Assembly (NCBI GenBank): GCA_947476485.1
Contig: CANJQU010000033.1
Location: 1 to 38,291, forward strand
Source of the DNA: Chitinophagaceae bacterium
GTDB lineage: Bacteria; Bacteroidota; Bacteroidia; Chitinophagales; Chitinophagaceae
Reading direction: 5' to 3'
DNA length: 38,291 bases
Shown here: piece by piece, positions 1 through 38,291 of the stretch
Layout: every line of letters starts with the position of its first letter
Numbering within the stretch: the stretch's first letter is position 1
The notes under the pieces: generated by a model
Told to the model about the DNA's origin: nothing
What the model saw: the letters and a program-made list of their open reading frames with translations, nothing else
Database searches by the model: none
Made by a program: the position numbers and the translations under genes

Positions 1-134
1 ATGGAACAAATATAATAGATAAAGGTTAAAGGGGTAAATGGTGAAAAGGTTAATTAGTTAATTAAGGTGAAACTTAGAATTTAAGTCGAAGATCGCTCAC
101 ACATGTTACAAATCACTAATCAACTTCGACTACA

Positions 135-163
135 ACTTATCACTTATCAACTTATCACCTATC
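135..163. repeat. Degenerate heptanucleotide repeat
   Basis: Four near-copies of ACTTATC/ACCTATC lie head to tail with one extra base between the second and third. They sit in the non-coding, AT-rich stretch before the first gene. Looser 7-8 base units built on GGTTAA and GGTGAAA occur at about 20-70. Similar period-7 runs occur at 11090-11117 and 36915-36928. No gene is visible in 1-217. Confidence 0.6.
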
Positions 164-217
164 CCGCTACCTACTAATTGCTATTTTATATATTTTTACT
201 TCCCTAAAATCAAACCG

Positions 218-1243
218 ATGAAAAAATTTATACGTTTTGTGGTTGTCCTGCTGCTCATAGTTGCAGCGGCCCTTATTATTTTAATGTTTGTTGAGCCCAC
301 GGAAGTGGTGGTAACGCGATCCATAGTAATAAAGGCTCCTAAAGAAGCTGTTTTCGAACAGATCGTTATGTTCAAAAACTGGCCAACATGGGATCCATGG
401 GAGCGAATGGACTCCGGAAAAATGAAAAGGACTTTGTATGGTACTGACGGTACACCCGGCAGTGGCTACACATGGGAAGGCGACAAAACCGGCGCAGGCG
501 ATATGAGGGACAGCGCCGTAAATGGCACAGACCTACTGTACAAGCTCACATTCACTAAGCCAAACACAGGCAGCGCCTGGGGCCACATCAAGGCCGAAGA
601 TACCGCCGGCATGACAAAAGTGACCTGGACGTGCAACATGCACTTCGGCATGCCGCTTAACGCTATGCTGTTATTCATGAATATGGATAAGATGCTCGGC
701 CCCGATTTCGAAAATGGACTGAACAATTTAAAAACAAACCTCGAAAGCAATACGCCTGCTGCAGCTAGCTCTGAAATAACCGAAGTTGATTATGCTGCGC
801 ATACTTTTCAGGGAATACGCAAAGTGGTTGACATCAGTAATATGGACAACTTCTCTAAGTTCTTCATGGAGGCTTATGGTACGCTCGGCAAGTCTGTTGG
901 TGCTAAGATCAATGGCCCGGCAGTTGCTATTACCTATAACTGGGACACTGTAAAAAAACAGGCAGATGTATATGCTGCTATGCCGGTTTCGGACACTACG
1001 CTGCGGGTACAAGGCACTACATTTGTACAGGTGCCTGCTGCCAAAGCCGCGGTGTTTGTCCTGAAAGGAGGCTATGCCACTTCAAAATTCATGGACGCAC
1101 ATGCTGCGCTCGGAAAATATATGGCCACGAAGGGACATACTCCCGGTTTGATCATTGAAGAATATACCATCGGTCAGAGCGGCCCTCATGGCGAGCCGGA
1201 CAGCAACAAATGGGTAACGAACATCTACTACCTGATCAAGTAG
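218..1243 (+). CDS. Membrane-anchored SRPBCC / GyrI-like two-domain protein
   Basis: A 341-residue protein with one N-terminal hydrophobic segment (about residues 5-25). An SRPBCC (polyketide-cyclase/START-like) ligand-binding fold follows at about 30-175, with the typical opening IVIKAPKEAVFEQI and a NWPTWDPW segment. The last ~150 residues resemble a GyrI-like effector-binding domain. The family presumably binds a hydrophobic small molecule; the ligand is unknown. The N-terminal segment suggests anchoring on the outer face of the inner membrane. The gene stands alone and is followed by a good intrinsic terminator at 1301-1337. The ATG start gives the membrane segment immediately and is well supported. 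Confidence is high for the domain architecture and low for the biological role. Confidence 0.85.
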   Translation: MKKFIRFVVVLLLIVAAALIILMFVEPTEVVVTRSIVIKAPKEAVFEQIVMFKNWPTWDPWERMDSGKMKRTLYGTDGTPGSGYTWEGDKTGAGDMRDSAVNGTDLLYKLTFTKPNTGSAWGHIKAEDTAGMTKVTWTCNMHFGMPLNAMLLFMNMDKMLGPDFENGLNNLKTNLESNTPAAASSEITEVDYAAHTFQGIRKVVDISNMDNFSKFFMEAYGTLGKSVGAKINGPAVAITYNWDTVKKQADVYAAMPVSDTTLRVQGTTFVQVPAAKAAVFVLKGGYATSKFMDAHAALGKYMATKGHTPGLIIEEYTIGQSGPHGEPDSNKWVTNIYYLIK

Positions 1244-1300
1244 CACGCTTTTGCCGGAAGCTCCGTGCCTCTGGTTTCTGGATTTTTAATATCGGAATTT

Positions 1301-1337
1301 GAAAAAGCCATCTTTACAATGTATCGATGGCTTTTTC
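1301..1337 (+). terminator. Intrinsic terminator after the SRPBCC gene
   Basis: Perfect 12-bp inverted repeat GAAAAAGCCATC / GATGGCTTTTTC around a 13-base loop. The right arm carries the T-tract. It lies 57 bases after the stop codon of the SRPBCC gene. Confidence 0.8.
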
Positions 1338-1433
1338 GTTATTATGGGAATCTCCCTTTATTTTTGCGCGCCAGAGGAACGTTTATAGAATAAATTCTGC
1401 CAGGTTGCGAAGTTATTTTTCTTTTTTTCAAGA

Positions 1434-1471
1434 CTTAAAATCTGCGAATATTGAAATATTTTAAGATTTTA
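1434..1471. promoter_or_regulatory. Mutually exclusive stem arms upstream of the glycosyltransferase
   Basis: The left arm CTTAAAAT (1434-1441) can pair with ATTTTAAG (1458-1465). The overlapping left arm TAAAATCT (1436-1443) can pair with AGATTTTA (1464-1471). The two 8-bp pairings share bases and exclude each other. The rest of 1338-1588 holds no gene and no clear TAnnTTTG box. The AT-rich composition makes chance pairing quite possible. Confidence 0.25.
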
Positions 1472-1588
1472 CAACGCCGAAAAAGTGGAAAAGAACAAGT
1501 AAATTGGTGGAATTTATTTTATCATCGTTCCGTAAGTTATCTTAGCGGGCGATGGTTTGAATATTGACATTTTGATTTTTGAATTTGA

Positions 1589-3538
1589 ATGAAGTTATCA
1601 GTAATTATTGTCAACTATAATGTGAAGTACTTTCTCGAGGTATGCCTGCATTCTTTACTGAAGGCGGCGGCGGGAATTGATACCGAAGTGATAGTGGTTG
1701 ACAATAATTCCAGCGATGACAGTTGCGCAATGGTGCGCGAGCGGTTTCCATCGGTTAAAATAATAGAGAACAAAGACAACAAGGGCTTCTCAAAAGCCAA
1801 CAACCAGGGCGTAGCCATAGCCAAAGGCGAGTACATACTATTCCTTAACCCGGATACCGTAATGCCGGAGGATTTCTTTGCCAGGACCCTCACTTACATG
1901 GACACCCACCCCGAAGCCGGAGCAATTGGCCCCCGCCTCATTGATGGCAAAGGTCAGTTCGCACCAGACTCTAAAAAATCTTATCCTTCACTCTCGGTAG
2001 CCATATTCAAAACAACGGGAATCAATAAGTTATTCAAAAAATCTGCTTACTTCAATAAATACTACGCCGTGCACGTGGGCGAGCACGAAACCGCAGCAGT
2101 CGATGTGCTCTCCGGTTGCTGCATGATGGTGCGCCGGTCGGCAATGGATAAGGCCGGGGGCGCTTTTGATGAAGACTATTTCATGTATTGCGAAGATGTG
2201 GACCTGTCTTATCGTATAGAGAAAGCTGGCTATAAGAATATTTATTTTCCCGAGGCCGACCTGATACACTACAAAGGCGAGAGCACCCGCAAAATGACCC
2301 TCTCATACGTCCGCATCTTCAATGAAGCGCTCGTCACATTTGTAAAAAAACACTATACAAAGAAAGAGGCCAGCATGTTTGTCTTCTTCATCAACGCCGG
2401 CATTGTGCTGCGCGCTATCCTGGGTACAGTTAAGCGTGCACTCAAAATTCTGCACATGCCGCTGTTCGATGCACTGATCCTGCTGCTTACCCTGTGGGGC
2501 ATAAAAAATTTCTGGGTATCAGAAGTAAAAAACATCATGCCTATTGCTCCGGGCGTGGTCTATGCCACCTTCCCCGTATACATCGGGCTTTGGTTGTTGT
2601 CTTTATATCTCAATGGCGCCTACGATCCGCCTTACCGCGCCCTCAAGGTAACCCGCGGAATGATCATCGGCACAGTGGCAATACTGGCTTACTATGGTTT
2701 GTTACCCCCTGAATACCGCTATTCCAGGGCCATCATCATATTCTCCGGATTTGCCGGAACCGTAGCCTTGCTTGGCCTGCACGAGATATTATACCGCATG
2801 GGCATATTGAAATTTATCCCCTACGACAAACTGCCCCGCAAAGCCATCATCGTTGCCAATGAAGCTGCCTACAAACAGACAGCAGACATATTGCAAAAGG
2901 TACACTATGCGCCGGAGCTATCCGGCCGCATCAGCCCTTCCACCGATGCAACCAATGCCCTCGCTACATTGCCCGAAATGAAGCAACTGCTCTACACAAC
3001 CGGCGTGAATGAAGTAATATTCTGCATCAACGGGCTCACCTATACCAATGTTTTTAAGCAGATGCAGCATTGCGGTAAAAATTACGAATACAAAATACAT
3101 ATAGTTGGAAGCCAAAGCTTTGTGGGCAGCAATTCTAGTAGCACTTCTGGCGATCTGTACACCATAGACAGCCGCTTTAACCTGTCCGACTTCGCCCAGG
3201 TGCGCAATAAACGCATTGTAGATATGGGTGCTGCATTGTTATTCCTGCTCACATTTCCTTTCACGTTTTTCAGGGTAAGGAAGCCCGGTAAGTTCTTTAT
3301 TAATTGTATCAAAGTGCTCGCAGGTGCCCGTAGCTGGGTCGGCTATGCTGATGGACCGGCCAACTACCTGCCGGTCATTAAGAAAGGGATCATACATCCC
3401 TACAACATACTCACCGGATACGAACCTGGCCCCGAAGTAAAAGCAAGGATCAATGAAGCTTATGCCCAGCATTACTCCCCGGGCGCCGATATCACCTTAT
3501 TGTTGAAAAATTACAGGTACCTCGGTGGGGTAAACTAA
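1589..3538 (+). CDS. GT2 glycosyltransferase fused to a membrane / sugar-transferase-like module
   Basis: A 649-residue protein. Residues 1-250 are a GT-A family 2 glycosyltransferase (rhamnosyltransferase/WbbL-like): an opening LSVIIVNYN, VIVVDNNSSDD near 35-44, LFLNPDTVMP near 92-101 and EDVDLSYR near 210. Several hydrophobic segments follow at about 265-400. Next comes a soluble region resembling the nucleotide-binding part of polyprenyl-phosphate hexose-1-phosphate transferases. The C-terminus (about 540-649) parallels the WcaJ/Bac_transf family, with KRIVDMGAALLFLL and an INCIKVLAGARSWVG segment where those enzymes have LINVLKGDMSLVGPRP. The catalytic Asp-Glu pair expected before that motif is not evident, so this part may be non-catalytic. 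A role in surface polysaccharide synthesis at the inner membrane is likely. Its stop overlaps the stop of the convergent channel gene. Confidence 0.85.
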   Translation: MKLSVIIVNYNVKYFLEVCLHSLLKAAAGIDTEVIVVDNNSSDDSCAMVRERFPSVKIIENKDNKGFSKANNQGVAIAKGEYILFLNPDTVMPEDFFARTLTYMDTHPEAGAIGPRLIDGKGQFAPDSKKSYPSLSVAIFKTTGINKLFKKSAYFNKYYAVHVGEHETAAVDVLSGCCMMVRRSAMDKAGGAFDEDYFMYCEDVDLSYRIEKAGYKNIYFPEADLIHYKGESTRKMTLSYVRIFNEALVTFVKKHYTKKEASMFVFFINAGIVLRAILGTVKRALKILHMPLFDALILLLTLWGIKNFWVSEVKNIMPIAPGVVYATFPVYIGLWLLSLYLNGAYDPPYRALKVTRGMIIGTVAILAYYGLLPPEYRYSRAIIIFSGFAGTVALLGLHEILYRMGILKFIPYDKLPRKAIIVANEAAYKQTADILQKVHYAPELSGRISPSTDATNALATLPEMKQLLYTTGVNEVIFCINGLTYTNVFKQMQHCGKNYEYKIHIVGSQSFVGSNSSSTSGDLYTIDSRFNLSDFAQVRNKRIVDMGAALLFLLTFPFTFFRVRKPGKFFINCIKVLAGARSWVGYADGPANYLPVIKKGIIHPYNILTGYEPGPEVKARINEAYAQHYSPGADITLLLKNYRYLGGVN

Positions 3539-4851
3539 TGTTGTTGCTGTTTTATCCGCTCCGCTACCATTGTCTGGATGTGCTGTTCAAAGTCGGGATA
3601 ATCGGCGATAACACGGTCGAATGAAGCCTTATTCAATGAGTAAAGATCACAATATCCTACCGCCCTTATGGTGGCATTTCTCGGCTGTTTCAGCAGCAGG
3701 GCGATCTCACCAAAGAATCCCCCTTCTTTGATAGTTGCATAAACGTGGCGCCCGTCTTTAGAAAGCACCTCTACTGCCCCCTTATTGATAAAGAACATCT
3801 CATCGCCTATATCTCCGTGTGTGCAGATAGAATCCCCCGGAGCAAAAAGGCACGGCTTCAGATAAACCAATATCTCCTTGATCATCGCCGGATCTGCATC
3901 TTTAAACATGGGCACTTTTTCAATTATATTTTTATTCAGGAAAAGTGCAAACTCATACCTGAACGACTCCGGAAGCTCTGATAATACTACCGCATCATCA
4001 TATCCACGACGTGTAGACCATAGGTAATGGTAGTAATGATGCACCCTGTCTACCAGGTCTTTAGGCATCTTTTTTGATTTCATATAGTTATCAACACGGT
4101 CCACACGCTCGCGGTGCCGGGTTTTTACTATATCAATGTTGGTAAGTAACGTGGAAATATTCGCAATGATATACCCAAAAGAGCCTGCTCCCGTAAGCTG
4201 AGCAAAAATGGTGTACACCAGTTCTATAGTCTTATCCTTATTGGGGGTAATATCCCCGTAACCTATGGTGGTCACTGTTGTTGTGCACCAGTACAATGCC
4301 AATATGTAGGCATGCAGCAGGTGCGGATCGGAATTCATATGCTGTATCTTCATCCACCCCAGCGCCAGCCAGTGCATGAACAACACCAGGAAGTAGACGA
4401 AGAAAATAAGTCGCATTACCGCGTTGTTCAGCTTTATTTTGAATTCCCAGGTAGCCTGGAAGCTCATCACGCGAAATATTTTACACAGCCGGAACGCGCA
4501 TAGCAGCATCGCAAAACCAAAATTGCCGACACTCATAAAAAAGAGTTCAAAAGGCACCGCCGCCAGCAGATCCGGCACAAACCAGCTTTTCAGGTAATCC
4601 CATGCTATTATCTGGCGACTGTGCCCTGCATGTATCTGCTGCGGTGACGGTTGCCTGAAACGGATAACAATATCAGCAATAAAAACACAGGAGGTAAACA
4701 AATTCAAAGTAAGCAGAAAGTTCACCGGTGGATGATGAGTGATCAGCTCATAAGGTATCTCGAACGCGAGATAAGTAGCCAGCACAGACAACGCAATATC
4801 CCAGACGAAGACTACGTCAGTAATTTGTTTATTACGTTTCGTATGAGGCAT
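3535..4851 (-). CDS. Cyclic-nucleotide-binding voltage-gated-type potassium channel
   Basis: A 438-residue six-helix channel. Hydrophobic segments S1-S5 lie at about 12-165. The pore helix and selectivity filter TTVTTIGYGD are at 191-200, followed by S6 at about 210-238 and a charged C-linker. A cyclic-nucleotide-binding domain spans about 325-438 and includes GDIGDEMFFI, FFGEIALLL and RNATIRA, the phosphate-binding-cassette signature with its Arg. TIGYGD predicts K+ selectivity. The S4-like stretch RLCKIFRVMSF has few regularly spaced positive charges, so strong voltage gating is doubtful. The gene converges with the glycosyltransferase, sharing four bases at the stops. The 207-base gap to uvrC is the likely divergent promoter region. 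The ligand (cAMP or cGMP) cannot be told from sequence. Confidence 0.9.
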   Translation of the reverse strand: MPHTKRNKQITDVVFVWDIALSVLATYLAFEIPYELITHHPPVNFLLTLNLFTSCVFIADIVIRFRQPSPQQIHAGHSRQIIAWDYLKSWFVPDLLAAVPFELFFMSVGNFGFAMLLCAFRLCKIFRVMSFQATWEFKIKLNNAVMRLIFFVYFLVLFMHWLALGWMKIQHMNSDPHLLHAYILALYWCTTTVTTIGYGDITPNKDKTIELVYTIFAQLTGAGSFGYIIANISTLLTNIDIVKTRHRERVDRVDNYMKSKKMPKDLVDRVHHYYHYLWSTRRGYDDAVVLSELPESFRYEFALFLNKNIIEKVPMFKDADPAMIKEILVYLKPCLFAPGDSICTHGDIGDEMFFINKGAVEVLSKDGRHVYATIKEGGFFGEIALLLKQPRNATIRAVGYCDLYSLNKASFDRVIADYPDFEQHIQTMVAERIKQQQH

Positions 4852-5058
4852 AGTTATCCTTTATCAAAAATGCATTAGTGCCCAATTTACCACTTCATTA
4901 CGGAAATGAAAAATTTTACAAACAGATTGATACTCAATAACTCACAGACTTAGTGCCGCATCCCGGCCTCAGACAAAAAATAAGGACCTGCGAACCTCCG
5001 TTATCCCTCACCGACTTACCGCGTACGACTTTAGACTATTTCGTATTTTTACGGAATA

Positions 5059-6882
5059 ATGACCCGCGAAGAATTCTCTAAAATACTGCAATCCATACCT
5101 CACCAGCCGGGCTGCTATAAATACTACAGCAGGGAGAACGAACTCCTCTATGTAGGCAAGGCCAAAGACCTGCGCAAGCGCGTATCCTCCTACTTCAATA
5201 AAACCGTAGACAACTTTAAGACACGCAAGCTTGTCAGCCTCATACATGCGCTTGATTTCACCGTCACAGACTCGGAGCATGATGCCTTCCTGCTGGAGAA
5301 CTCGCTTATAAAACACTACCAGCCGCGCTTCAATATCTCGCTCAAGGACGATAAGTCTTACCCGTTTATCGTTATCAAGAAAGAACCGTTCCCCCGCGTT
5401 TTCTTCACCCGCCGGGTCATTAAAGACGGTTCCGAATACCTCGGCCCGTTCACCGGCCTCATGCGCGTGAAAGAGCTGTTGGAACTGGTAAAACAAAATA
5501 TCCCGCTCCGCACTTGCAACCTCAACCTCACCGACTACAACATAAAGCGTGGCAAGTTCAAGGTGTGCCTGGAGTACCACCTGGGCAACTGCAACGGCCC
5601 GTGCCAGGGCTTCCAGACGGAGGAAGACTATAAACTGAACCTGCAGCAGGTGCGCCACGTCCTCAAAGGCAACATAGGCGATGTAATAAAACACCTCAAA
5701 GAAGAGATGACTGCCTATGCAGCTAACCTGCAGTTCGAGAAAGCGCAGATCGTAAAGAAAAAGATAGAATCACTCCATAGCTACCAGTCCAAAAGCACTG
5801 TGGTAAACCCCCGGCTGGACAGCATGGACGTAGCATCTATACTGCAGGACGAAGAACACTTTTATGTCAACTACATGATGATCACGGGCGGCAGCGTCAT
5901 ACACTCCAATACCATACAGATAGAGAAGTATATAGAAGAGGAAGAAGACAGCGATGTGCTCTCCCTTGCCCTCGACAACCTCATGGAGCGCTACCAGAGC
6001 CTCGCCCGCGAGGTAGTAGTGCCCGTACCGGTAGATGTTACCGACCCCACCATAAAGGTGACCATACCCAGGGCCGGCGATAAAAAGCACCTATTAGATC
6101 TCAGTATAAAAAATGCCGGGATCTTTATGCAGGATATGCGCAAGAAAAGCACCCTGCTGCTGGGTGAGAAGAGCAAGGCCAACAATATGCAGGTGCTCGA
6201 AGAACTGCAGGAGGCCCTGCAACTATCAGAGATACCTGTGCATATAGAGTGCTTCGATAACTCCAACTTCCAGGGCTCCTACCCTGTCGCCGCCATGGTG
6301 TGCTTCAGGAACGGGCTGGCCGCCAACAAAGAGTACCGCCACTACCACATAAAAACGGTGCAGGGCATCAATGATTTTGCATCTATGAGCGAGGTCGTCT
6401 ACCGCCGCTACAAGCGCCTGATGGACGAGCAGCAGCCACTGCCTCAACTGGTGATCATAGACGGTGGCAAGGGCCAGCTCAGCGCCGCAATGGAGAGCAT
6501 AGAGCGGCTGGGGCTCACCGGCCGCATGACCCTCGTGGGCCTGGCCAAGCGCGAGGAGTCCATCTTCTTCCCTACCGACACCGAACCAATACAGCTTTCC
6601 TTCTCCGCCCCCGCCCACCTGCTCGTCCGCCGCATCCGCGACGAGGTGCACCGCTTCGGCATCACCTTCCACCGCCAGGTGCGCAGCAAGGGCACTATAA
6701 AGAATGAGCTGGAAGACATCCCCGGCATAGGCGAAAGCACTGCTACCCTGCTCCTCAAAGAATTCCGCTCCGTAAAAAACATTAAGACCCTCACTGAGCG
6801 TGAACTCACCAAGGTTATCGGGGCATCGAAAGCGAGAGTGGTGTGGGATTATTTTAATCCGAAGGAAAAGGAAATTGAGTAG
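5059..6882 (+). CDS. uvrC: UvrABC excinuclease subunit C
   Basis: A 607-residue protein of normal length for UvrC, the dual-incision nuclease of nucleotide excision repair. The N-terminal GIY-YIG nuclease (about 14-95) carries YVGKAKDLRKRV with Arg39 and DAFLLENSLIKHYQPRFN with Glu80, the predicted 3'-incision residues. A Cys cluster lies at about 160-185 (CNL, CLEYHLGNCNGPC). The UVR motif that binds UvrB is at about 205-240. The C-terminal RNase H-like 5'-incision domain begins near 390 with HIECFDNSNFQG and VIIDGGKGQL. A helix-hairpin-helix pair (LEDIPGIGESTATLLL) ends the protein. It is monocistronic with its own divergent upstream region. The domain order and motifs leave no doubt. Confidence 0.97.
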   Translation: MTREEFSKILQSIPHQPGCYKYYSRENELLYVGKAKDLRKRVSSYFNKTVDNFKTRKLVSLIHALDFTVTDSEHDAFLLENSLIKHYQPRFNISLKDDKSYPFIVIKKEPFPRVFFTRRVIKDGSEYLGPFTGLMRVKELLELVKQNIPLRTCNLNLTDYNIKRGKFKVCLEYHLGNCNGPCQGFQTEEDYKLNLQQVRHVLKGNIGDVIKHLKEEMTAYAANLQFEKAQIVKKKIESLHSYQSKSTVVNPRLDSMDVASILQDEEHFYVNYMMITGGSVIHSNTIQIEKYIEEEEDSDVLSLALDNLMERYQSLAREVVVPVPVDVTDPTIKVTIPRAGDKKHLLDLSIKNAGIFMQDMRKKSTLLLGEKSKANNMQVLEELQEALQLSEIPVHIECFDNSNFQGSYPVAAMVCFRNGLAANKEYRHYHIKTVQGINDFASMSEVVYRRYKRLMDEQQPLPQLVIIDGGKGQLSAAMESIERLGLTGRMTLVGLAKREESIFFPTDTEPIQLSFSAPAHLLVRRIRDEVHRFGITFHRQVRSKGTIKNELEDIPGIGESTATLLLKEFRSVKNIKTLTERELTKVIGASKARVVWDYFNPKEKEIE

Positions 6883-6902
6883 AACGGAAGCCTAAAGGAG
6901 TA

Positions 6903-7064
6903 GTCATGGTGAGCCCCGCCGAACCATGACATGCTGAGAATGAGCACTCAGCTTAATAGAGCGACTGCCGAAAAAGTAATCTTGGTGAGCCTTTACGCAA
7001 GTAACCGCGCTACGCGCTCGAAAGGCTAAAAGTAAAAGTCATGGCAGCGTAGTCGAACCATTAC
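6903..7064. repeat. Cluster of imperfect intergenic palindromes
   Basis: The 682-base gap after uvrC has no credible gene. At 6903-6930 GTCATGGT and ACCATGAC form a perfect 8-bp stem around GAGCCCCGCCGA. At 7038-7064 a degenerate second copy appears (GTCATGG / CCATTAC around a TCGAA-containing loop). Between them lie GCTGAG/CTCAGC (6933-6952), AGCCTTT/AAAGGCT (6988-7027) and CGCG-CTA-CGCG (7006-7016). The GTCATGGTGAGCC...CGAACCATGAC pattern resembles dispersed REP-like intergenic elements (recalled, not checked). In the remainder, 7065-7552, I see only a 5-bp hairpin at 7379-7392. Confidence 0.55.
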
Positions 7065-7552
7065 CCGCCGGGAACAGTGCAAAAGCCGAATTGAAATTCT
7101 TTCTCCCAACCTCCTCACCCCATCATCTCCAGTGGCAGTACCACGCTTCATCAAGGAACAACAATTCACCAAAACACAAGTAAATTGCAACATCTCACTA
7201 TATTGTCTGCCCCCTGCGCGTACTTTCTATTAGTTGTATACGCACATCACACACACCATTATTTGTCCGTTTAATCTTCGTTGCAATCCTACCATGTAGC
7301 CAGGTTAGTTTTAGGTAATATGGAGTGCTCCGATAGGAGCTACCGCTTTGTAGAAAATAACATTTCATGTAAATATATGCCCGGTAGCGGGCTAACCAAA
7401 TTCTCGTTTTACGTTGCGCATAACAATAATAAGGTCGCGATAAAACATGCGGGTACCCGGTAGGTTTCAAGCGAGCATCAATCGGAGCCCCTTAGCGGTT
7501 GGCCTACGAGTTTGTAACACAATTACCTGCATGTGGCACAATATTTTATGGC

Positions 7553-7560
7553 TAAATTTG
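7553..7560 (+). promoter_or_regulatory. TAnnTTTG -7 box before the permease gene
   Basis: TAAATTTG matches the Bacteroidota -7 consensus exactly and ends four bases before the ATG. This implies a leaderless or very short-leader transcript. No convincing -33 TTTG is found at the right spacing. Confidence 0.5.
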
Positions 7561-7564
7561 CATA

Positions 7565-8614
7565 ATGCAAATACAATCCGTTAAGATCATACGTGGTTTG
7601 CTTTTCCTGTTCCTTTTGGGTGGCGGGCTATACCTCGCAAAGAGTTTTCTCGTCCCCGTCACATTTGCAGCATTGCTGGCCATGCTGCTTACCCCTGTTT
7701 CTATCCGCATAGAAAAGAAAGGCATCAATAAAGCCGTTGCCGCGCTCGCATGCACATTATTGTTTCTATTGCTTATTGCAGTTGTCATTGCACTGCTGTC
7801 GTGGCAGGTCGCCGGTTTTGCGCAGGATGCCGACAAGGTAATTGCCGAACTCAATAAAATACCCGGCAACGTCCAGGAATACATCCAGGCCCACCTTGGC
7901 ATCCCGGTATCTCAGCAGCAGCAAATGATAAAAGGACAGGGTACGGGGGTCGGCGCCCGCATAGCCGCTGTTGCCGGCTCAGCATTCTCTTTTATCGGTT
8001 CATCGCTGCTGGTAGTCATTTACCTGTTCCTGTTTATCTATTACCGCACCCACCTGGAGGCCTTTATCCTCAAGCTGGTGGCAGAGGGCAACCGGGAGCG
8101 CACAAAAAAAATAATAGTCTCCGGCAGTGGCGTAGCCCAGCAATATATCACCGGCCTGGCCATGATGATAGGCCTGCTATGGGTCATGTACGGCATCGGC
8201 TTCTCCATCATAGGCATCCGCCACGCACTGCTTTTTGCGGTGCTCTGTGGCTTGCTGGAGATCATGCCCTATGTAGGCAATCTTGCCGGCTGCTCCCTCA
8301 CTGCAGTTATGGCATATACACAGGGCGGCAGCAGCATGGCCCTCTGGGTGCTCGCGGTCTATGCCGTTGTGCAATTCACACAAACCTATCTGTTGGAGCC
8401 GCTTGTGGTTGGCGCAAGGGTCAGTATCAATCCCCTTTGCACCATCATGGTCATCATAGTTGGCGAAATGGTCTGGGGCATTCCCGGTCTTATGCTGGCC
8501 ATACCATTGCTTGCCATTGTAAAAATAATCTGCGACAATATCCCGGCACTGCAGCCCTATGGCTTTCTGATCGGTGAGGTAAAGCACCGGCAGAAAAAAA
8601 TAAAGGTCACTTAG
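7565..8614 (+). CDS. AI-2E family transporter (PerM/YdiK-like permease)
   Basis: A 349-residue polytopic inner-membrane protein, the usual size for the AI-2E transporter family (PF01594). It has two N-terminal helices (about 8-28, 32-50) and a third at 60-80. A periplasmic or soluble segment follows (about 85-135), then a helical C-terminal half with the family pattern GLLEIMPYVGN and a GIPGLMLAIPLLAIVKII segment near the end. The name reflects a proposed role in exporting autoinducer-2 by E. coli TqsA; most members have unknown substrates, and sodium/proton antiport has been shown for some. It is preceded by a near-leaderless -7 box. The last ~117 bases of this gene occur again, diverged but with the protein sequence largely kept, at 10316-10432. 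Confidence 0.9.
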   Translation: MQIQSVKIIRGLLFLFLLGGGLYLAKSFLVPVTFAALLAMLLTPVSIRIEKKGINKAVAALACTLLFLLLIAVVIALLSWQVAGFAQDADKVIAELNKIPGNVQEYIQAHLGIPVSQQQQMIKGQGTGVGARIAAVAGSAFSFIGSSLLVVIYLFLFIYYRTHLEAFILKLVAEGNRERTKKIIVSGSGVAQQYITGLAMMIGLLWVMYGIGFSIIGIRHALLFAVLCGLLEIMPYVGNLAGCSLTAVMAYTQGGSSMALWVLAVYAVVQFTQTYLLEPLVVGARVSINPLCTIMVIIVGEMVWGIPGLMLAIPLLAIVKIICDNIPALQPYGFLIGEVKHRQKKIKVT

Positions 8615-8705
8615 CCCAGGCAGCCGCTCATTTTGACCTGCAATCCGAATGCCATCTGTTTCGTAGTTACAATCCGAATGCAAATGTTTAAGACATGTAA
8701 ACGGC

Positions 8706-10250
8706 CTAGTCAAAAGTTACCCAGGCTACATGCGCCTCTTTAATACGGCCTTTACGCTCAATGATCACTGTTGCATAAGTGTTGGTACCATCGCAATAAT
8801 CGGTTCCATCCATGTAGCTGAAAACATTTGACTTATCATCTGGAGCCCCAAAAAATAAAAATTTATCAATCCCACTGCCGTTTAGTTTGTAACCTACTGT
8901 ATTCGTCAGCGATACTGTTGATATCTTTTTGTGCTTGGCTTCATCTTCGTCTTTATTGAAATTAGTTACATAGTCGTTGAACAACACAAAGTTTCCTTTC
9001 GGGGTGCTTATGTAGTCATAGGACATAAACTGCTCGTTATTCACGCCGTGAGACTCCTGCTGCAATTTTTCGATCGCATAACCGTTTACCTCGGCGCCTG
9101 TATCCGAGAGTACAGATACGCCAATATCTCCCCGATATGACTTACTTTCAATGCTTGAAGTTTTTTCCATTAACACAGATGTGGTCTTATCTTTATTGAT
9201 GACCATTTTATTCGGCAGTCCATTAAATTCATACTCTTTATCAATATGTTTTTGCCCGTATTCAGACACCTTTTGCCCAATCAAAGGCTTTATGTTTACT
9301 ATCTCAAGTGTCTCAGGATCAAAGTAGGTCATAAGTGATAAATAATAACGGGTTATCGTAGTTGACATTACCTTTTTCTTGGATTCAGAAAGTGATTTTG
9401 TCCTTAATTGCACCTGGTTGGAATTCCGGTTATATACCATCTGGGATGTTACATCGCTTAGGTCAACATTAAGCTCCATTGTTTTATTTGAAAATGTTTT
9501 TTCGCCGGCGTTTACTTTAGATATAATTACTTTGCATTCGCTGGTTAGCTGCATGCTTTGATTAAACTTAGGTTTTTCGGTATAGCCGCATAAGATCAGA
9601 AATATCCGCTTACCCCCATCAACCAGCATAGATTTATAATTGATAAACATAAAACCCGTGGGACCGCCTTTATATTCGGTTTCGTTGATTTTTTTATGAC
9701 TGCCATCGTAATGCATCACGGTCATCTTCTCCACGCCCATTCTCGATCTTCCACATGTGACCACCGCATAATGATCCGATTGGGGATCCTTACTCACATC
9801 CAGGGAACCAAACACTGTTGCAAATGTTTTTGGTTCACCAACAGTTGCCAGCGTTTCCTCATTTATGACTCCGCCATCCGATGGATTGAACCTGATACGC
9901 ACCAATGTGCGCTGCTGGTGGTCCTCAAGATTCAGGAACAGTACCGGCTCGCCATTTATTTCATAAAGCCATTTGTCGGATGCATCTGCAACATCCCACA
10001 ACTTACTGGTGACGCTCTTTGTAGCAACAACTTTCCTGTTCTTATCAAAAACCGAAATATCAACACTGCCCTTACTCCCAATATGAAACAAAAAGGTATT
10101 GCCGTTTTTAAGCTGAAGCAAATGATTCCAACCCGGGCCTGGTTCATCAAATGCATCACTCTTGGTAACATGGTATTCCTGCGCATTCAATACGCAGGCA
10201 GAAAACAGAAGGACTGTCAGCAATAGGGACAATTTACTCTTTGAGTTCAT
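8706..10250 (-). CDS. Secreted protein of unknown function
   Basis: A 514-residue protein from the ATG at 10250. A GTG at 10259 would add three residues, but a TATCTTGG box at 10270-10277 places transcription start too close to that GTG. A signal peptide (LSLLLTVLLFSACVLNAQ) ends in the NAQ-E cleavage pattern common in this phylum. A Cys lies inside it, but the lipobox fit is poor. The mature protein is hydrophilic and rich in beta-strand-like segments such as FLFHIGSKGSVDISVFDKN, reminiscent of a beta-propeller or WD-like surface protein. I recognise no family. The gene looks more AT-rich than its neighbours. It faces the permease gene, and fragments of the permease 3' end lie on both sides of it, suggesting the gene arrived as a cassette. 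Confidence 0.8.
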   Translation of the reverse strand: MNSKSKLSLLLTVLLFSACVLNAQEYHVTKSDAFDEPGPGWNHLLQLKNGNTFLFHIGSKGSVDISVFDKNRKVVATKSVTSKLWDVADASDKWLYEINGEPVLFLNLEDHQQRTLVRIRFNPSDGGVINEETLATVGEPKTFATVFGSLDVSKDPQSDHYAVVTCGRSRMGVEKMTVMHYDGSHKKINETEYKGGPTGFMFINYKSMLVDGGKRIFLILCGYTEKPKFNQSMQLTSECKVIISKVNAGEKTFSNKTMELNVDLSDVTSQMVYNRNSNQVQLRTKSLSESKKKVMSTTITRYYLSLMTYFDPETLEIVNIKPLIGQKVSEYGQKHIDKEYEFNGLPNKMVINKDKTTSVLMEKTSSIESKSYRGDIGVSVLSDTGAEVNGYAIEKLQQESHGVNNEQFMSYDYISTPKGNFVLFNDYVTNFNKDEDEAKHKKISTVSLTNTVGYKLNGSGIDKFLFFGAPDDKSNVFSYMDGTDYCDGTNTYATVIIERKGRIKEAHVAWVTFD

Positions 10251-10269
10251 AAGGATCACATATTTCTGG

Positions 10270-10277
10270 CCAAGATA
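10270..10277 (-). promoter_or_regulatory. Possible -7 box for the secreted protein
   Basis: On the reverse strand this reads TATCTTGG, one mismatch from TAnnTTTG. It is 19 bases before the ATG at 10250. Confidence 0.35.
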
Positions 10278-10315
10278 ATCTCTTTTAACGAGGCGCTATA
10301 GCACGTTCTTAAAAT

Positions 10316-10432
10316 ACCACACCATTGCTTGCCATTGTAAAAATAATCTGCGACAATATCCCGGCATTGCAATCCTATGGCTTTCTTATAGGCGAGGTGA
10401 AACACAGGCAGAAAAAAATAAAGATAGCCTAG
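10316..10432 (+). pseudogene. 5'-truncated duplicate of the AI-2E permease 3' end
   Basis: This stretch matches 8498-8614, the end of the intact permease gene, at a constant offset of 1818 bases without indels. It translates in frame to the same C-terminus (PLLAIVKIICDNIPALQ, then SYGFLIGEVKHRQ) and ends in its own TAG. About a dozen and a half differences are visible over the 117 bases. Most are third-position or otherwise silent; the coding changes are few (for example Pro to Ser, Val to Ile, Thr to Ala near the end). It therefore descends from a once-functional homologue rather than from a recent local copy. No start codon or promoter remains, so it is a relic. Confidence 0.85.
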
Positions 10433-10641
10433 CCAGGCATGGCATCGCGAATGTTATACTGGCTGACGATCAAAACCACACTTTTTATTTTCAATAAATT
10501 CCGTTCAACTAATCTCAATATTAGCGCAGTACACCTTCACCCTGTTTTCTAATACCAGCAAGCCAAAAGACAACGCATTGCAGGCAGGGTTGATCCATTC
10601 ACCCACTCGCAGGCATGATTTTATTAACCTCCATTAACATC

Positions 10642-10842
10642 ATGGAAACATATAGAGTGATATTCGACAACAATAGCCCCATTCATGCACAGTTGATGGG
10701 TAAAAGTGAAAAGAGCGGCATCGGCGCCATAGCTCACAACGGTAAAAAGCAAATAAAGTGGCTGGCAGTAGATGCCTGCGACGAACAGGATAGCATTAGT
10801 GTTGCAAACGACATGATGCGATCACTCAAAAGATTTCTATAG
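10642..10842 (+). CDS. Small hypothetical protein
   Basis: A 66-residue reading frame opening METYRVIFDNNSPIHAQLMG. An upstream in-frame ATG at 10615 would add a hydrophobic MILLTSINI stretch, but the downstream ATG gives a more regular protein. The composition is that of a soluble alpha/beta protein, with no signal peptide, membrane segment or Cys pair. I recognise no family. It lies between the permease relic and the repeat array, with no partner gene. No clear -7 box was found, so it could be spurious. Confidence 0.45.
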   Translation: METYRVIFDNNSPIHAQLMGKSEKSGIGAIAHNGKKQIKWLAVDACDEQDSISVANDMMRSLKRFL

Positions 10843-11089
10843 CCGTTACTCCTCCCTGCAAATTGTAATAACCCGGGACATTGTAATTCAACATTTAAAC
10901 AACAGCAGTTCGCCAGCCACAAATAACTTAATAAATTTCCTCTTACCGCCCATAGAAATTTCGTCTTGTGCCGTATTCATAATTTGTGGATATTTGTGAT
11001 AGAAAATGTCGTTTTTCAAATCAACATCTCAGCTATCTATCGTGGTAGCGCGGTGACCCATCAAAAACTTAATTCCGAATTACTTGGCT

Positions 11090-11606
11090 ACTGCCAACTG
11101 CCAACTGCGAACTGGATGGGGCATAACGGGAAATTTAACTAAACTTAATATCAGCCACAGCAAAGGATTTCATCATATTACTATGCCCCATTTACCCCTT
11201 TTTTTTCGCAGCAATTTCGGGCATGGGCTTTTCTCCTGCAAGTGGCGACTGAAAACTGCCAACTGCAAACTGGATGGGGCATTATGTGAAATTTAATTAA
11301 ACTTAATATCAGCCACAGTAAAGTATTTCAACAGATTTCAATGTCCCATTTGTGAGTTTTTTTTACTGAGGCATGGGACATTTAAAAGTCAACCTACAAT
11401 TTCGGTAACTGAGTACTCAGGCACGTTGCCAACTGAGAACCGGATGGGGTACAATGGGAAATTTAGATAAAATCAATATCAGCCACAGAAAAGGATTTCA
11501 TCAAATTACTATACCTCATTTACCCATTTTTTTTCGCAGTAATTTGGGGCATCGGTTTTTCTTTCCTGCAACTGGCTACTGAAAACTGCGAAACTGGATG
11601 GGGGCA
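11090..11606. repeat. Array of three ~160-bp structured direct repeats plus a partial fourth
   Basis: Units begin at 11111, 11269, 11439 and (partial) 11593, with periods of 158, 170 and 154 bases. Each is led in by a period-7 run of ACTGNNN (for example 11090-11110, 11248-11268). Each unit has, in order, an ACTGGATGGGG left arm, a conserved AATATCAGCCACAG segment, a right arm and exactly eight Ts. The arms pair in all three units: ATGGGGCATA/TATGCCCCAT (11116-11125, 11182-11191), ATGGGGCATT/AATGTCCCAT with one G-U (11274-11283, 11340-11349) and ATGGGGTA/TACCTCAT with a C-G to U-A change and a G-U (11444-11451, 11512-11519). The T8 runs are at 11199-11206, 11357-11364 and 11527-11534. No gene lies in 10843-11699; the part before 11090 shows nothing clear. 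Confidence 0.85.
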
Positions 11607-11699
11607 TTAGCATCACCATTCACTGCAACGGCCAAATGAAAACTCGGGTACTATTTCAAAACTATATCATGGCATATTTTTTATACTCTATCTTTTACT

Positions 11700-12251
11700 A
11701 TGGACATACAACGGGTTTCCAATACGATACAAGAGGCGCTAAATGCCCAGATGACCAGGGAAGCGCATGCTGCGCAGATCTATCTTTCTTATGCTGCCTG
11801 GGCCGCCGACAATGGATTTGACGGCGTTGCCAATTTCCTCTTCCGTCATGCAGGCGAGGAGCGCAACCATATGATGAAGATTCTGGAATATGTTTTGCAA
11901 CGGAACGGTAAGGTAAAAGTGACCGCTATCCCCGCCCCCGATGCCGATCCTAAAAACCTGAACGACTGCTTTGAAAAAGTGCTGAAGTCGGAAATTGAGA
12001 ACACGGAAGAAATATACAAGCTGGTGAGCATGAGCATGGCCGAAAAAGACTGGGCCACATGGAACTTCATGCAATGGTTTGTAAAAGAGCAGATCGAAGA
12101 AGAAACACTGGCGCTGAACCTGCTCGCAAAAATGAAGATAGCGGGCGGCGAAAACGCTAAGGGAGATGCGCTATATGCTATAGACCGCGACCTTGCCAAT
12201 GCCCCGGATGATGCAAGGTCTGCAGAGGATGTCACAACCGCAGATCCATGA
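11700..12251 (+). CDS. ftnA: Ferritin (bacterial non-haem, ferroxidase type)
   Basis: A 183-residue four-helix-bundle ferritin that oxidises Fe(II) and stores iron in a 24-subunit cytoplasmic shell. Ferroxidase residues are visible: Glu21 and Tyr28 in helix A (REAHAAQIYLSY) and the ExxH pair Glu54/His57 in helix B (GEERNHMMK). Helix C carries SEIENTEEIY and helix D the QxxEE of VKEQIEEET. About 15-20 residues beyond the usual FtnA end are acidic and disordered-looking. The ATG at 11700 starts the normal N-terminus. A near-match -7 box TATCTTTT lies just upstream, and upstream of that is the structured-repeat array, which could be part of a long leader. No Fur-box-like palindrome was recognised. 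Confidence 0.95.
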   Translation: MDIQRVSNTIQEALNAQMTREAHAAQIYLSYAAWAADNGFDGVANFLFRHAGEERNHMMKILEYVLQRNGKVKVTAIPAPDADPKNLNDCFEKVLKSEIENTEEIYKLVSMSMAEKDWATWNFMQWFVKEQIEEETLALNLLAKMKIAGGENAKGDALYAIDRDLANAPDDARSAEDVTTADP

Positions 12252-12274
12252 TAATTGCAATAAGAATCAGTTGT

Positions 12275-12718
12275 TTATAGCACCGGTGGTTGGTTCAGCA
12301 ATAGCCAGTAAAGGCCTAGCTGAGCCACCGCATTTGTGAATTTATCAAATCCAACCGGCTTAACAATATAGCTGTTTACCCCAAGCTCATAACAGGTAGA
12401 AACATCAGGGTCTTCATTGGAAGACGTAAGCACTACCACAGGTATATGTTTCGTCGCCGGGTCCGACTTCAGTCGTCTCAATACCTCGATGCCATTCACT
12501 TTAGGCATTTTGAGGTCCAGTAATATGACAACTGGCGTTACTGTGCGCTCTCTTCCCGCGTGGGCACCCTCGCAGAATATGTAGTCCAGCGCCTCGGCCC
12601 CATCTTTCAAATGAATGATGTTGTTCACCAGGTTATTTTTCTTCAGTGCCCTTATCGTTAATTCGGCATCGTTGGGATTGTCTTCTACCAGCAATATATC
12701 CATGTCTGATGTTTGCAT
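12275..12718 (-). CDS. CheY-like single-domain response regulator (Rcp1 type)
   Basis: A 147-residue stand-alone receiver domain with no output domain. The acidic pair Glu12/Asp13 (LLVEDNPND), phosphoacceptor Asp68 (LLDLKMP), Thr98 (VVLTSS) and Lys120 (IVKPV) are all present. The opening [19 protein letters not shown] is typical of the Rcp1/phytochrome-associated branch, which takes phosphate from PAS-containing kinases. The gene starts 12 bases after the stop of the triple-PAS kinase gene, so the two are almost certainly co-transcribed and the kinase is the likely phosphodonor. It converges with ferritin with 23 bases between stops. Its target is unknown. Confidence 0.93.
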
Positions 12719-12730
12719 AAGATCTGATCT

Positions 12731-14662
12731 TTATCCTGCCTGCCCGGCCGGCTGTTTTTTTGGAATTGAAAAATATAAAGTTGCACCCTCATCCACTTTC
12801 GCTTCTGCCCAAACCTTGCCGCCGTGCTTGTTAATGATACGCTGCACAATGGCCAGTCCTACCCCGGTGCCTTCAAACTCTTCCACAGAATGCAGCCGCT
12901 GGAATACACCAAACAACTTGTTTACATACCGCATATCAAAGCCAACTCCGTTATCCTTTATCGAAAATATGATGTCATTATCCGCCTCCCTCGACTCTAT
13001 CTCCACCACTGGCTGCTCCTTTTTGGAAGAGTACTTTACTGCATTGCCGATAAGGTTTATGAGCACCTGCTTCATCAGGCTCTCATCAGTGCTGATCGAG
13101 TGGCTCACATTTATCCTTATATCGGCACGGAATGGCTTTGCCCTGCTTATCTCGCCTATCGCGCTGTCCACAAGCGCACGCATATTGGTTTCCTTCTTTA
13201 GCAGTTCCTTTTTCCCAAGCCGCGAAAAACTAAGCAGGTCATCGATGAGCATACCCATTTTCTCTGCATTCTTACTGATCACTTTTAGCAGCCGCCGCCC
13301 TTCGTCATCGATCACGCGGGCATAATCTTCCTCAAGTATCTGCGCATAACCGGTAACAGCCCTCAACGGTGTTCGCAGGTCATGCGATACGGAATAAGAA
13401 AAAGCTTCCAGTTCCTTGTTAAGTTGAATGATCGCATCCTGGTGCTTCTTTTGCTCCGTAATATCCGCAGATATGCCAACCAGGTAAATTGGCACCCCGT
13501 TCTCCATGACCGGTATTTTCTTTGTGTGCAGCCACCGCTCACCATACTTCGTTTGTATCGGCTCCTCCGTTATATCCACCATCGTCTTTTCGTTCAACAC
13601 AGCCCTGTCTTTTGATATAAAGAAGTCAGCCTGCTCATCCGGAAAGAAATCATAATCATTCTTGCCGATCAGGTCCTCCCGTAAATAACCAAGTATATGC
13701 TCACCCGCCTTATTGAAGCGCACAAACCGCAGGTCTGTTGCATCTTTCACAAAAACCATATCAGGGATGTTTTCGAGAATCGCGTCCAGGAAGTGATTGG
13801 CTTTGCTCAACGCATCCTCTATCTGCCTGCGGTGGGTAATATCTACCATAGTCGCAAGAAAACATTTCTTACCGTCTATATCGAGCATCTCCACAGACAG
13901 CAGCATATTCCTGATCTCCCCTGTACCTATCCGCAGTTCCATCTCCATATCTGTGATCCTGTCACCCTGCTCTCTGATCTGCTTTATGGCATCTGCTCGT
14001 TTCATTTCATCTGCAATATTCAATTCTATCACAGTCTTACCGATCACATATGCGCTATGCATTTTGAACAATTGTTCGAATGCCTTGTTCACATACATGA
14101 TCTTTCCTGTAGCCGCCTCCGTCATATAGGACGCCACCGGGCTAAGATTGAATATCTTAAAAAAGCGGGACTCACTTTCCTTCAAAGTTTCAATATGTAT
14201 CTGCTCAGTGGTTTCTTTGTCTCTAAGGTGCTTTTCGGCCGTCTTCTTTACCTGTTCATGATCTGTAACATCTTCTACTTTATGAATGATATAGATAACC
14301 TCGTTCTGCTCATTAAGCACAGGCGTATTCACCGGCTTCCAGAAGCGCTCTTCAAACAAGCCGTTTGCCAAAGGAATATCGTATTTCTGAACAGGCATTG
14401 TGTGCGCAACTTTGGTACTAAGAACCGATTGCAGCGACGCATTCAGATTAGAAACCCCGTCAGCATCAGGGTCCTGGGGATTATCCGGAAATACCTCAAA
14501 CAAGGGACGGCCGGCAATCTCTTGTCGCTTTGTAAGCGTAGCAGCTAAATAGGCATCACTGGCATTGATGATCATCAGATCCGGTGACAATAAGAGATAG
14601 AGATCCGGAGCGGATTCAAAGATTTTGATAAATTCCCCGTTAATAGCCACTTTCTCACCCAT
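12731..14662 (-). CDS. Soluble triple-PAS sensor histidine kinase
   Basis: A 643-residue cytoplasmic kinase without membrane segments. PAS domains lie at about 8-135, 165-285 and 290-405; the last two are followed by the PAC-type endings TMVDITHRRQ and GISADITEQ. The HisKA domain contains SYSVSHDLRTPLRAVTGYA with phosphoacceptor His427. The HATPase domain has NLIGNAVKYSS (N box), DNGVGFD (G1) and GTGVGLAIV (G2), all intact. The signal is probably cytosolic (redox, light or a small molecule), but the PAS ligands cannot be read from sequence. It is placed between an upstream REC-PAS kinase (131 bases away) and the downstream single-domain regulator (12 bases away), which makes a phosphorelay plausible. 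Confidence 0.92.
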   Translation of the reverse strand: MGEKVAINGEFIKIFESAPDLYLLLSPDLMIINASDAYLAATLTKRQEIAGRPLFEVFPDNPQDPDADGVSNLNASLQSVLSTKVAHTMPVQKYDIPLANGLFEERFWKPVNTPVLNEQNEVIYIIHKVEDVTDHEQVKKTAEKHLRDKETTEQIHIETLKESESRFFKIFNLSPVASYMTEAATGKIMYVNKAFEQLFKMHSAYVIGKTVIELNIADEMKRADAIKQIREQGDRITDMEMELRIGTGEIRNMLLSVEMLDIDGKKCFLATMVDITHRRQIEDALSKANHFLDAILENIPDMVFVKDATDLRFVRFNKAGEHILGYLREDLIGKNDYDFFPDEQADFFISKDRAVLNEKTMVDITEEPIQTKYGERWLHTKKIPVMENGVPIYLVGISADITEQKKHQDAIIQLNKELEAFSYSVSHDLRTPLRAVTGYAQILEEDYARVIDDEGRRLLKVISKNAEKMGMLIDDLLSFSRLGKKELLKKETNMRALVDSAIGEISRAKPFRADIRINVSHSISTDESLMKQVLINLIGNAVKYSSKKEQPVVEIESREADNDIIFSIKDNGVGFDMRYVNKLFGVFQRLHSVEEFEGTGVGLAIVQRIINKHGGKVWAEAKVDEGATLYFSIPKKQPAGQAG

Positions 14663-14793
14663 TAGCCTGCATTAATGATTAATATACATACGATAAAACT
14701 GCGAATTATGACATCCACTCTAAAGATACTTCCTTATTTGTTTGTTCGAAAAAAATATCCGGCAAACTATTACAACCAGTGCCCGCAATCAGA

Positions 14794-16686
14794 TCAGTTT
14801 GCGAAAGTTCTGACGTCAAATTCAATGGTGAACTCCGTACCCTCGTTTACCTTACTCTGCACACTTATCTTGCCGCCCAGCGTTTCGACCTGGGTTTTCA
14901 CCATAAACAGGCCCATGCCCTTTCCCTCGGCGAGCTGTGGATGAAAACGCTTATACAAACCAAAGAGGTGATCGCTCTTTGACTCCAGGTCCATACCAAT
15001 AGAATTGTCCCGGAATGACAATTCTATTTTATTGTCGAGTTTCCGGCTTTTGATATCAATTATCGGGGCGAGGCTTAACTGTTTGTACTTTATGCTGTTT
15101 GAGATAAGGTTATAGAATATACTGTGCATATAGCTTTTAAATGTCGAAACCTCATCCACTTCGGAGAAATCACTGTTGATCATAACTCCTTTATCATCCA
15201 GCAACCCACCAATACTGAATTTTATGTCCTCCACTATATCTGAAAAACGTACCTTTTCCTTATTGCCGACCACCACATTCTTCACCTGCAAAATGTCATT
15301 CAGGTCTATTATGGTGTCATCCAGCTTTTTCACCGAAATAGTCAAGCCTTCCATGAATGTCTGCCTGTCGTCTTCGTCAAGTTCACCGTCAGTCAGCGCA
15401 TCAGTAATGCCAATGATATTAGCAACGGGCGAACGCAGGTTGTGCGAAATGATATAGGCAAACTGCTCCAGGTCCTGGTTTCGCTGCATCAACTCGGCAG
15501 TTATCTTTTTTTCCTGTAATTCCGATACTTTTTTCTCCGTTATCTCCGTGATCGCCATGATGACGCCAAGCACCTGTTTCTCGTGGTTCCATACCGGGTG
15601 ATAGTTGGTATTGAACCACTTACCTACTTCCCCGTTCGGTTGAGGAAAGTTCACCTCGAAACTAACACTTGAACCTTTCAGCACATTCTGCAAATGCTTT
15701 TTGAGTTGCCCCCTGAAATTTTCGCTAAAATATTCAGGAGCGTAGCTCCCATCCGTTAATGGTTTTTCTAATATTTCAACCGATATCTTATAGGCCAACT
15801 GATTGAAAGAAACAACCTTCATATCTGCATCAAGCAGCACGTATGCAGTCTCCGTATTATCAAAGATTGCCCGCATATTGGCTTCGGATTTCTGAAGTGA
15901 TTTGGTAGCCTGCACCGTCTCCGATATGTCGCGGATAAAGCCATTAACTCTCAGTACGGTTCCATCTTCACCGCGCCGCACCGCCATTTCCGCATGAATG
16001 TGCTTTAAAGTTCCTTCCTTGCTGATGATGCGGCAGGCGTATTTCTGGCGGTCGAGGTGTTTGATCGTATATTCAACGGTTTGCCTCACCATATCCCGCT
16101 CATCATGATGCACCATCCTCAGGTAATTCTCAAATGTTGGTTCGATCTCCCCTGGCGTGAAGCCTAGTATCCGGTATTGCTCGTCAGACCATCTTTCCGT
16201 ATGGTGCTGCAGGTCTCGCTCCCAACTGCCAAAATGGGCTAGTTGCGCAGCTTCCTTTAACAAAGCTTCATTGGCAATGACCTCACTAAGGAATTTTTTC
16301 CGTTCCTGTTCGATCCGGTATTTATGAATAGCACTGAGCACTGCATTAGGCAGGCGCTGTAAACGGTCCTTTAAGATGTAGTCGCAGGCTCCCTCTTTCA
16401 TTATACCAACGGCATACTCCTCGGATATAGAACCGGTAACTAAAATGAACGGGGTGACAACATTCCTGGCATTATTTATACGGAGCGCTTCTACCCCACT
16501 GAACTGCGGAAGTGAATTATCTGCAAGAATTGCGTCAAATTTCTGGTTTGAAATTGCATTTGTAAAACTTTCACCGTCGTTGGCTATTGTATAACTGAAA
16601 TCCATCCCCGATCGCTGCAGTGTCATTATAATCAACTCTGCATCTGTCATCATATCTTCTAAGATCAGCAAATTCAGTTTATTCAT
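14794..16686 (-). CDS. REC-PAS-PAS histidine kinase (N-terminal receiver)
   Basis: A 630-residue soluble protein with the receiver at the N-terminus rather than the C-terminus of usual hybrid kinases. The receiver (1-125) has Glu10/Asp11, Asp56 (ILADNSLP), Thr84 and Lys106 (DYILKDRL). A PAS_3-type domain is at about 140-265 and a second PAS at about 270-395. HisKA contains FAYIISHNLRSPVANIIG with His415. The HATPase domain has NLISNSIKYK, and EGKGMGLFMV as the G2 box. Its G1 box reads DNSIGMD, with Ser where Gly is usual. An N-terminal receiver suggests the kinase is tuned by a separate phosphodonor. It is the first gene of the reverse-strand signalling cluster; 107 bases before its ATG is the 14-bp palindrome at 16790-16803. 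Confidence 0.92.
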   Translation of the reverse strand: MNKLNLLILEDMMTDAELIIMTLQRSGMDFSYTIANDGESFTNAISNQKFDAILADNSLPQFSGVEALRINNARNVVTPFILVTGSISEEYAVGIMKEGACDYILKDRLQRLPNAVLSAIHKYRIEQERKKFLSEVIANEALLKEAAQLAHFGSWERDLQHHTERWSDEQYRILGFTPGEIEPTFENYLRMVHHDERDMVRQTVEYTIKHLDRQKYACRIISKEGTLKHIHAEMAVRRGEDGTVLRVNGFIRDISETVQATKSLQKSEANMRAIFDNTETAYVLLDADMKVVSFNQLAYKISVEILEKPLTDGSYAPEYFSENFRGQLKKHLQNVLKGSSVSFEVNFPQPNGEVGKWFNTNYHPVWNHEKQVLGVIMAITEITEKKVSELQEKKITAELMQRNQDLEQFAYIISHNLRSPVANIIGITDALTDGELDEDDRQTFMEGLTISVKKLDDTIIDLNDILQVKNVVVGNKEKVRFSDIVEDIKFSIGGLLDDKGVMINSDFSEVDEVSTFKSYMHSIFYNLISNSIKYKQLSLAPIIDIKSRKLDNKIELSFRDNSIGMDLESKSDHLFGLYKRFHPQLAEGKGMGLFMVKTQVETLGGKISVQSKVNEGTEFTIEFDVRTFAN

Positions 16687-16789
16687 AGTGTCAAGTTCTG
16701 CGGTTCGTATTCTAGAAAATCATCGGCCTAAATTCCATTAGTAAGTTATTAAATTATTCTGTATTAGCGTAATTTAAATTTCCGGAAAA

Positions 16790-16803
16790 TATAGCATGCT
16801 ATA
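16790..16803. promoter_or_regulatory. Perfect 14-bp palindrome in the kinase/TetR divergent region
   Basis: TATAGCATGCTATA is a perfect palindrome, with TTCCGGAA a few bases to its left. It lies in the AT-rich 495-base gap between the divergent REC-PAS kinase and TetR genes. It could be a regulator-binding site for either gene. The rest of the gap up to 17130 shows no convincing gene. Confidence 0.35.
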
Positions 16804-17130
16804 ATTCAATACAAAAAACATTAAACCTTTATTAATCTATCCTTTAAACACTTGAGTACTTTAATCGCACTGAATCAAATTAAAAAGGGGCATCATATTG
16901 TTAATTAATATCATTAGGTCATTTCAAATCATTATACCATGTGCTCTCTGTTATTTAATCTACCGGCGTCATTTAGTTCTTAGCGGAGTAGCACCCTTCG
17001 CTAAATGGCCCTGGACCTGCACTGTGTCTGTTTTACATAATCCGCTTGAGGCTTATCATCCTGATTTCTATACAGTTGCAGCAATTATAGCATCCGGCTA
17101 TAGCACGATTGAAATAAAATTAATCAAACG

Positions 17131-17162
17131 TTTGTTTAATTTTAAACAGTTGTTTAGTTTTG
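17131..17162 (+). promoter_or_regulatory. Promoter and possible operator of the efflux operon
   Basis: TTTG at 17131-17134 and TAGTTTTG at 17155-17162 are separated by 20 bases, a full match to the Bacteroidota -33/-7 promoter. The expected transcription start is about 10-15 bases before the TetR ATG at 17182. The promoter contains a near-exact 12-base direct repeat (TTGTTTAATTTT at 17132-17143 and TTGTTTAGTTTT at 17150-17161). It also contains a palindrome GTTTAA-TT-TTAAAC (17134-17147). Either is a plausible TetR operator for autorepression. Confidence 0.65.
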
Positions 17163-17181
17163 TGCCAGATAAACACAGACA

Positions 17182-17811
17182 ATGGAATACAGTGAAAAAC
17201 AACTGGCCATCATAAACTCAGCGGAAAAGCTCTTCGCTGTTACAGGTTTTGCTGGAACATCTGTAAGGGACATAGCACAGGAAGCAGGTGTAAATGTGGC
17301 CATGATATCCTATTATTTCGGCTCTAAAGAAAAACTGATGGAAGCGGTATTTGAGCAGCGTACCAATAAAATACGCATGAAGGTGGAAAACCTGATTCAA
17401 AACAACGAACTCACCAACCTGCAAAAAGTGAACATCCTGATAGAGGACTATGTGGACAAATTCATAGACCAGCAGGAATTTCATAAAATAATGATACGGG
17501 AACAACTGATCGATAAAGACACCGCTATCGCCGGGTTCATTCATGAGCTTAAAAAACGAAACCTTGCGTCGATCAAAAAACTGATACAGGATGGGCAAAA
17601 AAGCGGGGAATTCAAGAAGAATATTGACATAGTTCTGATGATGACCACCATGGTGGGAACAGTGTCGCAACTTATCACCTCACAAAGGTTTTACCGGGAA
17701 ATAAACAACATGGAGCATCTGGACGAAATGGAATTCCAGAAGCACATGAGAAAGAAATTAAGCGCGCATTTAAAACACCTGTTTAAAGTAATACTCACAA
17801 ATGAAGCATAA
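17182..17811 (+). CDS. TetR/AcrR family regulator of the efflux operon
   Basis: A 209-residue one-component regulator. The N-terminal helix-turn-helix lies at about residues 10-55, with SVRDIAQEAGVNVAMISYYF and GSKEKLMEAV as the typical TetR_N signature. The all-helical C-terminal half (60-209) would form the dimer and ligand pocket; no close subfamily is recognised. It is the first gene of a four-gene run with TolC, HlyD and MFS genes. Its 3' end overlaps the TolC start by 11 bases, indicating translational coupling. Promoter-overlapping repeats suggest it represses its own operon until an efflux substrate binds. The start is supported by the promoter placement. Confidence 0.92.
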   Translation: MEYSEKQLAIINSAEKLFAVTGFAGTSVRDIAQEAGVNVAMISYYFGSKEKLMEAVFEQRTNKIRMKVENLIQNNELTNLQKVNILIEDYVDKFIDQQEFHKIMIREQLIDKDTAIAGFIHELKKRNLASIKKLIQDGQKSGEFKKNIDIVLMMTTMVGTVSQLITSQRFYREINNMEHLDEMEFQKHMRKKLSAHLKHLFKVILTNEA

Positions 17812-19129
17812 AAATTATTTCATACCGGGCCTAGTGTCCTTCGCCATGCTGAGCGTATTCTCAGTTGCTGCACAAAACACCAAAACGCTGACCCTCAACC
17901 AGGCTATAGAGCTTAGTATAAAGAACAGCGGGCAACTGAAGATCGACAATGCGAAAGTAGAAGAAGCCACGGGCTACAGGCAGGAAGCATGGAACAACCA
18001 CCTTCCCGACGTAAAACTGAGCGGCTCCTATCTGCGGCTCAACAGTCCTACGGTAGATCTTAAAGTAAAAGTGGGTAGCGGCTCTTCGGGGGGCAGCGCG
18101 CCGGTTAAAGTAGACCAGGCAGCCTACGGCATCTTAAATGCGTCAGTGCCTGTATTCTCAGGCCTCCGTATTAAATACGGTGTTGAGTCTGCAAAATACC
18201 TGGAGCAGGCGGCAAAACTTGATGTTGAAAACGACAAAGAAGAAGTGATCATGAATACCGCCAATGCCTTCAGCGCCCTTTTTAAGGCAAAAGAGTATGT
18301 TGGTCTTGTAAAAGAGAACCTGAAACAACAGCAGCAGCGGGTAACTGATTTTTCGAATCTCGAAAAAAATGGATTGCTTGCCCGTAATGACCTTTTAAAG
18401 TCGCAATTGCAGGAATCCAACATTGAATTGACGCTGCTGGAAGCGGAACATGATCTTCAGATAACGTATAAGAATGTGAACCTGATGCTAGGCCTCCCGG
18501 ATGGCACCGAAGTCAATCCTGACACGTCCGGCTTCCATATCGCCGAACCCGGCAGCCTTGCACAATGGGAAGAAACTGCACATCAAAACCGCAAAGACTT
18601 TGCGTCACTTTCTTATCGCGAAAAAGCGGCATCGACCGCAATTAAAGCAACTAAAGGAGAATATTATCCGGGCATTGCGATCACCGGTGGCGTCATTGCT
18701 GCAGATGTTCCAAATGTGCTGACGATCACAAATGCCATGAACGTAGGCGTAGGCCTCCAGTACAACTTCGGAGCGCTTTGGAAAACGGGGGCGAAAGTCA
18801 CCCAGGCCAATGCAAAGCTTCGCCAGATACAGGCTACCGAAGGAATGTTGTCGGACCGGATACGACTTGAGGTGACGCAGGCATACCAAAACTACTTGCT
18901 GAGCCTGAAGAAAATAGATGTATACAATAAGGCCATGGCCCAGGCAGTAGAAAACTACAGGATCACGAAGAACAAATATGACAACAGCCTGGTGACCACA
19001 ACTGATCTGCTTGAGGCCGATGTGGCGCAACTGCAAGCCAAACTCAGCAGTTTGTTGTCAAAGGCCGATGCACTTGTCGCGTATAAAAAACTACAGCAGA
19101 CAGCAGGTGTATTATCTATCTCTAAGTAA
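17801..19129 (+). CDS. TolC family outer-membrane efflux channel
   Basis: A 442-residue outer-membrane factor. The signal peptide ends in VAAQ near residue 25. Two repeats of long amphipathic helices follow (about 30-220 and 250-440), as in TolC: the first opens LTLNQAIELSIKNSGQL, and the second half ends YRITKNKYDNSLVTTTDLLEAD, the standard TolC closing motif. Beta segments that would cross the outer membrane lie near 60-110 and 285-330, and contain the Gly/Ser-rich stretch GSGSSGGSAP. The protein forms the exit duct of the tripartite pump encoded with the next two genes. Its ATG lies inside the end of the TetR gene. Confidence 0.93.
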   Translation: MKHKNYFIPGLVSFAMLSVFSVAAQNTKTLTLNQAIELSIKNSGQLKIDNAKVEEATGYRQEAWNNHLPDVKLSGSYLRLNSPTVDLKVKVGSGSSGGSAPVKVDQAAYGILNASVPVFSGLRIKYGVESAKYLEQAAKLDVENDKEEVIMNTANAFSALFKAKEYVGLVKENLKQQQQRVTDFSNLEKNGLLARNDLLKSQLQESNIELTLLEAEHDLQITYKNVNLMLGLPDGTEVNPDTSGFHIAEPGSLAQWEETAHQNRKDFASLSYREKAASTAIKATKGEYYPGIAITGGVIAADVPNVLTITNAMNVGVGLQYNFGALWKTGAKVTQANAKLRQIQATEGMLSDRIRLEVTQAYQNYLLSLKKIDVYNKAMAQAVENYRITKNKYDNSLVTTTDLLEADVAQLQAKLSSLLSKADALVAYKKLQQTAGVLSISK

Positions 19130-19180
19130 AAGTGAACTAACTGAAGAAACAAGTAACGCTCAATCATAAAAAATAGTTTT

Positions 19181-20329
19181 ATGTCGCAACCAAACGAAGA
19201 AAAAGGAACAGCCCAAGCGCCACACGCACCGCATCACCATCCCCACCACCCAAAGGAAGAGCCAAAGAAAAAAAGTAAGGGCTTCATGATCGCGCTTATC
19301 ATATTGGTACTTGGCGGGGGAGCATTCGGTGTAACGAAATACATCCATGGCCAGCATCACGAAGAGACGGAAGATGCGCAGATCGAAGCAAATATCAGCC
19401 CGGTTATACCTCGCATTGCCGGTTATGTAACCGAGGTGCATGTTAAAGATAACCAGAAGGTAAAAAAGGGTGATACACTCGTAGTGCTCGACAACCGAAG
19501 TGAGCTGATACAGGTAGAGCAGGCAACAGCAGCACTTACCGCTGCCAAAAGTAACCTCGGCGTTGCCAATGCTACCACTAATGTATCGAGGGCCAACATT
19601 GCTACTTATGAAGCCAATGTATCGACCGCAGATGCACAGATAGAGGCTGCAAAAGTGACGTTGCACCGCGCTACACAAGACTATGACCGCTATGCGAACC
19701 TGATAAAAGACCACACGATCACACAACAGCAGTTTGAACAGGCCGAGGCAGCCAAGCAAAGTGCTGAGCGCCAGCTACAGGTACTGACAGACCAGAAAAA
19801 TGCTGCAACGCGCCAGACGAACGCCGCAACATCGCAGAGCAATGCAACAAACCAACAGGTGAATGTTGCCAACGCTACCATACAACAGCGCCAGGCAGAA
19901 CTTGATAACGCACTGCTGAATTTGTCCTACACAGTGATATTGGCTCCGGAAGATGGAACCATTTCTAAAGTTAATGTGCAGATCGGGCAGTTCCTGCAGA
20001 CAGGACAATCCCTTTTCAATGTGGTACTGGATACAAACCCATGGATAGTTGCCAATTTTAAAGAAACTCAACTGGAGAAAATGCGCGAAGGCCAGAAGGT
20101 GACCATTCACGTAGATGCATGGCCTGGGCATGATTTCGCAGCAAAGGTCTCTTCGTTCTCCCCGGCTACGGGCTCTCGATTTGCTTTGCTGCCACCAGAC
20201 AATGCATCCGGCAACTTTGTAAAAGTAGTTCAGCGACTGCCCGTGAAAATAGAATTAGTAGGCAACGACCCGCTTATAAAGAACCTGCGCCCGGGAATGA
20301 ATGCGAATGTCGACGTGCACCTGGATTAA
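19181..20329 (+). CDS. HlyD/EmrA family periplasmic adaptor
   Basis: A 382-residue membrane-fusion protein. The cytoplasmic N-terminus (1-33) is unusually rich in His and Lys (HAPHHHPHHPKEEPKKK) and might bind metal. A single transmembrane helix spans about 34-54. The EmrA signature TEDAQIEANISPVIPRIAGYV follows, with a lipoyl half-motif, a long alanine/glutamine-rich coiled-coil hairpin (about 105-245) and the second lipoyl/beta-barrel part with LSYTVILAPEDGTISKV and GQSLFNVV. It bridges the MFS pump and the TolC channel. It lies 51 bases after the TolC gene in the same operon. Confidence 0.93.
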   Translation: MSQPNEEKGTAQAPHAPHHHPHHPKEEPKKKSKGFMIALIILVLGGGAFGVTKYIHGQHHEETEDAQIEANISPVIPRIAGYVTEVHVKDNQKVKKGDTLVVLDNRSELIQVEQATAALTAAKSNLGVANATTNVSRANIATYEANVSTADAQIEAAKVTLHRATQDYDRYANLIKDHTITQQQFEQAEAAKQSAERQLQVLTDQKNAATRQTNAATSQSNATNQQVNVANATIQQRQAELDNALLNLSYTVILAPEDGTISKVNVQIGQFLQTGQSLFNVVLDTNPWIVANFKETQLEKMREGQKVTIHVDAWPGHDFAAKVSSFSPATGSRFALLPPDNASGNFVKVVQRLPVKIELVGNDPLIKNLRPGMNANVDVHLD

Positions 20330-20333
20330 CACT

Positions 20334-20502
20334 CACCCCCGGCCCCTAAAGGAGAGTACTTGTGAATATAAACATTAAGCTTTAGCATAAATATTAAACA
20401 CTATCAGAATATATATTTTAGAATAAACGTTCAGATAAATCCTAAAAATGCCCAGTCCCAAAATGACCTTGATCATAGTACCCCTTCAGGGGCAGGGGTT
20501 AA
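20334..20502. repeat. Inverted-repeat element between the HlyD and MFS genes
   Basis: Arms at 20334-20360 (CACCCCCGGCCCCTAAAGG, ending AGTACT) and 20477-20502 (AGTACCCCTTCAGGGGCAGG) are imperfect inverted copies bounding about 116 AT-rich bases. Each arm has its own small palindrome (CCCCT..AGG(A)G; CCCCT-TC-AGGGG). It lies inside the efflux operon just after the HlyD stop. It resembles the C-rich/CCCCTTTAGGGG-type intergenic elements common in this phylum (recalled, not checked). As RNA it could form a long stem dampening MFS expression; as DNA it could be a small mobile element. Confidence 0.55.
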
Positions 20503-20517
20503 CCTTACGACTTTAAT

Positions 20518-22101
20518 ATGCAACACGAATCACTGGTAGAATATGGCCCACGGCGGGTGATCATAACGATCACAGCAATATTTTGCGCGCTGCTGGAGAT
20601 AGTGGATACGACGATAGTGAATGTGGCGCTCAATGACATGAAAGGCAACCTTGGCGCTACACTGAATGAAATAGGCTGGGTTATCACCGCTTACGCCATA
20701 GGTAATGTGATCATCGTACCCATGACAAGCTGGTTGTCTGCACAGTTTGGCAGGAGAAATTACTTTGCGGCCTCAATCATCATTTTTACTGTATTCTCCT
20801 TCCTATGCGGCAATGCAAATGGTATATGGGAACTTGTGTTCTTTCGGTTTATGCAGGGCCTGGGCGGGGGCGCGTTACTGGTTACCTCACAAACCATTAT
20901 TACAGAAAGCTACCCACCCGAAAAGCGAGGTATGGCGCAAGCCATATATGGGCTGGGCGTTATTATCGGCCCCACATTAGGCCCACCATTAGGAGGTTAT
21001 ATTGTGGCGCACCATTCATGGCCATTTATATTCTACATCAACATCCCCATCGGGATCATCGCTACGCTGCTCACATTACAATTTGTAAAGAGTCCGAAAT
21101 ATGCTGAAAAAAAATCCAGGAAGGAAGTAGACTGGGCCGGGATAGGACTCCTTGCCGTATCGGTCGGCTCCTTGCAGTATGTACTCGAGCGTGGACAAGA
21201 AGATGATTGGTTTGCAAGCAAGACGATCACAACACTAACAATAACTGCGGTAATGGGATTCTTCTTCTTTGTGTGGCGGGAACTTACGGCTAAAAATCCT
21301 ATTGTGGAGCTAAGGGTATTGAAAAACGGTAACCTTGCCGTTGGTACCGTGCTGTCTTTCATTCTTGGCTTCGGACTATACGGCTCTACTTTCATCATCC
21401 CACTTTACACCCAAAGCACTCTTGGCTGGACAGCCCAACAGGCCGGTGCGTTGATGATACCGGCGGCGCTTACCACAGCGTTTATGATGCCCATAATAGG
21501 CCAGATGTTGCAAAGAGGCGTAAAACAGCAATACCTCGTTGCCCTTGGAATGTTTATATTCTTCCTCTATAGCTTGTGGGGGTATAAAATAATAACACCT
21601 GACACCAGCAAAGATGATTTTTTCTGGATGCTGATATTCCGTGGGTTTGGACTCGGCATGTTATTTATTCCTATTACCACTCTCTCCCTGTCTACACTTA
21701 AAGGGCAGCAAATTGGCCAGGGGGCTGCCTTTACCGGCATGATGCGGCAACTTGGCGGCTCTTTTGGAGTTGCACTGATCACCACATTCATGGCTACCCA
21801 GAATGTGGTTCACAAAAATGACCTTAACTCCCATATGTCATACGATAATCCAGTAGTGCAGCAGCGTGTGCACGGGATGCAACATAACTACATGATGACA
21901 AAAGGAATGACAACTGATGAGGCCTTAAGAGCAGCTTATCAAACACTCGACCGTATCGTTACGAAGCAGGCAGCAGTGCTTTCATATATGGACGTGTTCC
22001 TATACCTCGGCATACTATTCCTCATATGCATCCCTTTTATGCTGATGGTCAAAGGAAACAAGCAACCGAAGAAAGCAGATCTTGCGGAGGGGATGCATTA
22101 G
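20518..22101 (+). CDS. DHA2 family MFS multidrug transporter (EmrB-like)
   Basis: A 527-residue inner-membrane drug/H+ antiporter with about 14 hydrophobic helices, the size and pattern of the DHA2 (EmrB/QacA) group. Helix 1 carries the DHA2 motif DTTIVNVALNDM. Motif A appears as SAQFGRRNYF after helix 2. Helix 5 has the antiporter motif C-like GLGVIIGPTLGPPLGGYIV. Together with the HlyD and TolC proteins it would form an EmrAB-TolC-type pump; substrates are unknown. It is last in the operon, 188 bases after the HlyD gene with an inverted-repeat element between, and is followed by a strong hairpin at 22140-22171. Confidence 0.94.
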   Translation: MQHESLVEYGPRRVIITITAIFCALLEIVDTTIVNVALNDMKGNLGATLNEIGWVITAYAIGNVIIVPMTSWLSAQFGRRNYFAASIIIFTVFSFLCGNANGIWELVFFRFMQGLGGGALLVTSQTIITESYPPEKRGMAQAIYGLGVIIGPTLGPPLGGYIVAHHSWPFIFYINIPIGIIATLLTLQFVKSPKYAEKKSRKEVDWAGIGLLAVSVGSLQYVLERGQEDDWFASKTITTLTITAVMGFFFFVWRELTAKNPIVELRVLKNGNLAVGTVLSFILGFGLYGSTFIIPLYTQSTLGWTAQQAGALMIPAALTTAFMMPIIGQMLQRGVKQQYLVALGMFIFFLYSLWGYKIITPDTSKDDFFWMLIFRGFGLGMLFIPITTLSLSTLKGQQIGQGAAFTGMMRQLGGSFGVALITTFMATQNVVHKNDLNSHMSYDNPVVQQRVHGMQHNYMMTKGMTTDEALRAAYQTLDRIVTKQAAVLSYMDVFLYLGILFLICIPFMLMVKGNKQPKKADLAEGMH

Positions 22102-22139
22102 GAGTATATAGAAGCTATCAAATTAAAACAAACCAAAAT

Positions 22140-22171
22140 TAGTAGAGACACAATACATTGCGTCTCTACTA
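22140..22171. terminator. Bidirectional hairpin terminator, GTAGAGACGCAA family
   Basis: A 10-bp stem TAGTAGAGAC / GTCTCTACTA continues after one mismatch with CAAT/ATTG. It sits between the MFS gene and the convergent dehydrogenase-like gene. A closely related hairpin is at 32371-32403. Confidence 0.75.
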
Positions 22172-22202
22172 TATATATGAATACATAAAACGGTCTAATA
22201 CT

Positions 22203-23054
22203 TTACTCCACAGCATCTTTCGCCAGTACTGTCCAATCATCATTGCCGTGACCGCGCGCTATCCATCTGTCCATCTCCGTGGCTATGGCGGGTATCACAG
22301 CTAGTGGTACCCCACCCTGCTTTGCTTCCTGCATCATCAGCCCCGCATCCTTGCGGGCCATATTCAGCTCCCACGACGGCTGGTCAAATGTTTTGCTCGT
22401 CATTTTCTTCAATCGCACTGGCAGCATAGCTGCGGGGTTCCAGGTGCTGAACAACTGTGAAACCTCATCTATAGAGATGTTCAGTGTTTTAGCCAGTGTC
22501 AGGGTGTCGGCCAGCCCTGCGGTCAGTGACATAAGGAAGAGATTGCCGATCAGCTTAATGCCCGCGGCTTTATTAATTTCCGTCCCGAAATTGAGCACTT
22601 TACCGGTCATTTTTGCCAGTGCGGGTTCAACCAAATTAATTACATCCTGGTCGCCCGAGACTAATATTGTACCGGTTCCTTCCAAAGCATTTGCAGGTCC
22701 CATAAATACAGGTGCATGCAGATAGGTGTAACCACGCTTTTTCCATAGTTCGGTACGTTCGGCTGCACCACCAGCAGATGTAGTGGTATGATCAATGATT
22801 ATGACACCCGGATCAAAACCCAGGCTTGCCTTTTCAAGCACTTCATTCACTGCTGCGTCATCCTTCAGGGTCAGGTGCACCCTGCTTGCGCCTTTCACTG
22901 CATCTCCTGCGTTTTCAAATGCCATTGCACCATCCGCTTCCAGCGCTCTTGCTTTCGATACGGTCCTGTTCCACACGTGTACTGTTTCCCCCTTTTTTAT
23001 CAATGCTTTAGTAAAATTCGATCCTAACAGGCCTGTTCCAAGAAATGCGATCAT
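22203..23054 (-). CDS. NAD(P)-dependent beta-hydroxyacid-dehydrogenase-like oxidoreductase
   Basis: A 283-residue protein from the ATG at 23054, chosen because the Rossmann motif follows at once (MIAFLGTGLLGSNFTKALIK, GxGxxG). Upstream in-frame GTG extension is not needed. The substrate-binding motif DHTTTSAGGA (residues 89-97) and the APVFMGPANALEGTGTI segment match the 3-hydroxyisobutyrate / 6-phosphogluconate dehydrogenase family. The catalytic Lys167 and Asn171 are in GIKLIGN. The all-helical C-terminal half is intact. Members include tartronate-semialdehyde and glyoxylate/succinic-semialdehyde reductases and imine reductases, so the substrate is open. It is a single gene, divergent from the DUF445 gene by 97 bases. 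Confidence 0.9.
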   Translation of the reverse strand: MIAFLGTGLLGSNFTKALIKKGETVHVWNRTVSKARALEADGAMAFENAGDAVKGASRVHLTLKDDAAVNEVLEKASLGFDPGVIIIDHTTTSAGGAAERTELWKKRGYTYLHAPVFMGPANALEGTGTILVSGDQDVINLVEPALAKMTGKVLNFGTEINKAAGIKLIGNLFLMSLTAGLADTLTLAKTLNISIDEVSQLFSTWNPAAMLPVRLKKMTSKTFDQPSWELNMARKDAGLMMQEAKQGGVPLAVIPAIATEMDRWIARGHGNDDWTVLAKDAVE

Positions 23055-23151
23055 AGTGTGTTGTTTTATTAAAGTTAAAATAAAAACCTCAAACACCTTT
23101 ACGCCGGTTCAAAATAATCGGTTTCCTGTTTTTGGTCTATTTTCGCCGTTC

Positions 23152-23754
23152 ATGAGTATAATTATGTTTTGGCTGCAGCCATTCGTTGCAGCGTTTACGG
23201 GCTGGTTTACTACCTGGATCGCCATCTTTATGTTATTTCACCCGCGCAATCCCGTGCGTTTCCTGGGTATCACCATCCAGGGTATTTTCCCAAAACGGCA
23301 GCGCCAGGTGGCAGAGCAATTAGGTCGTGTTGTGGCTAAAGAATTGATCCATTTCGATGAAATAGCCGTGCAACTTAAAGACCCCGAAATGCTGCAAGGC
23401 CTTAACCCCACTATAGAAAAGCACCTCGACAATTTCCTGCAGGTGAAGCTAAAGGAAAAGCTCCCTATCATCTCCATGTTCGTGGGAGATGGCACTATGG
23501 CAAAAATAAAAGAAGGCATGATGGAGGAAATTGGCTTGCTCTTGCCTGAGATCATCCATCAGTACACCGACTCGCTCAGCGAAAGAATCGATATTGAAAA
23601 AATGGTAACGGACAAGGTCTCCAACTTTTCATCGGATAAACTGGAGGAGATACTACAATCGGTGATGAAAAAAGAGTTTAAGTTTATTGAAATAATAGGC
23701 GGCGTACTTGGATTTCTTATCGGTCTTATCCAGATGGCCCTGTCTCTTCTGTGA
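23152..23754 (+). CDS. DUF445 family membrane protein
   Basis: A 200-residue protein from the ATG at 23152. The open frame extends further 5', but into the antisense of the divergent dehydrogenase gene, and the true N-terminus FWLQPFVAAFTGWFTTWIAI is the membrane segment. TATTTTCG, one base off the -7 consensus, lies just before the ATG. One hydrophobic helix is at each end (about 5-25 and 180-200), with a charged helical middle containing QVAEQLGRVVAKELIHFDEI, as in the DUF445 (YjiN-like) family. The function of the family is unknown. The short length is usual for Bacteroidota members; proteobacterial ones are about twice as long. Confidence 0.85.
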   Translation: MSIIMFWLQPFVAAFTGWFTTWIAIFMLFHPRNPVRFLGITIQGIFPKRQRQVAEQLGRVVAKELIHFDEIAVQLKDPEMLQGLNPTIEKHLDNFLQVKLKEKLPIISMFVGDGTMAKIKEGMMEEIGLLLPEIIHQYTDSLSERIDIEKMVTDKVSNFSSDKLEEILQSVMKKEFKFIEIIGGVLGFLIGLIQMALSLL

Positions 23755-23787
23755 TGATTATGGAAAATGTAACTTTACTTATCTTAT

Positions 23788-24288
23788 ATGGGTACTAAAG
23801 CCATTATCATGTATAAAACTGCGATTTTCGTTTTAGCTTCCCTCCTCGTTGCCGTGGCTGGCAGCGCACAAACTATAAAAATATTGAACTCCACGGTGCG
23901 CAACTGGAGTGGCGGTGTCGCCGGGAAAAGGGGCAGTAATTATAGTTTCGTCATTGAATTCCGTGATTTCCGGAAAGAACCGTTACCAGACACCATTTGG
24001 ATAAACCAGCAACCCATACCGCTCTCTATAAGTACCGAAACAGTACAAGGTAATACAAAGCGCACCCGCACAAAAAACGCTGTGAAATTCGAAATTAATG
24101 CCGGCACATCAAGAGATGATTATGCAGACATGTATCCCGATCCCGAGGGTAAACAACGTAAAGCCATCCCGCGTATGCCCAGACCGTGTAAGGGTGTTGC
24201 GCTGCTATCGTACTTGTATCGCGGCAAGGACCGCTACTATGAAATAGGAGCCTTTACGACCACCCTTGAGCCGGTGAATTATCCCTAA
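23788..24288 (+). CDS. Small secreted protein of unknown function
   Basis: A 166-residue protein. An internal ATG at 23809 (MYKTAIFVLASLLVAVAGSAQ) gives a more compact signal peptide and may be the true start, making 159 residues. Cleavage is expected after SAQ. The mature part is basic and beta-rich, with FVIEFRDFRKEPLPDTIWIN and a single Cys near the end. I recognise no family. It lies 33 bases after the DUF445 gene on the same strand and may share its transcript. A TAACTTTA sequence upstream is only a partial -7 match. Confidence 0.75.
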   Translation: MGTKAIIMYKTAIFVLASLLVAVAGSAQTIKILNSTVRNWSGGVAGKRGSNYSFVIEFRDFRKEPLPDTIWINQQPIPLSISTETVQGNTKRTRTKNAVKFEINAGTSRDDYADMYPDPEGKQRKAIPRMPRPCKGVALLSYLYRGKDRYYEIGAFTTTLEPVNYP

Positions 24289-24331
24289 TTCCTTTTCATA
24301 AAGTCATCGCTACGGCACGATTTTTACATAT

Positions 24332-24360
24332 AATTAATCGATTAATTCTTAATCGATTAA
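24332..24360 (+). promoter_or_regulatory. Twin 12-bp palindromes (candidate operator)
   Basis: Two exact copies of the palindrome TTAATCGATTAA lie at 24334-24345 and 24349-24360, 15 bases apart start to start. The first is extended to a perfect 16-bp palindrome AATTAATCGATTAATT (24332-24347). The second ends 12 bases before the ATG of the lysine-rich protein gene at 24373. A dimeric regulator binding both sites would cover the promoter and leader. Confidence 0.6.
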
Positions 24361-24372
24361 AAAACAATACGT

Positions 24373-24594
24373 ATGAGAAGATTTATTTTAATTGCGTTGA
24401 TCGCATTTGTATCCTCGGGCTTAATGGCGCAGGACGGACCAAAAGCGGATAAGAAGGAATACAAAAAGGAAAGGAAGGAATACAAGATGCATAAGAAAGC
24501 CTATCATGGTAAGCAGCGCCAGGCTATGAAGAAAAAGGAAAAAGCACTGAAGAAAAGCGATAAGAGCGAGCTGAAAGAAGCAGCTGATAAATAA
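24373..24594 (+). CDS. Lysine-rich small exported protein 1
   Basis: A 73-residue protein. A signal peptide of about 20 residues ends in LMAQ, then a mature ~53-residue chain of which roughly a third is lysine. It is rich in alternating KKE/KER blocks and contains KMHKKAYHGKQRQAMKKKEK. No Cys is present and the mature chain should be strongly basic and largely helical. The second small gene has the same length and pattern (DGPKADKK versus EGPKAEKK; KKAYHG versus KKEYHG; AMKKKEKA in both), so the two are recent paralogues. It could bind polyanions such as DNA, LPS or polysaccharide; this is a guess from charge. I recognise no family. Twin palindromes directly upstream suggest specific regulation. 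Confidence 0.8.
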   Translation: MRRFILIALIAFVSSGLMAQDGPKADKKEYKKERKEYKMHKKAYHGKQRQAMKKKEKALKKSDKSELKEAADK

Positions 24595-24682
24595 AACTGT
24601 ATGAAGACCATATAAAACTTCACGGCACGGTTATTTAAACGCTCAGTGGAAATAACAATCATTCACTTTAAAACAAAGCTTC

Positions 24683-24904
24683 ATGAAACAGTATTTTTTA
24701 ATTGCATTGTTTGCGTGCTTTACTTTAGGCGCATCTGCACAGGAAGGCCCGAAAGCCGAAAAGAAGGACAAAAAGAGTGTAAAGAAAGAGCGCAAAATGC
24801 TTAAGAAAGAATATCATGGCAGTGACCGGAAAGCCATGAAGAAAAAAGAAAAGGCGATAAAAAAAGACGACAAAAGTGATATGAAAGAAGACATGCACAA
24901 ATAG
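24683..24904 (+). CDS. Lysine-rich small exported protein 2 (paralogue)
   Basis: A 73-residue paralogue of the preceding gene, 88 bases downstream. The signal peptide MKQYFLIALFACFTLGASAQ is followed by a mature basic chain with EGPKAEKKDKKSVKKERK and KKEYHGSDRKAMKKKEK. The shared YHG motif, the AMKKKEKA[IL]KK stretch and identical length set this pair apart from generic low-complexity proteins. It may be transcribed from the same promoter as the first copy; no separate -7 box is clear. A strong terminator follows at 24972-25008. Confidence 0.8.
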   Translation: MKQYFLIALFACFTLGASAQEGPKAEKKDKKSVKKERKMLKKEYHGSDRKAMKKKEKAIKKDDKSDMKEDMHK

Positions 24905-24971
24905 TGCTGCGCGTTAACCCACAGCTGTTAGTTATGTTTTATCGCGATTTTGTCATTAAAATCGAATTCAC

Positions 24972-25008
24972 AAAAGAGGCAAAAAAAATATTTTTGCCTT
25001 TTTTTTTA
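24972..25008 (+). terminator. Intrinsic terminator after lysine-rich gene 2
   Basis: AGGCAAAAA / TTTTTGCCT stem (24977-24985, 24991-24999) with a 5-base loop, followed by a run of Ts. Confidence 0.8.
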
Positions 25009-25014
25009 ATATTG

Positions 25015-25046
25015 TTGTGCGAAGAGAAAAATTTTTTCTACCTTGG
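25015..25046 (+). promoter_or_regulatory. Promoter of lysine-rich gene 3
   Basis: TTG at 25015-25017 and TACCTTGG (one mismatch to TAnnTTTG) at 25039-25046 are 21 bases apart, the usual Bacteroidota spacing. The preceding terminator isolates this gene transcriptionally from the first two. Confidence 0.5.
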
Positions 25047-25066
25047 TGCCATAAACACACTAAAAA

Positions 25067-25366
25067 ATGATGAAAAACATCCTACTTACGTTCTTAGCGT
25101 TCCTGATGTTCAGCGTTACAAGCGCTTTTGCACACGATCCTAAATCTGAAGACACAAAAGAGTGCAAAGACTTCCATTGCTACAGAGCCTGGAGGAAAGA
25201 CTGGAAAGCAGACAAGAAAGAATTTAAGATGCACAAGAAAATGTGGCAAGACAGGCCCTATGCTGCTGCAAGAAAACAGCGCAAAGCATACAAAAAAACC
25301 TGGAAGAGCGAAAGGAAAGAGTGGCAGCATGTGCATGGCTACGGATACCATGATTTCTGGTATTAA
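25067..25366 (+). CDS. Lysine/aromatic-rich small exported protein 3
   Basis: A 99-residue protein. The signal peptide runs to about residue 22 (TSAFA-H). The mature chain is basic and differs from its two neighbours in carrying many Trp and Tyr residues and ending YGYHDFWY. It shares the core KADKKEFKMHKK with the KE-YKMHKK of protein 1 and has the same run of basic-aromatic heptads (KQRKAYKKTWKSERKEW). Two Cys (KECKDFHCY) may form a disulphide or bind metal with nearby His. It is a diverged third member of the small exported family. It has its own promoter and a strong terminator at 25388-25420. Confidence 0.8.
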   Translation: MMKNILLTFLAFLMFSVTSAFAHDPKSEDTKECKDFHCYRAWRKDWKADKKEFKMHKKMWQDRPYAAARKQRKAYKKTWKSERKEWQHVHGYGYHDFWY

Positions 25367-25387
25367 TCAAATTTAATAACTTCAATG

Positions 25388-25420
25388 ATAGCCTCCGTAT
25401 CCTTTACGGAGGCTATTTCA
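25388..25420 (+). terminator. Intrinsic terminator after lysine-rich gene 3
   Basis: Perfect 12-bp stem ATAGCCTCCGTA / TACGGAGGCTAT with a 5-base loop, then TTCATTTG. Confidence 0.85.
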
Positions 25421-25466
25421 TTTGAATACCACAACACATTTGCTATAATAAACCAATTTGTAACCT

Positions 25467-25474
25467 TACTTTTG
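25467..25474 (+). promoter_or_regulatory. -7 box of the S46 peptidase gene
   Basis: TACTTTTG matches TAnnTTTG exactly, 20 bases before the ATG. A TTTG lies 24 bases upstream at 25439-25442, slightly beyond the usual spacing. Confidence 0.6.
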
Positions 25475-25494
25475 CCGTTCTTAAAAAAACTCAA

Positions 25495-27645
25495 ATGAAA
25501 AGATCGCTTCTACTTTGCATTGCCGTGTTTATGATGTTTGGCGCCCGGGCCGATGAGGGTATGTGGATACCTATGCTTATCGGGAAGAATTATGACGAGA
25601 TGCTCCGCCTGGGACTCCGGTTATCTAAGGAAGATCTTTACGATATTAATCACAGCAGCATCAAAGATGCAATTTTACAGTTTGGGGGCGGATGCACCGC
25701 GGAAATGATCTCTGATAAAGGGCTGCTGCTTACCAATCACCATTGCGGCTACGATGCGATAGCTAACTTAAGTACTGTGGAGCGTAACTTGCTCGACAAT
25801 GGTTTCTGGGCACATAATCTGCAGGAGGAACTGCCGGCCCAGGGCGTTACAGCCCTGTTCCTGCAAAGCATGGAGGACATTACCCCAAGAGTAAAGGCTG
25901 CTGTAGGCAATGCCACAGGTGAAGAATACACCAAAAAATTTGACGCTATAAAGAAAGAAATAGAAGACAAGGAGTCGGCCGGAGGGAAGTTGGTGGCCAA
26001 TGTAAAGGATTACTTCAACGGCAACCAGTTCTTCCTGCTTATCTACAAAAGGTATACAGACGTAAGGCTGGTAGGTACTCCACCTAAGTCGCTCGGCAAG
26101 TTTGGCGGTGATATTGATAACTGGATGTGGCCACGCCATACTTCTGACTTCTCTATGTTCCGCATATATGCAGGTGCTGACAATGAGCCTAAAAGCTATA
26201 GCCCTTCGAACGTACCATATCACCCTAAAAAATTCCTCCCGGTTTCAGCTAAAGGCGAAAACGAGGGCGATTTTTCAATGATCTTTGGCTATCCGGGCCG
26301 CACGAACAGGTATGAAGTTTCTTATGGTGTAGACCTTGCAATAAATGTGGTTAACCCGGCAATAGTCGCTTGCCGCGACCTGCGCCTTGGCATTATGCGC
26401 CGCCATATGGACAAGGATACAGCGACTTACCTGAAGCTTACATCAAGCTATTCCAGCATTGCCAACTATTGGAAGTACTATATAGGCCAGACCGAGCAGT
26501 TGAAACGCCTGATGGTGGTAAATAAGAAAAGCAAAGCCGAGGAAACTTTCACTAAATGGGAGAAAGAGCACAACATGCCTGCAGACCTGATGACCAAATT
26601 CGCCGGAATGTACGCTGACTATACGCCTTATGCAAAACATGTTGTATACAATACGGAGTGCTTCCGGGCGCCTGCTATAACCCGTATGGCTCTTTCCCTC
26701 AAACCACTTTATGACGCCTACGACAGGCACAAGGGCAAGCTGGATGATGATACGCTTAAAAAGTACATAAACGCGGCAAAAATGGCTTACAAGCCCGCGT
26801 ACAAAGTGTTTGAGCCGCGCACCGATAAAGACATGTTTACCGAAATGACTGAGTTCTATTATAAGGCGTTTCCTAAAGCTGAACTTCCTGATGTTTATAC
26901 AAAGGATATACTGAAAGGCAAAGCAAGCAGCAGGGCTGCGTATACAAGCTATACCAATAATGTCTTTGCACATACCTTTCTCACAGACAGCAATAAGTTC
27001 AATGCTTTTTGCAAGGCGCCGTCTTTCGCAAAGTTAAAGAGCGATGCAGCGATGCAATATGCGTTGAGCTTCGTGACAAATTATGCTACCCGCTTCCAGC
27101 CAAAGATCGATGCCTTCAACTATAAGAAGGCTGAGCTGAGCCGCCAGTATGTGCACGAACTGATGGAGCAAAAACCGGAAAAGCTGTTCTCACCAGACGC
27201 AAATTCAACTATGCGTGTCTCTTACGGCAGTGTACTTAGCTACGATCCCGCCGACGGCATCCATTACAATTACTTCACCACACTCGATGGCCTCATGGCA
27301 AAATACAAACCAGGCAGTGATGAATTTGATGTACCTGCAAAGCTGATAGAACTATACAAGGCCCGGGATTATGGTAATTACGCAGACGTTGACGGCACAC
27401 TGCACACATGCTTTATTACCAACAATGACATTACCGGCGGCAACTCTGGCAGCCCGGTGATGAACGCCAACGGAGAGCTCACGGGAACTGCTTTTGACGG
27501 TAACTGGGAAGCCATGAGCGGAGACATAGCCTTTGACAAAAAATATAAGAGAACCATAGTGTGTGATATCCGCTACATCCTGTTCCTGATAGATAAACTG
27601 GGACATGCCGATAACCTGGTAAAGGAGATGGATGTACGGTACTGA
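25495..27645 (+). CDS. S46 family dipeptidyl-peptidase, DPP7-like
   Basis: A 716-residue periplasmic serine peptidase (family S46) with a signal peptide of about 19 residues. It releases dipeptides from the N-terminus of peptides for uptake. The catalytic triad is inferred as His83 (LLTNHHCGY), Asp218 (MWPRHTSDFSMFR) and Ser651 (GGNSGSPVM). Eighteen residues after the Ser, where DPP11 has Arg and DPP7 has Gly, this protein has Gly669 (TAFDGNWEAMSGD). That points to hydrophobic rather than Asp/Glu P1 preference. The substrate N-terminus-binding region (GGDIDNWMW) is conserved. The gene is monocistronic with a good -7 box. Family assignment is very firm; the specificity call is from one residue. 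Confidence 0.95.
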   Translation: MKRSLLLCIAVFMMFGARADEGMWIPMLIGKNYDEMLRLGLRLSKEDLYDINHSSIKDAILQFGGGCTAEMISDKGLLLTNHHCGYDAIANLSTVERNLLDNGFWAHNLQEELPAQGVTALFLQSMEDITPRVKAAVGNATGEEYTKKFDAIKKEIEDKESAGGKLVANVKDYFNGNQFFLLIYKRYTDVRLVGTPPKSLGKFGGDIDNWMWPRHTSDFSMFRIYAGADNEPKSYSPSNVPYHPKKFLPVSAKGENEGDFSMIFGYPGRTNRYEVSYGVDLAINVVNPAIVACRDLRLGIMRRHMDKDTATYLKLTSSYSSIANYWKYYIGQTEQLKRLMVVNKKSKAEETFTKWEKEHNMPADLMTKFAGMYADYTPYAKHVVYNTECFRAPAITRMALSLKPLYDAYDRHKGKLDDDTLKKYINAAKMAYKPAYKVFEPRTDKDMFTEMTEFYYKAFPKAELPDVYTKDILKGKASSRAAYTSYTNNVFAHTFLTDSNKFNAFCKAPSFAKLKSDAAMQYALSFVTNYATRFQPKIDAFNYKKAELSRQYVHELMEQKPEKLFSPDANSTMRVSYGSVLSYDPADGIHYNYFTTLDGLMAKYKPGSDEFDVPAKLIELYKARDYGNYADVDGTLHTCFITNNDITGGNSGSPVMNANGELTGTAFDGNWEAMSGDIAFDKKYKRTIVCDIRYILFLIDKLGHADNLVKEMDVRY

Positions 27646-27731
27646 TAGCGACAATAAATATCACCCGAAAATCACCCCCGGTTCACGATATTTTCGTTGT
27701 AAAAATTTTCGGTTTAATTGGCTGGGATCAT

Positions 27732-27739
27732 TATATTTG
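27732..27739 (+). promoter_or_regulatory. -7 box before the 62-residue gene
   Basis: TATATTTG matches TAnnTTTG exactly and lies 23 bases before the ATG at 27763, which supports that start over the upstream in-frame one. Confidence 0.55.
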
Positions 27740-27762
27740 TACTACATAAAAAAGCAATCGAT

Positions 27763-27951
27763 ATGAAGGAATACATCTTTATCAAGAAAATAGACACCCA
27801 GAATGGCATGAACATAATAGATGCAGAGGGTATCATCAATGAAATACCTGCGGGGTATATAGCGAACGGTAAGGAAACCATTACCTATTTTGAGGATCAT
27901 GTAATATTCGCGATCCGTTGCAGAACTGATTCCGCTTCGGCTTCAAACTAA
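27763..27951 (+). CDS. Small hypothetical protein
   Basis: A 62-residue protein opening MKEYIFIKKIDTQNGMNIID. An in-frame start at 27718 would add 15 residues but lies upstream of a perfect -7 box. The pattern of short beta strands (YIFIKKI, GMNIIDAEGIINEIPAGYI, VIFAIRC) suggests a compact beta-rich soluble protein. There is no signal peptide. I recognise no family. It has its own promoter and terminator (27972-28026), so it is a discrete transcription unit. Confidence 0.65.
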   Translation: MKEYIFIKKIDTQNGMNIIDAEGIINEIPAGYIANGKETITYFEDHVIFAIRCRTDSASASN

Positions 27952-27971
27952 TATAAAGAGCATATCTTTAG

Positions 27972-28026
27972 AAATAAGACTCCATCTTATTCCGTGTTGC
28001 ACGCGGGTAATGATGGAGTTTTATTT
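27972..28026 (+). terminator. Intrinsic terminator after the 62-residue gene
   Basis: AAATAAGACTCCATC pairs with GATGGAGTTTTATTT (one G-U), with a T-rich right flank. The 25-base loop itself has a small CGTG/CACG stem. Confidence 0.75.
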
Positions 28027-28156
28027 ATTTCAGTATTGCTGGTATTTCATTTCATTTTCTTCATATCCCACCCTGCATCTTTCGCACTAAATCCTTTAGC
28101 TTTGTCACGCGGGCTTTGAGGTCATTCGAGGTCCGGTAAAACTTAAACATTCCAGC

Positions 28157-28345
28157 ATGGCTGCAAGAAAACGCATATTGAAGAAACGCCCCGAATTCAG
28201 GCTTCCCAAAGAACAACAGGAACCCGAAGAACAGGATCTGAAAAAAGTAAAAGCAAAGGCGCTGGAAGACCTGGAGGAAACTCGAAAAAAATCGAACGAG
28301 TGGCTGGATAAAGAGCTGGATAAGAACCTGAAACAGCAACCTTAA
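28157..28345 (+). CDS. Small charged coiled-coil-like protein
   Basis: A 62-residue, highly charged protein opening MAARKRILKKRPEFRLPKEQ. From about residue 25 it is a likely single helix (KKVKAKALEDLEETRKKSNE). It has no Cys, signal or membrane segment. The frame on the opposite strand is a Phe/Leu-rich artefact. I recognise no family. It sits 65 bases before the alkylation-repair-like gene and may be its operon partner. The small size and biased composition make it uncertain. Confidence 0.5.
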   Translation: MAARKRILKKRPEFRLPKEQQEPEEQDLKKVKAKALEDLEETRKKSNEWLDKELDKNLKQQP

Positions 28346-28410
28346 GCAAGTTCACACAGAGTCGAAGAATACTCCTCTATATACTTTTATAAAACATTTT
28401 ATCTTGTTTT

Positions 28411-29118
28411 ATGACAACCAGCGAAATTCTAAAAGAACTCGAATCTTTAGGCCAGGAATCTATTAAGAGAGTACTCCTGAAACATGGGGTCAACGAACCG
28501 CTGTATGGTGTTAAGATAGAGGATCTGAAAAAATTACAGAAGAAAATAAAAAATGGCCACGACATAGCCCTGGAGCTATACAAGAGCGGCATATATGATG
28601 CCATGTACCTGGCAGGAATCATAGCGGAGCCTGAAAAGATGACTGCTAAAGATCTGCAGGCATGGGCACAAAGCGCAACTGCCCCCACGTTGCGGGAATA
28701 TACGGTAGCCGGTGTAGCTGCAGAAAGCAAGCACGGGATGGAGCTGGCGATGAAATGGATAGAATCAAAAGACGAAGGTATTGCCAGCACGGGCTGGGCC
28801 ACCCTTTCAAATGTCGTTTCTATCACCGACGACAGCAAGCTGGAGATACCATTACTTAAAGAACTTCTCAAGACGATTCCTCAGCAAATAGACAAAAGCC
28901 CCAACCGTGTGAAGTCTTCCATGAACGGTTTTATGATAGCGGTGGGTACCTATGTTACTGAGCTGAATGAACTGGCAAAGCAAACGGCCGTAAAGATAGG
29001 CAAGGTAAAAGTAGACGTGGGTGACACCGCCTGCAAGGTGCCATATGCGCTGGACTACATAGAAAAAGCGGAAGGCCGGAACAGCATAGGGAAAAAGAAG
29101 AAGACGGCGCGGTGTTAA
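28411..29118 (+). CDS. DNA alkylation repair protein (AlkC/AlkD-like HEAT-repeat family)
   Basis: A 235-residue all-helical protein matching the DNA_alkylation (PF08713) superfamily, related to the AlkD glycosylase that removes bulky N3/N7-alkylated bases. Visible family features are the opening helices with KHGVNEPLYGVKIEDLKKLQ, then GIYDAMYLAGIIAEPEKM, REYTVAGVAAES and STGWATLSNVV, each the turn of a HEAT-like repeat. The C-terminus is lysine-rich (GKKKKTARC). Many members of this branch are of unproven activity, and the classical AlkD catalytic Asp cannot be placed by eye. It is followed by a strong terminator at 29142-29175. Confidence 0.85.
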   Translation: MTTSEILKELESLGQESIKRVLLKHGVNEPLYGVKIEDLKKLQKKIKNGHDIALELYKSGIYDAMYLAGIIAEPEKMTAKDLQAWAQSATAPTLREYTVAGVAAESKHGMELAMKWIESKDEGIASTGWATLSNVVSITDDSKLEIPLLKELLKTIPQQIDKSPNRVKSSMNGFMIAVGTYVTELNELAKQTAVKIGKVKVDVGDTACKVPYALDYIEKAEGRNSIGKKKKTARC

Positions 29119-29141
29119 GCCATTGATTCTGTATTAACAAG

Positions 29142-29175
29142 GAAACGGAGCGCGATGGCGCTCCGTTTCGATTCA
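29142..29175. terminator. Intrinsic terminator between convergent genes
   Basis: Perfect 12-bp stem GAAACGGAGCGC / GCGCTCCGTTTC with the loop GATG. It lies between the alkylation-repair-like gene and the convergent beta-barrel gene, and probably serves both. Confidence 0.85.
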
Positions 29176-29194
29176 TTAAAACCATACGGTGGTA

Positions 29195-30016
29195 TTATTT
29201 CTTCTTACCCATTTTCAGCTTATAATTTACGCTGAGCATCAACCCTGCGGTTGCATTATTTGTTGTGGCGCGTTTTGGATCGTACATGTTGTAATTTATC
29301 CCCAGCATAGTTCCATTCTTGCTCTTATCTTCTGCATCATTCAGTCCGTAATCCAAACGGAGATGGAGCGCTACAGTTAAATTAGCGGGGAGACGCACAC
29401 CAAATCCGAGTCCCAACACACCACTCAACGTTTGCTTTTTGTACATATCCTCATTCTTGATACCATACGCAGCAAAAGAAGTTGTTGTACCATTAACTTT
29501 CGTAACAGCAGAGCTAAGCATATTGAGCTGTGGCCCAATAAACCCACTAAAATAGGTTCTGTTGGCACTGTTACCTGTGTACCGGAACAACAAAGGGATC
29601 TTAAGATAAGTCAACGATATATCTGCTGTATACTTGCTGGAAAAAGGAATTGTGTTGTAAAAGGCCAGTCCCTGGAACTCATCGCAGATAATGAGGATTC
29701 CATTAGTTGATGTCGCAATCCTGCCTGACTCGCCGGTATATGACCACCCCTGTTTGGAATAGAGAATGCCTATTTCTGCGCCAATATGCTTTGTGAAGGT
29801 ATAACCTATTGAAGCTCCCGCGCCGAAGCCCATTTTGTTCTTAAAATCCAGCTCTGGTCCTGCGTCCTGGTCTGTCTGGTTTAGCATTGCTGATGCCTGA
29901 TAAGTGCCTTTTAATCCAAAATCAAATCCACGCTGGGCAAATGACGCTCCGCTTGCAAATAGCAGGCAAGCCGCAGCAACATATTTTGTAGAAGAACTTT
30001 TTAGACTGGTGATCAT
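29195..30016 (-). CDS. PorT-like outer-membrane beta-barrel protein
   Basis: A 273-residue protein with a signal peptide ending in SGASFAQ (about residue 28). The mature chain alternates hydrophobic and polar residues in strands typical of the 8-10-stranded OMP_b-brl_2/PorT family: FDFGLKGTYQAS, GFGAGASIGYTFTKHIGAEI, YLKIPLLFRYTGN and GFIGPQLNML. The C-terminal strand LMLSVNYKLKMGKKK has an unusual basic tail instead of the terminal Phe, which may affect BAM recognition. Its function is unknown; members range from secretion-system components to generic surface proteins. It is a single reverse-strand gene followed by a terminator. Confidence 0.85.
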   Translation of the reverse strand: MITSLKSSSTKYVAAACLLFASGASFAQRGFDFGLKGTYQASAMLNQTDQDAGPELDFKNKMGFGAGASIGYTFTKHIGAEIGILYSKQGWSYTGESGRIATSTNGILIICDEFQGLAFYNTIPFSSKYTADISLTYLKIPLLFRYTGNSANRTYFSGFIGPQLNMLSSAVTKVNGTTTSFAAYGIKNEDMYKKQTLSGVLGLGFGVRLPANLTVALHLRLDYGLNDAEDKSKNGTMLGINYNMYDPKRATTNNATAGLMLSVNYKLKMGKKK

Positions 30017-30160
30017 ATTTCTTAGGTGTTTAAATTGTGAGCAATGGTTTTAGAAAGCTTATAATCCTTAAAGATTGAAATAATTTTCCTCTTAAACAAA
30101 TCTGCAGCTTCAATCAGGTTGCAAAAATGACGCTGCAATATCTCAGCAGGTGCTCTCTAG

Positions 30161-30592
30161 TCACTTTATCAAAAAAATCTTGAACCCAACAAATGTCAGC
30201 ACCACTGCTCCATGAAATCCAACATTCACCGTGGAAAGATCTTTGCCGGTAACAAGGTCTATTATGGCAAAACTGCCATGATAGGAAACGATATTGAACA
30301 ACACCAGCGGAATGATAAGATACAGCATACACCCTATCAAGGTGCGCCCGGTTATATTCGCAAGACGCACGAACACGCTAAAGATGCCCTGTATAAGAAA
30401 GTTGAACCCAACAATTGCAACAACTGCATAAACAGAGGAATAGTACAGCTCTATAGCGCCATTCCCTTTCCGGATAATAATAAGCGCTATAGGCAGCATC
30501 ATGACCAGGACATTGTATAGAAGTAACAGCCAGATGCTGTTTATCGGCCGTTTCTTTAATAGATGCTGCCGTTCAGTTATTTCTTCGCCCAT
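30161..30592 (-). CDS. Four-helix inner-membrane protein of unknown function
   Basis: A 143-residue protein with four hydrophobic segments at about 20-40, 48-72, 82-105 and 120-141. Its cytoplasmic N-terminus is charged and contains EEITERQHLLKKRP. No family motif is recognised. It lies between the PIN toxin gene and the beta-barrel gene on the same strand. A partial -7 match (TATGTTGA) is upstream. The start is the only ATG giving the charged N-tail. Confidence 0.7.
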   Translation of the reverse strand: MGEEITERQHLLKKRPINSIWLLLLYNVLVMMLPIALIIIRKGNGAIELYYSSVYAVVAIVGFNFLIQGIFSVFVRLANITGRTLIGCMLYLIIPLVLFNIVSYHGSFAIIDLVTGKDLSTVNVGFHGAVVLTFVGFKIFLIK

Positions 30593-30630
30593 TGATTAGA
30601 ATACGATTTCCTCAACATAGAATAGCTCAC

Positions 30631-31050
30631 TTACGATGCTAAAAGTATCTCTTTGAATTTATCGAGTGTAATAATGTTGATCGAGGGAAAAGAGATCGTT
30701 CGAAGTACATTAAAGTGTTTATCATCGGTCACCAGAAAATGAACATTACCCGCAAAAGCACAGTCAACAAACTTATTATCATCGGGATCAGCAGTAATCA
30801 GGCCTAATTGAAAATGGGGATCTGTCTTTCTTACATTTTGCAATAGTGCAAAGGCGCCAATTATCAATTCAGCAGTCTCAATCGAAAATATTTCCTCTAT
30901 TTTCTCTTCATATTCCAATAGTATATCATTGGATACAACCAGTTCGTAGACATCGTCATATAGCTTGTCCAGGACAATAGAATATGCAGATCTGCGGGAT
31001 ATGGACCGAAGCAGGCAGTTGGTATCCAGGACTATTTTCAGGGAGGGCAC
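30631..31050 (-). CDS. PIN-domain toxin ribonuclease
   Basis: A 139-residue PIN-domain protein of the putative toxin-antitoxin PIN family. The acidic Mg-binding residues are visible: Asp9 (IVLDTNCLL), Glu46 (ILLEYEEK), Asp91/Asp96 (DPDDNKFVDCAF) and Asp109/110 (LVTDDKHF). It is predicted to cleave RNA when freed from its antitoxin. Translation begins at a GTG that overlaps the TAG stop of the upstream antitoxin gene by one base (TAGTG), which couples the two. The RNA target is unknown. Confidence 0.88.
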   Translation of the reverse strand: MPSLKIVLDTNCLLRSISRRSAYSIVLDKLYDDVYELVVSNDILLEYEEKIEEIFSIETAELIIGAFALLQNVRKTDPHFQLGLITADPDDNKFVDCAFAGNVHFLVTDDKHFNVLRTISFPSINIITLDKFKEILLAS

Positions 31051-31262
31051 TATTTTTTATTTAAAATTTGTTGGATCTTTTTATCGCTATAACCCTTTTG
31101 GTCCCAAATATCGTCTGCTTTATCCCTTGCCTTTTCTAATAAGAACTTCGCAATTATTTTTCTCAATTCAACGAGGTGACTTTCCGGAATATCCGCTGAA
31201 AAAATTTTCAGCAATTCAGCCTGAACGTTACTTAAAGGGGGATGCACTGAGGTCGCTCTCAT
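31050..31262 (-). CDS. Antitoxin partner of the PIN toxin
   Basis: A 70-residue helical, charged protein directly upstream of and overlapping the PIN toxin gene. There is no clear ribbon-helix-helix or AbrB motif; the segment SHLVELRKIIAKFLLEKARD suggests a helical interaction domain, followed by a basic tail KGYSDKKIQQILNKK. The identification rests on size, order and coupling, plus general knowledge that unannotated small proteins often precede PIN toxins of this group. The ATG start is preceded by an exact -7 box at 31282-31289. Confidence 0.75.
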   Translation of the reverse strand: MRATSVHPPLSNVQAELLKIFSADIPESHLVELRKIIAKFLLEKARDKADDIWDQKGYSDKKIQQILNKK

Positions 31263-31281
31263 TATCCAATATTTTATACTG

Positions 31282-31289
31282 CAAAAGTA
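31282..31289 (-). promoter_or_regulatory. -7 box of the PIN toxin-antitoxin operon
   Basis: Reads TACTTTTG on the reverse strand, an exact TAnnTTTG, 19 bases before the antitoxin ATG. No clear -33 element. Confidence 0.6.
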
Positions 31290-31342
31290 ACGAATCCAGT
31301 TAAAAAAAGCTTAGTAGAATTCCATGCGGGCATTGCCGCTCC

Positions 31343-32260
31343 TTACTTCTTTCCATCCATCAGGTCCATCAGTTCATCCAGCCTTGGCTCCAGGATGATC
31401 TCTGTGCGGCGGTTCTGGGCGCGGCCTGCCGGAGTGCTGTTGGTAGCAATAGGGTCATACTCGCTACGTCCACTGGCTACCAGCTTCGCCGGCACTACAT
31501 TATATTCATCGATCAGCACATGGGCAATAGACGTAGCCCTCGCCGTGCTCAGCGCCCAGTTATCCTCATACATCTTTGTGTGTATCGGCAAGCTGTCGGT
31601 ATGACCTTCAATATCTATGTTTATATCCTTGCTCGTGTTAAGTACGCTCGCCACCTTAGATAAGGCATCTTTCCCTTTAGGGTTCACCACCGCGCTACCC
31701 GATGGGAACAACAGGCCTTCCTGCATACTTATATACACACGGCCATTCTTCATGGTCACGGTCAGTTCATTGCTGTTAAAGCCAACCAATGCATCCGCTA
31801 TTTTCTTTCTCAGTGCCTCGGTAGCTTTTTGTTGCTGGTCTATCAGTGCCTGTAACTGCTCCAGGCGTTTGCGCTGTTCGGCGATCTGTGCATTGGTAGT
31901 ACTTAACTGTTTACGGGTACTTTTGTTTTCGTTCCCAAGATCACTGATCTGGCTATTCAATTCAAAAATCGTGTTTTCGCCGGCATGAATGCTGTCTTTA
32001 AGCCTCCCAATTCGCTTATTCAAGCCTGCTATGTCACTGTTCAGACCGGCAATAGCGCTATTCAGATCATTAACATTGCCGTTCAGTTTGGTTACACGGT
32101 TTTTCTCGTCGTCCAGCTTTTTATTGAGCTCCAGGTTGTTGGCATGTTCCATATCGGCCCTCGCCTTCTCATCCAGGTATCTCTTTTTAGAGACAATGCA
32201 GGACGTAAGAAAAAAGGAGGCAAAACACACGGAGGCTGCGAAAACGATAATTTTCTTCAT
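31343..32260 (-). CDS. OmpA family lipoprotein with coiled coil (copy 1)
   Basis: A 305-residue lipoprotein. The signal peptide ends in the lipobox FFLTSC (Cys21). A long heptad coiled coil rich in NDLNSAIAGLNSDIAGL-type repeats spans about 35-160. A C-terminal OmpA/MotB peptidoglycan-binding domain follows at about 170-295, with NIDIEGHTDSLP, NWALSTARATSI and GRAQNRRTEIIL containing the Asp and Arg that bind diaminopimelate. It should tether the outer membrane to peptidoglycan. It is 183 bases downstream of a close paralogue (copy 2); the terminator hairpin at 32371-32403 between them suggests separate transcripts. The coiled coil is about 30 residues longer than in copy 2. Confidence 0.92.
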   Translation of the reverse strand: MKKIIVFAASVCFASFFLTSCIVSKKRYLDEKARADMEHANNLELNKKLDDEKNRVTKLNGNVNDLNSAIAGLNSDIAGLNKRIGRLKDSIHAGENTIFELNSQISDLGNENKSTRKQLSTTNAQIAEQRKRLEQLQALIDQQQKATEALRKKIADALVGFNSNELTVTMKNGRVYISMQEGLLFPSGSAVVNPKGKDALSKVASVLNTSKDINIDIEGHTDSLPIHTKMYEDNWALSTARATSIAHVLIDEYNVVPAKLVASGRSEYDPIATNSTPAGRAQNRRTEIILEPRLDELMDLMDGKK

Positions 32261-32370
32261 GAATAAACAGTTTTAAGCTATCTGACATAAAATTACAACG
32301 ATTTACCCCCATCCCTTAAATGAGTTATTAACATTAGGGTGCATAACTCTCTGATAATGCAGACCCAAAA

Positions 32371-32403
32371 TAAATAGAGACGCAAATCTTGCGCCTCTAT
32401 TTA
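32371..32403. terminator. Hairpin terminator, GTAGAGACGCAA family
   Basis: A 9-bp stem TAAATAGAG / CTCTATTTA, one mismatch, then CGCAA/TTGCG around ATC. It lies just after OmpA copy 2. Nearly the same core as the hairpin at 22140-22171. Confidence 0.7.
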
Positions 32404-32443
32404 ATATAAACTGTAAAATTCGATATGCTTTTTGTCAAAAAGA

Positions 32444-33271
32444 CTACTTCGCATCCATAATCGCCATAAGTTCATCTAACTTAGGTTCCAGTATTATCTC
32501 TGTACGACGGTTTTGGGCGCGCCCCTCGGGAGTATCATTGCTGGCAACCGGCACATAGCTGCTACGGCCACTGGCTATCAGCTTTACGGGTGTCACTTTG
32601 TAGTCATCTATCAGAACGTGGGCAATAGATGTAGCCCTGGCGGTACTCAACGCCCAGTTGTCTGCGTATTGCTTTGTATGTATTGCCACATTGTCTGTAT
32701 GCCCTTCAATATCAATATTTATATCTGCATTGGTATTCAATACCTCTGCAAGTCTAGACAACGCTTCCTTACCCTTTGAATTTACAACGGCGCTGCCTGA
32801 AGGAAACAATAAGCTCTCCTGCATACTGATGTATATTTTACCGTTTTTCATGGTTACGGTAAGCTCGCTGCTGTTAAAACCAACCAGCGCATCGGATATT
32901 TTCTTTTTCAGGTCGGCACTTGCCTTTTGCTGCTGGCTAATATAAGTCATTAGCTGTTGCAGACGCTGGCGTTGGGCTGCTACCTGCTCTTTATTCAAAT
33001 TCAGCTCGCTGTTTGTTTTGTTCAGTTCGGTATATGCCTTAAAGAGCTCGTCAGACGTGTTCTCATTCGCCCTACCCATAGCATTCACCTGGTTGTGCAG
33101 CTTGCTTACTGTATCGTTAAGCCGTGCGATCCTGCCGTTTAGCGTTACATTTTCCTGTTCTGCCTTATTAGCTCTGTCACGGGCGAAAACATATTTTTTC
33201 TTGGCCACGCATGATGTTAGCAAAAATGCGGCCAGGCAAATGGTCATTAACTTAGCAACTGTGTTTTTCAT
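32444..33271 (-). CDS. OmpA family lipoprotein with coiled coil (copy 2)
   Basis: A 275-residue paralogue of copy 1. The lipobox is FLLTSC, followed by a shorter coiled coil (about 30-130) with LHNQVNAMGRANENTSDELF. The OmpA domain (about 140-265) is nearly identical to copy 1 in NIDIEGHTDNVA, NWALSTARATSIAHVLIDDY and GRAQNRRTEIILEPKLDELM. Most divergence is in the coiled coil, while the peptidoglycan-binding part is conserved. It is the upstream member of the tandem pair, and its start is divergent from the C1 peptidase gene by 133 bases. Confidence 0.92.
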   Translation of the reverse strand: MKNTVAKLMTICLAAFLLTSCVAKKKYVFARDRANKAEQENVTLNGRIARLNDTVSKLHNQVNAMGRANENTSDELFKAYTELNKTNSELNLNKEQVAAQRQRLQQLMTYISQQQKASADLKKKISDALVGFNSSELTVTMKNGKIYISMQESLLFPSGSAVVNSKGKEALSRLAEVLNTNADINIDIEGHTDNVAIHTKQYADNWALSTARATSIAHVLIDDYKVTPVKLIASGRSSYVPVASNDTPEGRAQNRRTEIILEPKLDELMAIMDAK

Positions 33272-33371
33272 GGTTTGTTTTTTTCAATATTGTTGTAAAA
33301 ACTATGCCATACACCTATTTTCAAGATTTTTTTTCACTCAAAACCGACTACCAACATATCGTATTATTAGG

Positions 33372-33379
33372 TACATTTG
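33372..33379 (+). promoter_or_regulatory. -7 box of the C1 peptidase gene
   Basis: TACATTTG, an exact TAnnTTTG, 25 bases before the ATG at 33405. It supports that start over the much longer in-frame extension across the OmpA gene. Confidence 0.6.
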
Positions 33380-33404
33380 TCAGGCCCAAAACAATACATT
33401 CAGA

Positions 33405-34625
33405 ATGAAGAGATTTATCGCGCTGGCGTTTATTATTTCTCCTGTGCTTGCTAACGCACAGGACGACCTGATAAAAAAAATAGAAGCTAATCATAGTTAT
33501 GTTACCACCCCTAACGCTCCTTCTGCTAAAAAAGAGGAAGTAAAGGAGAAGAAGAAGTATGAATTCAATACATTGATAGACCTGGAACATACAAGTGTGC
33601 GCAACCAGGCAAGCTCTGGCACCTGCTGGAGCTACTCTACAAATTCATTCATTGAGAGCGAGATGATGCGCATGGGTAAGGAGCCTATTGAACTCTCCCA
33701 GATATTCAGCGCCCATTGCGTGTACCTTGAAAAAGCGGATGCTTATGTGCGCATGCACGGCTCAGTGGCCTGGGGCGATGGCGGCGAAGCCCATGATGTG
33801 ATCAATATGTATGCAAAGTATGGCGCGGTGCCGCAGGAAGTTTATACCGGCCTGCAATATGGCACTACAAAGAACAAGTTTGCCGAAATGATGGCCATCC
33901 TGAAATCAATGCTGGATGCTGTGGTAACTAATCCGAACGGTCACCTGACCCCGTCGTGGAAAAAAGCTTATGAAGATGTGCTTAACTCTTACCTCGGCGA
34001 AATGCCCGGCAGGTTTCGTTTTGACAATAAATGGTATTCCCCTAAATCATTTGCCGAGCAGCGCGTTGGCATCCATCCGGAAGACTATGTAGAGCTTTCG
34101 TCTTTTCTTACCGACCCTCCGTATAAGAAGATGATGCTCATGGTTCCCGACAACTGGGCTTTCCAGCGAGTGTACAATGTGCAAATGGAAGACCTCACCG
34201 ACATTATCGATTACGCGCTGAACAAAGGCTTTACAGTTTCATGGGGAGCAGATGTGAGCGAGAAGTCATTCAGCTGGAAAAGCGGTGTGGCCTACGTGCC
34301 TGAGAAGGATTACGATGACATGGACGACTCTGAAAAGAAATACATATTCAACGGCCCTAAAGACGAAAGGATCATTACTCCTGAGCTTCGCCAGCGGGCT
34401 TTCGACAACTACGAAACCACCGACGACCACGGCATGCATATAGTAGGCATGGCTGAAGACCAGAATGGCCGTAAATACTACAAGGTAAAGAACTCATGGG
34501 GCGATAAAAACGATTACAAAGGGTATATCTATGTAACACGCTCCTATGTGCGCTACAAGACAACAAGTATATTGCTGCACAAAAATGGAGTCCCGAGTCC
34601 GCTGCGAAATAAGATGAACTTTTAG
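33405..34625 (+). CDS. Secreted C1 cysteine peptidase (bleomycin-hydrolase/PepC-like)
   Basis: A 406-residue protein from the ATG at 33405, giving a short signal peptide MKRFIALAFIISPVLANAQ. Papain-fold catalytic residues are visible: oxyanion Gln68 and Cys74 (VRNQASSGTCWSYS), His345 (DDHGMHIVGMAED) and Asn363 (KVKNSWGD). The spacing and length match the bleomycin hydrolase/aminopeptidase C family, which is cytosolic in most bacteria. Export is a Bacteroidota feature and points to extracytoplasmic peptide trimming. Residues 35-52 are a Lys/Glu-rich linker. Its stop shares four bases with that of the convergent DHFR-like gene. Confidence 0.9.
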   Translation: MKRFIALAFIISPVLANAQDDLIKKIEANHSYVTTPNAPSAKKEEVKEKKKYEFNTLIDLEHTSVRNQASSGTCWSYSTNSFIESEMMRMGKEPIELSQIFSAHCVYLEKADAYVRMHGSVAWGDGGEAHDVINMYAKYGAVPQEVYTGLQYGTTKNKFAEMMAILKSMLDAVVTNPNGHLTPSWKKAYEDVLNSYLGEMPGRFRFDNKWYSPKSFAEQRVGIHPEDYVELSSFLTDPPYKKMMLMVPDNWAFQRVYNVQMEDLTDIIDYALNKGFTVSWGADVSEKSFSWKSGVAYVPEKDYDDMDDSEKKYIFNGPKDERIITPELRQRAFDNYETTDDHGMHIVGMAEDQNGRKYYKVKNSWGDKNDYKGYIYVTRSYVRYKTTSILLHKNGVPSPLRNKMNF

Positions 34626-35188
34626 GTATCCAGGTCTGAAGGCACATAAACCAGCAGCATTGCACCATTTTCAAACTTCCGGGTAGCCGTTAGTTGTAAT
34701 TCCAGTTGGCGGTTTAACCCGCTGAACAGCGTAGTACCTCCGCCAATAGCGATGGGATCTACCATTATCTGGTATTCATCAATCAGCCCATGCTCAGCGA
34801 ATTGCGTTACAATGCTCCCGCTACCAAGAATGGTCATATCCCTACCCTGTGTTTGTTTAAGTTCCGTTATAGCCTCTATGATGTTTCCACCAATGATACG
34901 TGTGTTGTTCCAGCTCGCCTCCTTCAGGGTGTTTGAGAACACTATCTTTTCTGCCTTGTTCATACCCGCTGCCACTAATGGCATCGATTGTATAGCTTGC
35001 GGAGTAGGCCAGAACGAGGCCATCATCTCGTAGGTGGTTCGTCCGAAAAGCAACATATTACCGGCACCAACACTCTCCGCAGAAAAACCCTCCTGGTCAG
35101 CATCATGTTTGTGCCATGCGATCTGCCCATTGGCATCTTTGTAAAACCCGTTAAGGGTCACAAAATTGAATACAGATAATTTCCTCAT
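34622..35188 (-). CDS. Dihydrofolate-reductase / RibD C-terminal-like reductase
   Basis: A 188-residue protein of the DHFR-like RibD_C family. Visible features are the opening MRKLSVFNFVTLNGFYKD, LLFGRTTYEMM (NADPH-binding), IVFSNTLKEASWNNTRIIGG and LGSGSIVTQFAEHGLIDEYQIMVDP. These are the same elements as in YyaP/YwjB-type proteins, of unproven substrate, that are common in soil bacteria. True DHFR (folA) is shorter and has different active-site residues. It is a single gene, overlapping the stop of the C1 peptidase gene by four bases. Confidence 0.88.
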   Translation of the reverse strand: MRKLSVFNFVTLNGFYKDANGQIAWHKHDADQEGFSAESVGAGNMLLFGRTTYEMMASFWPTPQAIQSMPLVAAGMNKAEKIVFSNTLKEASWNNTRIIGGNIIEAITELKQTQGRDMTILGSGSIVTQFAEHGLIDEYQIMVDPIAIGGGTTLFSGLNRQLELQLTATRKFENGAMLLVYVPSDLDT

Positions 35189-35206
35189 TGTCGTTGTTTT
35201 TTAAAT

Positions 35207-35614
35207 TTAACTATTAACTCTCACCATACACCGCACATCCGTCTCGTTGAGGTACCATTCCACACAATATCCATCCCTATCAATACCCGGCATGGCAATT
35301 AACTGCTGAAAAGCAGCGCCCACGCGCGAGATATCCTCCATAAAATCGGGGATAGTAATTGCAGCATACTTGCCCTTTTTCAACAACATAGTGTCGCAAC
35401 CCAGTTGGTCAGCCTCTCCGTCCTTCATCTCTTCGGCAGCAGCCCGGTAAGTAACTACACCCTTCTCGGGACGGGAAATTCCAAAAATTCGCCGGCCACC
35501 ACCTCGTGGCACCAATGCATAAAGCCGCTCAAAAGCATCCATTATCCCATCGGGAAATGAGGTTGCCGTTACATACAATACTTTGATATCGTTGTCGAGT
35601 GTTATGATTTCCAT
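35207..35614 (-). CDS. GyrI-like / effector-binding-domain protein
   Basis: A 135-residue stand-alone protein from the ATG at 35614; an extension upstream is possible but not needed. It looks like the effector-binding (SOUL/GyrI-like) fold without a DNA-binding domain: alternating strands VLYVTATSF and KYAAITIPDF, with GRRIFGISRPEKGVVTY and YCVEWYLNETDVRCMV. Members of this small group are commonly labelled transcriptional regulators, but no helix-turn-helix is present here. Ligand unknown. It lies 18 bases upstream of the DHFR-like gene on the same strand and may be its operon partner. Confidence 0.65.
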   Translation of the reverse strand: MEIITLDNDIKVLYVTATSFPDGIMDAFERLYALVPRGGGRRIFGISRPEKGVVTYRAAAEEMKDGEADQLGCDTMLLKKGKYAAITIPDFMEDISRVGAAFQQLIAMPGIDRDGYCVEWYLNETDVRCMVRVNS

Positions 35615-35700
35615 GTTCGCAATATAATGCAAGCCAAAATATCGTACCAAGATACCACTGTACATTGATCTTAAAAATACCGGGAGCGGGGGAAATTGAC

Positions 35701-35708
35701 TAATTTTG
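35701..35708 (+). promoter_or_regulatory. -7 box of the RelE/ParE toxin-antitoxin operon
   Basis: TAATTTTG, an exact TAnnTTTG, 16 bases before the antitoxin ATG at 35725. Confidence 0.6.
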
Positions 35709-35724
35709 TAAAAACGGCTGTTTT

Positions 35725-35946
35725 ATGAATATTGAGTTGGAAAGAAGCCAGATCATCGAAGAGCTAAACCATGTGAATGATGAATGGCTTATTAAGGCTA
35801 TAAAAAGATTGCTGGGCTTAGACTTTGAAGACGACATACCTGAAGAACATAAGCGGGTGTTGGATGAACGCATGAAAGAATATGATGCCGGCACAGCAGA
35901 AACAATGGGATGGGATGAAGCTAAAAAAAGACTGCTCGGTAAATAA
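35725..35946 (+). CDS. Antitoxin of the RelE/ParE-type module
   Basis: A 73-residue acidic helical protein. The N-terminal half ELERSQIIEELNHVNDEWLI resembles the addiction-module component family (PF09720-type). The C-terminal half, with EEHKRVLDERMKEYDAGTA and WDEAKKRL, is the likely toxin-binding tail. It has an exact -7 box and precedes the toxin by eight bases. Confidence 0.85.
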   Translation: MNIELERSQIIEELNHVNDEWLIKAIKRLLGLDFEDDIPEEHKRVLDERMKEYDAGTAETMGWDEAKKRLLGK

Positions 35947-35954
35947 TTATATTT

Positions 35955-36254
35955 GTGTACGAAGTGATCTTTTTAACAGCCGCTATCCATGAAATAGAGC
36001 AAACTGCTATCTGGTATTCAGAACAACAATACGATTTAGGCGAAAAGTTTAAAAAGAATGTACTTGCTGCAATTGATAAATTGCAATCTGATAAGCTGAT
36101 ACTTGGTTCCGTATATAAAGACCTAAGCCGCGTATTTGTAAAAGGTTTTCCGTATACTATATTTTTCAGAAAGGATATCGTACGCAAACAGATAATCATA
36201 GGCGGCGTATTACACTCAAAACAAAACCGGACAATTTTGGACAAACGAATTTGA
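35955..36254 (+). CDS. RelE/ParE family toxin
   Basis: A 99-residue toxin of the RelE/ParE superfamily, starting at GTG (a second GTG at 35964 is possible). It has the compact fold pattern VIFLTAAIHEIEQTAIWYSE, DLSRVFVKGFPYTIFFRKD and IIIGGVLHSKQNRTI, in which FPYTIFF and VLHSKQN are the ParE-type core strands. It may inhibit gyrase (ParE) or cleave ribosome-bound mRNA (RelE); the lack of obvious RelE catalytic residues favours ParE-like activity. It is the downstream member of a two-gene operon. Confidence 0.87.
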   Translation: MYEVIFLTAAIHEIEQTAIWYSEQQYDLGEKFKKNVLAAIDKLQSDKLILGSVYKDLSRVFVKGFPYTIFFRKDIVRKQIIIGGVLHSKQNRTILDKRI

Positions 36255-36281
36255 TTTGGACTTGGGATTTAGAATTTCACA

Positions 36282-36908
36282 ATGATATTTTCATCAAAGC
36301 TTGTAGAGGATGCAGTTCACGAATTTTCGCGGCTGCCTGGAATAGGGAAGAAAACAGCGTTGCGCATGGTGCTGCAATTGCTGCGCATGGACACAGGTGA
36401 AGTAGACGCATTTACTGAGGCAGTATCACGTATGCGGCACGGCGTGAAGTTCTGCAGTCAGTGTCATAACATATCTGATAGCGAAGTATGCATCATCTGC
36501 GTGAACCCCGGCCGCAACCGCAGCCAGGTGTGCGTAGTAGAGACCATCCGCGATGTAATAGCCATTGAAAGCACACAGCAATACAGCGGACTATATCATG
36601 TGCTCGGTGGCATACTATCCCCGCTGGATGGTATTGGCCCCGACCAACTCAACATTGCTACGCTGCACAACCGCGTAAAAGAGAACGAGATCACTGAGAT
36701 CATCATGGCCCTCAGCCCTACTATAGAGGGCGACACGACGGTATACTATATGGCCAGACAGCTAAAAGACCTTCCTGTAACTATTACAACCATTGCCCGC
36801 GGCATAGCCTTTGGCGGCGAACTGGAGTATGCCGACGAAATGACCCTTGCCCGCTCCATAGCCAAGCGCCAGCCGATAGAGAACTATGTGAATGTATCCG
36901 GGAAGTAA
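36282..36908 (+). CDS. recR: Recombination mediator protein RecR
   Basis: A 208-residue RecR of normal length. It contains an N-terminal helix-hairpin-helix (SRLPGIGKKTALRMVL), a zinc finger with Cys58, Cys61, Cys70 and Cys73 (FCSQCHNISDSEVCIIC), a Toprim domain beginning VCVVETIRDVIAIE and the closing Walker-B-like GGELEYADEMTLARS. With RecO and RecF it loads RecA on gapped DNA. It lies 27 bases after the toxin gene on the same strand, but probably has its own transcript. It converges with the FAD oxidoreductase gene with 37 bases between. Confidence 0.97.
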   Translation: MIFSSKLVEDAVHEFSRLPGIGKKTALRMVLQLLRMDTGEVDAFTEAVSRMRHGVKFCSQCHNISDSEVCIICVNPGRNRSQVCVVETIRDVIAIESTQQYSGLYHVLGGILSPLDGIGPDQLNIATLHNRVKENEITEIIMALSPTIEGDTTVYYMARQLKDLPVTITTIARGIAFGGELEYADEMTLARSIAKRQPIENYVNVSGK

Positions 36909-36914
36909 GAAATA

Positions 36915-36928
36915 AGTTGACAGTTGAT
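36915..36928. repeat. Two-unit heptanucleotide repeat
   Basis: AGTTGACAGTTGAT: two near-identical 7-base units followed by looser related units to about 36950. It lies in the short gap between recR and the FAD oxidoreductase gene. Confidence 0.4.
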
Positions 36929-36945
36929 ACGTCGATGGTCAGCAG

Positions 36946-38010
36946 TTAACGCGTCAATATTTTTGTGAACCGTTTCACATCTACATCAGGCAAAAGCGAA
37001 GTTCCATTTATGAGGTGTTGTGCAAACTGCGCCGCAAAATAAGGCGCTACAGAACAGCCCTTTGTACCCATACCATTAAATATCCCTACAGAAGGCATCG
37101 CAGGGTGAAGCCCTACAAATGGTTTGCGGTCCATATTTACCGGCCTCTGGGCTACTATATGGCCGACGATCTTATATGGCAGCTTTAGCCAGTAATTCAG
37201 CAACTCTTCGGCTCGCTTCCTGAATGCGGGTGTGGGCTGCAAATCGGTGTATTTCCAGTCGTGAGTGGCGCCGATCCAGAACTGGCCGTTATGCCATGGA
37301 ACTATATTGATGCCCTGCTTATAAATGTTCGTTGCCGGCAAGCCGGGTATCTCTGCTATCAGCGCTTCTCCTTTATCCTTAGACCATGGAAGCTTGTTGA
37401 ACAATGGATTTTCAATACAGGCCGGTCCATCACAAAAAATGATCTTTTGCGCGGTAATATCGTTGTAGCGTACACTACCCTCTTCTATCACACATCCCGC
37501 TATTTCGAATCTATTCCATACTAGCGCATCTTTTATCAGTAACTGATCCCGCCACCACCTAAGCATAGTGCCGATGTCTAACAGCAGGCAAGAGTCGATC
37601 TCGCCAATACCATAGTTGAATCGAAAATACTCCTGCCACGTCCCTTCCTCACGCACCTGCCGCAAATATTCCATTTCATCAGGTAGTTTACCACTAAAGG
37701 CCTGTGCAGCATCCCGCGAGGCATGGAAATCCAAAATATTGCACTGGCTGATAAGTGGCACCCCAAGCTCCATTTCCATTTCGCCATAGATGTTCCGTGC
37801 AAACGGCAGCAACTCGTCTATCATCCAGGTCCTTACCAGTCGCTTACCAGTCACGGGATTGATAACCCCACTAGCTACTTTGCTTGAAGTAGTAACATTA
37901 CCATCGTCAACAACAATGACCTTCTTGCCCGCTTTCATCAAAGCACGACTGAGGAGTGTGCCGCTTATTCCCTGGCCTATTATGAGATAGTCAATATTCA
38001 TGGTGGTCAT
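36946..38010 (-). CDS. FAD-dependent oxidoreductase (DAO family)
   Basis: A 354-residue flavoprotein. The start at 38010 is chosen because its ATG overlaps the TGA of the upstream gene (ATGA), a typical coupling; a second ATG at 38001 is also possible. The N-terminal dinucleotide fold reads YLIIGQGISGTLLSRALMK. The C-terminal return of the FAD domain is VGIFNGMGTKGCSVAPYFA. The middle part is the substrate domain of the DAO (glycine-oxidase/D-amino-acid-oxidase) superfamily, also seen in the C-terminal half of MnmC. Substrate cannot be assigned. Confidence 0.88.
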   Translation of the reverse strand: MTTMNIDYLIIGQGISGTLLSRALMKAGKKVIVVDDGNVTTSSKVASGVINPVTGKRLVRTWMIDELLPFARNIYGEMEMELGVPLISQCNILDFHASRDAAQAFSGKLPDEMEYLRQVREEGTWQEYFRFNYGIGEIDSCLLLDIGTMLRWWRDQLLIKDALVWNRFEIAGCVIEEGSVRYNDITAQKIIFCDGPACIENPLFNKLPWSKDKGEALIAEIPGLPATNIYKQGINIVPWHNGQFWIGATHDWKYTDLQPTPAFRKRAEELLNYWLKLPYKIVGHIVAQRPVNMDRKPFVGLHPAMPSVGIFNGMGTKGCSVAPYFAAQFAQHLINGTSLLPDVDVKRFTKILTR

Positions 38011-38291
38011 TGATAAAAAGGTAACAACCGCTTTTTGTCTGCAGATAACTGAAACCGCCAATTTTCAATTCGCACAGGCATTGGAATCTTATCTTCATGG
38101 AAATAACGCTTGCGTATCTCCCCGTCCCTGGTCTTGCTTAACGTTAAGGCCCCATTCCAATTAAGGGAGATCACCGAGTCATTTTCCCTCCTCCATTTTC
38201 CAAAAGATATTTCGCGCGAGTAAATCCTTCGCTCCTCGGTAGGCAATGGTTTGTATATGAAAACAAAGCTGCTATCCGGGTTCAAATTCAA
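38007..38291 (-). CDS. Hypothetical protein, 5' end cut by the window edge
   Basis: The last 94-95 codons of a longer gene that continues beyond position 38291; the first visible codon is TTG and is not a reliable start. The fragment is rich in Arg/Lys and aromatic residues (YKPLPTEERRIYSREI, FGKWRRENDSVISLNW), suggesting a beta-rich, lipocalin-like or surface-associated fold. No family is recognised. Its TGA overlaps the ATG of the FAD oxidoreductase gene, so the two are co-translated. Confidence 0.6.
   Translation of the reverse strand: MNLNPDSSFVFIYKPLPTEERRIYSREISFGKWRRENDSVISLNWNGALTLSKTRDGEIRKRYFHEDKIPMPVRIENWRFQLSADKKRLLPFYQ

Follow-up and report, generated by a model that had tools for sequence, protein, structure and literature searches.

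The three units that stand head to tail upstream of the ferritin gene in the window (the whole 38,291-nucleotide stretch analysed, contig 33 of the 215 in the 4.58-Mb, 99% complete genome G000) probably belong to a dispersed, non-coding, intergenic family of palindrome-ended repeats of one genus, similar to REP, BIME and MITE elements, that has spread by copying in trans and has grown locally through tandem duplication. In this reading the arms of the unit, as iterons or in the form of a palindrome, would be recognised by a trans-acting protein that binds or processes DNA and that would have placed copies of master sequences in further intergenic sites. The array of the window, and others like it, would then have grown by tandem duplication of the unit plus its linker, and any effect on ferritin would be incidental.

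Anatomy of the array and of the unit

The array is real: it consists of three units of approximately 117 nt, spanning 11114-11558, plus a left-arm stub (Table 1). Mechanical repeat detection recovers 136-nt copies at 11099, 11257 and 11427, with spacings of 158 and 170, and also finds a separate linker repeat (family D2). The initial annotation described three full units sharing a left arm, a core, a right arm and exactly eight Ts, followed by a partial fourth. For the three units all of these positions are confirmed, and a fourth is indeed present, but reduced to its left arm. The run of eight Ts holds for every unit of the window but is no rule of the family, other copies having interrupted or A-rich runs. 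The core, AATATCAGCCACAG, occurs exactly three times in the window, and two further matches with three mismatches are at chance level. As the linkers of the array are alike, and not only its units, the tandem step appears to be the unit plus linker, i.e. tandem duplication.

Table 1. Positions of the array, its parts and the adjacent reading frames in the window
Feature	Position	Strand	Left arm	Core	Right arm	T8	Third arm	Remark
517-aa ORF	8706-10259	-						upstream of array; no Pfam match
66-aa ORF	10642-10839	+						between 517-aa ORF and array; no Pfam match
Unit A	11114-11230	+	11116-11124	11147-11160	11183-11191	11199-11206	11216-11224	model match 1-118; second iteron 11126-11134
Linker A-B	11231-11271	+						ACTGCCA-like heptamers
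Unit B	11272-11387	+	11274-11282	11305-11318	11341-11349	11357-11364	11373-11381
Unit C	11442-11558	+	11444-11452	11475-11488	11511-11519	11527-11534	11544-11552
Linker after unit C	11559-11592							85% like 11229-11262
Stub of fourth unit	11590-11608	+	11598-11607					left arm only, ATGGGGGCAT
Ferritin (PF00210)	11700-12251	+						neighbour gene, outside the repeat

Linkers built of heptamer-like sequence (ACTGCCA/ACTGCAA) are seen in the window at 11090-11115, 11231-11271 and 11559-11592, and precede many units of the family. At other places the linker is a AAATCCTG/AAATCATA-like run that ends in GGTTCAGAC; the same left arm is thus entered from two linker types.

Removal of short matches and near-duplicates from 226 unique match sequences left 206 for alignment (57, 23, 93 and 33), from which four types emerge: the window type, a long type, the G026/G019 type and the G003/G023 type. 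The unit begins with a 9-nt G-rich arm (about WTGGGRYAW) and a second, shorter iteron usually ~10 bp on, which is TGGGAAAT in most types; then follow a subfamily-specific core of ~47-72 nt, an inverse arm, ~23-27 nt that are usually T-rich, and a third arm. Read from the consensuses, the left iterons are spaced 10-11 bp, about one helical turn. The window type has the form ATGGGGYAT-AATGGGAAAT-(about 12)-TTAATATCAGCCACAGCAAAGGNTTTCA-ATGCCCCAT-T-rich-ATGGGRCAT, and its ends are direct repeats of one arm with the inverse arm inside. The long type (~142 nt), carried by G000 and G013, often has an extra inverse arm outside the left arm, so that both ends carry a palindrome. The arms of the G026/G019 type (~111 nt) are ATGGGATAA/TTATCCCAT/ATGGGATAA, and the G003/G023 type is marked by additional iterons on the left and by TTGCCCCAT. 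A further core type is found in G001 and G020. After several units in G003 and G023 (L097, L099 and L211) there stands a further palindrome, TTGTCCCAGCGGGACAAC or a near variant, and then (C)GGTTTGTAG or a near variant; with its GTAG it looks like a separate, tagged REP.

The arms vary jointly from one subfamily to the next, as in ATGGGGTAY/ATGCCCCAT/ATGGGRCAT versus ATGGGATAA/TTATCCCAT/ATGGGATAA, with the exception of the third arm of the G003/G023 type (ATGGGGCAT), which does not follow the arm change. That the arms differ together suggests a common trans-acting recogniser, and the pattern, joint change of the arms from subfamily to subfamily beside drift of single copies, could be used to find a protein that reads them. 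A bolder and tentative form of this idea, possible rather than likely, is that the arms of this genus-restricted repeat are the sites at which an undescribed DNA-processing system recognises a hairpin-ended element, copies it and sets the copies head to tail, arms and enzyme evolving together within each lineage.

Dispersal in the genome and distribution in the genus

A genome-wide search for the unit, proposed in the initial annotation, finds the repeat dispersed well beyond the ferritin locus, in keeping with the 'DNA repeat' that the annotation had listed among its options. In a BLAST search a single unit matches 44 times in its own genome at E<=1. A covariance model (R1) built on 26 own-genome copies (alignment A1) gives 72 matches at E<=0.1 and 61 at E<=0.01, counts that include the training copies and rest on rough E-values. 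The 72 matches correspond to 45 places in the 4.58-Mb genome, 16 of which hold two or more non-overlapping units. All 26 non-overlapping neighbour pairs lie on the same strand, i.e. head to tail, one pair having been left out because its two members overlap as a single palindrome matched on both strands. Start-to-start distances within the pairs are 158-433 nt, and 158-232 nt in 19 of the 26. Several places or arrays are found at contig ends of the assembly, so the repeat may break assemblies. Many identical dispersed copies, or the lack of a transcript together with a lack of significant covariation, had been named in advance as refuting the initial reading. This largely holds, in that copies are dispersed and covariation is marginal at most, but the copies are diverged, not identical.

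With R1, 12 of 35 genomes of the genus, that of the window included, carry the repeat at E<=0.01. As lower bounds, with 104 candidates scored per genome, there are at least 102 matches in G026, 61 in G000, 45 in G019, 42 in G003, 28 in G013, 21 in G023, 12 in G001, 8 in G006, 6 each in G005 and G020, 4 in G033 and 3 in G004. A pattern for the right palindrome matches in 11 of the 35 genomes, and in none of the 35 when read backwards. The constant interior of ~23-27 nt is seen in seven of the 11 (G000, G001, G003, G004, G005, G013 and G020), and G029, G006, G024 and G022 have one or two matches of another shape.

Among 195 genomes of the family, searched with stricter filters, a match was obtained in the own genome and in one other (E 3.4e-4) only, and a stricter palindrome pattern run on 396 genomes of the order, a sample with no other member of the genus, matched in the own genome only (the backward control gave one match). 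In a contig search a first pattern matched no stretches; a looser core pattern matched 35, all in the uncultured Bacteroidetes bacterium MAGs AM_bin-0098 and Umea2p3_bin-0931. On a tree of the OmpH gene from 30 of the 35 genus genomes (33 matched, 30 loci returned) the carriers are clustered, although they do not form one clade: five changes are needed, at least four of them forced by well supported branches, and shuffles need 9.6 on average, with 1 of 500 as low as five. The repeat family is that of one Bacteroidota genus, with lineage-specific subfamilies.

Mobility and comparison with known repeats

Transposition is suggested by two observations, the dispersal and the subfamily structure. 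In a permuted-flank test no convincing target-site duplication was found; the best excess is a 2-base match (13 of 55 versus 3.1), among ~29,000 offset/length choices per type. An autonomous parent, sought as a left and a right half, unpaired, that frame 150-3500 nt, was found at none of 382 loci. An initial list of split halves suffered from the palindromic nature of the right half, and systematic pairing was used in its place. No mobilising gene was identified.

The repeat could be a classical MITE or REPIN moved by transposases of a known family that the genome encodes, with Y1 (HUH) transposases as first candidates, a reading that we consider doubtful. It is short, non-coding and multi-copy with palindromic ends, and a strong PF01797 match (E<=1e-14) is found in all 12 carriers versus 14 of 23 non-carriers (hypergeometric 0.012, uncorrected for kinship). 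However, PF01797 matches occur in 33 of the 35 genus genomes, carriers or not, and of 47 stretches around such matches 43 have no copy at E<=0.01, four hold one, and in none does the match directly flank a copy. The adjacency was sought by family, by model R1, by regular expression and by four profile HMMs; R1 alone falls below E 0.1 in 2 of the 47. The four cases are a long-type copy 0.9 kb from the PF01797 match in G004 C65 (L176, E 8e-22), a palindrome only (E 0.002) at 1.0 kb in G013 C10 (L167), and copies at 2.3 kb in G000 C26 (L193) and at about 2.5-2.6 kb in G020 C44 (L205). A transposase tree was uninformative, the motif having caught only 9 of 27 loci. The association with Y1 transposases is weak, a lead and not a link.

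REP, BIME and REPIN sequences are RAYT-linked palindromes of 20-40 bp tagged at one end with GTAG or CGTC, and BIME units alternate in orientation. The present repeat is like them in being dispersed, intergenic, palindromic, multi-copy and uneven between species, and in forming clusters with reiterated flanking DNA. Unlike REPs, it has arms at both ends of a unit of ~111-143 nt with a conserved core, and no RAYT was seen directly flanking it; on reading the four subfamily consensuses, no GTAG or CGTC tag is found beside the arms. Unlike BIMEs, its neighbouring units do not alternate (26 of 26 non-overlapping pairs on the same strand), which, like the lack of such a tag and of a convincing target-site duplication, argues against a MITE or REPIN of the classical kind. 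Head-tail dimers are described as absent or rare in most REP families (PMC3733652).

The repeat is MITE-like in falling within 50-1000 bp and in being non-coding and multi-copy. BOX elements of Streptococcus pneumoniae are also modular intergenic repeats able to form stem-loops, and appear to differ from it in sequence and modules. Porphyromonas gingivalis, host of the BrickBuilt MITEs, is likewise a member of the Bacteroidota. BrickBuilt elements are intergenic, with 19 copies in one strain, and have 23-nt tandem direct repeats between leader and tail and terminal inverted repeats that resemble the ends of IS5-family elements (PMC4596501). They share with the present family the combination of a MITE-like intergenic element with tandem direct repeats, and differ in that here the whole unit is in tandem and no IS-like ends were found. 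A literature search judged by titles and abstract openings returned no published description of the family.

Neighbouring genes and pairing of the arms

Each of the six downstream genes tested is of a different kind: ferritin, OmpH, S1/P1 nuclease, fumarase, IMPDH and a RecQ-like helicase. Ferritin itself matches at 24 loci in 23 of the 35 genus genomes, and at the 23 loci other than that of the window (in 22 genomes) there is no convincing copy, the best having E 0.055; some of these loci are truncated where the contig stops, and in six the likeness is no more than 42-43%. This makes a conserved leader of ferritin unlikely, and the copies that stand beside other genes likewise lend no support to the multi-step leader that the initial annotation had among its options. 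The ferritin array is among the copies absent from the relatives seen; a clean empty site was not found at ferritin, where the upstream gene differs between species.

Other copies are shared. The OmpH gene is preceded by three units in G000, by one in G001 and by a weaker one of another type in G005, and the remaining 27 of 30 OmpH loci have no convincing copy (best E 0.026). A place at the S1/P1-nuclease gene is common to G000 and G004, with flanks that can be aligned on both sides. Since the copies ahead of OmpH (three species) and of the S1/P1-nuclease gene (two) occupy equivalent positions, some appear to be old and inherited over species divergence. Just downstream of the repeats at L231, L233 and L235, and upstream of the OmpH gene of the three species, lies a highly conserved promoter-like region (TTATGACAACTTTATGAA ... 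TAGATATTACTTTTG). The same region precedes OmpH in G020 and G004, where it has no repeats.

In G000 the window type occupies 27 places; the gene next to the third arm is co-directional in 18 of them, convergent in four and not callable in five. This 18:4 bias (two-sided binomial p 0.004, noticed after the fact) is not expected of a neutral repeat and speaks against our main reading. It would fit a promoter-proximal regulatory or insulating element, the units being putative protein-binding sites through which transcription of the gene that follows, ferritin included, is set or shielded, and so would the helical-turn spacing of the left iterons and the position of units just upstream of DNA that is conserved across species and precedes the genes for OmpH and the S1/P1 nuclease. 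We nevertheless find such an element unlikely. Co-directional and convergent genes number 8:8 in G013, 4:8 in G020 and 3:3 in G004 (35 units at 34 of the 40 loci retrieved; one unit had no callable gene), and 9:14 for units of the G026/G019 type with a callable gene. The bias to precede genes is limited to one subfamily and is not general. The variety of downstream genes and the lack of a convincing copy at 27 of 30 OmpH loci and all 23 other ferritin loci also count against a regulatory role.

The left/right arm pairs of units A, B and C are ATGGGGCAT/ATGCCCCAT, ATGGGGCAT/ATGTCCCAT and ATGGGGTAC/ATACCTCAT. They pair in all three units as the initial annotation had it, with one C-A mismatch in unit C. 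The alternative pairings it gave, ATGCCC 11183-11188 with GGGCAT 11219-11224 and 11340-11349 with 11373-11382, also read correctly. The changes from which selection on structure had been argued, to G-U and from C-G to U-A, exist, but the argument itself finds no support: in alignment A1 the named pairs are 91.1% paired versus 91.0% with shuffled partners (215 of 500 shuffles as high), and show one double change. RNAalifold on A1 keeps only four pairs, none with a compensatory change.

Larger sets of 54, 23, 92 and 32 copies (window, long, G026 and G003 types), in which one arm was shuffled among copies, give left-right pairing p values of 0.11, 0.022, 0.97 and 0.63, respectively, with wobble counted, and right-third values of 0.37, 0.86, 0.007 and 0.98. 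Left-right pairing is thus above shuffles in the long type alone, and marginally; covariation beyond shuffled arms is absent except marginally in two of these eight tests, neither of them on the window type. The two lowest values become 0.054 and 0.034 without wobble, five such copies from one array (L103) match the five double changes behind the 0.007, and with sixteen pairing tests in all, low p values are weak. Pairing seems to belong to the consensus of a subfamily and not to be kept up in individual copies. Arms that pair within a local array can derive from the consensus of a dispersed repeat, and arms inherited in this way are no evidence of a riboswitch-like leader.

The sense of the left-right wobble differs between types. 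In the window type G-T exceeds A-C (66 versus 19), as would be expected of an RNA read from the + sense, whereas in the G026/G019 type it is reversed (16 versus 42), and a flip between subfamilies contradicts a single RNA strand. A simple scan found no terminator-like site, and Rfam has no family at gathering score in the window; a permissive RNA-family search of 11000-11700 matched only a microRNA model (E 0.17, 21 bits versus a cut-off of 72). A multi-copy small RNA or a repeated attenuator in a ferritin leader, as first proposed, is therefore very improbable: arm pairing and the + sense wobble excess of the window type speak for it, and against it stand the absence of covariation above shuffles in that type, the reversed wobble, the lack of an Rfam family and of a terminator-like site, relatives' ferritin loci without a convincing copy, and ordinary + strand folding.

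For units A, B and C the folding z-scores are 0.61, -0.52 and -1.51 on the + strand and -1.18, -1.62 and -2.61 on the - strand, where one unit folds better than usual, and two further window-type copies have 0.47 and -0.43. Four copies of other types, folded in the sense of the element, have z-scores of -1.74, -2.16, -1.66 and -0.84, which go against our reading.
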